Shown here: positions 1 through 64,000 of the stretch, piece after piece
How positions within the stretch are numbered: the first letter of the stretch is position 1
Layout of the letters: each line of letters opens with the position of its first letter
Assembly: GCF_030253575.1 (NCBI RefSeq)
Contig: NC_080558.1
Coordinates: 7,078,001-7,142,000 of the forward strand
Length of the DNA: 64,000 bases
Reading direction: 5' to 3'
Origin: Rhododendron vialii
Lineage: Eukaryota > Streptophyta > Magnoliopsida > Ericales > Ericaceae
The notes under the pieces: model-generated
What the model was told of the DNA's origin: nothing
Databases searched by the model: none
What the model saw: only the letters and a program-made list of their open reading frames with translations
Program-made: the position numbers and the translations under genes

Positions 1-269
1 ACGCGGACTAAGCCATGGCTGTTACATTTAATACAGGTACACACACTTGTTTATAGCCCTATCGGAGTTTTTTTTTTTTTCTTTTAACATTGCGATCTGG
101 GTTTGTAGTTCCATGAAAATGAACCTTTTGGGATACAAGAATATTCTCATCGTTGTTTTCATTCGGCAATATTTGACATTTATCTGGCTATTTACCGTAG
201 TTTGACCACTATTATCAAAGTTATTTTGCTTGAGCTTGAGCTTAGCCCCTTTTTATGTCATTAATGGGT

Positions 270-500
270 GTTCCGCTGAGGCCCTTTAAAAATAAGTACT
301 TATTTGTAGTTTTTAAGCTTAAAAATAATAGGTATACTGAAATTAAAAAATATGCAATATGAATATTATTTGATAGATCTCGATTTTGATGAGATCTATC
401 AAATCCTGCCAAAAAAATTGAAAAACTATTTTTGTAAACCTATTATTTTTAAGTTTGAAAATAAATCCTTATTTTTTAAATGTTTATTTGGCTTAGCGGG
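270..500. repeat. AT-rich dispersed repeat with a perfect hairpin
   Basis: An AT-rich block rich in AATAAGTACTTATTT-like words. At 368-404 a 14-base arm ATTTGATAGATCTC is followed by its exact reverse complement after a 9-base loop. A related block at 58.78-59.01 kb shares the words AAAAATATGCAATATG and AATAAGTACTTATTTTTTAA. This suggests a dispersed foldback repeat, but I cannot define its ends or a target duplication. Confidence 0.45.
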
Positions 501-504
501 ATGG

Positions 505-1420
505 GACGGGACGGGACGGGACAGGGGTAGTGAACTTCTATGCTTGAGGTGGCAAATAGAGAACGTAAACTTGGGAAGGATTCCATGTATCATGCGGCCT
601 TGGCTGTAACTTTTACCACGCAAATATGGAGTTGAAATTGGGAGTTTGTGTAAAATTGTGGCGGTGAAAATGTAATTGTCTCAAAACTCTACTATTACCG
701 GCTTTGTTTGGTAAGGAATTTAGTTATGGTGGTGGGTAGAGAGAAAAATAAGGTAATGATTGAAGAGAGTGGTAATGATTGAAGAGAGATAGAGAGAGAT
801 AAAAAAGTAATAATTAGATAAATAGGGTAATAATCGGAGAAAGAAATAGAATAATGATTGAAAAACTAAACTAAAATGTGAACCGAACACAACCAACATT
901 TTCTGTATAAACTTCTTTCAAGCAGGATATTTGGTTTGGTTTTCTTTTACATCTCCTTCTCCCATGATTTCCTTGTCATGGTTTGCTTGGAAGTTAAGAA
1001 GATGAAACGAAAGAAAGAGAAAATTAAACAAAAAAAATTCGTATCAGTTGTTTGATTCCTCGTTTGAAGGGAGGAAGAGAAAAAAATTGAAAGAAATAGG
1101 ATCTTATTTGGTAAATCCATAATGAATCTTTAAATCTGCAATGAATTTCATATCGAATATATGAATTTTATTTAGTAAATCTCGATTAGTTTTATAAGAT
1201 TGTAAAAATCATTTCTATCGTGTTCATTATGAACTTTTTTTTAAATGATAGGAGTAGTTATTAGTAGTATTTTATAAAAGTTGTGGCTCTCAATTTTTTG
1301 ACATCTGGACATAGTACTACTACCCTCAATACTCCATTCAAAGCTCCTTAAAAGGCACCTTTCTCGGAAAGGTCCTAAACCCTCAAGACACGGACGCAAT
1401 CACAGCACCATCTATATTCT
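505..1420. other. Spacer and 5' flank of F-box gene 1, no gene seen
   Basis: No coding stretch is visible. It contains purine-rich GA-type runs (about 720-880), a GGCTTTGTTTGG word at about 703, and AT-rich sequence. The conserved promoter block of the other F-box genes in this window is absent, so gene 1 probably has its own control region. Confidence 0.5.
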
Positions 1421-2590
1421 ATGGCGACCCAAAGCAGCTCCTCTCATCAAGAACCCAAGAACACCTCTCAAACCCCCACCCTTCCCACGGTAGATCCTCT
1501 CCTACTGCCGAATCTCCTCCCGGAAATCATCTTCGAAATACTGTCGAGGCTTCCCGTCAAGTCTCTGCTGCGATTCAGGTGTGTTTCCAAATCATGGCGT
1601 TCTTTGATTTCTCAGCCCGTATTTGCCAAAACCCATCTCAGTTTAGCATCAATGGACGTTGATTATACCCACCATAGACTCATTCTACACTGTACGTATC
1701 CCCCTTTTTTTTATTACAAGTCCTGCTCTCTTCACTCTATTTGGAACGAGAAATCTGATACTGCTGTTGAGCTTGATTGCCCTTTGAACGATCGTTGTTG
1801 GGGAACATGGATTGTTGGTTGCTGTTATGGTTTAGTGTGCGTCAGAGCTGGGCAGGATGTACTTATATGGAACCCGTCTACTAGGAAATCCAAGGGATTG
1901 CCAAATCCTGAAATGCACAATTACATTCCGAGTTATAGTTTTGGTTACGATAAGTCCGTTGATGATTACAAGGTGGTGGGAGTCTTTTCCCATGTTCATA
2001 CTCTCGAGATTGAAGTGAAGGTGTTTACATTAAGGACTAATTCGTGGAGGAGGATTGGTGACTTTCCTCATCGTCTTGGTTTCGGAGAAGAAGGGACGTA
2101 TTTGAACGGGGCCCTCCATTGGACTGTGAGTAGGGAGTCCAATGTTGTTATTGTTTCTCTTGATTTGGCGAAGCAGACTTATGGAGAGATTTCAGTACCT
2201 GATTATCGAGATGGTTATTTGTCTTGGAGCTTGTTGGATGTTTTAAATGGATGCCTCTGTATACGATGTGCCTACGATGATTACGCTGATGTATGGGTGA
2301 TGAAGGAATACGGTATCAGAGAGTCTTGGACCAAAATGATTGTGATACCTCATGCGACCCCTCAATTGGGCACTCCTTACCCCACCCCAGTCTGCATTTT
2401 GAAGAATGGTGAAGTTTTAGTGAATGTTTTTACACATTTAGTTTGGTACAATCCAAAAGATGGCACATTTATTTGTCCTACAATTCGAAATGGTTCAGAG
2501 GGTTCTACTGTCTTTCCCTACGTTGAAAGCATAGTTTCGATTTGTCCTACAATTTGTAATGGTTCAGAGGATTTTACTGTCTTTCCCTAG
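1421..2590 (+). CDS. F-box protein with F-box-associated domain (gene 1, intact)
   Basis: Predicted substrate-recognition subunit of an SCF ubiquitin ligase: the F-box binds SKP1 and the C-terminal FBA domain binds the unknown target. 389 residues, no intron. The F-box lies at about residues 31-71, with the cores LPEIIFEILSRLPVKSLLRF and CVSKSWRSLIS. The FBA domain spans about 105-345, with the family signatures CCYGLVCV, IWNPSTRKSKGLP, FGYDKSVDDYKVV and DVWVMKEYGIRESWTKM. It starts with MATQSSSSHQEP and groups with the broken copy at 19516, apart from the MATERNPI-type copies. Oddity: a 69-bp in-frame tandem duplication at the 3' end (2471-2539 and 2540-2608), and the second copy carries the stop TAG where the first has TAC. 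The protein therefore ends in a duplicated tail instead of the usual SLVSPD tail. CPR1/At3g06240-like naming is by family resemblance only. Confidence 0.93.
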   Translation: MATQSSSSHQEPKNTSQTPTLPTVDPLLLPNLLPEIIFEILSRLPVKSLLRFRCVSKSWRSLISQPVFAKTHLSLASMDVDYTHHRLILHCTYPPFFYYKSCSLHSIWNEKSDTAVELDCPLNDRCWGTWIVGCCYGLVCVRAGQDVLIWNPSTRKSKGLPNPEMHNYIPSYSFGYDKSVDDYKVVGVFSHVHTLEIEVKVFTLRTNSWRRIGDFPHRLGFGEEGTYLNGALHWTVSRESNVVIVSLDLAKQTYGEISVPDYRDGYLSWSLLDVLNGCLCIRCAYDDYADVWVMKEYGIRESWTKMIVIPHATPQLGTPYPTPVCILKNGEVLVNVFTHLVWYNPKDGTFICPTIRNGSEGSTVFPYVESIVSICPTICNGSEDFTVFP

Positions 2591-2870
2591 GTTGAAAGCA
2601 TAGTCTCGCCTGACATTGATGTTGACAATGGGGTTACTGGGGTTTAGTGGCAACAGCAATACTAAAGGGAATAAAGGTAAAATTAGATGTTTGATTATGT
2701 CTTACCAGCCTTCCCCTACTCTTGTCAATCCATTGTGTTTATATATTTGGTCTTGTGTCTTTTAATATCGTAGTGATGTACTCAATCTTGATATTAAAAC
2801 CGAAAAAGAACAAAGTTCCTTAGTTCATATTTATTGAAGTTGAACCTAGTCTTTGTAAAATACATCGCCA
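2591..2870 (+). other. F-box gene 3' flank module (gene 1)
   Basis: Likely 3' UTR and flank. It carries words repeated after other family members: ACTAAAGGGAATAAAGGTAA, GATGTACTCAAT, and AAACCGAAAAAGAA. The same module recurs at 3160-3400, 20.64-20.85 kb and 24.90-25.15 kb. Confidence 0.7.
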
Positions 2871-3400
2871 CCTGCGGTGATTGTGCTGATGTATGGGTAA
2901 TGAAAGATAGGATATTTGAGAGTCTTGGACCAAGTTGGTTGTCATTCCGTATGTGCCTCTTCCATTGGCTGGTCCTTACTACTCCATACCAGTGTGCATT
3001 TTGAACAATTGTGAAGTTTTACTGTATATTAGTTCCTTAAAACACAAAAGATGGCACATTTATTCATCCTACTATTCGCAATTGTTCGACGGGTTTTTCT
3101 ATCCATGTCTGTCCCTACTTTGAGAGCCTAGTGTCCCCTGACATTGATGCTGATAGTGGGGTTCAGTGGTAGTACCCATACTAAAGGGAGTAAAGGTAAA
3201 ATTGCCTTCGATTATGCCTTACTAGCCTTGCCCAATTTTTATTAATCCATGATGTGTTTTATATGGGTTCTTGTTCTTTTTGATCTCTTAGTGATGTACT
3301 CAATGCTGATTTTAAAATTGAAAAAGAAATAAGTTCATTTACTCATATTTATCGAAGTTTAACCTAATTTTGGTAAAACCACCGGTTAATAGTGAAAGGG
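2871..3400 (+). pseudogene. Duplicated C-terminal fragment of F-box gene plus its 3' flank
   Basis: A partial tandem copy of the end of gene 1. It begins inside the FBA domain (GATGTATGGGTAATGAA, the DVWVMKE region) and runs through the [16 protein letters not shown]-like end near 3170, then repeats the 3' flank module (ACTAAAGGGAGTAAAGGTAA at about 3180). There is no F-box and the frame is interrupted, so it cannot make the family protein. It looks like an unequal-crossover remnant. Confidence 0.8.
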
Positions 3401-4462
3401 ATTCACATAAATATGGTTTCACGTCATGATATGTTTGACATTGTTAACGAGATGATGGGTTTTTGAGGTGACACTTGTTTCTTTTTTTAATTTCCGGAAC
3501 TTGGAGGAATAGGTTGAGGAAAATTTTGAAATTCACAAAACATGCATGACGGATGACACCGTAGCCAACAGCCAATCCATAAGGATTTAAATTTCTTATA
3601 CGGAGTATTTTGTCTACTTTTTTTTCACTGCATTATGGTGTTCAAAAGGTGATTGTCGTTTCGGAAATAGGTTAACCTAAGTTTATTTTGTGTGCTTCTA
3701 ATTTAGTGGAACATTAAGTTCAAAAAAAACAAACTTAAGAGGATTGTTAATATTCTCTTTTTTGGGGGTGTGGGAGGAGTGATGTGTTTCATGCATTGGC
3801 GAGGACATTTTGATTGACTGCTAGCTTTTTAACAAGTGGGCTTTTTAGCAATCATTAACTACTTTCCAATTAGTCTAAGCCGAAGCATGTTTCCTGCTTG
3901 GTACCTCAAGTCAACCCCGCGGAGAAGCGAAAGCTCGATGAGAACTAATAGGCCATGCATGTCTAATTCTTACTTAATCCTTGTGCTCTATTTGGTTTTT
4001 TGTTTTCTTTTATAGTAATTGGAAGTATGAGCTTTGTAATCCATTGATGAGTTTTGAGCTTGAATCCTTCAAAGCTAAGTCTGTCTAGCATATTCATACA
4101 TATAACATTTAGGTGGAATGATTGGAGGAGTTGCCTCATGCGCAAGAATGGAACCAGGATTTTACTCTAGTAGTGGCGGAATGTATACTAAAAAAATCTA
4201 GTGGTGGCGAGACTATATAAGTTGGGCATAATTTTTTTTTTTTACATATAATAATTGTATTTTCTAAAATTCTTGTCATTGCGATCGCCGCCACTAGACC
4301 CCCTGATCCCAAGAAATTCTAGGCTTAAATTGTGACTGGACATTTTTTTGTGGAATTGCAGAAATTTCTTCCAACGTGGGCAGCCACGCGTTGGGCGAAT
4401 ATTAGAGCTGCATACTGTTTTTTGGCGCTCTAGGCATGAGTTAGGTGCCATTACTTTTTGAG
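3401..4462. other. Intergenic, no gene seen
   Basis: Degraded spacer after the F-box fragment. The first part resembles the flank downstream of the 19516 pseudogene (ATGATGGGTTGTTGAGGTG-type words near 20880). I see no credible coding sequence. Confidence 0.5.
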
Positions 4463-4631
4463 TGGTGCTAGTACCACATCCATTTTCACACCCAAACATA
4501 CACCCACCATTCACATGAGTGGTGGGTTCCACACACACTACACACTCTAGTGTGTCTGTGTGTGTATGGAGCCCACCACTCATGTGAGTGTGGGTATGTG
4601 TTTGGGTGTGAAAATGAGTGTGACACTAGAA
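4463..4631. mobile_element. Foldback MITE, about 170 bp
   Basis: A long imperfect inverted repeat. The left arm (TTTTCACACCCAAAC, ACATGAGTGGTGGG) is matched by the right arm read in reverse, with the axis near 4545. CA/TG-rich arms of this type recur in the foldback at 57.49-57.62 kb. No clear target duplication, so the superfamily is open. Confidence 0.7.
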
Positions 4632-4842
4632 ATTTTTCCATAATCCACAAACTTCAAACAACTATATCTTCATCATACGAACTCCGACTGAGGCGGATCT
4701 TCGTCAAAGTTGAACCCCTGGAAGCCTACATCTCTGTGGACTTTGAGGTGGTCCAATCGCCTATTTCTAAGTAGAGAAAAGAGTATGGTCATAATGCCAC
4801 GGAGTAGTCTTAGGATTCAATTTCGAGTTTTGGGGTTTTGTT

Positions 4843-5293
4843 CAGTGTTCTAAAAATCGGTTTTAATCACCGATTAATCGGATTTATGGCCTCTCCGATC
4901 AGATTAATGCCTGGGCTTTTGAATTAGACGGTCTGGAGATTAATCGAGGTTTGGCGGCGATTAGTCGATTAATCGGCGATTAGGCGTCTATTCCGCAATT
5001 AAACAGGATAAAGCTGTAATTTAAAAAATTCAAGGAGTGTAACTGTTGGGGTAATGAAGTTGAAGGGCTTGTTATGCAATTTTACTCACTAGTACCGGTT
5101 TAAGGGCTTCGAGATATACGATCGTCTGGCATCTCAGAGCAGAGTAACACCAGAGTAAAACACGATCGGAAGATTCGGAACCCTAAAACACGATCGTCTG
5201 GTCTCTCGCTCTCCGCTTGTCATCGCCGTCTTTCATCGCCGTCTGTCATCGCCGGTCGTCATCTCCGGTCGTCCTCGCCGCCTCACTGCTGTA

Positions 5294-5346
<53 letters not shown>

Positions 5347-5393
5347 GGTATCTTAGTATCTCTCTCTCTCTCTCATGCATACACTAGGTCCAG

Positions 5394-5440
<47 letters not shown>

Positions 5441-5906
5441 ACTCTCGTCTGGTATCTCAGTATATACTATACTGGTGTATATAATATATAATATACAATA
5501 TACACTCCCCTAACTAGTATAGTATATAATATGCACACCACTAACTAGTAATATAATTAAACTAATATACACCCCAATAATAAATATATCAAAAGTCAGT
5601 ACACTCACCGACTGAATAGTCCACTCTCTATGTCTCTTTCTTTGAATTGCAGAGAACTGTTAACATTCAGAAGTGTTTACATTGAGTATTCGATAGTGAA
5701 AGAGAACTAGAAAATTTTTTAGGAGAGAAGATATATCACATCAACTAGGAAATCTGTGATTAATAATGGTAGGGAGGTTGCAGAATATTAAAAAAAAAAC
5801 AAAAAAAACAAAAACTGACTAATTGCTAAAAGGCGATTAATGGTTGATTAATAGGTCTCGAAGCTTGAAGGTGGTCGTCGCCTGCCTAGCGCGTTTTAGA
5901 ACATTG
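4843..5906. mobile_element. Non-autonomous hAT-like element, 1,064 bp
   Basis: Ends CAGTGTTCTAAAA and, on the other strand, CAATGTTCTAAAA, forming a 13-bp terminal inverted repeat with one mismatch. It is flanked by a perfect 8-bp target duplication GTTTTGTT (4835-4842 and 5907-5914). Both ends fit the hAT terminal consensus YARNG. Subterminal zones are full of GATTAATCG/CGATTAATCG-type repeats, as expected for transposase-binding ends. The interior holds a TC-rich block, CGCCGTC-rich sequence and no transposase-like ORF, so it would depend on a helper element. Confidence 0.87.
5297..5430. repeat. (TC)n microsatellite, two tracts
   Basis: Two dinucleotide tracts, about 5297-5342 and 5396-5430, separated by a unique 50-base stretch, all inside the hAT-like element. 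Confidence 0.95.
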
Positions 5907-5914
5907 GTTTTGTT

Positions 5915-6940
5915 GCATTTTGACGTCATCACTCATTTACAACCTCCGTTGTGGACCTTATACTAGACCTTAAGAGTATCCTTAAGAGTCTTAAGATAAG
6001 CTTATTTTCGTTATTTGATTACCTTTTTGTGATTTCTTTACTCTATGAAATTTTAATTTTCGGTAGAATACGGATGATGGTGGGTAAAAGTCCTATTAGT
6101 GGTGCTACAAGTTAGTTCTTGTGCCCGAGGGCAATAAGCAGGCAATCATTTACATTTTGTATCCTGTTGCCGACCTGTTCGTATTCCATGTTACCTTTCG
6201 TTGATTGTGCACCATTAATACAGTGCTTGTTTATTGAATTGCTTATTTAGAAGCTTATAGACCTTCGGTTTATAAATACCTTGTGTCATGAATTTTTTGG
6301 TCGTTATGGCACATTATAACTTTTGTATGCAACATCTCATACAAGCAATAACTATGATGGTGTGTCACATGTTTTCAGAAACTGAGAATGACGAGGTGTG
6401 ATTCCCATAATTGAGTAACCGTTCCAGTTTTGGAAAAAGTACATATTTTTTTGTCTAAAAACAAGGCTTGTTCCAGATTTGTGAAACTTCCTATTTTTTA
6501 AGAATGTTTGACAATACTCCTGCGTGAAATGACAATACTACCCTTCCCCCATTTTGTCAGCATTCAGCAACCCAACCTAGGGTGAAGTGGAAGGACAATA
6601 TGGTCATTACAACACTTACCTTCTCAAAAAAGAAGAACTTTGCAGGGTGAAGTGGAACGGATGTTCCTTTTTTGTGCTGTTCATGACCAAAAAAAGTACT
6701 TTTCTAAAAAGAACCTACTCTGGAACGGCCTCTCAGAATTGCTTATATTGGTAGTCTTGGTGATGTTACAAATTTGAAATGCATTGAGAGCTAATACTCG
6801 GCTCGTAATCTTGCTAAAATGGCGGTAGATTGAAGTTAAGCATCTTGTTTGGGTTGGGGAAGTGCCAAAAGCGTTGGGGTCTACTGAGCTTCCTAGTTGC
6901 TGTTGATTTTGCTTCTTTTTGCTGTTGTTTCTTCTGACTT
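5915..6940. other. Intergenic, no gene seen
   Basis: AT-rich spacer. A word near 6706 (CTCTGGAACGGCCTCTCAG) resembles one near 58.99 kb (TTCTGGAACAGGCTCTCAG), so part of it is a dispersed repeat. Nothing coding is recognised. Confidence 0.45.
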
Positions 6941-6943
6941 TGT

Positions 6944-7045
6944 ATGCCCATCGGGTGGAAAAATATGGGGGAAATCACGGAACAGTGGAAAGAGGGGCAA
7001 GTATTGCCCAGGTCATGGACCACTTTTTTGGAATTCCTAAGTGAT
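6944..7045. repeat. Segment repeated inverted at 17.26-17.34 kb
   Basis: The stretch with CATGGAACAGTGGAAAG-like words and GGGCAATATTGCCC-type sequence here matches the reverse complement of 17258-17337 (GACCTGGGCAATATTTGCCC, CACTGTTCCATGATTTCCCC). The origin of this shared piece is unknown. It could be a dispersed repeat or the remains of an old inverted duplication. Confidence 0.6.
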
Positions 7046-7189
7046 GGGAAGGAGAAAAGTAATTCAAAAGACATGGGAATCAAAACAAATATGGACAAAA
7101 TTACCTCTCCCTTTCAAGACGACGTTGTTGGTGTCTCCCACTCCCAATTTCGTGTTTTCCCCCTTCCCACTCCCCAACTGAAGTAAACC

Positions 7190-8515
7190 CCTAAACCATT
7201 TCAAATCTGTCTGTGCTCCAGAAGAACTAACACGTCATCTCATCCTCCCTAGGGTTTGCTCCCCCTTCATCTCCTCTGTGTTCTCCATCGTCTGAAGAAT
7301 TGCTCAGTACGAACGCACTTCATCTGCAGTGAGAAAGCCTCACACTTCCACGGTAGATCTGCTCGTCTAGTCCGGAATACCCTTGCCGACACACCCGCCT
7401 CCGCTCCTCGCTCCAACGCCCGCACCTCCATTTCTCTCTCCTCTCCTCTATCTCTCTCGTCAATTTTTTGGTATATTTGGCTATTTGCTCTTTTTTGTAT
7501 CTTTTTAACTAGCTGAAAGCATCTATAGTTCTTCATGTCTTCTCGTAATTTGGTTGATAGGTGCGGGTAACTGTGTGAGTTCACTCACCACCTACAAAAG
7601 GTTTAGGGTCCTTAAACACCAACCCCCCCCACATTAGTTTTCACGTTTTCTCCTGCTTTATGTGTAATTTTTACTGCTATAATACTCTTGGTATTTTGTC
7701 TTCTCGGTGGTTTCTATAATCAGGTTTGATGTGCTAGATGAAATGGAAAAGAGGATAAATATGACAATTATGGAACGCACCATGGACGTGCCTTAAATTA
7801 GTATGCTGCACAGTTGTTTCCTAAAAGGAGTTTCATAGGCCTCGTGTTGGATATTACACTTACCCAGCACATTGTTTTGATGAGAAAAAATTGGGAAAAG
7901 TTGGAATCCCTTACATGTCCAGGAAGGCGTAGGCATGCATTAGTTACTTAATTTTTGTTGTCAAGGTTTACCTACCAAGACGAGATGCCATCAGCATACA
8001 ACGTAGTTAATTAAAACTACAAGTTTCCTCTATGTCCATGAGTATGTATTATATATTCTTTATGTTACCTCGCCCATATCTTTATGATTTCTTTAGCTTT
8101 TTTCTCTGTGTGTGTTCATGTAGTGCGATGTAGTTTTATGCCATGCTAGACTGGGGCTTAGTTACGCTTTCTAGGTTTAGGATATTAAATGTTGTTAGAT
8201 TTTATTTTAATGACAGTCACATGATTAAACATCATGTTAAAAAATAAAATTTGGGTATACTATCGAAAATTTGTTGATCAATCACGTTGAACGATACTCC
8301 AGACATAGTTATAAGGATTAATAACGTGCAGTTTGTGATATTGCCATTGTATGGTATTGTTTTTTCGGGTATCAAAAACGTGTTTGTGTTCTTATATTTT
8401 GTTGATTATTTTGTGTTTTTGTGTGGGATAATGGCTGGCAGCCGTCGGATTGGATCAGTAAGCTGGTGTTTGGAGGACAGGTCACCGACGAAGAAGTCGA
8501 GAGCTTGAACAAAAG
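7190..8515 (+). other. Gene-like leader and one candidate exon, unrecognised
   Basis: The interval 7190-7570 is pyrimidine-rich, with CCCTAGGGTTTGC-type sequence resembling a plant 5' leader. At about 8433-8515 a short candidate exon reads DWISKLVFGGQVTDEEVESLNK and is bounded by an AG before CCGTCGG and a GTGAGC after the last codon. I do not recognise the protein. It could be a real internal exon of a degraded gene or chance. It lies just upstream of the BRCT-like piece, but I cannot show that they belong together. Confidence 0.3.
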
Positions 8516-8849
8516 GTGAGCTTTCCAGATTGGCAATGAAGCCAACTAGAATCGAAGTACTGAACCTTTTGGTAATAATGTTAACTAGACAGCTTTCCAG
8601 ATTCCTCCTAATGAAAGAGCTTATTAGCTTAGGGTTTTTGAATCACTACCATATGTTAGATCAAAAGATTTGAGACGACGAAGAGGCATGGCAAACGTCC
8701 GTGCCTTGTTCAACAAAAACTTGGATTATGATAGAATTAAACAGAAAAAAAAGCTTTCCCATCTTTTTTCTTCTGTCACTTTTCTGCTCCCAAATTGGCA
8801 AAATGTCAGCTTTAGATTTTTCCTCACTGAAGTTATTTTTTCTTCACAG

Positions 8850-9890
8850 ATTTTGGCACGACTAGGTAGCTCTGTAGCATCATGTTGTTCAAATGCTACA
8901 CAATTTATAGCTGATAGATTTGGGCAAACAGGGATATGTTGGAATCCATTGCTCTTGGTAAACTAATAGTGACACAATTATGGCTTGATAGTTGTGGCCA
9001 AGCAAACTGTTGTATCAATGACAAGAATTACAACCTATGAAGCACCGGTACGCCAGAAACAATGGCGTACACGTACTTGGTACGGGTACGGGCCGGGTAC
9101 GCCGGAAACGAACCGGGTACGTTCGTATGTTTAGGGTACGGCATGGGTACGCGAATACTCTGATGGGTACGCAAAGAAGAAGAAGAAGCAGATGAAGAAG
9201 AAGAAAGATCGAAGAAGAAGAAGAAGAAGAGAGAGAAAGGGAGAAACCTGTTGATCCACTGCTACTGCGAGAGAGAGACGTCGGACGGAGAAGAGAGACG
9301 ATGATCGATGGCGACGAGAGAGAGAGACGTCGGACGATGATGATGATCGACGGCTAGAGAGTCAGAGAGAGAGAGTCGACGGCGAGAGAGTCAGAGACGA
9401 TGTGGGAAGTTGTGAGCCCTAGGTTCATACGTATATTTAAAGGGTTATTACACTCCAGTCCTTATACCTTATCATATGCAACAATATGGTCCCTAAATAT
9501 ATGAAAGTTTGCACTTCGACCCCTGGTCTCTTTTAAATTTGTATTTTATTAAGAAATATATAAATTTTTTATAACTAATATAATGATGTGATTATACATG
9601 AGCTATACATTATACATACAAACTCAAGCATATTAAAATTATAAAAAATAATAATAAATAAATATGCCGTACCCCCGCCGTACCCGTACCCTACTTTTTT
9701 GGATTTTTCCATTTTCCGTACCCGTACCCGTACCACGTACCGGTACCCGTGCTCCATAGATTACAACCTTAGGGATGCCAAAAAGGAAATGGGAATTAGC
9801 TTCAGCATGCCAGTTTCATTGGCCCATGGTAGACAACATCCCCTTCTAGAGGCATTGCTTGCATCTATGTTTGTATGGAATTCCTGTACC
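8850..9890 (+). pseudogene. BRCT-domain protein gene fragment, broken and split by a transposon
   Basis: Translation gives ILARLGSSVASCCSNAT, then (after a frame change near 8925) LWLDSCGQANC and NDKNYNLRDAKKE, and after the transposon FSMPVSLAHGRQHPLLE. From memory of the family, this matches the C-terminal tandem-BRCT region of plant DNA-damage-response proteins of the MDC1/PTIP-like type (At3g21480-like). The exon start at 8850 follows TTCTTCACAG. There is one frameshift in the first half, a 725-bp insertion at 9035-9759 inside the codons for N-Y-N-L, and loss of similarity after about 9850. It therefore cannot encode the domain. The rest of the gene is not seen. Confidence 0.65.
9035..9759. 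mobile_element. Non-autonomous hAT-like element with GGTACG ends, 725 bp
   Basis: Terminal inverted repeat CTATGAAGCAC / CTATGGAGCAC, flanked by an 8-bp duplication ATTACAAC (9027-9034 and 9760-9767). Removing it plus one duplication restores the reading NDKNYNLRD in the BRCT fragment, which confirms the boundaries. Subterminal regions are dense in GGGTACG/CGTACCC repeats. The interior holds an AAG/GA-rich tract (about 9175-9390). No transposase ORF is present. The ends do not fit YARNG exactly, so hAT is inferred mainly from the 8-bp duplication. Confidence 0.82.
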
Positions 9891-10165
9891 AACACTTAAG
9901 AGTATGCATAATCTCTGTTTGCTGCTTCCCAAAAGGGGTCGTAGAGTCATTGTTACTTTTGAAGTAGCAAAAGTAACAATGAATCATTTCTGCCAATTTT
10001 GTGATTGTGTCAATCGTAATGCTAATTTTTCTGTATTTATTTGCTCGTATGTCGTTTCCATGGCACCAATCATGTGAAGGATCGGCTTCTGTAACGACTT
10101 CAAATGGATGAAGATCGTGATTTCGAAACTCAGTCATTTGAAACTTAATCTGAGTTTGAGAGGTT

Positions 10166-10346
10166 TTTTTTTTCAATTTTTGTATACGTCAGCTGGGATT
10201 AGCGGGGAGTTAGTAGGTTAGTCCACAATGGGAAACAGAGCCTATGGATAGCCTTGAATCTCAAACTCCCACGACGGAGCTCAAACCCTGGCCTCCCACA
10301 TGGGGAGGACCAAGAGATGCCAACTGGATTAGAGCCCATTGGCCTA
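10166..10346 (-). mobile_element. tRNA-derived SINE, minus strand, about 181 bp
   Basis: Flanked by a perfect 14-bp direct repeat GAGTTTGAGAGGTT (10152-10165 and 10347-10360). On the minus strand the head carries tRNA-like pol III promoter boxes (CCAGTTGGCATCTC as box A, GGTTTGAGCTCC as box B) and the tail ends in a short A-run (the T-run at 10166-10172 on the plus strand). These are the hallmarks of a target-primed SINE insertion. The exact SINE family is not assigned. Confidence 0.85.
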
Positions 10347-10549
10347 GAGTTTGAGAGGTTAGCAAAGCAATATGAACATTGTTTTGTTACTTTCTTTCCT
10401 CCTTTAGCAACAAACCTTATATTGCTAGAAAACGATAGGATATCAGTGAATAAGAATAGGAGAGATGGGGCCTTTCCTTGTTATGCCTCTATGCATGCAC
10501 CATTTCCATTTGACATTCAAGTCGGTTAAGTTCTGCTCAATCGTTAGTC

Positions 10550-12700
10550 ACCGATGCCGATCTTAAGTAACTAAGACAAATGAAACTACAGTAGACTGCC
10601 AACCAAATAATTCCTATCTGAAGTGCGGCCTTGAGAGCAAATCCATTAATCTGATCCCATAGGCCATAAAGATTTTTAATGCTGGTCTCATCCTAATCTC
10701 CTGAATCCTGATAACATTTTCATTCATATGATGTTGGACTTTACTATGAACTTGAGTTCAGCTTTGAGCTTTCCCAGTCGATTGATTATATTTCTACTAC
10801 TAGAGTACAGCATCCAGATCTCTTGCACGTGCTGGTTCCGGGATAACTTGCATGTTCGCTGGTAGCGATCTTTATGCATCCTTTGTTTTCCAATAACAGG
10901 CTCTGGCTTTTCAAAAACCATCTCAACAGTAACTACTCTCGTGTAGGCCTAAAGAAAGGTGGTGAGTCCGGTGACTGGTCTTTTACTGTTTCTGTGTGAA
11001 TAACTTTTGTTTTTTCTGTGTCTTTTTCTTGTTTCCTGAAGTTGGGATCGATGCATTAAAAGGGAAGAAGAGGACTCTCCATCCTCTCCATTAATCCATG
11101 TGGATCGTTACATCGCATAAGCCTTTTATTTACAAGTTTGTTGAATAGTCCAAATCTTCCACTCTCTCTCTTTGCCCTCCATGACCCCATTACACGATGC
11201 TCAATAGCAAAAACATGGTCCAGAAAAAGGAGGCTTGAATTCAGTGTAGCTGTCGTATTTCTGCCTGAGTTTGAATGAGTTGGTTGGAAAGGAAATGAAA
11301 GAATTTTTCAGGAAACATTTCTTATTTGTTAAGGACCTTGAGTTTCAGATTTCCAAATTTTGTTAGCTTTCTAATTGTCAGAAATACATCCTAAGGTTCA
11401 GAGCTTCGGCTTTCTTCCAAGTATTTGAGGGAATGCTAGTTATTTAACTTTCCCTGGATTTCTTAGCTTTATGATTATCAGAAAATAATTGTTCACATCA
11501 CTAAACATTGTGATTTTGCTTGTATCAATTCGCTCTGTATATTAGAACACATCTTTTGATTGTTCCATCTACTCCTTTCACATGGTCATGTAGAGTAAGA
11601 TAGGGTATGGTAATAATCATCAGGAGATCCAATGTACTCTTATCTTGTCCTAAAATCCTAGTTTCTCTCTGTGGTTTACACTGTTTTGGAATTTTCAGTG
11701 TGTTCGGGTACTTCAAAGATTTATTATGTATTCAGCAAGTAAAGGCTGAATTTATTTGTTAAAAGTGAAGCAAAGATATTTTTGCACATGATAATTAACT
11801 TTTGCTAGTCAATGTTCATTTTTCGCTTGTCCTGTTTCACCCACATGGTGATGACTGATGATGGATCGGTTGAGTTCTTTTCTTGTCCATACATGGATGC
11901 TGAAACTGTTTGTGAATGAGCTCACATTTGACACCTAAAGCCAAGATTTTTGTTTTGGCAAGCAAGGCTCAATAAAAGGAGATATGATATGGAGCGCACA
12001 TGGCTGTTTCTTTGCTCGGTAGCTCCTTTGAAACAACGTAGGAACTCATAAGGATTAAGCACCTTGAGGATCTGGTGTTACTTTTGCATAGAAGTGAGTA
12101 CTTAATCCTGTTTGCTCATTCTTCAATTCAATTTTAGGTTTTTTAACAATCTTAGTACACTTAAGTGTAGCTATTGGTCCTTGATATTGGTTGTTGACAC
12201 TTGAAACTATTTAATTGCAAGTAAGCTGGTGACTTGTGTAGAGAATCAGTTCCAGGCTCCACCTAGATTTAGTGTTTTCCTTCCTGCATTAGATTAAATG
12301 CATTGTATGATCAATAATTCAACAAATTTGGATTTAGAGCTGGAAATTTAATTTTCTCCCTTGTGCTTCTATTCTCAGCTACCTTGCTATTTTTGGATGA
12401 ATAATCTAATTAAGATAAATTGTGTCAATGTGTATATTTGACTTTTTGAACTTTTGTGCATGTTGGTGAACGTGCATTAAATTATGATAGAGCTCACATT
12501 GATCATCTGTGATTAGGATAAGACATAAAAGATAGAAGGCTTGCTAATTCTGTTTGGCTTGGCTTCAAACTTATGGGTTAATGATTGTAATGTTCAATTC
12601 TTGATTGAGATACTGAAAGAGTACATTTTTAATGTAGTCCTGGTTGCTCATAGACCATTATGAATGATTAAAGTTTTCTTATTTTTGTGCTAAATGAAGG
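10550..12700. other. Intergenic stretch with one dispersed repeat
   Basis: No coding sequence is recognised. The segment 11085-11300 (CCATGTGGATCGTTACATCG, AGTCCAAATCTTCCACTCT, AAAAAGGAGGCTTGAATTCA) closely resembles 56.70-56.91 kb, and in part the F-box downstream flanks at 35.4 and 40.8 kb, so it is a diverged copy of that flank. The last few hundred bases probably include the promoter and leader of the following gene. Confidence 0.5.
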
Positions 12701-14888
12701 ATGACAACTGGAAAGAAGCGACCGCGAATTGTAAAAGGGTCCAAGGCAGGAGTAGAAGGGTCTAAGTCAGCAGTGGAATGTACCCACACCAATCCTTATC
12801 TCTATTTCCTGTACGTATTTCTACGACCATTATAGTTAGTTTGTTAATGTGTTTACTTCCATTTTGTATTGACCGTAACAAATGCATTTTCTACCTTTCC
12901 AACTGCAGTGACGCCTATCAGAAAAAAGCCAAAGCTGCAAATAAGGGTCCAAGGTTTATAATTGCAAAGGTTAGAGTTAATGCGGTTGTAGTTCGTATGG
13001 TTATTGGTTAAACTTTAGTGCATGGTATTATGAAATCATGTTGCCTCTCGTAATAACACAAATTTTTGTCTCCACTATCCAGTATAGCAAATTAGCTGCG
13101 GAAGTGTGGAAAAAGATGTCTGATGCTGAAAAAGCGCCATTCGTGGACATGGCCAAAGAAAGAAAGGTCCGCATTAACAAGAATGTTCTGAAGGAAAAAA
13201 AGAAAAATGCGCCGGTATGGTTTTGTATTTGTTGTTTTTGATATAGTTAATCATTATGTTAACGTATCATGTGTGTAACAATGATGGGTTGTATTAAATC
13301 TTAAACTCTCTATATGTGCAGCCGGTATTTCGGAGTCGGTGCTCGCCCTTGAAGTTGGTGAAAGTAAACGAGGCATTGACCAAAGAACAAAAAGATGCTG
13401 TTGAAAGAGTCGGTTTTGGTTCAATGCTTAAACTGAAGTGTCGATTGCTGAACCGTGAATTTATAAGTCGGTTGGTTAACCATTTTAACCCTGCCACCAA
13501 GAGTTTGGAGTTTGGGAGGGTGAGGATTTATACAATCACTCCAGATGATGTTCGAAGGGCATTAGGGCTTTCTTGTGGAACGATAGCAGTTCCGACGGAT
13601 TGTGAAGACAACCACTTTGAACACATTAGGAAGATGTTTGGGAAAGAAAAGAAACCGTTGAAGAGGGGAGTCACATTTGCAATGATGCAACAAGTATTCA
13701 AGACTGGGATTTTTGACGTGAAGTTTCAAACTTCGTACGTTCTTTTCGTGTTGTCTTGCTTGTTGTGTCCAACCACGAAGGATGTGGCCGCCACAAGATT
13801 TTACCCGGCAGTGCACGATTTATCGCAAACTCCTACATATGCATGGGCAGAATTTGTGTTTGATTGGTTGGTGAAAGAAATATCCAAGTACAAAAAGAGA
13901 AGTGCCAAGGTTGCTGATAGTAAGAATAAGAAGGATGCCTTTGGCGTTGGTGGTTGTGTGTTACTCCTAATGGTAAGTACATCAACGTTTTCTTTACCTT
14001 TCAATCATTTGCTATAAAACTCGTGTGTACTGTATTGTGACTCATAATATTTTTTTGTTGCAGCTTATATATTTTGACAAACAGCCAATGGGTATGAAGG
14101 TTGGGAGTGAAGGTGATCCCATGATTCAGTCATGGACGACGAAACTAATAAAAGAACGAATTGCAAAGGAGGAGAATTTGGAGTTGGTAGATCCTATTTC
14201 TGGGCAATTCCCTGAGCCTCGTCTTCGGCATCCGGTGAGAACTTAATTTGGTTGCCGATATACAATTGAACCATTTATGTCATTTATATTTATAACGTTT
14301 AGTCTTTAACCTTATGTGCAGCACGCAATTGCTGCATATCATGATTTGAAGAAATATTTTCTTGTACAAATGCAACAACTTGAAGTCTTGGATGCCGCCT
14401 TGATGGGTGATGTTCCTGAAACATGCACACGGAATCCATCCAAGAGGAAGGCCTCCAATGAGAGACAGAGTCCAAATAAGGGGAAGGATGTGACTGAGAG
14501 AAAGAATCCAAATGAAGATGATGTGGAGATGGGCAATGTAGATATGGACTTGGAGGACATTCCTTCAACCTCCACTTTGAATCCGAAGAAGGTTAGTGAT
14601 GGGCTTGACGTGGAGGACATGGATGCCGGCCGCATGAGTGGGATTGATCACCTTGTGTTTGCCCGCGAAATGTCGTTTTACTCTCCGGAGCACGTGATGG
14701 CGGATGTTGTACAACATGTGGAGGTGGAAGAACAAAGTGTGGTGGAAAAACAAGTTGAGGAAGAGGAAGAGGAAGAGGAAGAAGACGAAGAAGAGGTTGA
14801 AGAACAAGTCCCATTGACTCCGCCATTGAACAAACGGCCTCGTACACGTATTCAGAAATGGATCTCTCAATCAAAACTATATTCATGA
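12701..14888 (+). CDS. HMG-box protein fused to a plant-specific domain, six exons
   Basis: Spliced model: exons 12701-12810, 12909-12969, 13083-13214, 13322-13972, 14064-14234, 14322-14888. Every junction is GT-AG and all phases agree, giving 563 residues. Residues about 30-95 form an HMG box (NPYLYFLDAYQKK, GPRFIIAK, WKKMSDAEKAPFVDMAKERK), the minor-groove DNA-bending fold of HMGB and SSRP1-type proteins. Residues about 105-375 form a second domain (RCSPLKLVKVNEALTKEQKD, VGFGSMLKLKC, TPDDVRRALGLSCG, YVLFVLSCLLCPT). This resembles the N-terminal domain of many uncharacterised plant proteins, some of them linked to Ulp1-carrying Mutator-like elements. The C-terminus has a long acidic run (about 520-545) and a basic KRPRTRIQK likely nuclear signal. 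Function is unknown; nuclear DNA or chromatin binding is inferred. An upstream exon cannot be excluded. Confidence 0.8.
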
Positions 14889-15354
14889 ATGTAAAGGGTA
14901 TTGGAAGAAGACAATAGGAAGTTTATCTGACTAAAATGCTGAAGCAAAATCTATGAAGTCGATTGCCTCCAAAAACATTTTCTCCAAAACCAAAATCCTA
15001 ACTTACAACCCTAAATACATTATGTAGATATCCTTAACAAATCACTAACCCACTCTCAAATAGTATCTATTCTATCCAAATTTATGCCAACTCCCTGTAT
15101 TATAGCCAACTCACTAATTTGATCCTATATAGGTGAATACAAAAAGCAAGTGACATAGGTTATAAAACTGATGTTACCAATATAATTTAAGAAAGTTCAT
15201 GTTATTTAGCAGAAACAACCATACATCAGCGAATTACACTCATGCCACAACCTAAAATATTACCAATTGAAATATGCCCAAAAAAAAGTTGTTCTTAAAA
15301 ATTAATAGTTGTTACCTTTGCAAAATTATATTTTAAATTATAGTGAAGAATACT
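14889..15354. other. Intergenic, no gene seen
   Basis: AT-rich 3' flank of the HMG-box gene, with no recognised feature. Confidence 0.5.
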
Positions 15355-16412
15355 GATGACGTCGAAATAGCCAAACAGCAAGTCTTCGGACGATCGAGGA
15401 ACTACTTGTGTATAAATGCTTCAAGACTAGTCGGTTCGATGATATTTCACTTCTTGGTTGGGCTCACTTGGCATTATAAACAAGAAGTATTCATCCACCC
15501 TAACAAATCGCACAAATAGCAAATGAGTGGAAAATCAGTCCAACTATGACAAAGTTATCTGTTGTCTTTGTTTCCTTCAGTTGGTTTTTGGGCCTGTAAA
15601 ACTAAGCCAGGGCTAGATCCTGTTGTGTTCGTGGTTTATTTGCTTTACTAAGATCTCAATTTACCAGAATGGAAAACTAGGACAAAGTATTGCAAAATGA
15701 TCCCAAGGAAAAAAAATAACCTAAGCAATGTCTAAATCATTTTAATCTTCTCGCTTCCACCAAAAAGAATACCAATGTTCCTCAAAGTTTGAAGCGCACA
15801 AAATAAACATGGATTTCAATACTACAGTTTTCGATACTCATTTCCTATCAACCAAAACATAGAATTCCATTTCAAGGCAATAAGTCATAAAAAAAAAATT
15901 TGCCATTACATATAATGCAATCAAGAACTTACATCAATAATGCATTAGTAGTTGCCTAAAGTGAAAGGTCATCTATGATCCATATTCTGAAAATTTCAAA
16001 ACTTTCATCAATAATGCATCAGTAGTTGCCTAAAGTGAAGGGTCATCTATGATCCATATTCTCAAAATTTCAAAACTTTCATCTGCCTATTCCTTCAACT
16101 TTTCGAAAGTGTAATAAAAGAATCAAGTGCCATCCCATCATTTTCAATCATTTTGAAAGGTAGAGACATATAAAGCCACAAGTTTCTCAGTAGTTTAAGA
16201 TGGTTTTCCCAAATTATGATAAAATTCAATAAACATGAGCAAAAACAAATAAAAAAACACTTAGTTGTTTGTTTCATTAAGACAGAATATATCAATGAGT
16301 GATGAAAAACGGTGAAACCAAAAACTGACTCTAGGTAAAGTTGGGAACGTGTTGTCAAAGATAATAAAACATCGAATTTTACCTTAATTCCCTTAACAGT
16401 CAAGGCATACAA
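15355..16412 (-). repeat. Orphan F-box 3' flank module, inverted, no CDS
   Basis: Read on the minus strand from 16412 down, this repeats in order the sequence that follows F-box copies elsewhere. GGAATTAAGGTAAAATTCGA and TTTTTCATCACTCATTGATA match the 3' UTR at 27.2 kb. Then comes the GATGGGAT, GGCAC, GATGCATTATTGA series of 44.9-45.2 kb, and finally CCCAACCAAGAAGTGAAAT and AGTTCCTCGATCG as at 42.0-42.1 kb. No F-box CDS precedes it. It is the only copy of the module in this orientation. A 74-bp tandem duplication sits at about 15931-16081. Confidence 0.8.
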
Positions 16413-16960
16413 TCTTATATAGAGAGCAACAAAAGATTCTTATATAGAGAGCAATAAAAGTTCTTACAATGAGTAACATCAGGTAACTTAAAGAGTAACT
16501 ATTTTATTTTCAAAAAAAATGTTACATGACTTAAACAAGAATCACATTTCATACAGACCAACACACCTTTGTAAAGGGTCAACACACTTTTTTTTTTCTG
16601 CTGCAATCATACTACTGTGCCTTGCACATTGTTAGGCTTAGAAAGTTTCAAATTTGTTCCATCAGTTAGAACAAATTATGGTGCTTTTGTACATTGTCAA
16701 TGGAAACAATACTAGAGTGAAGGCCCTCGAAATGGTTTGCTTGCGTTGTTTTCACGTCATTATAGAAAACGAGAAACTTAACCTAAAACCTAACAACTTC
16801 TACCTTAACCAGACCACTCATTCGTACAATGAAAAAAACCAAATTGCTTACAAACAGACACATGGATGAAATGAGAGAAGAGAAAAGAGAGAAAACTGCA
16901 AAAAAATTGAAACACCCAAAACATTCCTTACCAGATGCGTACGACTACGAAATCACTTGG
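16413..16960. other. Intergenic, no gene seen
   Basis: AT-rich, where the missing F-box CDS of the inverted module would be expected. No trace of an F-box or FBA domain was found. Confidence 0.5.
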
Positions 16961-17164
16961 TCAAGGAGAAGATACTGCTTCTTCTTGGGCGGAATCGAGA
17001 GAGTACTGTAGCTTACAGAGAGATGATGTAAGAGAGGAAGAAGAGGTGAGGGAGAAAGGTCGAACGAGAGCAGAAGCGGAACCCTCCCCTGTTGTTCTCT
17101 TGCTCTTCAGCAGCGTACGAGTGGGAAGGAAGGATAAAATGAGAGAACGGTGGCTGGAATTCAA
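16961..17164 (-). other. Candidate first exon on minus strand, organelle-signal-like
   Basis: An open frame beginning MNSSHRSLILSFLPTRTLLK, followed by a serine-rich basic stretch (ALVRPFSLTSSSSLTSSL). It has the composition of a plastid or mitochondrial targeting peptide and is less AT-rich than its surroundings. No downstream exon is recognised and no homology is claimed. It may be chance or a decayed gene start. Confidence 0.25.
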
Positions 17165-17257
17165 GATTTAGGATTTATTTCATTAGGGGCATAATAGTCA
17201 TTTTAGGTGGCCCTCTACATGTATTGGGAATTAATTTTCTCCTTCTCATGTTCAAAT

Positions 17258-17337
17258 GAATTCCGAAAAAAGTTGTCCATGACCTGGGCAATATTTGCCC
17301 CTTTCTCCACTGTTCCATGATTTCCCCAAAAATATGT
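17258..17337. repeat. Inverted partner of the 6.95-7.04 kb segment
   Basis: Reverse complement resembles 6950-7045. Shared words include CATGACCTGGGCAATATTTG and TTTCTCCACTGTTCCATGAT. Confidence 0.6.
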
Positions 17338-17418
17338 TGTATGTATACCTAAAGCCTGGGATGGCTCTTTTAGAAACTTAATTTGTATAATTATGGCATG
17401 TGCACTCTTATAAATGGT

Positions 17419-17642
17419 CAATCCGGATCTGGTCAGGACGTCCTGACCGGAGCTTAGGTCCGGACCATAATCTCAGCCGTTGGATTGTGTTTTCAATGGT
17501 CCGGATGCACGGATAGTTTGTTCGCGCGAACTCGCGCGAACAAACTATCCGTGCATCTGGACCTTCGAAAACACAATCCGACGGCTGTGGGAAAAGTCCG
17601 GACCTAAGCTCCGATCAGGACGTCTTGACCAAATCCGGACTG
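17419..17642. mobile_element. Foldback MITE, nearly a full palindrome, 224 bp
   Basis: Left half (CAATCCGGATCTGGTCAGGA, GGAGCTTAGGTCCGGACC, GGATTGTGTTTTC) is mirrored by the right half, with the axis in GTTCGCGCGAACTCGCGCGA near 17530. Ends CAATCCGGAT and, reversed, CAGTCCGGAT. Flanked by a 10-bp direct repeat TATAAATGGT (17409-17418 and 17643-17652). A 9-11-bp duplication with long inverted arms suggests a Mutator-like MITE. The arms remain very similar, which suggests a fairly recent insertion. Confidence 0.88.
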
Positions 17643-17652
17643 TATAAATGGT

Positions 17653-18956
17653 TAATCAAGTTATTTTGCTTTTGCTTGAGCTTATCCGCTTTATATGATT
17701 ACATTAATGATTTAAGTGCCTATTTCATGTAGTTTTTTTGGGTGATTTTTAGTTTGTCTTTATTCAAATTTTTCTGCAATTGTTTGTTTTATCATACTTT
17801 TGTGAATTATTGATTCATATCGTTAAGAGGAATCGAAAACATAAAAATTTATGATTTTTACCCAAATATTTTAGAAAATATCTATGATATTGCTCAAAAA
17901 GTTCGGAGTTCTAGCAAAATAAGTTCAACGGATTGTGTTACCGATCATGGAACCTGCGATGATCAAGTTGGTAGGGATGTAACAGTGTACGTACTCCACA
18001 AGCCAATCAAAGTGCTGATAATTTAACGAGACTCGGAGCTGAGCAAGATAAATATCTTGTTGTGTGTGGGGTAAAAAAAAACACCAAAAAGAAGAAGAAG
18101 AAGTTTAACTGAATTAAATAGCTAAATTTCTTCTTGTCTTTTTTTGGGGATAGAATCACCACTAACAGGGACGGAACCAGAATTTTGTAAACACGGGGAC
18201 TGAACTATGAACAAGATTTTGAAATTTGAAGGTTCGGATATCTAATACGTAGTTTGTTTGGTTTAGATTTTGAAGGAGGGTTTTTTGGGTAGAAAGTAGA
18301 GAGAGATAGAAAAAGAAATGAGATCAATAATTGAAGAAAAAACTTATGAGAGGCCGTGCACGGAGAGAGAAATTGGGTTTTGGGACAAAAAACGAAGGCA
18401 TTTTTATGTCTAAATAACACCCAAAACAAAATACAATACCTAGATGTTTTCAACAAACAAAAAAAAATTAAAAATATATTTATATTTATATTAATAAAAA
18501 AAACCCAGAAACCACGGGGCCTTGGCCCCCATATGCCCACACCTCTCCGTCTCCGACCACTAACACAAAGAGTGTCTAGTGTGTGCGGGTCTTATCTCTT
18601 ATGTGAGTATGACTATGTAAGTGGAGGTGGAAAACCAGGAATAGAATCACCACTAACATGGAGTAGTCCTTCCTACTTCCGTTAACCTTTTTAAAGGCCC
18701 TTCCAACGTTTTTTATATTCAAAAATTGGACTGGACAAGGACATTGTTAGTTCAGGGACTACGACCTTGTTTTGCTTAGGTTCTTAATTTTTAAATGCTT
18801 ATTTTTTATTTTACGAGACATGTCATTCTCTCATAATACATTACATTTAATTAAAAAAATAAGTACACTTATTTAAAAAATAAGTAGTTATTGAGTAAAT
18901 AGTTTTATTATTTGAAGGACTAATAAGACACTTTTCGAATAGTTTAAGGGATGTAA
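17653..18956. other. Intergenic, no gene seen
   Basis: Starts with TTAATCAAGTTATTTTGCTT, a word also seen near 200-230, 40.35 and 45.57 kb (F-box downstream flank family). The remainder is AT-rich with scattered repeats and no recognised gene. Confidence 0.5.
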
Positions 18957-19435
18957 GGCTTTGTTTGGAATTTAGAGAAAGTGAGAGAAAAGAAAAAAAA
19001 GTTAAATTTTTTTCCCTCCAATTGTTTAGATTGGAGAGAAAGAGGAGAGAAAATAAAAAAAATTCAACTGTTTTTTTTATTAGAAAAAAGGGTTGGAGGG
19101 GACGTTCAATATAGCAACCCCCTAGGGCGTGATCATAGGGGCTCCCTACTCATTGTGAAATGTTCGGTTCGAGCCATAACTACTGTTCGTGAGGACATAC
19201 CGTCCCCACAACATCACCTAGGTACAGGATGGCAAGAGAACAAATTCCACATTCTCTTGCCACTGATGAGACTCGAACGTAAGTCTTGTCTAGAAATGAA
19301 GTAGGCTTTTGCCAAAAGAATTAATTAAAATTTCTCTCCCATTCCCTTTCCTCCCCCCCCCCCCCCCCCCCATATTTCCCAATTTTCCCTATCATTTTCT
19401 TTCCCTCGCTTTCTCCCTGAAAAACAAACAAAGCC
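18957..19435. mobile_element. Tourist-like (PIF/Harbinger) MITE, 479 bp
   Basis: Ends GGCTTTGTTTGGAA and, reversed, GGCTTTGTTTGTTT, flanked by TAA on both sides (18954-18956 and 19436-19438). The TAA duplication plus the GGCTTTGTTTG terminus fit Tourist-type MITEs. The centre (about 19100-19310) has different, tRNA-like words (GGTTCGAGCC, GACTCGAAC), so a second small element may be nested. A 19-base C-run lies at 19353-19371. Confidence 0.82.
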
Positions 19436-19515
19436 TAAAGGACAATTAACCAAATTCCCGTCCGGTTTCTCTGACTAGATCCTCGTTGTGTCCTCATCTG
19501 GGAGCTCGGCTTTCC

Positions 19516-20649
19516 ATGGCGACCGAAAGCAGCTCCAATTGTCAAGAACCCAAAAAGACCTCCTGTCTAGGCTTTCCGACGGAACTCATCGCCGAAATAC
19601 TATCGAGACTTCCGGTCAAGTCTCTGCTGCGATTCAGGTGCGTTTCCAAATCATGACGTTCTTTGATTTTTCAACCCCAATTCGTGAAATCCCATCTCAG
19701 ATTAACGTCTACGGACACTGATTATACCCACCATAGACTCTTTCTAAGTGTTCTGAGTCCCGGTTATGATAACAAATCATGCTCTCTTCACTCTATGTTG
19801 AACGAGCAATCTGACACAGCTGTTGACCTTGATTGCCCTTCGAAAGCATCTAATTGTCCAGTAAGGATTGTGGGCAGCTGTGATGGTTTAGTGTGCGTTG
19901 CGATTGATAGCCAAGTATTTATATGGAACCCGTCCACTAGAAATTCCAAGAGATTGACCGACATACCGCATCCGCCCTTCATCAGTTATGGCTTTGGTTA
20001 CGATGAGTCTACCGATGATTACAAGGGGGCAGGATTTTTTGGGAAGTTTGGTACAAGTGGTTTTGAGGTTGAAGTGAAGGTGTATGCCTTGAGGACTCCT
20101 TCGTGGAGAAGGATTGAAGGCTCTCCTCATCGTCTTCCTTCGGATGGTTTAGGGACATATTTATATGGTGCCCTTCATTGGACTGGGCGTAGCGATTCTA
20201 ATGTTGGTTCTATTATTGTTTCTGTTGATTTGGTGAAGGAGGCTCATGGAGAGGTTTTGGAACCTGATTAGCGAGATGGTCATGTGTATAGGAGCTTGTT
20301 GGATGTTTTAAATGGATGCCTCTGTATACTACATGCCTATCGTTATTACACTGATCTATGGGTGATGAAGGAATATGGTACTAGAGAGTCTTGGACCAAT
20401 TTGGTTGTGATTCCTTATGTGAAACATCCATCTGGTAGTCCTTACTCCACCACTCCATTGTGCATTTTGAAGAATGGTGAAGTTTTACTGCATAATTTTA
20501 TGCATTTGGTTCGGTACAATCCAAAAGATGGAACATTTGTTTATCCAACGATTCATAATTGCTCAGCGCGTTTTAATTTCTTTCCCTATGTTGAGAGCCT
20601 AGTCTCGCCTGACATTGCGTCTGACGGTGGGGTTCACTGGCAACACTAA
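19516..20649 (+). pseudogene. F-box/FBA gene, two in-frame stops (sister of gene 1)
   Basis: Reads in one frame over 378 codons from MATESSSNCQEPKK to SLVSPDIASDGGVHWQH, so no frameshift. Stops are TGA at 19654 (codon 47, replacing the conserved tryptophan of KSW in the F-box) and TAG at 20269 (codon 252, where paralogs have a tyrosine). FBA signatures are intact: GSCDGLVCV, IWNPSTRNSKRL, FGYDESTDDYK, DLWVMKEYGTRESWT. The N-terminus is closest to gene 1. The first stop would leave only a partial F-box. It keeps the full C-terminal tail that gene 1 has lost. Confidence 0.92.
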
Positions 20650-21690
20650 TACTTCAAGGAACATAGGTAAACATAGATGTTTTATCATCTCTTACTTGCG
20701 TTCCCCAACTATTTTCAATCTCTCAGTTATGTACTCAATGTTGATTTAAAACCGAAATAAAAAATGGTTCCCTTGCTCATATCTGTTGAAGTGACCAAAT
20801 TTTGGTAAAACCGCCTGTTGACCTTGAAGGAAATTGTTTAGATATGGTTTCAGATCATTTTATCTTTTAATGTTTAACAAGATGATGGGTTGTTGAGGTG
20901 GCCTTGATTCTTTTATAACATCTCCAGAAACATGGAGGAATATGATGAAAATTTTGAAATATGTGGAACATGCCTGAGGATTTAGGTTTCTTATATGCTG
21001 GTCCCCCCCCTTTTTTGTATGTCTTATGGTCTTCAAAGGGAATTTGTTGATTCGGAAATGGGTGTTGGAAATTATACAGGTTAAATCCATGTTCATTTTG
21101 TGTGCTTCTAACTTGGTGGAACATAAGTTTAAAAAAAAAAAAAAACCCTCAAGAGGAATGTTAATATTCTCTTTCTTTGGAGAGTGGGAGGAGTAAAATG
21201 TTTCCTTCATTGCCAAGTGGGAGGAATGTTTTAATTGTGTTCATGTTTCCATCTTACAGTATATACTAATTGGAAGTATCAGTTATATATGGAATACATT
21301 TATAGGTTTTCAACTTGAATCCCTTAAATAAGTATGCTAGCATCTACTGGATTGTGCGTCCTGTTGTCTACCGGTTGTATTTCATGTTACCTTTTGTTGG
21401 TTGTGCACCATTATACAGGAGGGTTGTTTATTGAATTGCTTATTGAGAAGCTTATAGATTCTTTGGCTTACAAGTACCTTGTTACCTGTGTTTTCAGTCA
21501 TCTGTGCTTATTATAACTTTTGTATGCGATATCTCATATGTATTTTTCTGTGTCCCCAGTGTAGACACACGCCCATATGTTATTTTTATGTGTCCCCGGT
21601 TTGTCTTGTGTTTACGGCGACTCCTAATTGTGTCGGACCGTCAGACTATATGTTCAAATGAAGAGAGTGTCAGGAAATTCCAATATTCAA
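20650..21690 (+). other. F-box 3' flank module and decayed spacer
   Basis: Carries the family 3' words (GATGTTTTATCATCTCTTAC, GTTATGTACTCAATGTTGAT, TTTTGGTAAAACCGCC). After about 20870 it parallels 3430-3750. Nothing coding is recognised. Confidence 0.6.
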
Positions 21691-22313
21691 GCTCTAAAAG
21701 AAGTCTACAAAATGAGACTTGATTCATATCTCTATATTTTTAGACTCACTTCACAATGGAGATGAGTCTTTACTTTTTTTCCACAATTATAACTTTTACA
21801 TTTAAAAATTACTGTAATTATCATAAAGCTAGTGTCAATCAGAAGATATTCACGAGACCATTTAAAAAATCCATATTACTTATGTACGTGAAGAAAATCC
21901 GCATAGACTAGTCAACAATCTCTGAAATCAGCAGTGAATAATCTCGCTGGAACCCTAATACATCCAGACAAGAAACAATGAGAAACTCCTCCCCTCTGGT
22001 TTGCGGAAGGCCCTCCGTCGCTTATCTCAGAAATAATTTTTTAATTTTCTTCATGCCGTTCTAAAGTTATCCGTAGAATGGTAGAAAGGGTACGCATTGC
22101 AGTAGTTTTAGGAAAATTGGTGCGGGCATGCACGTTATGTAGATAAAAGGGCGTTTAATAACACGGTGTGATAGATGGAGGGGGTTTTCTACAATTTACC
22201 TTGATCTTCATACGACAGTTCAATAACTAGGGCCATAAAGTATAAAGCGTTGTACCCTCGTAAATTTGTACTACTACTAGGTTTTGGTCTCAAACCCAGA
22301 AAAAGCACCATCC
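21690..22313 (+). promoter_or_regulatory. Conserved F-box promoter block, copy 1
   Basis: One of six alignable upstream blocks. It contains CTCACTTCACAATGGAGATG, TATTCACGAGACC, GGAACCCTAATAC and the 18-base word AATAACACGGTGTGATAG at 22157-22174. A TATA-like TATAAAG lies at 22241, 73 nt before the ATG. The word's shared position across copies makes it a candidate control site, but no binding factor is known. Confidence 0.65.
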
Positions 22314-23438
22314 ATGGCGACAGAAAGAAACCCGATACTTCATAAAACCAATTCGGCCGAATGTTCAAAGCCATTGCCAAATCTCCCTCATGAAATCATT
22401 GTCGAAATACTCTTGAGACTTCCCGTCAAGTCTCTGCTTCGATTCAGGTGCGCTTGCAAATCATGGCGTTTTTTGATTTCGGATCCGAAACTCGTGAAAA
22501 CACATCTCTGTTCAGCATCTTCGAGCACTGGTTACACCCACTATAGACTCCTCATAAGGAATAATAGTAATCACCATGGCGATTTGAAGTCATGTTCTAT
22601 CTCTTCGATCATGCGGCATGACCAATCTGATACTGCTGTCGGCATTGATCACCCTTTCGTAGAATCTTCCAATGGATTTTGGATTGAGGGTTCCTGCGAT
22701 GGGTTGGTGTGCATCCGTACCGATAAGAAAAAAACCATATTCCTGTGGAACCCGTCTACGAAGAAGTATAGGAAGCTGCCAAGTATTACGATACCGTATG
22801 ACTGGTCCCCGGCATGTGGGTTAGGTTATGACAAGTCTACCGATGATTACAAGGTTGTGTTAGTTTTTAATGGTGGATCTAATACAGACTATCGTCGAAA
22901 TAAAGTGGCGGTATATGAGTTGAGGGCTGATTCTTGAAGGAGGATAGCAGACTGTCCTCATTCTATTTCTACGGCTGGTAAAGGGAAATTTGTGAGTGGG
23001 GCCCTCCATTGGACTGTGAGAGACAGGTCCAGTGAGTTAATCATCTTTCTTGATTTGGCTAAAGAGACATATGGGGAGGTTTCACAGCCTGCTTATAGTA
23101 GAGATGGTGGTTTTGTTTCGACAATGAATGTTTTAAGTGGATGCCTCTGTATGCTCTACAGGTATCATGGAGCACATGTTGATCTATGGGTGATGAAGGA
23201 ATATGGAATAAGAGAGTTTTGGACCAAGTTGGTTATGATTCATGATGTTACACATCCATTATATGGTGAGTATTTCACACCAAAGTGCATTTTGAACAAT
23301 GGTGACGTTTTAATGGTTGTTGGGTTGTGTTTAGTTCGATACAATCCCAATGATGGAACGTTTAGTTATCCAAAGATTCGTGGGTTTTTCCCAAATTGTA
23401 GTGTTTATCCTTATATCGAGAGCCTAGTTTCACCCTGA
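22314..23438 (+). pseudogene. F-box/FBA gene with a single nonsense codon
   Basis: Starts MATERNPILHKTNSAE at the ATG that aligns with its paralogs; 375 codons in one frame end at ESLVSP. One TGA at 22935 (codon 208) replaces the tryptophan of the conserved DSWRRI motif, a TGG-to-TGA change. F-box at about residues 22-62 (LPHEIIVEILLRLPVKSLLR, CACKSWRFLIS) is whole; FBA signatures GSCDGLVCI, LWNPSTKKYRKLP, LGYDKSTDDYKVV precede the stop. A 207-residue product with the F-box and half the FBA domain could still be made. It has a complete promoter block, so this is a recent or even conditional pseudogene. Confidence 0.9.
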
Positions 23439-23911
23439 CACTGGTGTACGTTGATGCTGGAATCTGGTGGCAACACCATTATTAAAGGGAATAAAGGTAA
23501 AACTAGATGTTTTATTTCTCTTGGTATACTTTCGCGCAGTTTACCTCAAGTTTCTGCTTTTTGTTGTTTACCTTGCTTTAGTACTCTTGTAATGTATTCA
23601 GTGTTTGATAATACAACCACGAAAGTGTTTCTTTGCTCATGTTTAGCGAGGTTTAGCAATTGTGGTAAAACTAGCGTGAAAATTGTGGTTTCACTTGCTC
23701 GTGTCTTTGACAATGCTTAGAATGAGAATTTTGAAGTTTTTGGAGTTATAAGTGAAAGATGACAGTTAGCCCAACTGTCGATGCATTAAGATTGATGGAT
23801 GTTCTTGATGTGTAATGCCTCTTCATTTTGATGTCTCATCCATTTGAAATGGAACTCGTTACGTTTTTGTTGATAGGAAATGTGTATTGAAAACTGAAAT
23901 GGGTAGAGTCC
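23439..23911 (+). other. F-box 3' flank module
   Basis: Same order of words as after 39459 and 49190 (TTAAAGGGAATAAAGGTAAA, GATGTATTCAGTGTTTGATA, TGACAGTTA.CCCAACTGT). It is cut at 23911 by the solo LTR. Confidence 0.75.
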
Positions 23912-24658
23912 TGTGGGTTGGTGTTCACTCTAATCCTCTCTTACTTGATATGGATTACTTGACTGTGAAATGCATTTGATAGGTCTCCTCTCTCTTTCCC
24001 TGTCTCTGCACAAAGAATGCACGATTAGTGCCTACCAGCTCACTCCGATGACTAAGTTAGTTCTGGAATAGAGAAGGGAAACTCAACTTAGTGAGAGAAG
24101 AGAGCATATATAGCGGAATGCCTTCATTGAGGATCAAGTTTGGAGGGAGAGCATGCTCCCAATCCTGTGCCGGATGCTGTCACCAATCACCAACCCTGTC
24201 TGCCTCCAAGCGCCAGGAGGGATTCAGCCTTGAGCGTGTCGGGTGGGGCTCGAGTGGTCGGCTACGTGGGCCTGCGGGGTTCACTCTGCGCATCTGTACT
24301 GACTACTGCCGAAAGGCGTAGCTCTGCTCGCGAGGGGACCGCTCCACGTGGCCTCCCGTGATGATGACGCGTGGCTGGGCCATACGGTACCTGGGCCAAA
24401 CTCGTCGTATTCCGTTTGTCCTCGCCAGGTGGCCGAATGAGAATGGTGCCACGTGGCCGATCCGATCTTCTCCGTACTAAGCCAGCTGCGGTTTGGTGCA
24501 GTCTTTGGCACAACCCGAGTCAGTCCTCCAACCCAGATATCTTCCAAATGGGTGAAGGACCCGCGGGGCCCTTATTCTCGCCTTGGGCCTACGGGCCTAG
24601 CGGGATTTGGGTTCGAGAGACCCCATGACCTATTTATGTATTAATCCGGCCTACTACA
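23912..24658. mobile_element. Solo LTR, about 747 bp
   Basis: Begins TGTGGGTTGG and ends CCTACTACA, with 5-bp flanks AGTCC and AGTTC. Paralogous unoccupied sites (GGGTAGAGTCCATGTTTATT) at about 39865 and 49625 show the sequence before insertion. It is much more GC-rich than its surroundings, has a TATA-like CATATATAG near 24102, and no internal coding region. Family (copia or gypsy) is not determined; the strand is not settled. It lies in the 3' flank of the 22314 pseudogene and is younger than the duplication that made these flanks. Confidence 0.82.
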
Positions 24659-24904
24659 AGTTCATGTTTATTTTGTGCTCTTCTAACTTAGCGGAAAATC
24701 GATGTTCATTTTGGTGGAAGTGAGATGATAAATTTTTTTAGAATGCTTGGGGGACCTTGCTTTGCTTATTTTTAATCCTCGGGGTCATTCGGCTGTTTAC
24801 TTTCTTCCTTGTTGGATTGTTTTTCCGCGCATTGAGTACTATTTGTGCAATCAGTTGGGGCGCGGCTGATGAATATTTCTTGTTTGTAACCCCAAATCGA
24901 CCCG
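24659..24904 (+). other. F-box 3' flank, continuation after the solo LTR
   Basis: Resumes the paralogous flank (TTCATGTTTATTTTGTGCTC, GAATGCTTGGGGGACCTTGC). It retains TCATTCGGCTGTTTACTTTC, the version lost at 40.0 and 49.8 kb, where a hAT end replaces it. Confidence 0.7.
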
Positions 24905-25150
24905 ACCCCGAAGTTATAGTGGGGTTCAGTGGCAACACCAGTACTAAAGGGAGCAAAGGTTAAATTAGGTCTTCGATTATGCCTTACTAGCCTTGCCCAA
25001 TTCTTTATAATATTCCACGATGCGTTTACACGAGTTCTTGTTCTTATTCTCCAAGTAATGTACTCAATGTTTGCTGTTAAAACTGAAAAGGAAATGGGGT
25101 TCCTTTGCTCATATTTATTTATAGAAGTTTTGGTAAAACCATGCCCATTT
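24905..25150 (+). repeat. Second F-box 3' UTR-like module without a CDS
   Basis: GGGGTTCAGTGGCAACACC, ACTAAAGGGAGCAAAGGTTA, GCCTTACTAGCCTTGCCCAA and GAAAAGGAAATGGGGTTCC follow the same order as 3150-3400 after the gene 1 fragment. No F-box codons precede it, so a whole gene 1-type CDS has been lost or the module was copied alone. Confidence 0.78.
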
Positions 25151-25384
25151 ATTCGGCCACCAAAAACAGGGAAGGAGCAAGTCAACGGGGTCTTCGCCAC
25201 TGCACCAAAACGGTGACATTTTGTATGAGCGGGGATTGGTGTGGGTCGTGCGGCGGGGGTAACAACGCTGGAATTTTGAAGGCATAGGTCGAGGAAATTC
25301 GGAAATTTTCCAAACATGCCTGATAGATGACTTTTGGTTTTTGACTTTAGTTGAATTGAATGTAAAGTGTCAAGTCTGGACATT

Positions 25385-26007
25385 CCCACCAAGCTCTAAA
25401 ACAAGTCTACAAAAAGAGACTTTGATTTTTTACATTTTAGACTTACTTCACAATGGAGATGAGTCTCCACTGTTATTTTTCATTTTTCCACGATAATAAC
25501 TTTTATATTTTTAAATTAATTATCATAAAACTAGTGATAATTAGAAGATATTCACTGGACCTTTTAAAAAATCCATATTACTGATGTACGTGGAAAAAAT
25601 CCACGTAAACTGGTCAATGCTCTCTCAGACCAGCATTGAATAAACTCACTGGAACCCTAATACTGCAAGACAAGAAACAATGAGAAACATGCCCCTCCTC
25701 TGGTCGGCAGCCCTCCGATGGTTATCTCGAAATAATTTTTTAATTTTCTTCATACCGTTCTAAAGTTATCCATAGAAAGTAGTAGTACATGAATTGGGGT
25801 ATTTTTGGGAAAGTTGGGGTGCAGGGATTGTGACGTTACGTAGATAAAGGGCGATTAATAACACGGCATGAAAGATGGAGGGGTTTTGTATAATTTACCC
25901 TAATCTTGATACGAGAATAACTAGGGCAATAAAGTATAAAGAGTTGTACACTCATAAATTTTTAATACTACTAGGTTTTGGTCCCAAACTGAGCAAAAGC
26001 ACCATCC
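25385..26007 (+). promoter_or_regulatory. Conserved F-box promoter block, copy 2
   Basis: Aligns with the other five blocks (TTCACAATGGAGATGAGTCT, GTAAACTGGTCAATGCTCTC). The 18-base word is altered here (AATAACACGGCATGAAAG, 25857-25874). TATAAAG at 25935, again 73 nt before the ATG. Confidence 0.65.
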
Positions 26008-27183
26008 ATGGCAATCGAAAGAAACCCGATACGTCGAAAACCTGATTGGGCCGAAGATTCAAAGCCATTGCCAAATCTCCCTCAAGAAATTATTGTCGAA
26101 ATACTCTCGAGACTTTCCGTCAAGTCTCTATTGCGATTCACGTGCGCTTGCAAATCATGGCGTTCTTTGATCTCTCATCCGAAATTCGCAAAAACCCATC
26201 TAAGTGTAGCATCGTTAAACACCGATTATACCCACGATAGACTCCTCCTAAGGAATAAAGGATATTACCATCCCGATCTCAACTCATGTTCTATTTCTGC
26301 TATTATGTATGAGCAATCTGCTACTGCTGTTAGTCTTGATTGCCCTTTTGTTGGATCTCCTGATTCGATTTCGATTGTGGGTTCCTGCAATGGATTGGTG
26401 TGCATCACTATTCACAAGTCAACGATAATTCTATGGAACCCATCTACGAGGAAAGCCAAGAAATTGCCCGAAATTGGAATGCAGCTCAATGAGCTCACAG
26501 ATTCCGAGCACGCTTTTTCGCCTATGTGGCTTCATGTTTATGGATTTGGTTATGACGAGTCTATTGATGATTACAAGGTGGTGGTAGTTTTCCATGTTAG
26601 ATTTAAATATATGCAAAGTCAAAATAGAGTGGCGGTGTATACGTCAAGGACTGATTCTTGGAGGAGGATTGGAGACTGTCCTCATTGTCTTGATAGGACT
26701 TGTTTAGGGAAATTTGCGAGTGGGGCACTCCATTGGATTCCGATTGTCCGGTCCAAGGACATTATTGTCTCTCTTGATTTGGCTAGAGAGACATTTGGGG
26801 AGGTTTCACAACCTGATTATGTTGATTCTTGTCGTAACTTGACAATGGATGTTGTAGGTGGATGCCTCTATACGCTCTACAATTCTAATAGATTGGGTGT
26901 TGAGCTATGGGTGATGAAGGAATATGGTATAAGAGAGTCTTGGACCAAGTTGGTTGCGATTCATGATAAGACACATTCATTGTATGGTCAGCTTTTCAAA
27001 CCATTGTTCATTTTGAAGAATGGCGACATTTTAATGGCTGTTAGGGGGCATTTAGTTCAGTACAATCCGAAAGATGGAAGTTTTTTTTATCGAACGGTTG
27101 ACAAGTGTTTCCTATCTTTTCGTGCTTATCCCTATATTGGGAGTCTAGTTTCACCCGACACTGATGCAGACAATAGAGTTTAG
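26008..27183 (+). CDS. F-box protein with F-box-associated domain (intact, fullest tail)
   Basis: 391 residues, intronless, predicted SCF ubiquitin-ligase substrate adaptor. Starts MAIERNPIRRKPDWAE. F-box at about residues 22-62 (LPQEIIVEILSRLSVKSLLR, CACKSWRSLIS). FBA domain about 100-370 with GSCNGLVCIT, LWNPSTRKAKKLPEI, YGFGYDESIDDYKVVVVF, DSWRRIGDC and VELWVMKEYGIRESWTKL. Unlike the other MATERNPI-type copies, it keeps the family tail SLVSPDTDADNRV, because it lacks the extra C found in them after the SLVSP codons. It also has a longer loop after KKLPEI than its paralogs. It is therefore a separate, older lineage inside the subgroup. Has its own promoter block. Target unknown. Confidence 0.95.
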   Translation: MAIERNPIRRKPDWAEDSKPLPNLPQEIIVEILSRLSVKSLLRFTCACKSWRSLISHPKFAKTHLSVASLNTDYTHDRLLLRNKGYYHPDLNSCSISAIMYEQSATAVSLDCPFVGSPDSISIVGSCNGLVCITIHKSTIILWNPSTRKAKKLPEIGMQLNELTDSEHAFSPMWLHVYGFGYDESIDDYKVVVVFHVRFKYMQSQNRVAVYTSRTDSWRRIGDCPHCLDRTCLGKFASGALHWIPIVRSKDIIVSLDLARETFGEVSQPDYVDSCRNLTMDVVGGCLYTLYNSNRLGVELWVMKEYGIRESWTKLVAIHDKTHSLYGQLFKPLFILKNGDILMAVRGHLVQYNPKDGSFFYRTVDKCFLSFRAYPYIGSLVSPDTDADNRV

Positions 27184-27360
27184 TGACAACGCCAACGTTG
27201 AAGGGGATGAAGGTAAAATTTGATGTTTTATTGTCTCTTACCACACTTTTCCAACTTTAAATAGAGTCATAGTTTTTCGTATTTACCGTTTTTCATCACT
27301 CATTGATGTATTCTGTGTAGATGATACAAGCAACTAAGTGTTTTTATTATTTTTTCTCAT
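27184..27360 (+). other. 3' flank of the 26008 F-box gene
   Basis: Contains GATGAAGGTAAAATTTGATG and TTTTTCATCACTCATTGATG, matching the minus-strand orphan at 16.4 kb and the relic at 44.6 kb, so these three belong to one lineage. Confidence 0.7.
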
Positions 27361-27369
27361 GATACAAGC

Positions 27370-27905
27370 AATAAAGCAGATAGTAAACTCCATACCCTCA
27401 GTAAAAAAATATGGTTTTAAAGACCAGCTATGAGTACATATATACATGAGGTACGTATGTCTTTCGGATCCGTCTCGGATTTACAAAAATAACTCATTTT
27501 ATCCAGAATACATTATTTATGACCGGTCATAAAAGATCGGTGTATTTATGACCAGTCATAAATAGTGTATCCGGGTCATATCCGGATAAAATTTCTTTGT
27601 ACGTAACATGTTCCTATGGAGTTTATAGCCTTAATAGGATAGTGATGTTCTTTGGTGAATACTAGTAAATTTTTACGATAAAAATAGTCATGGGTAGGTG
27701 TGCTGATCAGAAATTGTAATTTTGAGTACGTATTTGTTACAAGAGGTAACTTAGAGTGAAATTTTGTTTTTGACGGGTGAAATGAAAAAAAATGTACGCA
27801 CAAAAGTTCCTTGCACAAGGATCGGACTGGGTCTAGTGAGAAGCTGCTTCCTTTTTTTTTATCCCCCCATTTTATCCCCCCATGGTGAAAAGCAAGTTGC
27901 CATTA
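27370..27905. repeat. Duplicated spacer that preserves two empty transposon sites
   Basis: The first part (27370-27520) matches 57.78-57.96 kb (AAAGACCAGCTATGAGTACA). The last part (27690-27905) matches 60.72-61.63 kb (CATGGGTAGGTGTGCTGA, CCTTGCACAAGGATCGGACT). It lacks the two hAT-like insertions found there. A near-palindrome TTTATGACCGGTCATAAA sits at about 27520. Confidence 0.82.
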
Positions 27906-29255
27906 GATTTGACCACCTCGTGCACTGACATTCGAAAACTGTATGCACTGTCATGTCCAAATATCACACTGTTTATATCCAATTTTGGCCAAAATTAAAA
28001 GAAGAATGGGAGATGACATGTGGGGATCTGGATTTCGTTTGATACGCATCATTGGGACATTTAGTCCAAGTTTGAACTCAATAGAATGAAATGGGTCTCC
28101 ATTAGGTTTCCGAATTGGGCTTAATTAATGCCCAAAATTTCATTTAAAAGCATGTCAGGCCTTACATAAAAAGTCCACAACAAGGGGCTAAGTTTCATTT
28201 TTTGAAAAGAAGCTCAGATAAAAATTCCATGGATTTTATCCATGGACAAGTTTAGGTGAGGCCCAAGTGTCGGTCAAGGCAAGCCAAGCCTTTAAGTAGG
28301 TCCAAATCAGTTAAAGGCCCAAGTGTGGGCCTAAGTAAAAAGAGGAGAATGGGGAGGCCCAAAGTTATTCTCCAACCGGCAGGAAGGAAGGCATGACTGA
28401 CACATGAAGGCCATGCAGGCCTCCAGATCAGCTCCCGTAGGCCATAAGCGGCTCTCCAAGGAGCTTACTCAGGCCTAGAGAGACAGCTTAAGCCTAAGCC
28501 AACCAAAAAGGAAGGATCAAGTCCCAAGGGACTCCTTTTTTCAGAATCTTCATAAACGAGGAATTTATTTTTAAGTGGATTGGGACCCACAAGCAAGGGA
28601 TAAAAGCTAGCAAAAGTAGCTTTTTCCTTTGGTTTTGGCCAAAGTATTTCGGCCTTTAATGTTGGATGGCCAAAGAAATGACCCTTGGCGACATTTGGGG
28701 CTTGAGGAGGAGCTCCAAGCAGCTCAAAGTATCTAGAAGCATCTCTTTAACGGCAGCTTGAAGTGCTTTTTCAGCAAGATATCATGGATGGAAGAAGCTC
28801 AAAGGTCTAGGGATCATGCAGCCGATTTCTTGGAGTAAAGAGCAAAATAGGGGACATGCACGTTTTGGACTCGTATTGGGTTTTCAAAATGATTTGTTTA
28901 GGGTTCTTGTAAAAAATAAACACAATCTAATATTAGAAAAAATGAATACAAAATATCTAACTTTGCTTCATAATCTAGATTATGAAGAAAAGTTGAACAA
29001 AATAAGTGGTTTCAGATCAATGTTTTGAGACCCGAGATGGGTCAAGAATACGTATGTATTTGTGATGTATGTACCTTTGTATATGTACCTCTAGCAAAGC
29101 TAGTTTTAAAAACTAGCTATGAGTACACACATGGGGTACATACCAAAAAAAATCCTCAACGCAACGGTTAGTTGTAATATCCTCTCACATGATTTGGACC
29201 TCATATATGTGTAGGTTCCACACTATGTGAGAGAGATATTACAAATAATTGTGGA
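27906..29255. other. Intergenic, no gene seen
   Basis: Words such as GGCCCAAGTGT, GGCCTAGAGAGACAGC and GCAGCTCAAAG give a glutamine-tRNA-free, LTR-flank-like texture also seen at 59.2-60.2 kb, but I cannot define an element. A weak open frame near 28.8 kb has no recognised homology. Confidence 0.4.
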
Positions 29256-29262
29256 CAAGCAC

Positions 29263-29428
29263 TCTGAGGGCTTTATGATCAAATGCAAACATCCTAAAGT
29301 TTAGGATGTACAAGGCACTTTAGGATGTTTGAGTTTAGGATGTACAAGGCACTTTAGGATGTTTGCATTTGATCATAAAGCCTGCAAAACACTCTAGGAT
29401 GTTTGCATTTGATCATAAAGCCCTCCTA
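29263..29428. repeat. Small foldback with internal duplications
   Basis: GCTTTATGATCAAATGCAAA is followed by its reverse TTTGCATTTGATCATAAAGC twice (about 29362 and 29401), with TTTAGGATGTACAAGGCACT duplicated between. Likely a MITE that has suffered internal tandem duplication. Ends not defined. Confidence 0.7.
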
Positions 29429-29577
29429 GTGTTTGTCCATAGCTAACTCCGATCCACCAGCTGCATCAGAACGACAATATCCTTTTTAAATCAATCTTCA
29501 AAACCTAAAGAAACATGAATCAATGGCTGAGGTATCCAAATTAAAAAGACAAGACAAATTAACAGAGGTAGATCACA

Positions 29578-30215
29578 CAGAAATTCTCACCCAAATCGGG
29601 ATTGAAGTTCACAAGCATAACTTTAATTTCTAATCCAGTTGAAATCCATATGCCTTCAAAAAGGTTTGAGTGAAAATTTCCCCCTTCATCGATATATTGA
29701 ATGGCCTTCGAGATGCCCTGCCCAACAATCACTTTTATTGGTTACAAAACAAGATTGAAATAAATGTTGTAAACAAAAACTAATTGAAAACTTGTTGATA
29801 GTTACTCTTCAACTCCAAGTATATTGTTTTATCCTTGTTGAGGGTCCACATACGTGTTTCACCAACTCCTTGGTCCAACCATTCTTGAATACCATGGGAT
29901 GGGATGGGAGGTGCTCAACCATTACTTGATTGTCGATATACTCCACTTCTATGCTCCTATTCAAGGAATCTTGGAATTGAAGGATGGTCAAAAGCAGTCA
30001 TCAACTTGCTCGTCTTTTCGGCTTTCCCATTCGTTTGGAACATGCGAGAAAAGTCACGTCTATAGATATCTTTGTGCTCCACTTGTTAGAACCGTACCAC
30101 ATGCTATCAAACATCGACCAAGGTACACGCTCCACAACATTAGTGGAACAAAGAATGGGAATAGACCGCACGGGTTGCTCCATAGAGACTGTTAATACAC
30201 ACATAAAAAAAAATT
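29578..30215 (-). pseudogene. Fragment of an unrecognised gene (copy A)
   Basis: Minus-strand pieces read MEQPVRSIPILCSTNVVERV, KISIDVTFLACSKRMGKPKR, then FKNGWTKELVKHVCGPST, and further down GISKAIQYIDEGGNFHSNLF after a CAG. The first block ends where copy B (63.44-64.0 kb, opposite strand) has a GTAAGT donor, here GCAAGT. In-frame stops separate the blocks, which may mean an intron or decay. I do not recognise the family. Conservation between the copies at protein-like spacing suggests a genuine gene once existed. Confidence 0.5.
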
Positions 30216-30356
30216 GTGAACAATCATTTCACAAAAGACCCACACCCAAGGCGTCTACCACAACAAATTCCCTATCAGCAAAAGGGACACAAGAACTTGA
30301 AATTCATTGATTGCCTTACTGCGAGTGGTTTAGTTGGAAAGTAATGGAGGGAGAAC

Positions 30357-32030
30357 TAGAGGTGTCAAACGTGTGTGCCGTGCCGTGCCGTGTCATTCAA
30401 CTTCCGTGCCAACCGTGCTTTGTACCGTGCCCGTTTACTTAAATCGTATCGTGTCGTGCCGTGCCATTTTTAATCGTGTCGTGTCGTGCCCATTTACTTA
30501 AATTGTGTCGTGTCGTGCCGCGCTGTTTTTCAATCGTGTCGTTTTGGGCCGGGCCTATTTACTTAAATCATGTTGTGCCATGCCAGCCCGTTTTTAAATC
30601 ATGTCTTGTCGTGCCGTGCCGGGCCCATTTACTTAAATCGTGTAGTGTCGTGCCGTGCTCGCCTGTTTTTTAATCGTGTCGTACCGTGCTGGCCCGTTTA
30701 CTTGATCGTGTCGTTTCGTGCCATTTTTCAATCGTGTCGTGCTTCGTGCAATGCCTGTTTTACTTGGTCGTGGCGTTTTTAATCGTGTCGTGCCCGTTTA
30801 GAGGTGTTAAACAGGTCATGCTTTCATTCGTGCAAAAAATGAAGTAGATTGGTTATCATATATACTTGATCACACATAACAAAAAATTCCTATTAATGAA
30901 TCTACATCCCGATGAATGGGCTTCCAAAACCTAATAGACCCGAAAATTTGCGAGAGTGATTAAAACACTATGAATAAAAAAATGAACGGTATGGATCGTC
31001 ATAACTGTGTCGCAATCGTGTGGCTACCATACATTGGACTATAGCGGAATACATTGGTTTAGAACCAAATAAGTTAGTTATATAGATTTGAAAGGTAGCT
31101 GCAGACTCATTTTTTCGAATGCTCGATCTAAACCGTTACTATTTAAGATCTTGTTAAATTTATCATTCTCCCCTAAATAGGTGAGAATCGGATGTCGGAA
31201 ACCACATGATCGGAACACATTCGGTGCTTCCAAAGGCAATAAAGTCCTATAATGCACCACTTGAGGGTCGCCAGAGCTGTTTTTTGAAAATTTGAACCGT
31301 CTACCTTTTATGTGGGAGTGATTATATCATTCGTGCAAGAAATAAAGTAAATTGGTTATCGTTATATACTTGATCGCACATAACAAAAAATCTCCTATTA
31401 ATGAATTTACGTCCCGATGAAAGGGCTTCCAAAACCCGATAGACCCGAAAAATTTGTGAGAGTGATTAAAACACCAAGAACAACAAAATGAACGGTATGG
31501 ATCGTCACAATTGTGTTGCAATTGTTTGGCTACTGTACAAGATGCCCGTTTTTATAGAATAAAATTATATAATATATAGTAGTTGTTCCAATTAAAAGCA
31601 CAACAAGATTTTTGGCCTTGGTGGTTTGATATGTGTGTTAAGTCCTCAAGGACTTGGGTTCGAACCCCATAGAGATTATTTTTTTATAACTAATTTTGTT
31701 TCTTATTTATTATTAGTTGTTCCAAGTAAAAACATAACATGACTAGTGGCCTTGGTGGTTTGTAATGTGTGACAAGTTCCATAGGACTTGAGTTTGAATC
31801 ACATGGAGGTTTTTCTTTAAAATTAGTTTTTTTCCTTTTTTATTGTTAGTTGTTCCAATTTAAAAACTTATTTTTTATAAATTATGAAACTAAAATGCCT
31901 TGTTTTGCAACTAAAATTATTGTTAATTAATCACATTATATTTACGAGTCACAAAACAAATTATCTAATAATTTTTTTCCCGTGCCTTGTGTCATGTCCT
32001 TTCGTTTCCGTCAACCCGTGTTGACAACTA
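30357..32030 (+). mobile_element. CGTGCC-array hAT-like element, incomplete copy
   Basis: Starts TAGAGGTGTCAAACGTG at 30357 and ends CCGTGTTGACAACTA near 32030, imperfect inverted termini shared with the 50885-55534 element. Order: CGTGCCGTGCC-type array (30360-30800), one and a half units of a roughly 500-bp tandem repeat (about 30815-31545), two tRNA-like units, AT-rich sequence, then a short right end. No matching 8-bp duplication was found, and the expected right flank (ACAATACATGATAC, seen at 35.74 and 41.11 kb) is missing. The copy is therefore rearranged. No transposase. Confidence 0.68.
31611..31815 (+). repeat. Two tRNA-like (SINE-head-like) units inside the element
   Basis: Two units start GGCCTTGGTGGTTTG and carry a box-B-like GGGTTCGAACCCC (first unit, 31611-31690) or a diverged form (31738-31815), each followed by a T-run. 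A third unit is at 54588-54665 in the sister element. No cloverleaf with a proper acceptor stem was found, so not tRNA genes. Confidence 0.6.
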
Positions 32031-32139
32031 ATTCCGGCCAAATGGCCCCATAATATCTGTTCAAACTTTCCAGAACTGATCTTTGCCTTATCAACTACAA
32101 CATGTATAATTTCGACGCAAAACTGAGATGATACAGAAA

Positions 32140-32660
32140 ATCACCATTTTTGAACCAAGCACAGTATCATCCGTATTAACAGCTTCGAGTTCTAAAATGA
32201 GATGCATGAGTACAATACATACTTTAATAGGAGAACACCTTAAAGCGGCTCTGATACCACTGTTAGAAATTGACGCAGCGGAAGTTCAATTTTGGATTAC
32301 CTCTTGGAAGTAACGACGACGGACAGGTAATGGCGTTCTACCTCGTTGAGAGCTTGCTTGAGAGAACCCCACGAATCCAGCTTGCTCCGGTGATGTGTAT
32401 ACTACCAGAGTTATACACCCATATCCACAATCTAAGACCAACAAGAGTGATAGAGATTTTTCCCGTGTGTTCCATGGCTACAACAGGAGTGATTTAACAG
32501 GGGAAAAACCAAAGGGCTTGAAACCTCCCACGAGAAACCAAAAAGCTTGAAACCACTGCCATGAATTTGCCCTTTTGGATTTCCACCGTAGAACACTTGT
32601 GCTCCCCAAGAAAACTCCTGAGTTGCCCACTCATGGGCGCATTGATTACAGAGTAGATCG
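32140..32660 (-). mobile_element. LTR retroelement relic: LTR end plus primer-binding site
   Basis: On the minus strand an LTR-like end CAATTTCTAACA is followed by GTGGTATCAGAGC, the complement of the initiator-methionine tRNA 3' end that primes many plant copia and gypsy elements. The LTR lies toward higher coordinates (from 32264) and the leader toward lower ones. Only this part remains; the far end of the LTR, second LTR and coding region are not seen. Broken and old. Confidence 0.6.
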
Positions 32661-32759
32661 AGGAAATTCGGAAATTTTCCAAAAGATCCATGATACATGG
32701 CTTTTGCCAACTCTAAAGTACGAACCCGCTAGGAATTAAGAATTGATAGGAAGAATTTA

Positions 32760-33375
32760 AAGTGTCAGGATATTCCAATCAACCTCTAAAATATGTCTAC
32801 AAAAAGCGACTTGGTTTCTATCTCTATAATTTTAGACTTCATAATGGAGATGAGTTCCTACTTTTATTTTTCATTTTTCCTCCTTAATAGGTTTTACATT
32901 TTTTAATTAATTATCATAAAATTAGTAACAATCAGAAAATATTCACGAGACCTTTGAAAAAATCTATGTTACAATGCTTTATATATAGACTGGTCAACGC
33001 TCTCTGAGATGTGAATAATCTATCTGGCCAGAACTCTAATACAACAAGACAAGAAACACCCCGCCTTTGGTCGGCGGAAGGCCCCCCGACGATTATCTCA
33101 AAAATAATTACGGGAGTATTGAATTTCTTCATGCCGTTCTAAAGTTATCCGTAGAAAGTGTACGCATTGGGGAAGTTTTACGAAAATTGGTGCGGGTATT
33201 GTGATGTTATTTAGATTAAACGGCGTTTAATAACACGGTGTGATAGATGAAATAGATGAAGGAAGTTTTCTACAATGTACCCTGATCTTGATACGACAAT
33301 TCAATAACTAGGGCCATAAACTATAAAGTTTTACTACAACTAGGTTTTGGTCCCAAACCAGAAGAAGCACCATCC
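32760..33375 (+). promoter_or_regulatory. Conserved F-box promoter block, copy 3
   Basis: AATAACACGGTGTGATAG at 33229-33246; TATAAAG at 33322, only 54 nt before the ATG because about 19 bases of the usual leader are absent. Confidence 0.62.
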
Positions 33376-34493
33376 ATGGCGATAGAAAGAAACCCGATAC
33401 TTCGTAAAATCGATTGGGCCGAAGGTTCAAAGCCATTGCCAAATCTCCCTTATGAAATCAATGTCGAAATACTCTTGAGACTTCCCGTCAAGTCTCTGCT
33501 GCGATTCAGGTGCGCTTGCAAACATGGGGTTCTTTGATTTCCGATCCGAAATTCGCAAAAACCCATCTCAGTTTAGCATCTTCGAACATTGGTTATAACC
33601 ACCATAGACTCCTAGAGACTACGGATTTCCATCGCGATTTCAAGTCATGTTCTATTCCATCTATCATGCGGCATGAGCAATCTGATACTGCTGCTAGCGT
33701 TGATTGGCCTTTCGTGGAATCTCCTAATCGATTTTGGATTGAGGGTTCCTGCGACGGGTTGGTGTGCCTCCATACTGGTAAGAAAAAAACCATATTCCTG
33801 TGGAACCCGTCTACGAAGAAGTATAGGAAGCTGCCAAGTATTACGATACCGTATGACTGGTCCCCGGGATGTGGGTTAGGTTATGACTCATTTACTGATG
33901 ATTACAAGGTGGTGTTAGTTCTTAATGGTGGATCTAATAGGGACTATCATCTAAATAAAGTGGCCGTGTATACATTAAGAGCTGATTCTTGGAGGAGGAT
34001 AGCAGACTTTCCTCATTCTATTATTATGGCTGGTAAAGGGAAATTTGTGAGTGGGGCCCTCCATTGGACTGTGAGTGACGGGTCCAGTAAGTTGATCGTC
34101 TCTCTTGATTTGGCTAAAGAGACATATGGGGAGGTATCGCAACCTGATTATAATAGAGATGGTGGTCTTCTTTCGACGATGGATGTTTTAAGTGGATACC
34201 TCTGTATGCTCTGCAAGTATCCTAGAGCTCATGTTGATCTATGGGTGATGAAGGAATATGGAAAAACAGAGTCTTGGACCAAGTTGGTTGCGATCCATGA
34301 TGTTACACATCCATTGTACGGTGAGTATTTCACACTTTGGTGCATTTTGAACAATGGTGACATTTTATTGGTTGTCAAGGAGAGTTTAGTTCGATACAGT
34401 CCTAATGATGGAACTTTTAGTTATCTGAAGATCCACGGATTTTTCCCGTATTGTAATGCTTATCCTTATATTGAGAGCCTAGTTTCACCCTGA
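33376..34493 (+). pseudogene. F-box/FBA gene with one frameshift in the F-box
   Basis: The ATG at 33376 opens MAIERNPILRKIDWAEGSKP and the first 40 or so residues of the F-box. At about 33521 one base of the AAATCATGG found in paralogs is missing (AAACATGG), which shifts the frame between CACK and SLISDPKFAKTH. From there the frame is open to ESLVSP at 34493, with GSCDGLVCL, LWNPSTKKYRKLP, DSWRRIADF and DLWVMKEYGKTESWTKL. The upstream ORF would stop soon after the shift, so no normal adaptor can be made. This is the only visible break. The 3' UTR is further interrupted by a MITE at 34541. Confidence 0.9.
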
Positions 34494-34540
34494 AACGGGT
34501 ACTGTCGACGTTGGAAGCTGTGGCAACACATATATTAAAG

Positions 34541-35091
34541 AGTGCTGCTATCCGTACCGACGGATTTCCCACCGAAATCGTACCGACGGCCTCGCCGGGC
34601 CGTCTCCGGCCACCGGATGGCGGATCCGAACCGTCCAATAATTCTAAAAAAAAAAAAACCGAAGGGCCCTACGCGAGAAACAACGGCATCCGATGTGTGT
34701 AGTATATACACGAAAAAAAAGAGTGCTTGATCCAACACCCTACACACATCGGATGCCGTTGTAATATACACAAAAAAAAGAGTGCTTGATCCAACACCCT
34801 ACACACATCGTATGCCGTTGTAATTACATATATACACGAATAAAAGAGTGCTTGATCCAACACCCTACACACATCGGATGCCGTTGTAATTACATATCTA
34901 CACGAATAAAAGAGTGTTTGATCCAACACCCTACACACATCGGATGCCGTTGTTTCTCGCCCAAGGCCCCTCGGTTTTTTTTTATAAAATTATTGGACGG
35001 TTCGGATCGGCCGTCCGGTGGCCGGAGACGGCCCGGTGAGGCCGTCGGTACGATTTCGGTGGGAAATCCGTCGGTACCTATATCTTTTCCG
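34541..35091. mobile_element. Mutator-like MITE with internal tandem repeats, about 551 bp
   Basis: Flanked by TATATTAAAG at 34531-34540 and 35092-35101. Inverted arms of about 90 bp (GTACCGACGGATTTCCCACC, CCGTCTCCGGCCACCGGA), continued by ACAACGGCATCCGATGTGTG. The centre holds four copies of a roughly 65-bp unit (AGTGCTTGATCCAACACC, ACACACATCGGATGCCGTTG). Paralogous 3' UTRs at 39.46 and 49.2 kb lack the insert. The 9-10-bp duplication points to the Mutator superfamily; the leftmost 15 bases have decayed. Confidence 0.85.
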
Positions 35092-35101
35092 TATATTAAA
35101 G

Positions 35102-36138
35102 GGAACAAAGGTAAAATTAGATGTTTTGATTTCTCTGTTGCTTGCTACACTTTCGCGCACTTTGCCTAAAGTTTCTGCTTTTTATTGTTTATACCTTGCT
35201 TTAGTACTCTGGTGATGTATTCAGTGTTTGATAATACAACCACAAAAGCTTTTCTTTGCTCGTGTTTAGCGAGGTTTAATTAGCAAAATTGTGGTTTCAC
35301 TTGCTTGTGTCTTTGACAATGCTTAAAATGATGGGGCGTTGAAGTTACAAGTAGATGAAAATTTGGAAATTTCGGAACTCATTGCGATTTTGTTGAAAGG
35401 AAATGCATTGAGAGTCAATGCTAAATTCTTTGTTGATAGTCCAAACCTTCCACTCTCTGTGTTCTCGCCGTCCATAAGCCAGTTTGGAATGAATGTATAG
35501 CCGCAATGGCGTGTACGGTAGAGGAATGAGGAAAGCATTGGGCTTTGGCAATAGTTGATGGTCAATTTGGTGCTTGGATTTTTGTTTCTGCTTTGTGCCG
35601 GTGTGCTCTTGATCCTTTTAATCTTTGAAATCCTTTATAAAGATTAATAAATCCTTTTTTCTTAGCAAAAAAAAGAAGCTTGAAATTCATTGATTGCCTT
35701 TAGTGCGACTGGTTTAGATGGAAAGCAATCGATGGAAACAATACATGATACGTTGTTTGTTTTGACAACTTTGGTCACGATGAGGTCCTTTTAGGTTGGT
35801 TTGGACACCAAGTTATAAAAAAAAAAAAACAGAAAAGAAGAGGGAAAAAAAAACCTTGGGTCACAATGTGCCGCTTATATATGATGATTAGGTGTTGATG
35901 TGGATCTTGATTATTTGGTATCCTGAAGGAGTAGGTCCAGGAAATTCGAAAATTTTCCAAACATGCATGATAGATGGCTTGTTTATTGCATTGAAAAGTT
36001 TGTGAAATTCAAAAAGTTTCAAACATTTGTTAAATTCGAAAAGTTTTCGAATTGCCCTTGTGCATGTTTATTGCATTGAAATTGATTCCAGATTTTCATT
36101 AGACACCGCTGTTAACACTAATTCACTCCGGAGGGACA
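35102..36138 (+). other. Rest of F-box 3' UTR and downstream flank
   Basis: Resumes with GGAACAAAGGTAAAATTAGA immediately after the MITE, then GATGTATTCAGTGTTTGATA and AGTCCAAACCTTCCACTCT as in other flanks. No gene. Confidence 0.65.
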
Positions 36139-36383
36139 CAGAAAACCTATACGTACCGACCACATCCCAACCGAAATTGTTCCGACGGCCACGCCGGGCC
36201 GTCTACGGTCACCGGACAGCCGATCCGAGCCGTCCAAAAATTCTAAAAAAAAAACGAAGAGGCTCTCACGAGAATCAATGGCATCCGATGAGTGTATGGT
36301 GCTTAAATCAAACACCCTATTTTTCGTGTATATATGTGTAGGGTGTTTGAATCAAGCACCCTATTTTTCGTGTATATATGCTC
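36139..36383. mobile_element. Related Mutator-like MITE lacking its right arm, about 245 bp
   Basis: Left end ACAGAAAACCTATACGTACC resembles the right terminus of the 34541 element reversed (ACGGAAAAGATATAGGTACC). It continues through CCACGCCGGGCCGTCTACGG and a repeated AAGCACCCTATTTTTCGTGT. No right inverted arm. Flanks GGAGGGACA and AGAGGGACA (36130-36138, 36384-36392) suggest a 9-bp duplication despite the missing arm. Confidence 0.65.
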
Positions 36384-36392
36384 AGAGGGACA

Positions 36393-36927
36393 AGTCTACT
36401 TTCACAATGGAGATGAATCTCTACTTTCATTTTTTATTTTTCCACGATAATAAATTTTATATTTGAAAATTAATTATCATAAAACTAGTGACAGTCAAAA
36501 GATATTCACGAGACCTTTTAAAAAATTCATATTACTTCTGTACGTGGAGAAAATCCACATAGAGTGGTCAACTCTCTCTGAAACCAGCAATGTATAATCT
36601 CGCCGGAACCCTAATACTTCAAGACAAGAAACAGTGAGAAACACCCCACCTTTGGTCGGCAAAAGGTCCCCCCCGATGCTTATCTCAGAAATAATTTTTT
36701 AATTTTCTTCATGTTGTTCTATAGTTTCCCATAGAGAGTGTACGCATTGGGGTAGTTTTAGGAAGATTGGTGCAGGGATTGTGACGATTATTAGAAAAAG
36801 GGCGTTTAATAACACGGTGTGATAGATGGAGGGGGTTTTCTACAATTTACCCTAATCTTCATACGACAATTCAATAACTAGGGCCATAAAGTATAAAGCG
36901 TTGCACCGTCTATCACACCGTGTTATT
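36393..36927 (+). promoter_or_regulatory. Orphan F-box promoter with no gene behind it
   Basis: Aligns with the other promoter blocks from TTTCACAATGGAGATGAATC through AATAACACGGTGTGATAG (36808-36825) to CATAAAGTATAAAGCGTTGC. Instead of the leader and ATG it runs into an inverted copy of its own motif (36906-36927) and then downstream-flank sequence (GACGTAAGTTCGTGATCGC, as at 41.70 kb). The whole CDS is missing. Confidence 0.8.
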
Positions 36928-37734
36928 GACGTAAGTTCGTGATCGCATTATACGTGATGTCATTTTTATTTTACATGTCTTATTGCCTTGAAATGGATCG
37001 AATTCTATGTTTTGGTTGATGGGAAATGAGTATTGGAAACTGCAATATCGAAATCCACGTTTATTTTGTACGTGTGCTTCTTACTTTGACAAACATTGGT
37101 ATTGTTTTTGGTGGAAGCCAAAAGATTAAAATGGTCTAGAATGCATGTGGACCTTGCTTTGCTCTGCTTATTTTTATTTCCTTGGGATTACTTGGCTGTT
37201 ACTTTGTCATAGTTGGACTGTTTTTCCACTCGTTTTGCTATTTTTTTGATTAGTTATGGCCGATGAATACTTGTTGAGAAAAAGCTAAGAGAATCGTCCC
37301 AATAGTCTTGTGGATGTGTCCAAATTCTATCATCCAGTTGGCACAAGCTAACCCAAACCTAGTGAATCTCATTGTTGACGGCTGTTTTTTGGGTGCAGTT
37401 AGCAAATAGGGTCTTTTTAGGGTTTGGGCTTGGCCTATTTTTGTTGGTCTCCTATCAACGTTTGGGTCTTGGGAAATTTTAGGTTAGTAATTTTTCCTTC
37501 GGGTGCTCTTTTTCTTTTAATCTTTGTATCCTTTCAGAGATTAATAAAAAAAATTTGCTGAGGAAAAAAAAAACAATAATTCACTCCAGAGGGAGTTGTT
37601 GGTGTAAGTTTTGATTTTTGACTCTAGTTGAATTGAACGTGTCTTGATTAATTTGGAGAGTATTGGGTTGGAGATGCCCAAGACCATGTTCAATCACGCT
37701 CTCTATATGTTCTTCAAATATAAAGTGTGAGGAC
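36928..37734 (+). other. F-box downstream flank
   Basis: Matches 41.70-42.0 kb and 44.99-45.2 kb (GATCGAATTCTATGTTTTGG, GGAAATGAGTATTGGAAACT). No coding sequence. Confidence 0.65.
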
Positions 37735-38328
37735 ATTCTAATCAAGCTCTAAAATAAGTCTGAAAAAAGGGACTTGATTTATATCTCTTTATTTTTAAGC
37801 TCACTTCACCTTGGAGATGAGTTTTTATTTTTTATTGTCTATTTTACCACGATATTCACTAGACTTTTTAAAAAATCCACATTACTTATGTACATTATAT
37901 GTGGAGAAAATCCGCTTAAACTAATTAACGCTCCCTAAGATCATGAATGATTAATGTCGCTGGAACCCTAATACTACAAGACACGAAACAATGAGAAACA
38001 CCCCTCCCCTGGTACGAGGAAGGCCCTCTGATACTTATCTCAGAAATAATTTTTTTATTTTCTTCATGCATGTTGTTCTAAAGTTTATCCAAAGATAGTA
38101 GTATATGCATTGGGGTATTTTTGGGAAAATTGAGGTGCGGGATTGTGATGTTATGTAGATAAAGGGTGTTTAATAACACGGTGTGATAGATGGAGGGGAC
38201 CCTTATATAATTTACCCTAATCCTGATGGAGTACGACAATAACCAGGGAAGTAAAGTATAAAGAGTCGTACCCTCGTAAATTTTACTACAACTAGGTTTT
38301 GGTCCCAAACCTGGCAAAAGCACCATCC
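37735..38328 (+). promoter_or_regulatory. Conserved F-box promoter block, copy 5
   Basis: AATAACACGGTGTGATAG at 38172-38189; TATAAAG at 38257, 72 nt before the ATG. The most proximal part (TTTTACTACAACTAGGTTTT) is almost the same as before 48066. Confidence 0.65.
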
Positions 38329-39459
38329 ATGGCGACAGAAAGAAACCCGATACGTCATAAAACCCATTGGGCCGAAGATTCAAAGCAATTGCCAAATCTC
38401 CCTAATGAAATCAATGTCGAAATACTCTTGAGACTTCCCGTCAAGTCTTTGCTACGATTCAGGTGCGCTTGCAAATCATGGTGTTCTTCGATTTCCGATC
38501 CGAAATTCGTGAAAACCCATCTCAGTTTAGCATCTTCGAACCCTAGTTATACCCACCAAAGACTCCTTATAACTAATGATCCCCTTTGTGATATCAAGTC
38601 ATGTTCTATTTCTTCTATCATGCGGCATGAGCAATCTGTTACTGCTGTGGGCGTTGATTACCCTTTCGTTCCTAAAAGATTTTGGATTGAGGCTACCTGC
38701 GACGGGTTGGTGTGCGTCCATACTGATAAGAAAACCATATTCCTGTGGAACCCGTCTACGAAGAAGTCGAGGAAGCTGCCCAGTATTACGATACCGTATG
38801 ACTGGTCCCCGGCATGTGGGTTAGGTTATGACACATCTACTGATGATTACAAGGTGGTGTTAGTTTTTAATGGTGGATCTAATAGGGACTATCATCGAAA
38901 TAAAGTGGCGGTGTATGCATTAAGGGCTGATTCTTGGAGGAGGATAGCAGACTGTCCTCATTCTATTCCTATGGCTGGTAAAGGGAAATTTGTGAGTGGG
39001 GCGCTCCATTGGACTGTGAGTGGCAGTTCCAGTGTTGAGTTAATCGTCTCTCTAGATTTGGCTAAAGAGACCTATGGGGAGGTTTTGCAACCTGATTATA
39101 ATAGCGATGGTGTTTTTCTTTCGACGATGGATGTTTTAAGTGGATACCTCTGTATGCTCTGCAGGCAGTGGCGGAATCATGGAGTTCATGTTGATCTATG
39201 GGTGATGAAGGAATATGGAATAAGAGAGTCTTGGACCAAGTTGGTTGCGGTTCATGATGTTACACATCCATTGTATTATTTGTATGGTGAGAATTTCACA
39301 CCAAAGTGCATTTTAAACAATGGTGACGTTTTAATGGTTGTCAGGATGTGTTTAGTTCGATACAATCCCAATAATGGAAAATTTAGTTATCCAAAGATTT
39401 GTGGGGTTTTTCCAAATTATAGTGTTTATCCTTATATTGAGAGCCTAGTTTCACCCTGA
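38329..39459 (+). CDS. F-box protein with F-box-associated domain (intact)
   Basis: 376 residues, intronless, predicted SCF substrate adaptor. I start at the ATG of MATERNPIRHKTHWAE, which aligns with all paralogs, although the frame is open slightly further upstream. F-box about residues 22-62 (LPNEINVEILLRLPVKSLLR, CACKSWCSSIS; the usual WRSLIS is WCSSIS here, which may weaken SKP1 contact). FBA signatures: ATCDGLVCVH, LWNPSTKKSRKLPSI, LGYDTSTDDYKVVLVF, DSWRRIADC, VDLWVMKEYGIRESWTKL. A short in-frame repeat gives HPLYYLYGE where the near-twin at 48066 has HPLCGE. It ends at SLVSP because of an extra C shared by the subgroup. Substrate unknown. Confidence 0.94.
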   Translation: MATERNPIRHKTHWAEDSKQLPNLPNEINVEILLRLPVKSLLRFRCACKSWCSSISDPKFVKTHLSLASSNPSYTHQRLLITNDPLCDIKSCSISSIMRHEQSVTAVGVDYPFVPKRFWIEATCDGLVCVHTDKKTIFLWNPSTKKSRKLPSITIPYDWSPACGLGYDTSTDDYKVVLVFNGGSNRDYHRNKVAVYALRADSWRRIADCPHSIPMAGKGKFVSGALHWTVSGSSSVELIVSLDLAKETYGEVLQPDYNSDGVFLSTMDVLSGYLCMLCRQWRNHGVHVDLWVMKEYGIRESWTKLVAVHDVTHPLYYLYGENFTPKCILNNGDVLMVVRMCLVRYNPNNGKFSYPKICGVFPNYSVYPYIESLVSP

Positions 39460-40004
39460 CACTGGAATCTGGTGGCGACACGAATAAAGGTAAAACTAGA
39501 TGTTTTTATTTCATCTCTTGCTAAACTTTCGAGCACTTTACCTAATGTTTCGGCTTTTTGTTGTTTACCATGCTTTAGTACTCTTGTGATGTATTCAGTG
39601 TTTGATAATACAACAATGCAGAAGTGTTCCTTAATTTGCCCATGTTAATTTACTGATGTTTAACAAAATGTGGTAAAACCATCTGTTAACTAATGTGAAA
39701 ATTTTGGGAACATGAGTGAAAGATGACAGTTAACCCAACTGTTGATGCACTATTGATATATGTTCTTGATATGGAATGCCTCTTCGTTTTGATGTCTCAT
39801 CCCTTTGAAATGGAACTCATTACGTTTTTGTTGATAGGAAATGTGTATTGGAAACTGAAATGGGTAGAGTCCATGTTTATTTTGTGCTCTTCTAACTTAG
39901 CGGAAAATCAATGTTCATTTTGGTGGAAGAGAGAAGATTCATTTTTTTTATTATGCTTGGGGGACCTTGCTTTGCTTATTTTTAATCCTTCGGTCATTTG
40001 GACC

Positions 40005-40061
40005 GTGCCAAAATTAAACGTGTCGTGCCCGTGCCAGTCCGGCCCGTTTGACACCTCTACG
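40005..40061. mobile_element. Right-end fragment of a CGTGCC-type hAT-like element
   Basis: CGTGTCGTGCCCGTGCCAGT then GGCCCGTTTGACACCTCTA, the terminus of the 50885-55534 element. No left end nearby. The twin copy is at 49774-49812, so it predates the segmental duplication. It replaces the CGGCTGTTTACTTTC kept at 24.79 kb. Confidence 0.75.
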
Positions 40062-40594
40062 TGGATTAGCTTATGTTAGTTTTTACATGTTTTCAGGAAA
40101 TGAGAATGAAAACGTGTGATCCCCATAATCGAATTGCTTATATTGTAGTCTCTGTGAAGTGAAGACTTGCACTTCCTTCGTGTTACAACTTTGTCCAATA
40201 ATGAGAGCTTACTCTGTTTATTTTGCAATTGTAATGTCATAAGAACCTAATCTAGCACTTGCGCAGCTCTGGAGGGTACCTGCACGAGATGGTTCTTTGG
40301 GAACCTTTATTTGTGTAATTATGGCTGTTCACAGTACTTGTCAATGGTTAATCTAGTTACTATTTTGCTTCTGATAGAGCTTATCCTCTAGTAGACGTGA
40401 GGTTGCAGTTAGTCATTGGACCAACCTTGAGGGCCGAATGAGATTGTAACATCACAAGCGTTCTTTACAAAAGTACTCTCGGACGTAACAAAGGGACCGG
40501 CTTATCTGCACTTCAATACCATATTTTAGGAAAGAGCCGTATCTGAATCGTCCATCTCGGCATTTAATGGTCCAAATTTGTTGAAAGACTCTAA

Positions 40595-41309
40595 CCGGTA
40601 CGAGTCTAAGAAAATCCAGACCATTGAAAATACTCTTGGACAGTCAAAATTGCACGACCGGATGGCTACAAAGCCAGAACTGGTTACTTTTGTTAGGTGT
40701 GATTCATAGCTTGTTCATAGCCTCATTACAAACGCGAAGATACAAGCACTCACGGCAAGGGCATATGAAGGAGGTTTTGTTTTCCGATAACTCCTTTTGA
40801 TAGTCCAAACCTTCCACTCTTTGTGTTTTGCCGTCCATAATTAAGCTAGCCACTTTGGAATGTTTTTGCCGTCCTTAAGCCAGTTTGGAATGAATGTGTG
40901 CCTGTTAAAGTAGTTTAGTAACCATTAATATGGTCTAGAAATGGAGGGTTAATTGGGTATTGTATATAGCCACAAAGGTGTGTAAAGGTGGAGGAATGAG
41001 GAAAGCATTGGGCATTAATTGGCAATATGGTCACCAGTAAGAAGCTTGAAATTAATTCATTGATTGCCTTACTGCGAGTGGTTTAGTTGGAAAGCAATGG
41101 AAGGAAACAATACATGATACATAGTAATTGTGTGGACGACTCTAGTCTCAATGAGGTGCTTGTAAGCTGGTTCAGACATCAAGTTATAAAAAAATAAAAA
41201 CAAAAAAAGAGAAAAAAAACCTTGGGTCACAATGTGCCATTAAAGATGATTAGATGTTGATGTGGATCTTGAATCTTTGTTATAGTGCGGAATCCACTGG
41301 GAGATTTAC
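40595..41309 (+). other. F-box downstream flank, no gene
   Basis: Parallels 45.55-46.1 kb (ACCATTGAAAATACT.TTGGAC, GGTGTGAT) and contains AATTCATTGATTGCCTTACT as at 30.30 and 35.69 kb. Confidence 0.6.
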
Positions 41310-41600
41310 GTTAATACAGGTATCACACCACCCATTTGTATTTTAAGAATGGAGACATTGCAACGGAAGTGTGTTTACTTCGGTACAATTCGAAAGATGG
41401 AGAAACCATCTGTTAAACTACTAAGAAACTTGTGGCTTCATATCCCTATACCTTTGGCAATGCTTAAACATGATGGGGTGATAAGGTTTCACTTGATTCT
41501 TTTACGACGCTACTTTTTGAAAGTCGAAGGAATAGGCAGATGAAAATTTTTAAAACATCGATGACAGAAGACACTTCACTTAAGTGAGCTGTTTGATGCA
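41310..41600 (+). pseudogene. Tiny F-box C-terminal fragment plus 3' flank
   Basis: CATTTGTATTTTAAGAATGG and TTACTTCGGTACAATTCGAA echo the CILKNGD...VRYNPKDG part of the FBA domain over about 90 bases, then jump to the 3' flank (CATCTGTTAAACTACTAAG). No F-box and no open frame for the domain. Confidence 0.6.
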
Positions 41601-42349
41601 TTTATATTGACGTAAGTTCTTGATTGCATTATACTTGATGTCATTTTCAGAACATCGATGACAGAGGACACTTCACTTCAGTCACCTGTTGATGCATTAT
41701 TGACATAAGTTCGTGATCGCATTATATGTGATGTCATTTTCATTTTTATGTCTTATCATCTTGAAATGGATCGAATTCTATGTTTTGGTTGATGGGAAAT
41801 GAGTATCGGAAACTGCAATATCAAAATCCATGTTTATTTTGTGCACTTCTAACTTTTACAAACATTGATGTTCGTTTTGCTTTTGCTCTGCTTATTTTTA
41901 TTTCCTGGGGATTATTTGGCTGTTGAATTCGTCATATAGTTGGGCTGTTTTTCCACTTGCTATTTCTGCGATTATTTAGGGCCGATGAATACTTCTCGGG
42001 TTCTTGTTGATAACCCCTAGTGATCCCAACCAAGACGTGAAAGATCATCGAGCCAACTTGTCTTGAAGCCTTTACTAGCAAATAGTTCCTCGATCGCCTG
42101 AAGAGCCAGACAGCAGCTCGATTTAATTACCAGTTTTGCTCAATCCATTGTTGACTGCAATCCCTGGTGGCATAAGCTCTTCATTCGAGTCTCTGGGCGG
42201 AAAACACTGTCAGGGAGCTTCACAATCTTTTTCTCAATTAGATAAGTATTCGTGTAGTTAACGAAAACAATTAACAAAAACCACCAGCCGTCATCACAAA
42301 TGCAGTACTTAACTGAACCTATCATGTCACAATCTATCGGAAGCAAAGA
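41601..42349 (+). other. F-box downstream flank, partly duplicated
   Basis: Two partial copies of the GACAGA(A/G)GACACTTCACTT...GATGCATT unit (41570 and 41655), then sequence matching the inverted orphan at 15.4-15.6 kb (CCCAACCAAGACGTGAAAG). Confidence 0.6.
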
Positions 42350-42713
42350 AAAAAGGGATTTATGTGCGTTTGCAAATCATGGCGTTCCTTGATTTCCGAT
42401 CCAAAGTTCGCGAAAACCAACCTCCGTCTACTAGGAAATTTTGGATATTGCCCGGTATTGATTTCCTGATCCAACATTAGCATCTTCCAACACCGATTAC
42501 ACCCCCCATAGACTCCTCCTAAGCAGTGTTGATAGCCCTCACGATTGTTACACCCACCACAGCCTCTGCCGGTGTTTCGCCTAAGATCATTCGGTTCTTG
42601 GCCTAACGGCTTGTGGGGCAGCGGTGGCATTCGGGAGGCTCTCCGGGTGGCAGTCTTGGATATGGTGGCTGGCGGTGGAGCTTCCTTTTGCCGTGGTGGC
42701 TTGCAGTGGTGTG

Positions 42714-43338
42714 CAGGGCCGGGCCGGTGTAAGCCCTGCAAGCTCTCAGGCAAAAAAAAATTTAAGATAGATGACAAGTATAAAAAAAGTTTCCCAAAGA
42801 TTCATAAACTGTCCGCTTGGTTCAGTGGTCATTGCAGCTGTGAAAACTCCGGCTGGGTAGAGTTTGACTCCCAGCCCACACCCAATCCTCTTCTTTTCTG
42901 TTTCTCCATCTTTTGTTTTTCTCCTCTTTTTGTTTTCCTTTCGACCCACAATTTTTGTTCTACCTCTTTTTGCTTCCCTCCCAATCTATAACATTACAAA
43001 AATCAAATTACTTCATTGGAAATTTCCAGACTTAACAAACAAAACAGGAATATTGGAGTAATGATTAAAAAAATGTCATAGTTAAAATAAATTGAGCGAG
43101 CTAACTCCCCCCCTTTTTTTATCTTCGAACTACCATTTCCCAAGAGAGATTAAAGCACTATAACCGGGGTTTACGTTTTGATATTGTTTTTTTGATGTTA
43201 TTCAAGCTAAAAAAAACAATGTAAATTTTGATTTTTTTGTACTTGTATGTTTCTATTTTATTTTATATGACTTAATAGTAAGTGGGCAACAAAACATGAG
43301 ATTGGGCTAGGGCAACCCAAATACCGGGGCCGGCACTA
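42714..43338. mobile_element. Non-autonomous hAT-like element, 625 bp, in the F-box relic
   Basis: Ends CAGGGCCGGGCCGGTG and, reversed, TAGTGCCGGCCCCGGT. Perfect 8-bp duplication GTGGTGTG (42706-42713, 43339-43346). Both ends fit YARNG. Inside, at about 42808-42885, TTGGTTCAGTGGTCA and AGAGTTTGACTCCC look like pol III boxes A and B of a tRNA-derived piece. No transposase ORF. Confidence 0.86.
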
Positions 43339-43346
43339 GTGGTGTG

Positions 43347-43570
43347 GGCGGCGGAAACTGCTGACTGTTGCTAGTGTTTTTTGTTTTGGGCTGTATTGGT
43401 TTGGATTTATCTCATTATTTGGGCTTTTAGGCCCCTTAGATGTTTGATCTTAATGTTCTTATCCGGGCTTTTAGGCCGACAGATATGGGCTTTGTTCCAA
43501 AGGTTTTCCCATGTTTGGTTTCGTGCCAAACTTGGGGATTGGGTCTCGGATGGATATAGAATTACCCTTA
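43347..43570. other. Unidentified insert sequence in the F-box relic
   Basis: Together with 42541-42705 it separates two parts of the relic. GGGCTTTTAGGCC occurs twice (about 43420 and 43468). The origin is unknown. Confidence 0.4.
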
Positions 43571-44615
43571 GTATTGTATTTCAAGTCATGTTCTATTTTT
43601 TCTATTATGTATGAGCAATGTGATGCTACTGTCGGTCTTGAATTTCCTTTTGATGAAACTCCTAATGGAGTTTGGATTGTGGGTTCCTGCAACGGATTGG
43701 TGTGCATCGCTCTTCGATCACAAACGTTATTCGTATGGAACCCCCGTCTACTAGGAAATTTAGGCTTTGTTTGGAACTCAGGAAAAAGAAAGGAAATTAA
43801 AAATGAAAAAGAGAAAAAAATAAAATTTTCAAGTTTAATAAATAATAAATTTTTCCTTCAATTTCTCTTCTCTTTTCTTTTCCTTAATTTCCATAGGTTC
43901 CATGTTCAAGTTATGACGAGTCTATTGATGATTACAAGGTGGTGGTAATTTTCCAGGTTCAATTTAGGTTGTTTGAACAAAAAAGCCAGAGTGGCTTATT
44001 TTTTGTCCTTATTCAAATTTTTTTCGTATCACTTGGCTTATCATCTCTTTTTTGGGGATTATTGCATCCTCATGATAAGAGGAATCTAAAAACTAAAAAA
44101 TTTTGATCGAAATTCATTTTTTTTTTGAATAAAAACGAAAAAATTGGCTTATTAGTTTATTTTCGTCTTTATGTGGCTTTATTTGACTCATTTTTTGCGG
44201 GAAAGCCATTGGCTTTTTTAGAAGAACAACCCGAACGTGGAAAGGCAAAACAGTGTGGCAGTGTCCTCATCCTTTTGATTTGATTGGTCCAGGGAAATTT
44301 GCTAGTGGGGCGTTCCATTGGATTCTGAATCTTGGGTCCGAGAAGATTATTTGGTCTCTCTTGATTTGGCTACAGAGACCTATGGGGAGGTTCCACAACC
44401 TGAGTGTGTTCATTCTCGTCATGATTTGACAATGGATGTTTTAGGTGGATGCTTCTGTGTGCCCTGCGATTGTGATGTAAAGGGTGTTGAGTTATGGGTG
44501 ATAAAGGAATATGGTATAGGAGAGTCTTGGACCAAGTTGAATGCGATTCACGATAATACAATGAGAGTCTAGTTACACCTGGCACTGATGCTGACACCGG
44601 AGTTTAGTGGTAACA

Positions 44616-46424
44616 CCATACTTCGATTCATGGTGAACATGTTTTATTTATCGCTTACTACACTTTTCCAACTTTACCAAAGGCCTGTGTTTTTTTGTTA
44701 CGGCGCCGTTTTTTCATCACTCATTGATGCATTCAATGTTGATGATACAAGTGTTTTTTTTTTTGCTTATGTTAATTGATGTTTACCAAAATTTGGTAAA
44801 GCCATCCGTTAAACTACTGATAAACTTGTGGCTCCTCTCCCTATACCTTTGGCAATGCTTAAACGTGATGGGGTGATAAGGTGGCACTAATTGATTCTTT
44901 TATGACAATTCTAATGGAAAGTCGAAGGAATAGACTGATGAAAATTTTGAGAACATGGATGACAGAAGACACTTCTCTTAAGTCAGCTGTTTGATGCATT
45001 TATATTGACTGTAAGTTCTTGATTGCATTATACTTGATGTCATTTTCATTTTAATGTCTTGTCGCCTCGAAATGCAATTCTATGTTTTGGTTGATAGGAT
45101 ATGAGTATTGAAAACTGCAATATCAAAATTCATGTTTATTTTGTGCGCTTCTAACTTTGACGAACATTGATATTCTTTTTGGTGGAAGTGAGAAGATTAA
45201 AATGGTCTAGAATGCATAATTTTTTCAAAAAATAAAGAATGGATGTGAGATACTGAGGGTAGATTTTGTAATTTATATTTTCTCACTTTTTGTACTTTTT
45301 TGGAGATTCTTGGAAGGCCCATTGTTTTTTTAGAGATTTTGTCTCCACAATGAAAGTGTGGTCTCCATAGTTATAGACCCCAAAGTAAATTTGGAGACAA
45401 AATCTCTAAAAAATACAATAGGTTCCTCCAAAATTTTCTCAAAAAGTACTAAAAGTGAGGATAAAATGGAAAAAAATACAAAATCTTCCCTCGATATGTC
45501 ACATTCGTTCTCTAGAAATGGATTGGAGACGTTTTTATTTCTTTTTGAAGAAAGATAGAAGTGGTTAATCTAGTTATTTTGCTTCTGATTGAGCTTATCC
45601 TCTTGTAGCCGTGAGGTTGCAGTTAGTCATTGGTCGATCATTTTCATTGGACCAAGGCGTTCTTAACAAAAGTACACTTGGACATAACAAAAGGACCCAC
45701 TTATCTGCACTTCAATGTTATATTTTAGGAAATAGTTGTATCTCTATCGTTCATCTTGGATTTTAACGGTTCAAGTTTATTAAAAGACTCTTACCGGCAA
45801 GGGTCTTTAAACAAATCTAGACCATTGAAAATACTTTTGGACAATCGAAATTGAACTGGTTACTTTTGTTAGGTGTGATCTATAGCTTGCTCATAATTCA
45901 ACGGAAGTAGCCTCATTTACAACCGCAAAGATACAAGAACTCATAGCAAGAGCACATATGATGGAGATTTCATTTTCCGATAAAACAAGAATCACATCAT
46001 ATTTGTTGAGAGTAGTCAATGCTAACTCCTTTGTTGCTGCATAGTTTGTTTTGACAACTTTGATCATAATGAAGTGCTTGTAAGCTGGTTCGGATATGAT
46101 CAAGTTATCAAAAGAAAAATAAAAAAACCTTGGATCACAATGTGCTGTTTATGATGATTAATTTAGGTGTTTGATGTAATGATGTGGAACTTGATTCTCT
46201 ATTCATGTGCAGAAATCCTGAAGGAGTAGTTCGAGGAAATTCAGGAATTTTATTTCGAAAACTATTTGAATAGCCCTGTTTAACACTAATTAATTCACTC
46301 CAGATGGAGTTGTTAGATGTGAGTTTTGGTTTTTGACTGCAGTTGGATGCATGTGTCTCGATTAATTTGGAGAGTATTGGGTTGGAGATGCCCAAGAACA
46401 TGTTCAATCAAACTCTCTATACAT
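44616..46424 (+). other. F-box downstream flank, no gene
   Basis: GATGATACAAGTG...TTTTGGTAAAGCCATCC and the GATGCATTTATATTGACTG series match other flanks. The segment 45290-45420 has an imperfect inverted repeat (TTTTTTAGAGATTTTGTCTC / GAGACAAAATCTCTAAAAAA), a small hairpin-forming insert. Confidence 0.6.
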
Positions 46425-46510
46425 TCAAATGTAAAGTGTCAGGAAATTTCAATATTCAAGCTCTAAAATAACTAAATAAGTCTACAAAATGAGACTTGAT
46501 TTATATATAT

Positions 46511-46885
46511 ACAGTTCGGCTCTTATGAGGACCACCTCATTTTAATAAAATACGGACCTCCCTTTCCAGATCGAATTTCGATGATCCGAGCCGTTCAATG
46601 TGTTTAGAACGTGATTTTAAGGGTGCCCGGGAGAAATCAGCAAAAAAAAATGAAGTCCTTCCGAGCAGTTTTTGTTTGTTTTTTATCGAACGGCTCAAAC
46701 AAAAACTGCTCAAATGAAGACCTTCCCGGTCTTCTTTTTTTTTTTTGCCGATTTCTCGCTGGTACCCTTAAAATCATGTTCTGAACACATTGAGCGACTC
46801 GGATCATCGAAATTCAATCCGAAAATGGGAGAAATGAGGAGGTCCGCATTTTAACTAAAATACGGACTCCTCATTTGAGACTGAC
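46511..46885. mobile_element. Foldback MITE, about 375 bp
   Basis: Arms of about 170 bp: ATTTCGATGATCCGAGCCGT and ATTTTAAGGGTGCCC on the left are mirrored on the right (CGACTCGGATCATCGAAAT, GGTACCCTTAAAAT). Central CAAACAAAAACTGCTC-type loop. Ends begin CAGT on each strand beside TA/TG-rich sequence; a TA duplication is possible but cannot be proven in the TA repeat. Confidence 0.82.

Positions 46886-46886
<1 letters not shown>

Positions 46887-46939
<53 letters not shown>
46887..46939. repeat. (TG)n(TA)n microsatellite
   Basis: A short TG run then about 22 TA dinucleotides, directly next to the MITE end. Confidence 0.95.
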
Positions 46940-46942
<3 letters not shown>

Positions 46943-47587
46943 CGACTCACTTCACAATGGAGATGAGTCTCTACTTTTACTCTTCATTTTCCCACAATAA
47001 TAACTTTTACATTTTTAAATTAATTATCATTAAACTAGGGACAATCACAAGAACCATATTCACGGGACATATTAAAAGAACCATATTACTTCTGCACGTG
47101 GAGAAAATCCGCATAAACTGGTCAACATTCTCGGAAATCAGCAGTGAATAATCTCGCCAAAACCCTAATACAACAAGACAAGAAACAATGAGAATCACCC
47201 CGCCTCTGGTCTGCAGAAGGCCCTCCGATGCTTATCTCATAAATAATTTTTTTAATTTTCATCATGCTATTGTTATCTTACCAACAAGGTTTATTTCTAG
47301 GAGTTTGTTGTCATGTTATTTTTTCTTTTCTTTTTTAAAATTGTGAGGTGAATTGTAGTGAGGTTGAGCTTGTCGTCTTTGTATGACGCTCTTTGATATG
47401 TTACTACCGGATTTTTCTTTACTATCATTTAAAATTATCCGTAGAAAGTGTTCGCATTGGGGTAGTTTTAGGAAAATTGGTGCTGGGATTGCGACGTTAT
47501 TTAGATAGCAGGGCATTTAATAACACGTTGTGATAGATTGAGGGGGTTTTCTACAATTAATTTACCCTGATTTTGATACATGACTAC

Positions 47588-47942
47588 TGAACATTTACTG
47601 CAGTAATCTGAACCGATCATCTTGTAGAGCTCGGAAAAATTATATGTTCTCGTAAAAAATCAGCTTGATCGAACATCAAGAACTATATCAAAATTGAAAT
47701 TTTGGTTTATAAAATCGACAGTAACGGATAGTTTACGTCACACCAAAGCCACTTTCCTTTGTTTTTTGGAGTGTCTGTATTAATTTTTGGAGTGCCAATA
47801 TCATTTCTTAGACCATTCGTTTTTTAAACCAAAATTCAATTTTTGACATAGTTATTGATGTCCAATCAAGATAATTTTTAGTATAACCATTAATTTGCGG
47901 ACTCTACGAGATGAACAATTTAAATTATTACAGAAAATATTC
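47588..47942. mobile_element. Foldback MITE between promoter block and TATA box, about 355 bp
   Basis: Left arm (GATCATCTTGTAGAGCTCGG, TTGATCGAACATCAAGAACT, CAAAATTGAAATTTTGGTTT) pairs with the right arm reversed (GTTCATCTCGTAGAGTCCGC, TTGATTGGACATCAATAACT, AAAATTGAATTTTGGTTTAA). The arms are about 120 bp and well diverged. The promoters of paralogs lack it. Target duplication not found. Confidence 0.78.
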
Positions 47943-48065
47943 GATAGGGCCTGTAATGGGCCGAGGCGGAAACTGTGGGTTTCGACTCAAAGTATAAAGC
48001 GTTGTACCCTTGTAAAATTTTACTACAACTAGGTTTTGGTGCCAAACCTAGAAAAAGCAACATCC

Positions 48066-49190
48066 ATGGCGACAGAAAGAAACCCGATACTTCATAAAAC
48101 TGATTGGGCCGAAGGTTCAAAGCCATTGCCAAATCTCCCTTATGAAATCAATGTCGAAATACTCTTGAGACTTCCCATCAAGTCTATGCTGCGATTCAGG
48201 TGCGCTTGCAAATCATGGCGTTCTTTGATTTCCGATCCGAAAATCGTGAAAACCCACCTCAGTATAGTATCTTCGAACTCTAGTTATACCCACCATAGAC
48301 TCCTCCTAATAACTAATGTTCCCCTTTGCGATATCAAGTCATGTTCTATTTCTTCTATCATGCGGCATGAGCAATCTGATACTGCTGTGGGCGTTGATTA
48401 CCCTTTCGATCCTAAAGGATTTTGGATTGAGGATTCCTGTGACGGGTTGGTGTGCGTCCATACTGATAAGAAAACCATATTCCTGTGGAACCCGTCTACG
48501 AAGAAGTCTAGGAAGCTGCCCAGTATTACGATACCGGATGACTGGCAACCGGCATGTGGGTTTGGTTATGACACATCTACTGATGATTACAAGGTGGTGT
48601 TAGTTTTTAAGGGTGGATCTAATAGGGACTATCATCGAAATAAAGTGGCGGTGTATACGTTAAGGGCTGATTCTTGGAGGAGGATAGCAGACTGTCCTAA
48701 TTCTGTTATTGTGGCTGGTAAAGGGAAATTTGTGAGTGGGGCGCTCCATTGGACTGTGAGGGGCAGTTCCAGTGATGAGTTAATCGTCTCTCTTGATTTG
48801 GCTAAAGAGACGTATGGGGAGGTTTCGCAACCTGATTATAATAGCAATGGTGGTTTTCTTTCGACGATGGATGTTTTAAGTGGATACCTCTGTATGCTCT
48901 GCAGGCAGTGGCGGAATCATGGAGTTCATGTTGATCTATGGGTGATGAAGGAATATGGAATAAGAGAGTCTTGGACCAAGTTGGTTGCGATTCATGATGT
49001 TACACATCCATTGTGTGGTGAGTATTTCACACCAAAGTGCATTTTGAACAATGGTGACGTTTTAATGGTTGTCGGGATGCGTTTAGTTCGATACAATCCC
49101 AATGATGGAACATTTAGTTATCTAAAGATTCGTGGGTTTTTTCCAAATTATAGTGTTTATCCTTATATTGAGAGCCTAGTTTCACCCTGA
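48066..49190 (+). CDS. F-box protein with F-box-associated domain (intact, twin of 38329)
   Basis: 374 residues, intronless, predicted SCF ubiquitin-ligase adaptor. Start at the ATG of MATERNPILHKTDWAEGSKP, conserved across the subgroup. F-box about residues 22-62 (LPYEINVEILLRLPIKSMLR, CACKSWRSLIS, all key positions kept). FBA domain with DSCDGLVCVH, LWNPSTKKSRKLPSI, FGYDTSTDDYKVVLVF, DSWRRIADC and VDLWVMKEYGIRESWTKL. Differs from 38329 by scattered substitutions, so the duplication is recent but not brand new. Ends at SLVSP with the subgroup's shortened tail. Of all copies it has the cleanest F-box, but its promoter is the most disturbed. Confidence 0.95.
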   Translation: MATERNPILHKTDWAEGSKPLPNLPYEINVEILLRLPIKSMLRFRCACKSWRSLISDPKIVKTHLSIVSSNSSYTHHRLLLITNVPLCDIKSCSISSIMRHEQSDTAVGVDYPFDPKGFWIEDSCDGLVCVHTDKKTIFLWNPSTKKSRKLPSITIPDDWQPACGFGYDTSTDDYKVVLVFKGGSNRDYHRNKVAVYTLRADSWRRIADCPNSVIVAGKGKFVSGALHWTVRGSSSDELIVSLDLAKETYGEVSQPDYNSNGGFLSTMDVLSGYLCMLCRQWRNHGVHVDLWVMKEYGIRESWTKLVAIHDVTHPLCGEYFTPKCILNNGDVLMVVGMRLVRYNPNDGTFSYLKIRGFFPNYSVYPYIESLVSP

Positions 49191-50357
49191 CACTGGTGTT
49201 GATGCTGGAATCTGGTGGCGACACCATTAATTATTAAAGGGAATAAAGGTAAAATTGTTTTCTTTTTTTTCATCTCTTGCTAGATTTTCGCGCACTTTAC
49301 CTAAAGTTTCTGCTTTTTGTTGTTTACCTTGCTTTAGTACTCTTGTGATGTATTCAGTGTTTGATAATACAACCTTGCAGAAGTGTTCCTTAATTTGCTC
49401 ATGTTAATTTAGTGATGTTTAACAAAATGTGGTAAAACCATCTGTTAACTATTGTGAAAATTTTGGGAACATGAGTGAAAGATGACAGTTAACCCAACTG
49501 TTGATGCATTATTGATGTATGTTCTTGATATGGAATGCCTCTTCGTTTTGAAGTCTCATCCCTTTGAAATGGAACTCGTTACGTTTTTGTTGATAGGAAA
49601 TGTGTATTGGAAACTGAAATGGGTAGAGTCCATGTTTATTTTGTGCTCTTCTAACTTAGCAGAAAATCGATGTTGATTTTGGTGGAAGCAAGAAGATTCA
49701 TTTTTTTTATAATGCTTGGGGGACCTTGCTTTGGTTATTTTTAATCCTTCGGTCATTTGGACTGTGCCAAAATTAATCGTGCCCGTGCCAATCCGGCCCG
49801 TTAGACACCTCTACGTGGATTAGCTTATGTTAGTGTTTTACATGTTTTCAGGAAATGAGAATGAAAACGTGTGATCCCCATAATCGAATTGCTTATATTG
49901 TAGTCTCTGTGAAGTGAAGACTTGCACTTCCTTCGTGTTACAACTTTGTCCAATAATGAGAGCTTACTCTGTTTATTTTGCAATTGTAATGTCATAAGAA
50001 CCTAATCTTGTACTTGCGCAGCTCTGGAGGGAACCTGCACGACATGGTTCTTTGGGTACCTTTATTTGTGTAGTTATGGCTGTTCACAGTACTTGTCAGT
50101 GGTTAATCTAGTTACTATTTTGCTTCTGACAGAGCTTATCCTCTAGTAGGCGTGAGGTTGCAGTTAGTCATTGGACCAACCTCGAGGGACGAATGAGATT
50201 GTAACATCACTGGCGTTCTTTACAGAAGTACTCTCGGACGTAACAAAGGGACCGGCTTATTTGCACTTCAATATCATATTTTAGGAAAGAGCGGTATCTC
50301 AATCGTCCATCTCGGCATTTAATGGTCCAAATTTGTTGAAAGACTCTTACCGGTCTT
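48066..50357 (+). repeat. Recent segmental duplicate, copy B
   Basis: Partner of 38329-40594, same order throughout, including the hAT right-end fragment at about 49774-49812. Confidence 0.9.
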
Positions 50358-50610
50358 ATCCATATATTGAGAGCCTAGTTTCACCTTAATGTTGGTGACA
50401 CTGGAGTTTAGGTGCAACAACAGTATTAAACGTAAATACTGATGTTTTATTATCTCTTACTACACTTTCCCAACTTCACTCTAAGTTTATGTTTTTTTGT
50501 TTCGTTTCGATCATTTTTCTTATTACCCTATGATCAGTGTTTTGATACAGGCAATCAAGTGTTTCTTTGCTCATGTTTATTGAAGTTTAGCAAATTTTTT
50601 GGAGGAAGTT
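50354..50610 (+). pseudogene. F-box last-codons fragment plus 3' UTR
   Basis: CTTATCCATATATTGAGAGC encodes the family end YPYIESLVSP-like and is followed by the 3' UTR words (GATGTTTTATTATCTCTTAC, TTGCTCATGTTTATTGAAGT). It is joined directly to the end of the duplicated segment, marking a crossover point. Confidence 0.75.
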
Positions 50611-51339
50611 AACTATCGAGAAACTTAATTACACCCCGCGAATTTTGGGAAGTTATTTGTATGTTAATGCCCTTTTCGCTTTTATGTCTTGTAGCTTTGA
50701 AATGGAATTGATTATGTTTTTGTTGATAGGAAATGTGTATCGGAAACTGTCTTCTCCACCTATATATAGTGATAGCGAAGAAAAGGCTAAAACACTAATA
50801 TGAATTCGGAAAATTGATAGGAAGCAAGGAACAAAGTGGTGCTGAGGCATGATCCCAAATCAGAGCAAAGATGGGAGAAAAACTTAGGGGTGTCAAACGT
50901 GCCTGTCGTGCCGTGCCGTGCCATTTTCTTCCGTGCCAACCCGTGCTTCGTGTCGTGCCGTACCGTGCCCGTTTACTTCATCGTGCCATGGCGTGCCGTA
51001 CCGTGCCCGTGTCGTGCCGTGGTGGACCATTTTGCTTTGTCAGGCCGTGTCGGGCCGTGCCTTTATAAAATCGTGTCGTGTCGTGCCGTGCCCCATTAAT
51101 TAATCATGCCGCATCGTGTCGTGCCTTTTTTTGTCGGGTCGTGTCGTGCCGTGCCTTTTTTGTCGGGTCGTGTCGTGCCGTGCCTTTTTTTGTCGTGTCG
51201 TATCGTGTCGTGCCTTTTTTTGTCAGGTTGTGTCGTGCCGTGCTTTTTTTGTCGGGTTGGGTCGTGCCGTGCCTTTTTTGTCTATTCGTGCCGTGCCTGC
51301 CCTTAATCGTGCCATGTTGTGCAATCAATTTTCGTATAC

Positions 51340-53609
51340 ACATCACCAACAGGCAACCGATTTTCATCTAAAAATAAATCTTCCCAAAAAACTCACATTC
51401 CGGTGCGTCGGTGCCTTTAATGTTCTTAAGTTGTATATCGTAGTATTCAATATTTCGATCCTAATGAGTAATGATTATCCAGTGTCCTACGTGCAATGTG
51501 CATCCCCCTAAAAAACACATGCTCTCACAAATATATTCTCATCAAGGCACGCCAGTATTGGAGTCCAAGACAAGTGAATATATCACCAATTTCAATTTTC
51601 GGTTACCTCCCAGTCCACATGTTTCTTATAGTGCAAAAAATTAACGCTCGTGCAATGCAATCAAATAAACAGCTAACAAACTAACAACAAACTAACAGAC
51701 TGGAGGGGCTAGGCCGCCACCTCAACTCAGCAAACAGAATATGCGATGGGTTATGCCACCACCTCGGCTAAGCAATGCAATCAAATAAAACTAACTATAC
51801 TAACTAAAAACAAACTCAATATTTAGCCTGGCTTTGTTACACCTCAAGTTTGGCATAAAACCAAGTTAGAGGTATCCACCAAGTTAAATACGAGTTACTA
51901 ACACATAAAGTACTAGAGATTGGGTAGTCAATGACTCACTGTTCACCTTCCGAGAGCGAGAGAGAGAATGGATTCTGAAATGTTGGAAGGGCACTTGCTG
52001 GATCGAAAACAGCTACAAAAGCTATCCAAGTACACTATCCCATATGCACACATCGAGTACTGCAATCACACCTAAAAAAAAACCCAACTGTTAAAACAGA
52101 TCAAACCAACAATTTGGTAAAATAAAAAAAAATAAAAAAAAGAAGGAAAAAAAGAAACATACAGAAGAGAAGGGCTTTGTCCCATCTTACCGACTTTGGT
52201 ACGAGGAGTACAGATTCCATCTTAACGGCTTCGAGGAGTATGAGAAGTACAGATCCCATCTTACAGATCAAAACAGACGAACGAGAATTAACGAACCAAA
52301 ACTGTCCTAGAGAGCAATCAATATTCGACAATTCATTAAAAATTTCATACCCAATATTTTTCAATGATTCTAACGCCAAAAGTTCACCAACTTACCAATC
52401 TTTTAAACCCATAAGGACCCATAACCAATAGCATCGTTTAACCATAGCAAACGATGAAAAACGAAGCTCTGTACGCTGTCCAGATTTCCAGATTACAGGG
52501 CAATCTTCTAAAAATCACTATAAATTGAGTTCTTAATACTTTTGAATGATTCCAGTCCCAAAAGTTGCGTGAGTGAACGAAGCTTAAAAGGTATGAAGGA
52601 ACCCTAGTCAAATCTGCACTTTAAGGATGGTTAAACAGGCATTTGTCGAAGCAATACGAATCTGTCACGCATAAACGTGACAGATTGACACACCTCCACT
52701 CAAACGATCATAACTTTCGGTGTACTAAGAGTTTTAAGGCGATTCCAGTAGCAATACAAAGCTGACTTCAAGACCTCGAAATCGATATAAAGTTTGCATG
52801 AATCGGATATCAGACAAGAAAGTTACAGCCATTTGAAATTGGGCGCAAACCAAAAACGAGCAGAAACCGAGACAGATTCGTGACCAAACTTCTAAAATCC
52901 ACCATTAATTCAATTCTCAACGGTTTTGAGTGATTTCAGTGGCATTAGAACGGGCTTTAAGTCTACTCTATTTCATACGAAGGAATCAAAATTCAATTTT
53001 GAGCTTAAGAAGGGGTAAAACCCCAAAAACGAAGACCCTGTTCTGCAGATTCTCGAAAATGGATAAAACAAGCTCAAACAACGAAACAAGGCACAATCTA
53101 GATACATAAACACCGTATAAACGCATAACAAGAGTAAGAAATCCCTACCTCAAGGGTTTTGAGCAAAACCCGACCCTTTGACCAAGTCAACCGTAGCCCC
53201 ACGAGGTCCGATCATGATTTTTTTCGGATGGATAGGAAACCCGCCCTCCGTATAACAATTTTAAGTCTTGGGCTTTGTTCGGAATCACGGTCTAAGTAGA
53301 TGAAATCGAGGAGAGAAGTGGAGGAGGGTGTTTTCGGAGGAGGAGCAGAGACAGACGAGAAAGAAGAAGAAAAAAAAAAAAAAAAAAAGGGAGAAAAATG
53401 ATTTCCCGCGTTCCAATTCCAACATATATATCCATATTCATTTATTGTACTTTCACCCCTACACTAATAATTCCTTCACATCAACCCCCTAATCATATAA
53501 CCACGACATTATTCGTATTTCCACGTGTCACACCTTTACTAATAATTACAATACTTCTTTAAAAAAAAAATACGGTCCAAAATTACTGGTCACTACAGCT
53601 GCTAGGGCT
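51340..53609 (-). mobile_element. Possible gypsy-type LTR region inside the hAT-like element
   Basis: On the minus strand a start-like TGTAGTGACCAGTAATTTTG at 53609, a TATA-like ATATATATG near 53.43 kb and a long leader-like stretch look like the LTR of long-LTR Ty3/gypsy (Tekay-like) elements. Its sister element at 30357 lacks this stretch, which supports insertion. The other end and a 5-bp duplication were not found. No coding region. Could instead be native internal sequence. Confidence 0.4.
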
Positions 53610-53702
53610 TTCGCCTCTCATTTTTTTTCTATTTATACTAGTGCGTGATCATGTGCAACAGTCGCACCATAATCCATATGCATTCAATAAGGAAAAATTC
53701 TC

Positions 53703-54505
53703 GTAAAGTCCTATAATGCACCACTTGAGGGCCGCCCGAGTTGTTATTTGAAAATCGGAACCGTCTACCTTTTATGTGGGAGTGATTATATCATTCGTTC
53801 AAAAAATGAAGTAAATTGGTTATCGTTATATACTTGATCGCACATAACAAAAAAATTCTATTAATAAATCTACGTCCCGATGCAAGGGCTTCCAAAACCC
53901 GATAGACCCGAAATTTTTGCGAAAGTGATTAAAACACCAAGAACAATGAAATGAACGGTATGGATCGTCATACTTGTGTCGCAATCGTGTGGCTAGCGTA
54001 CATTGGACAATAGCGGAATATATTAGTTTAGAACCAAATAAGTTCGATGTATAGATTTGAAAGGTAGCTGCAGACTCATTTTTTCAAATGTTTGATCTAA
54101 ACCGTTACAATTTAAGATCTTATATAATTTATCATTCTCCCCTGAATAGGTGATAATCTGATGTCGGAAACCACGTGATCAGAACACATTCGGTGCTTCT
54201 AAACGCATTAAAGTCCTATAATACACCACTTGAGGGTCGTCCGAGTTATTTTTTGAAAATCGGAACCATCTACCTTTTATGTGGGAGTGATTATATCATT
54301 CGTGCAAAAAATAAAGTAAATTGGTTATCGTTATATACTTAATCGCACATAACAAAAAAAATTCTATTAATAAATCTACGTCCCGATGAAAGGGCTTCCA
54401 AAACCCGATAGACCTGAAAATTTGCGAGAGTGATTAAAACACCAAGAACAACAAAATGAACGATATGGGTCATCATACTTGTGTCGCAATCGTGTGGCTA
54501 GCGTA
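53703..54505. repeat. Tandem repeat, about 500 bp, one and a half units
   Basis: AAAGTCCTATAATGCACCAC, TACCTTTTATGTGGGAGTGA and TCCCGATG.AAGGGCTTCCAA occur at about 53703 and again at about 54210, the second unit being cut at GTGTGGCTAGCGTACAA. The same design occurs at 30815-31545. Confidence 0.85.
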
Positions 54506-54587
54506 CAAGAGGCTCGTTTTTATAGAATAGAATTATCAATTATGTAATATATATTACTTGTTCTAATTATAAGTACAAAAAAATTGT

Positions 54588-54665
54588 TGGCCTTGGTGGT
54601 TTGAGATGTGTGTCAATTGTCAAGTCCCTAAGAACTTGGGTTCGAACCCCATAGAGATTATTTTT
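54588..54665 (+). repeat. tRNA-like unit (third copy)
   Basis: GGCCTTGGTGGTTTGAGA followed by TTGGGTTCGAACCCCATAG and a T-run, as at 31611. Confidence 0.6.
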
Positions 54666-55542
54666 TTAAAACCCCATTTTTTAAAGTAGTTTTTTTTCTT
54701 CTTTTTTTCTATGTATTTTTTAAAAATCTTTATTAGATAAAACATAATGTATATTAGTATATGTGTAGTAATTGGTGTATTTTATTATTATCATGTTTGA
54801 ATTTTGATTCAAAATTTCTTAATCATATAAAATATTTTAAAAGCTTATTTTACTTAAATAAAAGGAAAAGATTAATAAATTATTGGATTATCAAAAAATA
54901 CATACAAGTAAAGTAAACGATAATCTAAAATCCTTTGTTTATTTAATAACAATTTTTTTTTTTTGGTTTTTCCATGCCTAGTGCCGTGCCATGCGGCCCA
55001 TGCCCGACGACGAGAACCGACACCGTGCCGTGCCCAACTAAAATCCCGTTCTACTTCCGTGCTCATACCCGTGCCCGTGCCGTGCCTAGTTAGAACCATG
55101 TCGTGACTCATGCCCCATCCTACTTCCGTGCCGTGCCGTGCCCGTCTAAGACCGTGTCGTACCAGACCAACTTCTGTGCCGTGCCCGTGCCGTGCCCCCT
55201 CATTTCCGTGTCCGTGCCGTGCCCCGTGCCCGTGCCGTGTCGTGTCGTGCCTGTCTAGAACCGTGTCGTGCCGTGCCGTGACTCGTGCCCCATTCCACTT
55301 CCGTGCCGTGCCCGTACCGTGCCCATCTAAGACCGTGTCGTGCCGTGTCGTACCAGGCCAATTTTCGTGCCGTGCCCGTGTCGTTCCCGCTCACTTCCGT
55401 GCCCGTGCCGTGCCGCGTGCCCACTATGACCGTGTCGTGCCGTGCCGTGCCGTGATTAAATCCGTGCCTGTGCCGTGCCGTGCCGCCTTTAAACGGGCCG
55501 TGCCCGTGCCGGCCCGACCCGTTTGACACCTCTAGAAAAACT

Positions 55543-57487
55543 GTAACGTCTATTTGCTAACCTAACGAATGCAGCAGAAGTAACACTATTCGAAAATAGG
55601 GTGAGAGGGGAGCGCGTTTTGTGGACAATCGACATGGTAACTACAGCGTCTGGAGGGGAGAAAGGGAATCATCCCAACAGTTTTGTCGACGACATGTCAG
55701 AATTCTACCATCCAATTTTTGAAACCTATCTGACACAACATAGTAATGTTAAACAAAGTTGGCTAGAGAGATTGATAATCCCAACATTTTTTATCTGTGT
55801 TCTGAAAGCAAAGTTGGGAAATACTCGTAAAAATAGCCTTATTTTCTGCCATAACTATTAGTAGAACTCTAACCTAGAATTGGATCGAAGTTGGAATTAG
55901 AGAGAGACGTGGCTCAGATCACTGCTTCATTACACCCCGCGAATTGGGTAGAACTTGGAATTAGGGAGGGATGTAAAGAGATATCAACCGATGATGTTTG
56001 GATCAAAATTGCCTCAGTCTAGTTGGATTTCCGGTTTTGGAGGTGTTGCTCTAGGTTGTAAGTCCTAGTCCTTCACCAAGAATATTAATTTTTTTTTTTT
56101 ATAGTAATTTCGGTACCGAACGTGCATGACAGCTGATTGTTTTACTCAAGTCTACTCCTAATATATATGTTGGTGGCTTTATCTTTGTTATGTATGATAA
56201 CTATGATTGCCTTGAAAAGGAATCATTCTGTTTTTTGTTGTTTGGGGAATATGTGATCGTAAATTGTTGGGGTTTACTTCGTGTTGATTTTGTGTTCTTT
56301 TTACGTAGAAGAACATTGATAGTACTATTTTTGGTAGAAGCAAAAATCTTTCAAAACGCTTGTGGACGTTGCTTTACATTTGTTTTATTCTCGATGTCAT
56401 TTGAATGGCGATAAATTTTTTTGTTTTCCTGTTTTTTTTGGCAATTAGGCAGGGCCGATGCATATTCCTTGCTTGGAAACCCAGATGGACCCAACCTCAT
56501 GGTGCAACCCTTAATTGGTTGGAGCTGAATAATCCTATTTGCTTTTACATTACGATACGATATGGTTTGTTAAGTTTGAAAGATAGAGATAGGATTTGAT
56601 CAATTTTTCGCTATTTTAAGTTTTATCTTTAATTTAGGCTGTTAGCTGAGCTCTATTGTAATCATCACATCAGACCTTGATGTCAATGCCGATCGACTCT
56701 CGGTCCTCTCCGTTAATCCATGTGGATCGTTACATTGCATAAGCCTTTTGTTTACAAGTTTGTTGATAGTCCAAATCTTCCACTATGTGTCTGTTTGCCC
56801 TCCATGGCCCCAATTACATGATGCTGAAAAGGAGGCTTGAATTCATTGTAGTTGTGGTATTTCTGCCTTAGTTTGAGTGATTTAGTTGGAAAGGAAATGG
56901 AAGAATGATTCATTTGGATTGAGTACTTTGGCGAGAAATTCATTGTAGTTGTGGTATTTCTGCCTTAGGCTTGAATTCATTTTGATTGGTTCTTTTCACG
57001 TGGTAATTACCGACTTCAGTTATCTGGATTGTGGATCGTATCGATTCGAGGAATGAAAACGAGAATGTGGCACGCTACATGTCTAAATTGTGGTACACGC
57101 TAGGGTTGGTTTTTATAGATAACAAAATCACAACTTACCCATCCAAGGGATGAACATTCAGTTAAAATAAGTATTATTTTCCAAATTATTCATTTAAAAT
57201 ACATTTCTAGGAACATGATGACCACATTTTTATATTATCTCTTGCCAAAATTCCATTTTCTCTAGATTTTTAAATGAATAAGTCGGGAAAAAAATTGCAA
57301 AAAATTGCGGATAGTTTTGGATCTCCATATTTATCGTTTTTGAATGAAAGTATACCATGTTTTGCAACATTCTTACAAAAAAACGTAATTCTCTAGGATA
57401 GTTGCCGATTACATAGCTTAATTAGGACTCATATACAAGAGAGATGCACAAACTTAGTACTGGACGTTTAGTACAAAGTCAATAATT
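55543..57487. other. Decayed F-box flank-like spacer, no gene
   Basis: The segment 56.20-56.64 kb follows the order of the F-box downstream flank (GGAATATGTGATCG, TTGGTAGAAGC, GCAGGGCCGATG). The segment 56.70-56.91 kb repeats 11.09-11.30 kb. Nothing coding is recognised. Confidence 0.5.
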
Positions 57488-57620
57488 CTATAACCACAAA
57501 CGCTTACACACAAACTCATCCACAAGTATAGGGTCCACACAAGTGAACTCCACACTTAATGTGGGATCATGTGAGTGAGTTTGTGTGATCGTGTGTGTGA
57601 GCGTATGTGGTAGTCGCAAT
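57488..57620. mobile_element. Small CA/TG-rich foldback MITE
   Basis: ACCACAAACGCTTACACACA, then on the right TGTGTGTGAGCGTATGTGGT: inverted arms of about 55 bp. Similar in style to the 4.46-4.63 kb MITE. Ends uncertain. Confidence 0.65.
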
Positions 57621-58780
57621 ATTGATAGCTGAGGCTAGCTGTTGCTTGCTTTTTGTGGCAAGCGGCTAGCTGTGCATAGAAAACCTGAACCAAAAGCATA
57701 AGGGCAGTACTTGTTGGGTCATTTTAAGCAAAAATCTCTTTATGGCTACATTGTTTTTGATTCTGTATAGACTATAGAGGGCATTATGGGTATTTAATAC
57801 TCCATAAAGCATATAGTAACTCCATACACTCAGTCAAAACTGCGTTCTTAAAGACCAGCTACGAGCACATAAATGGGGCACATGCCCTGCGTAGATATGT
57901 CTTTGCGATCCATTTCGGATTCTACAAAAATAGTTTTACCCATCCATTTTATTCAAAGAGATTGTCTTATTTTCGGTTGTGCTGTAAACAAATACCAACC
58001 AATCACAGCAGTCCAAAAATGTTCTTGAACGGTCCGGATTATGAGGGGATGAATAGTTATTTTAGTATAAAAAAGTGGTTAGAAGTTAGTTGGACGTATA
58101 ATATGAATCACCCCTCTCTAATGGTGAATTCTAAAATAGAACCAAAGAGTCCTATATATTAACTAACTTTCCCTCCAACTTATTTTCCCCTGACTTAATT
58201 CAATTATCTACTATTTTCGTTAAAAAATAATTATAGTGTTTGCCAAATGAAGACTTTAAAAAAAATTGAAAATTTATCTTTTATTTTTAACTTTCATCCA
58301 ATTTTTTCCACCATAATTCGTAGGCTAATTTATGAATTTGAGAATGATTGTGTAGCGACAAAAAATATGGAAAATTAGTTACAAGGACGGTAAAATAGTT
58401 TTCAGTGGAGATCTTTCAACTTTTTGAATTTTTTAGCCTTTTACATGTTTTCACGGACAAAACTACTGCAGGGTACCCTAGAATTTTAGGCACTTTTATA
58501 GGGTACATTTGTCTTTATATTTGATTGCAAAATGTGTTTGTCCTTGAACTTGTAAAATATAAATGTGGGGTTTTTTTGGTAAGTCTCCCCCAAAAATATT
58601 TGGTGTGAACTGATAGCAACAACATATTTGGTGTCATTGGAATTTGGAGTAATTTTTTTAGAGCCGTTGCCCCAATTTATAGCCGTTCAACGCCATATTC
58701 CCCGCTTTTGTCCACATTGAATAATAGCCCCACAGTTCTCTCCCCACCTATTGGCTTCTTTCAATTTGTGTCGACTGAAA
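57621..58780. other. Spacer, includes partner of 27.37-27.52 kb
   Basis: The part 57780-57960 matches 27370-27520 (AAAGACCAGCTACGAGCACA). The rest is AT-rich with no gene. Confidence 0.55.
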
Positions 58781-59010
58781 CCCAAAAACGACTCCGTTCC
58801 GAAACGTGAATAAGAACTTATTTTTTAATAAGACAATTTCAAGCTCAAAAATGATGAATTTATTGAAATCTAAAAATATGCAATATGGATCTTGTTTAAA
58901 AGATCTCAATGCAAAAAAAATCAAAAAATTATTTTTCATTTATATTATTTTTTAGTTTGAAAATGTGAAATAAGTACTTATTTTTTAAGAAGGTGTTCTG
59001 GAACAGGCTC
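58780..59010. repeat. AT-rich repeat related to 270-500
   Basis: AAAAATATGCAATATGGATC and GTGAAATAAGTACTTATTTT link it with the first repeat of the window. Followed by a C-run (59026-59039) and CT microsatellite (59040-59063, 59082-59103). Confidence 0.5.
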
Positions 59011-59028
59011 TCAGAAAGTCTGAAACCC

Positions 59029-59063
<35 letters not shown>

Positions 59064-59109
59064 ATCGACTCGGTCGTCTCTCTCTCACTCTCTCTCTCTC
59101 TCTACACCC

Positions 59110-60700
59110 ATTTTTTGCTAAATTCTAAAAAAGGAATTTGTTAATAGATTAGTGGCCCAAAATAACATTTTGGACCTTGGTTGAATTAGGCCTTGATTAA
59201 TTTAGGTCTTTGGTCGAATATATAGTGGGCCTATTCTTAGATCTGTTCGGCCCAATGAAGTAAAAGCCCAAATTAGGTTCAGGTCTTGACCCAACTAATC
59301 AAAATTCGGACTAGTTTTTCAGGCCTATTTAGACCAATTAGGCCAAGATTCGTTTTTCAGGTCTTGGCCCAGTTTTTTTGGGTTTATTCAGGCTTGAAAA
59401 TAGAGAAGTCAAAAATGCCTAGAAGGTTCTCTCCAGCAAGCTAATTTTGTGAGACCTAGAACCTGCTCAAAGGCCTAAAAGGTTCTTTCTAGCAAGCTGC
59501 TCACAAGCAGCTCAAAGGTCTAGAACTTGCTCAAAGGTCTAGAAGGTTCTCTCTAGCAAGCTGCTCACAAGCAGCTTAAAGGCCTAGAAGGTTCTCTCTA
59601 AACAGCTCACAAATAGCTCAATCAGGCCTGCACAAGTTGTTCACAAGCAGCTTAACTAGGCCTGCTTGGTCTTATGTTGCAGGAAAAGAGGGCACAAGTT
59701 TCAAGGGTTCTCTTTATCTTGAATGTTCTTGTAGAAGGAACCACCTTAGAGCCGATTAAGGTAAAAAATGGCTGAAAAGTCTTCTCTTTTACAAAAAAGT
59801 TTCAAGTTTTAGCCTTAAAAGGTCCCAAAAATCTATTTTTAGCAAGCATCCATGCAAAAATAGGCGATTTCAGGCCTGAAAAAAAGTTGTTGTCAGGCCT
59901 AAAAATGCAGTTGAAGGTTTAGAGTAAGGAGCAAGGCTTGGGCCACGAGGCAGCCATGCATGAAGACCTGTGAAAGCAGCTCAAGGCCTGGAACTTTGCC
60001 TACAAATACCAGAACGGAAGGCCTTAGCAGAGGTCCCTGACCAATTAAGCCCACGGCCTACTCTAATTATCCTTCAATTACTTTTACTTTCCAACAAAGT
60101 TTGTACTCAATCTAGCCAAGCCTAGATTTTATTTCATTTCCTTATAACCAAACTTTGTTAAACCGTTAATGGAGTCCTTTTAATTCTGTTTTAGGCCTTT
60201 CTACTTTTCTTTTCATTTTCTAACAATGGTTAGAAAATTTTTAAGTTCTTTTCGTTAAGGCAAACCACAAACATGCTCACAGTTTTACCCTTAAGCCGTG
60301 CACTTTCGTTCGATTAGAAGTCAGATTGAGGTTTCAGGCCTTGATACAAATTTGGGTACCAATCTTGCCCTGGCACGCCTGCGATTCCAAGCCGATTTGG
60401 TTTTGACACTTTTTGTGGAAAACACTCTCATCATTCATCTCTTCGGCGACATATTTGCAGATTCCGGCGACATATTTGCATAAACAGCGACCTTTGCATA
60501 TTCCGGCCAGTTTCAGGCGAATAAAAGGTAACTCCGGTCGTACCTTTTCTGGTAATTTCAGTTGGGTTCGATGATGTTTGATGATGTGGCATTTATAGCC
60601 ATAGTCATTTGGGGACGGATATATTCCAAATCCATCTTTGCTATTTTTCATCTCCATTGGAACGCTGATTTTTACATCTGGGGATGGAAAGTGACTATCT
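59110..60700. other. Repeat-rich spacer, perhaps LTR-derived
   Basis: Imperfect tandem words AGGTTCTCTCTAGCAAGCTG and CTCACAAGCAGCTCAAAGG recur three to four times at 59.42-59.66 kb. A CCTACAAATACC word near 60.0 kb and the general texture resemble an LTR promoter region, but I found no terminal repeats, primer-binding site or coding region. Confidence 0.35.
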
Positions 60701-60880
60701 ATCCCCCGTTGGACTTGATCTGAGAATGGTCATGGACTCATGGGTAGGTGTGCTGAGAAAGTGTATATTTGTTACAAGGGTAACTTAGCGGAAAATTTTA
60801 TTTTTTTCCATGTGAAATGAGAAAGAAAAACGTATGTACAAAAGTCCTTGCACAACGATCGAACTGGGTCCAGTGAGAAC

Positions 60881-61277
60881 TAGGTCAGTCAATAGGCCGG
60901 ATCCGATTCGGATCCGGATCCGAAAAGATCAAATCCGATAAGACTCGAATCCGATAGTGGTAATCCGGATCCGAAAACTTTTTTTACTTCAAAAATTTTA
61001 GCAAAAAAATATAATTTTTTTTTAAAAAAAATTTTTAAATTTTAAAATAAAAATACAACTTCTTAAACATTTTTTTTTTCAAAATAAAAAATTTACTGTT
61101 TTTTAAAAAAAATTTAAAAAATTTAAAAAAAATAAAGTTCGGATTCGGATTGATAACGGATTTAATCCGATCCGATCCGTATTTGAATTACCGGATTCGG
61201 ATTATCGGATTATCGGATCGACATTATCGAATCCAGATCGGATTTTTCGGATCAGATCCGGTCCATTGACAGGCCTA
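60881..61277. mobile_element. Small hAT-like element with GGATCCGAAT ends, 397 bp
   Basis: Ends TAGGTCAGTCAATAGGCCGG and, reversed, TAGGCCTGTCAATGGACCGG. Perfect 8-bp duplication GTGAGAAC (60873-60880, 61278-61285). Subterminal CCGGATCCGA/TCGGATCC repeats and an A/T-only middle. The paralogous stretch at 27.83 kb reads GTGAGAAGC without the insert. Confidence 0.9.
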
Positions 61278-61323
61278 GTGAGAACCTTTTCTTTTCTTTT
61301 CTTTTTTCTCCTATGGTGAATAG

Positions 61324-61602
61324 TAGAGCTTTAAACAAGCCGATCCGAGCTACGTCGAGTTCGAGTTCTGCTCATTCATTAAACAAGCCAAAAAATTGAG
61401 GTTGATCTTGGCTCGAGCTTTAACGAACTGAGCTCCTAACAAGCAAAGTTTAATCATTTACTAAACGGACCTATTTAATCGAGCCGAGTCGAAAACTCGA
61501 GCTCGAGCTCACTAGTTTAGTAGCCAAGCCGAACGTTTCAAGAGCTCGAGCTCACTAGTTTAGTAGCCAAGCCGAACGTTTCAAGAGCTGCTCGCAGTCC
61601 TA
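61324..61602. mobile_element. Small hAT-like element with CGAGCTCGAG words, 279 bp
   Basis: Begins TAGAGCTTTAAACAAGCC and ends GCTCGCAGTCCTA. Flanks GTGAATAG and CTGAAAAG each differ by one base from the empty paralog GTGAAAAG at about 27.89 kb, so they form an aged 8-bp duplication. Contains a 45-bp tandem duplication (GAGCTCGAGCTCACTAGTTT twice, 61497-61585). Confidence 0.8.
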
Positions 61603-61743
61603 CTGAAAAGCAACAATATCATTAATTAGAGTACAAATGTCCTTTGCGTATCGCCCCTTTAATTGAAAGGAAATGCGTTTACCCGACGGTTCCTCCGTTC
61701 ACTCTCATTCCTCCCGTCTCCTTTTCCGTCAGGTTTTTGAGAA

Positions 61744-61843
61744 ATGGCGGTGGTTTGCTCCGGTTATTTCTCTCTCCTCGCCCCCTTCTCCGGCTTCTTT
61801 GGTGGTATCAGAAGAATCAATTGGCCTCGAGTCCAAACTACAG
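61744..61843 (+). other. Candidate first exon, targeting-peptide-like
   Basis: ATG frame MAVVCSGYFSLLAPFSGFFG then a basic stretch, ending at ACAG|GTAAAT, a good donor. A possible last exon near 63223-63271 reads YRLPPLDTDNSLSWL and stop after AAATTGCAG, but the phases do not join directly, so at least one exon would be missing. Not recognised; a small plastid protein or a decayed gene are both possible. Confidence 0.35.
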
Positions 61844-61849
61844 GTAAAT

Positions 61850-63439
61850 ACAGCTTTAAGGATAGCATTGGATATGTTTTGGGGTTGTGAAAAATATCCA
61901 TCTTGAGCTCAATCAATCTCTAGATCTTGAATAATAGGCATGAAAATAAGAATGTTTTTGCCTTCTGCATCATTAGCAAGAGTGAAATAGGCATTCAAGT
62001 GGGATGAATTAACAAAGTGAGTTGCATAATAAAAAACAAATATGTATTAAACCAATTTTAGTACATATCAAGACATTGTAGAGTGTCCCTATACAATAGT
62101 TTTAGGGTAGTCAAGGGCTATGTATTAAACCACTTGTAAGATAACTATATTTTTTTCCCTGTTGGTACTTTTGAATCAAGGGTGTTCCAGTGAACACCCC
62201 AAGGTTAAGGTCTAGCTAACATCGACTTCTCATTTACCCTGCTGTGTTTGGATCAACGATTTGTAGATGGATTTGTTGTTTGCGAAGGGATATCCCCCTG
62301 ATCAATTTGTCTTTTCCTTCAACACCCCCTGCTTACGAATTCTTGATCCAAGTACAAGATTATGATGACAAATAAGCTAGGCATGTATATCATGAAAATT
62401 TTTGGTATTATTCACCAATTATTTTGGTGCTAGTTTATTTTTTTTCATTGGCAATTTGAAAGATAACGTAAGGCTGGCACTCGTTTGGAAATTCGAACTG
62501 TTTTCTTCATGTCAGTTGGTTGGACAGTTGATGATTTTGATTCTGTGTGGGTTATATGCAATGCCTTCATTCTTCAACAGCCATCAATTGGTTCTTATAA
62601 TTGGAGGATTTAGAATGTGAGAAAAGTGTTACCGTCACTTATCACCCTAGGTTACAATGCTAACGGCTGTCTATATTCATGCAATGTCTTTGTATTCCTT
62701 GGTTGTGTTGCTTTGCATGTTGAATTCCTCTCTTAAATGGTGGACCTGCATGCAACTGAGTTTGAGAATTGTAGCATGAACTTAGTTGCTTTGCCGTGTT
62801 GATATTTTGGTGAGAGCTATGAATATTTAAGGTGTAGTTACGGAGATGGGTACCAGAAACATAATTGAAGTTTTGAGATTTTGTGGCTGTTTTGAATTTT
62901 GTGGATTCTTAGTATGGATTTTTTACGTTGGGATTTTATGATGATTTTTTTTTTTTTTTGATATATCTGTTAATCTATTCAAAGCATTTTGAACCTTGGA
63001 AAACTATGTTTTTGAGGTTTCTCCCCAACCCATCAATGAGACATCAGATCACAACTTAAAATTGAATCCATCTCCTGCCTTTATACAGAAATTACTACCT
63101 TTCGGAATTTTTACTTAGGGTTCAAGACTTGAAATTATAATTGCCCCCTCTGTTCTTGACTTGAATTGCCATTCTTTTCTAAATTTCTAAGTATCAGTGC
63201 TTTGCAACTCACAAATTGCAGTACAGGTTGCCTCCTTTGGATACTGATAATTCACTTTCTTGGCTGTGATAGATGAGGCGGAGTCTTTGTAATCTGTAAC
63301 GGTAAGAAATGGGTTTGCCATGTTTTCATCATACTGTAACAATCCCTTTGGCCAAAAAATATCTGCATCATATCATTACCACTAAATTTTTTGCCTTTTT
63401 ATTTGGTTGTTTCTTTTGCTCTTTTTTTTACATGTGAAA
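61850..63439. other. Spacer or intron of the candidate gene
   Basis: AT-rich, no clear coding stretch except the candidate end near 63.22-63.27 kb. Consistent with intron sequence of a plant gene but unproven. Confidence 0.4.
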
Positions 63440-64000
63440 AGATTGTTCACAATTTTTTTTCCTGTGTGTATTGACAGCCTCTATGGAACATCCCGTGTAG
63501 TCTATTCACATTCTTTGTTCCACTGATGTTGTGGAGCGCGTACCTTGGTCTATGTTCGATAGCAAGTGGTACGGTTCTAACAAGTGAAACACAAAGATAC
63601 CTATAGACGTGACTTTTCTCACATTCCAGACGAATGGGGAAGCCACAAAGACGGGTAAGTTGTTGACTGCTCTTGACCATCTATGGATTCCAAGGTTCCT
63701 CGCATATGAGGACAGAAGTAGAGTACATCAAGTAGTGGTTAAGCGCCTCCCATCCCTTTGTATTCAAGAAATGTTGGACCGAGTAGTTGGTGAAACATGT
63801 ATGTGAACTCTTAACAAAGATAAAATAATGTACTTGAAGACGAAGAGTACTTTTCAACAAGTTTTCAAGCAAGTCTTCTGATAGTTCTTGTTTACAATAT
63901 TTATTTCAATCTTGTTTTTTAACTGTTTTGTAACCAATAAAAGTGATTGTTGAGCAGGGGCATCTCGAAGGCCATTCAATATCTCCATGAAGGAGAAATT
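63440..64000 (+). pseudogene. Fragment of the unrecognised gene (copy B), runs off the window
   Basis: Inverted partner of 29578-30215. Matches include CATTCTTTGTTCCACTGATG, GACGTGACTTTTCTCACATT and GAGCAGGGGCATCTCGAAGG. The block ending CACAAAGACGG is followed by GTAAGTTG, a canonical donor that is altered in copy A. The reading is interrupted in several places. The last exon start GGCATCTCGAAGGCCATTCA lies at the window edge, so the gene continues beyond it. Confidence 0.5.

Follow-up and report, generated by a model that had tools for sequence, protein, structure and literature searches.

The element in the window

The window, a stretch of 64,000 nucleotides from contig NC_080558.1 of Rhododendron vialii, contains at 50885-55534 what is, judged from its structure, a complete non-autonomous hAT element with the termini TAGGGG/TAGAGG. 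Its components and its relatives elsewhere in the window are given below, L035 being an autonomous copy described in the next section.

30357-32030, plus strand: decayed relative with array, unit block and one good left terminal inverted repeat (TIR), right end unrecognisable
40005-40059, minus strand: terminal stub of a family member, in a local duplication
49774-49813, minus strand: terminal stub, duplicate of 40005-40059
50877-50884, no strand: left copy of the target-site duplication, GAAAAACT
50885-50899, plus strand: left TIR, TAGGGGTGTCAAACG, 15 bp
50897-51320, plus strand: left subterminal CGTGCC array, about 430 bp
51623-51910, minus strand: segment 94% identical to L035 sequence downstream of the transposase open reading frame (ORF)
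51930-53590, no strand: filler (1.66 kb) in place of the transposase gene, full length in 9 elements
53599-54568, minus strand: block that precedes the transposase ORF of L035, 84% identical
53704-54002, no strand: core of the first unit of about 500 bp, period 505 bp
54209-54507, no strand: core of the second unit, 93% identical to the first
54569-54785, no strand: 217-bp stretch with the "tRNA-like" segment (about 54585-54665), absent from L035
54980-55519, plus strand: right subterminal CGTGCC array, about 540 bp, on the same strand as the left array
55520-55534, minus strand: right TIR, CGTTTGACACCTCTA, 15 bp, one mismatch to the left
55535-55542, no strand: right copy of the target-site duplication, GAAAAACT, a perfect 8-bp match to the left copy

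The 15-bp matching ends and the identical 8-mers at both flanks, as described in an earlier note made from the letters of this DNA, are thus both present. Relative to the transposase of the autonomous copies, the left TIR is the 3' end. L051, a paralogue of 67% identity lying about 2.9 kb outside the window, lacks the element and its alignment spans the junction, with a local gap there that keeps this empty site from being base-exact.

The tandem 500-bp units of the earlier note amount to two units with a 505-bp period, of which the 300-bp cores are 93% alike; a TATA-like string lies near 53637, within the block 53599-54568. The filler is also matched, in part (about 52268/52333-53590), by a separate dispersed repeat, for which three same-strand pairs fit a long terminal repeat (LTR) reading; the label is kept at "LTR-like" because two opposite-strand neighbour pairs on C9 misfit it. 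The tRNA-like unit of the earlier note gained no support, since ARAGORN detected no tRNA in about 54585-54665 and Rfam returned neither a tRNA match at E values up to 10 nor a relevant structured RNA, and a tRNA or structured-RNA identity was rejected. The segment holds a string that resembles a Pol III B box. Among its 43 scored genome matches, at least 24 are no more than about 60 bp away from a match listed for the 500-bp unit and the other 19 have no adjoining unit among the matches listed; the segment may be a small dispersed repeat in its own right, whether SINE-like or of another kind.

Regarding the pieces that had been named as related, 30357-32030 does belong to the family, but neither its right end nor its duplication was found: no right TIR was detected at up to 3 mismatches, no 8-mer matched, and the one-mismatch 8-mers at 32229 and 32360 do not adjoin a TIR. 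The remaining two (40005-40061 and 49774-49812 as first delimited) are family stubs and, because both sit inside a local duplication of 93% identity, they probably derive from one old insertion copied once rather than from two.

Family copies and the autonomous partner

Searching the 532.6-Mb genome with the element ends, as the earlier note had proposed, returned 115 occurrences of the exact 14-mer AGGGGTGTCAAACG and 1 of its reversed control. Among the terminal-motif loci examined, 26 of 33, the window element included, mark an end of an element that has both ends and a perfect 8-bp duplication, and all 26 duplications differ from one another. The boundaries are therefore the same in other copies, and the concern that the 8-bp match could be due to chance was answered in favour of a genuine duplication. 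Outside the 26, L017 and L019 lack an array and apparently belong to other families, while for L030 the stretch ends short of the outer end. No partner end was found for L001/L047 and L006/L033; the flanking 8-mers of L021/L041 carry 2 mismatches and those of L025 do not match.

The window form belongs to an amplified subfamily that lacks the transposase and carries the 1.66-kb filler. Two further copies (L007 and L020, 1144 bp each) consist essentially of just the two ends, left by a common deletion, and about 0.57 kb per end is probably sufficient in cis, since their target-site duplications are perfect and different from each other.

An autonomous hAT with the same termini, which the earlier note had suggested looking for, was found in L035 (9647 bp, target-site duplication GGCCTTCT), of which the termini and arrays match those of the window element and of which the ORF encodes an intact hAT transposase of 707 aa. 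CGTGC is found 75 times in both ends of this 9.6-kb element together and 64 times in those of the window element. The non-autonomous hAT-like assignment, previously a sequence-only reading, is hence tied to a defined autonomous partner. Pfam matches of the ORF above the cutoff were Dimer_Tnp_hAT (PF05699, 98.7 bits) and hAT-like_RNase-H (PF14372, 46.9 bits). A BED finger is probable, with a zf-BED match of 20.5 bits (E 0.00049), marginally below the cutoff of 20.6; in the shorter frame of L040, Pfam gave no zf-BED match. A PDB search with the transposase at E up to 1 returned four sequences (best E 5.4e-18), two named Hermes transposase and two transposase only, and an NCBIfam search returned no family. 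The 707-aa transposase is present without stops in five copies at 99-100% protein identity, all five of which have both TIRs and perfect duplications, each different. A second end type is linked by one element, L040, to another transposase clade of about 63% identity, and the L035 and L040 transposases are about 65% identical over aligned residues.

Content, strand and length of the arrays

The CGTGCC arrays reported earlier for both ends are distinct in composition, with 28 CGTGC in the first 500 bp of the window element and 36 in the last 500 bp, GCACG in neither, and 6 CGTGC in the 3.65 kb between. Despite the inverted termini, the arrays of both ends lie on one strand in 27 of 27 elements covering both end types, a count that represents one or two evolutionary events because the elements are related. 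This shared strand was absent from the earlier note. Perfect CGTGCC occurs 1091 times in 22,230 bp of array (49 per kb), while its density falls to 0.09 per kb over the 45,469 bp of interiors, and it is the top hexamer at each end in both end types. One-mismatch variants in the arrays number 911, and changes of the C>T or G>A kind make up 760 of them: C>T at position 5 (438), position 1 (116) and position 6 (104), and G>A at position 2 (56) and position 4 (46). T>G at position 3 accounts for 51, and CGTGTC, instead of being a decay product, may have a function as another word.

Array polarity was also checked in a 442-bp element that is unrelated to the family and sits inside an autonomous copy (L059, target-site duplication GCCATATC). 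There, both strands carry the word, with 10 GGCTCG and 9 CGAGCC in the three segments counted. One-way arrays as a general hAT default are ruled out by this one element.

The earlier note had proposed that the arrays grew by slippage and that their lengths be compared among copies. The five near-identical autonomous copies differ in their arrays by 5, 6, 16 and 71 bp, and in four pairwise comparisons, in two of which the right arrays align poorly (20-24% mismatch), arrays have about 2-4 times as many indels per kb as the interior. Gain and loss are thereby supported, as is the view that array length is still changing among near-identical copies. We conclude that the hAT family is real and that its subterminal design is polarised and unusually long.

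Possible role of the arrays and likeness to known systems

It is probable that the window element belongs, as a Ds2-like non-autonomous copy, to a hAT family recently active in this genome, with the arrays as putative transposase sites. On comparison with L035, the 4.65-kb form retains its two ends along with the block that precedes the gene, lacks the transposase, carries the filler and has multiplied as a subfamily; termini shared with L035 around an interior of filler make it Ds2-type. Copy number and target-site duplications attest to movement in the past. The transposase of the autonomous copies would act on the element in trans, with its probable BED finger binding CGTGCC words, many of which would raise the local transposase concentration at both ends, followed by cutting at the TIRs and insertion with 8-bp duplications. 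With the two arrays on one strand, the words would face opposite directions relative to the TIRs at the two ends, so that the transpososome could distinguish left from right and pair unlike ends. Array length would drift as word-sized pieces are gained or lost in replication or gap repair, with selection keeping the word and tolerating its number.

While we infer that the arrays are bound by transposase, CpG-rich arrays may also persist through a chromatin role or passive amplification. As a mere by-product, they would be a GC-rich minisatellite spread by slippage and gap repair, and only the outer 30-50 bp would matter for movement, an explanation which agrees with the indel excess in the arrays and with the length differences among the five autonomous copies. 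It is nevertheless unlikely, given that CGTGCC is the top hexamer at both ends of both types despite the divergence of the L035 and L040 transposases, that the 1144-bp copies retained both arrays, and that pure drift leaves the fixed strand at both ends unexplained. The predominance of C>T and G>A among the word variants is as expected of methylated plant cytosines and would suit arrays with a chromatin or replication role (methylation targets, a boundary or a silencing platform) in place of transposase sites. Confinement to both copy ends is not predicted by such a role, methylation does not account for the T>G variants at position 3, CGTGTC is possibly functional, and transposase binding is the known role of subterminal repeats in Ac (excerpts of PMC3260210), all of which render it very improbable. 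Subterminal repeat arrays are likewise known from CACTA elements (excerpts of PMC4423477), but in view of the 8-bp duplications, the absent CACTA terminus and the hAT transposase in the autonomous copies there is next to no probability that the element is of the CACTA, Mutator-like or another TIR type, or that its ends pair by chance.

The one-way arrays could further act as a replication sensor: with the CpG words on one strand, replication would leave both ends equally hemimethylated in one daughter and in the opposite state in the other, so that just one of the two sister copies would be able to jump. This is unlikely; if true, it would be a strengthened form of maize Ac chromatid selection, which has been reported together with high methylation of only the 3' end (excerpts of PMC5371812, PMC3878927). 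In a milder version, polarity may be a left/right end identity code in some hAT elements. The family has numerous copies, autonomous elements of recent date, polarised arrays and 1.1-kb versions with little besides their ends, and so lends itself to testing why several hundred bases per end are needed by hAT elements, how the ends are distinguished and whether replication-coupled methylation picks the jumping sister.

The family resembles maize Ac/Ds in its 8-bp duplications, short TIRs and subterminal hexamer repeats; in Ac, transposase-binding AAACGG repeats lie within about 200 bp of each end, and Ds2 retains about 0.5 kb from the Ac termini around mostly unrelated filler, as the window element keeps its termini with filler inside (excerpts of PMC3260210). 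It differs in the word CGTGCC, another TIR and arrays of about 430-540 bp per end. By its PDB match, the transposase is a sequence relative of that of Hermes, the housefly hAT, which has putative BED sites repeated in both ends, STR2-7 on the left being antisense and STR1-5 on the right sense; if the two ends are each described from the tip inward, the Hermes sites seem to lie on one strand, a weaker version of the polarity here. Hermes has 17 and 14 short sites with the word AAGT/AAGC in AT-rich ends, whereas the arrays here are GC-rich with about 30-45 copies. A Hermes donor with the putative BED sites inside the left end mutated retained about 70% of activity, and auxiliary transposase binding there was considered unlikely by its authors (excerpts of PMC10368747 for Hermes), which speaks against inner sites being strictly required.

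Rice nDart/Dart, also hAT, similarly pairs a non-autonomous element with a putative autonomous partner through common TIRs and similar subterminal sequence, a likeness by description (excerpts of PMC4423477). CACTA elements, which share the subterminal arrays, have other termini and a 3-bp duplication according to the same excerpts, unlike the window element with its hAT transposase partner; a CACTA identity was rejected on the TAGGGG/TAGAGG termini and the 8-bp duplication. No description of the family appeared among the literature matches listed, which comprised titles and beginnings of abstracts, with few subscription papers and without Repbase. One TIR-like 13-mer is contained in an Arabidopsis siRNA paper (PMC3189211).

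Terminal structure and autonomous partner

The CGTGCC-array element at 50885-55534 is limited by TAGGGGTGTCAAACG and its near-perfect inverse and bracketed on both sides by identical 8-mers GAAAAACT, bearing out the matching ends and perfect 8-bp duplication described in the earlier note. The arrays claimed for both ends are evident from the CGTGC counts, which are 28 in the first 500 bp, 36 in the last 500 bp and 6 in the intervening 3.65 kb. The tandem 500-bp units exist as two units with a period of 505 bp (53704-54507), of which 300-bp cores are 93% alike, and the supposed tRNA-like unit gained no support from tRNA tools. The 217-bp stretch containing that segment (54569-54785) is missing in the autonomous element L035 and may be a further insertion.

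A genome search with the hAT dimerisation domain was done (150 matches scored of 741 candidates), and several scored matches are 3-5 kb away from an occurrence of the terminal motif AGGGGTGTCAAACG. The autonomous hAT with corresponding ends that had been sought is represented by L035, a 9647-bp element with the target-site duplication (TSD) GGCCTTCT and a 707-aa open frame, in which the Pfam hAT dimerisation and hAT-like RNase-H domains are over cutoff and the BED finger is slightly under it (20.5 bits vs 20.6). Four PDB sequences matched its protein at E up to 1 (best E 5.4e-18): two carry the name Hermes transposase, the other two simply transposase. Among the 65 matches listed for this protein, five are stop-free 707-aa frames (99-100% identity); a second group lies mostly at 94-95%, and L040 and several stop-free frames fall in a deeper clade at ~61-65%. 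All five 707-aa copies carry both terminal inverted repeats (TIRs) and perfect duplications different from each other; at the sequence level, this speaks strongly for recent movement.

The window element is 85% identical to L035 at the left end and 80% at the right, and has in common with it a segment from 3' of the transposase ORF (94%), a segment 5' of the ORF that contains the 500-bp units and a TATA-like string (84%) and one more block (92%); the transposase is missing and a 1.66-kb filler occupies its position. The non-autonomous hAT reading is upheld, and as such the window element is nothing out of the ordinary: a non-autonomous hAT whose autonomous partner is present. What sets it apart is a subterminal design that is unusually long and almost strictly polarised; no description of such a design was found in the open-access literature searched, in keeping with the earlier note, which knew of no such family.

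Boundaries and derivatives across the genome

It had been reasoned that the 8-bp match could be chance if copies elsewhere showed other boundaries. In the genome (532.6 Mb, 13 contigs) the 14-mer AGGGGTGTCAAACG occurs 115 times, vs once for the reversed control, and 33 of these loci were checked: the first 30, in stretches of 3 kb, plus three others. For 20 of the 33, ~10-kb stretches were used in addition or instead. In 26 of the 33, including the window, the motif marks one end of an element whose other TIR is also present and whose 8-bp duplication is perfect, each duplication different, which argues against a chance match. L017 and L019 have no arrays and look like other families; for L001/L047 and L006/L033 the partner end was not found within the fetched stretch, and for L030 the stretch ends before the outer end, a candidate lying just beyond. 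The duplication of L021/L041 has two mismatches, and L025 has both ends and no matching duplication.

L007 and L020, of 1144 bp each with one internal deletion common to both, consist of almost nothing but the two ends and have perfect, different duplications, which suggests that each end needs no more than ~0.57 kb in cis. Miniatures of ~1 kb (L003, L008, L011, L025, L026, L027, L048, L049) belong to a second end type and hold an additional internal TIR-like copy adjoining an array, as though two ends had been joined to make them. The unit block at 53616-54673 is 86% identical to that of L040 (oriented 764-1824) while the transposases of L035 and L040 have only ~65% of aligned residues in common, suggesting exchange between the two clades.

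The filler was searched in the genome with 40 of 1511 candidates scored. Among the 46 matches listed, nine elements including the window element hold the full filler at 95-100% identity, four further partial matches are from family members, and the other 33 are 75-91% identical, 27 of them over ~1.0-1.3 kb of the query; the filler region they match is a separate dispersed repeat. Three pairs of its copies among the matches listed share a strand and are spaced 5.5-5.9 kb, like the LTRs of a retrotransposon; two pairs on C9 adjoin on opposite strands and do not fit that arrangement. With the transposase gone, the filler common to nine elements and part of it a dispersed repeat, the window element is best read as a Ds2-like derivative, its transposase replaced by filler and its ends kept, which gained part of another repeat, by uptake or by insertion, before it multiplied.

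Array polarity, growth and possible role

Polarity was scored in 27 elements (the 26 with perfect duplications and L025), the end reading CGTGC inward being set left and the right end serving as the test. In 27 of 27 the right-end CGTGC lies on the same strand as the left. The first end type (n=14) has CGTGC/GCACG counts of 342/0 at left ends and 436/0 at right ends; the other (n=13), tied to the deeper transposase clade by one element, L040, has 264/1 and 287/7. Because the copies are related, this polarity counts as one or two events, not 27. In both types CGTGCC is the top hexamer at either end, with 49 perfect words per kb in arrays (22,230 bp, 26 of the 27 elements, L002 under 1 kb being left out) and 0.09 per kb in interiors (45,469 bp, 11 elements over 3 kb). 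Polarity is not automatic, since an unrelated 442-bp hAT-like element of a different family (TSD GCCATATC), nested inside a young autonomous copy, within its right array (204-645 of the L059 reverse complement), has CGAGCC/GGCTCG words on both strands.

Four family members differ from the window element by 6.9-21.9 indels per kb in arrays and 3.3-5.0 in interiors, the counts being uncertain for the two more distant members, whose right arrays align poorly (20-24% mismatch). The comparison of array lengths proposed earlier gave differences even among the five near-identical autonomous copies: one 71-bp duplication in the left array and, in the right, 5-bp gaps at two places and others of 6 and 16 bp. 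The right array has 5 variable columns of 462. Their 707-aa frame is of equal length in 5/5, an unfair control owing to coding constraint. C>T and G>A changes account for 760 of the 911 one-mismatch variants of CGTGCC, a pattern compatible with cytosine methylation; position 5 contributes 438 of the C>T changes, often enough for CGTGTC to be a candidate second functional word.

AAACGG copies close to each end of Ac are bound cooperatively by transposase (PMC3260210), and short repeats of Hermes, antisense in the left end beyond the first and sense in the right, are bound by BED domains, its authors proposing first recognition at one of the two ends (PMC10368747). By analogy, the CGTGCC arrays could load transposase and their polarity could tell the two ends apart. 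Against this, in Hermes a donor with mutated putative left-end inner BED sites retained ~70% activity, and its authors consider auxiliary transposase binding in the left end unlikely (PMC10368747). Ac transposase, as summarised in reviews, prefers one of two hemimethylated daughters (PMC3878927, PMC5371812); one-way arrays would give all words within one daughter the same methylation state.

Other features of the window

The copy at 30357 and the stubs near 40.0 and 49.8 kb are related to the window element, as had been noted; the former has decayed and its right end can no longer be recognised, and the stubs lie within a local duplication (93% identical) in which F-box frames also occur. At a 67%-identical site ~2.9 kb past the window both flanks align and the element is absent, the alignment being slightly gapped at the junction. 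Further features are as follows.

1421-2590, 26008-27183, 48036-49190 and neighbours: tandem cluster of F-box genes, with many blocks 65-93% identical
13316-14017: plant mobile domain frame (Pfam 36.6 bits, cutoff 34.9)
61499-61589: perfect 43-bp tandem repeat, 2.1 copies, with GAGCTCGAGCTC

The Pfam F-box domain is over cutoff in 3/3 frames tested, and the window element is situated downstream of the 48036-49190 frame. The plant mobile domain is frequent in transposon-related plant genes. The GAGCTCGAGCTC of the 43-bp repeat is similar to the words of the nested element in L059.
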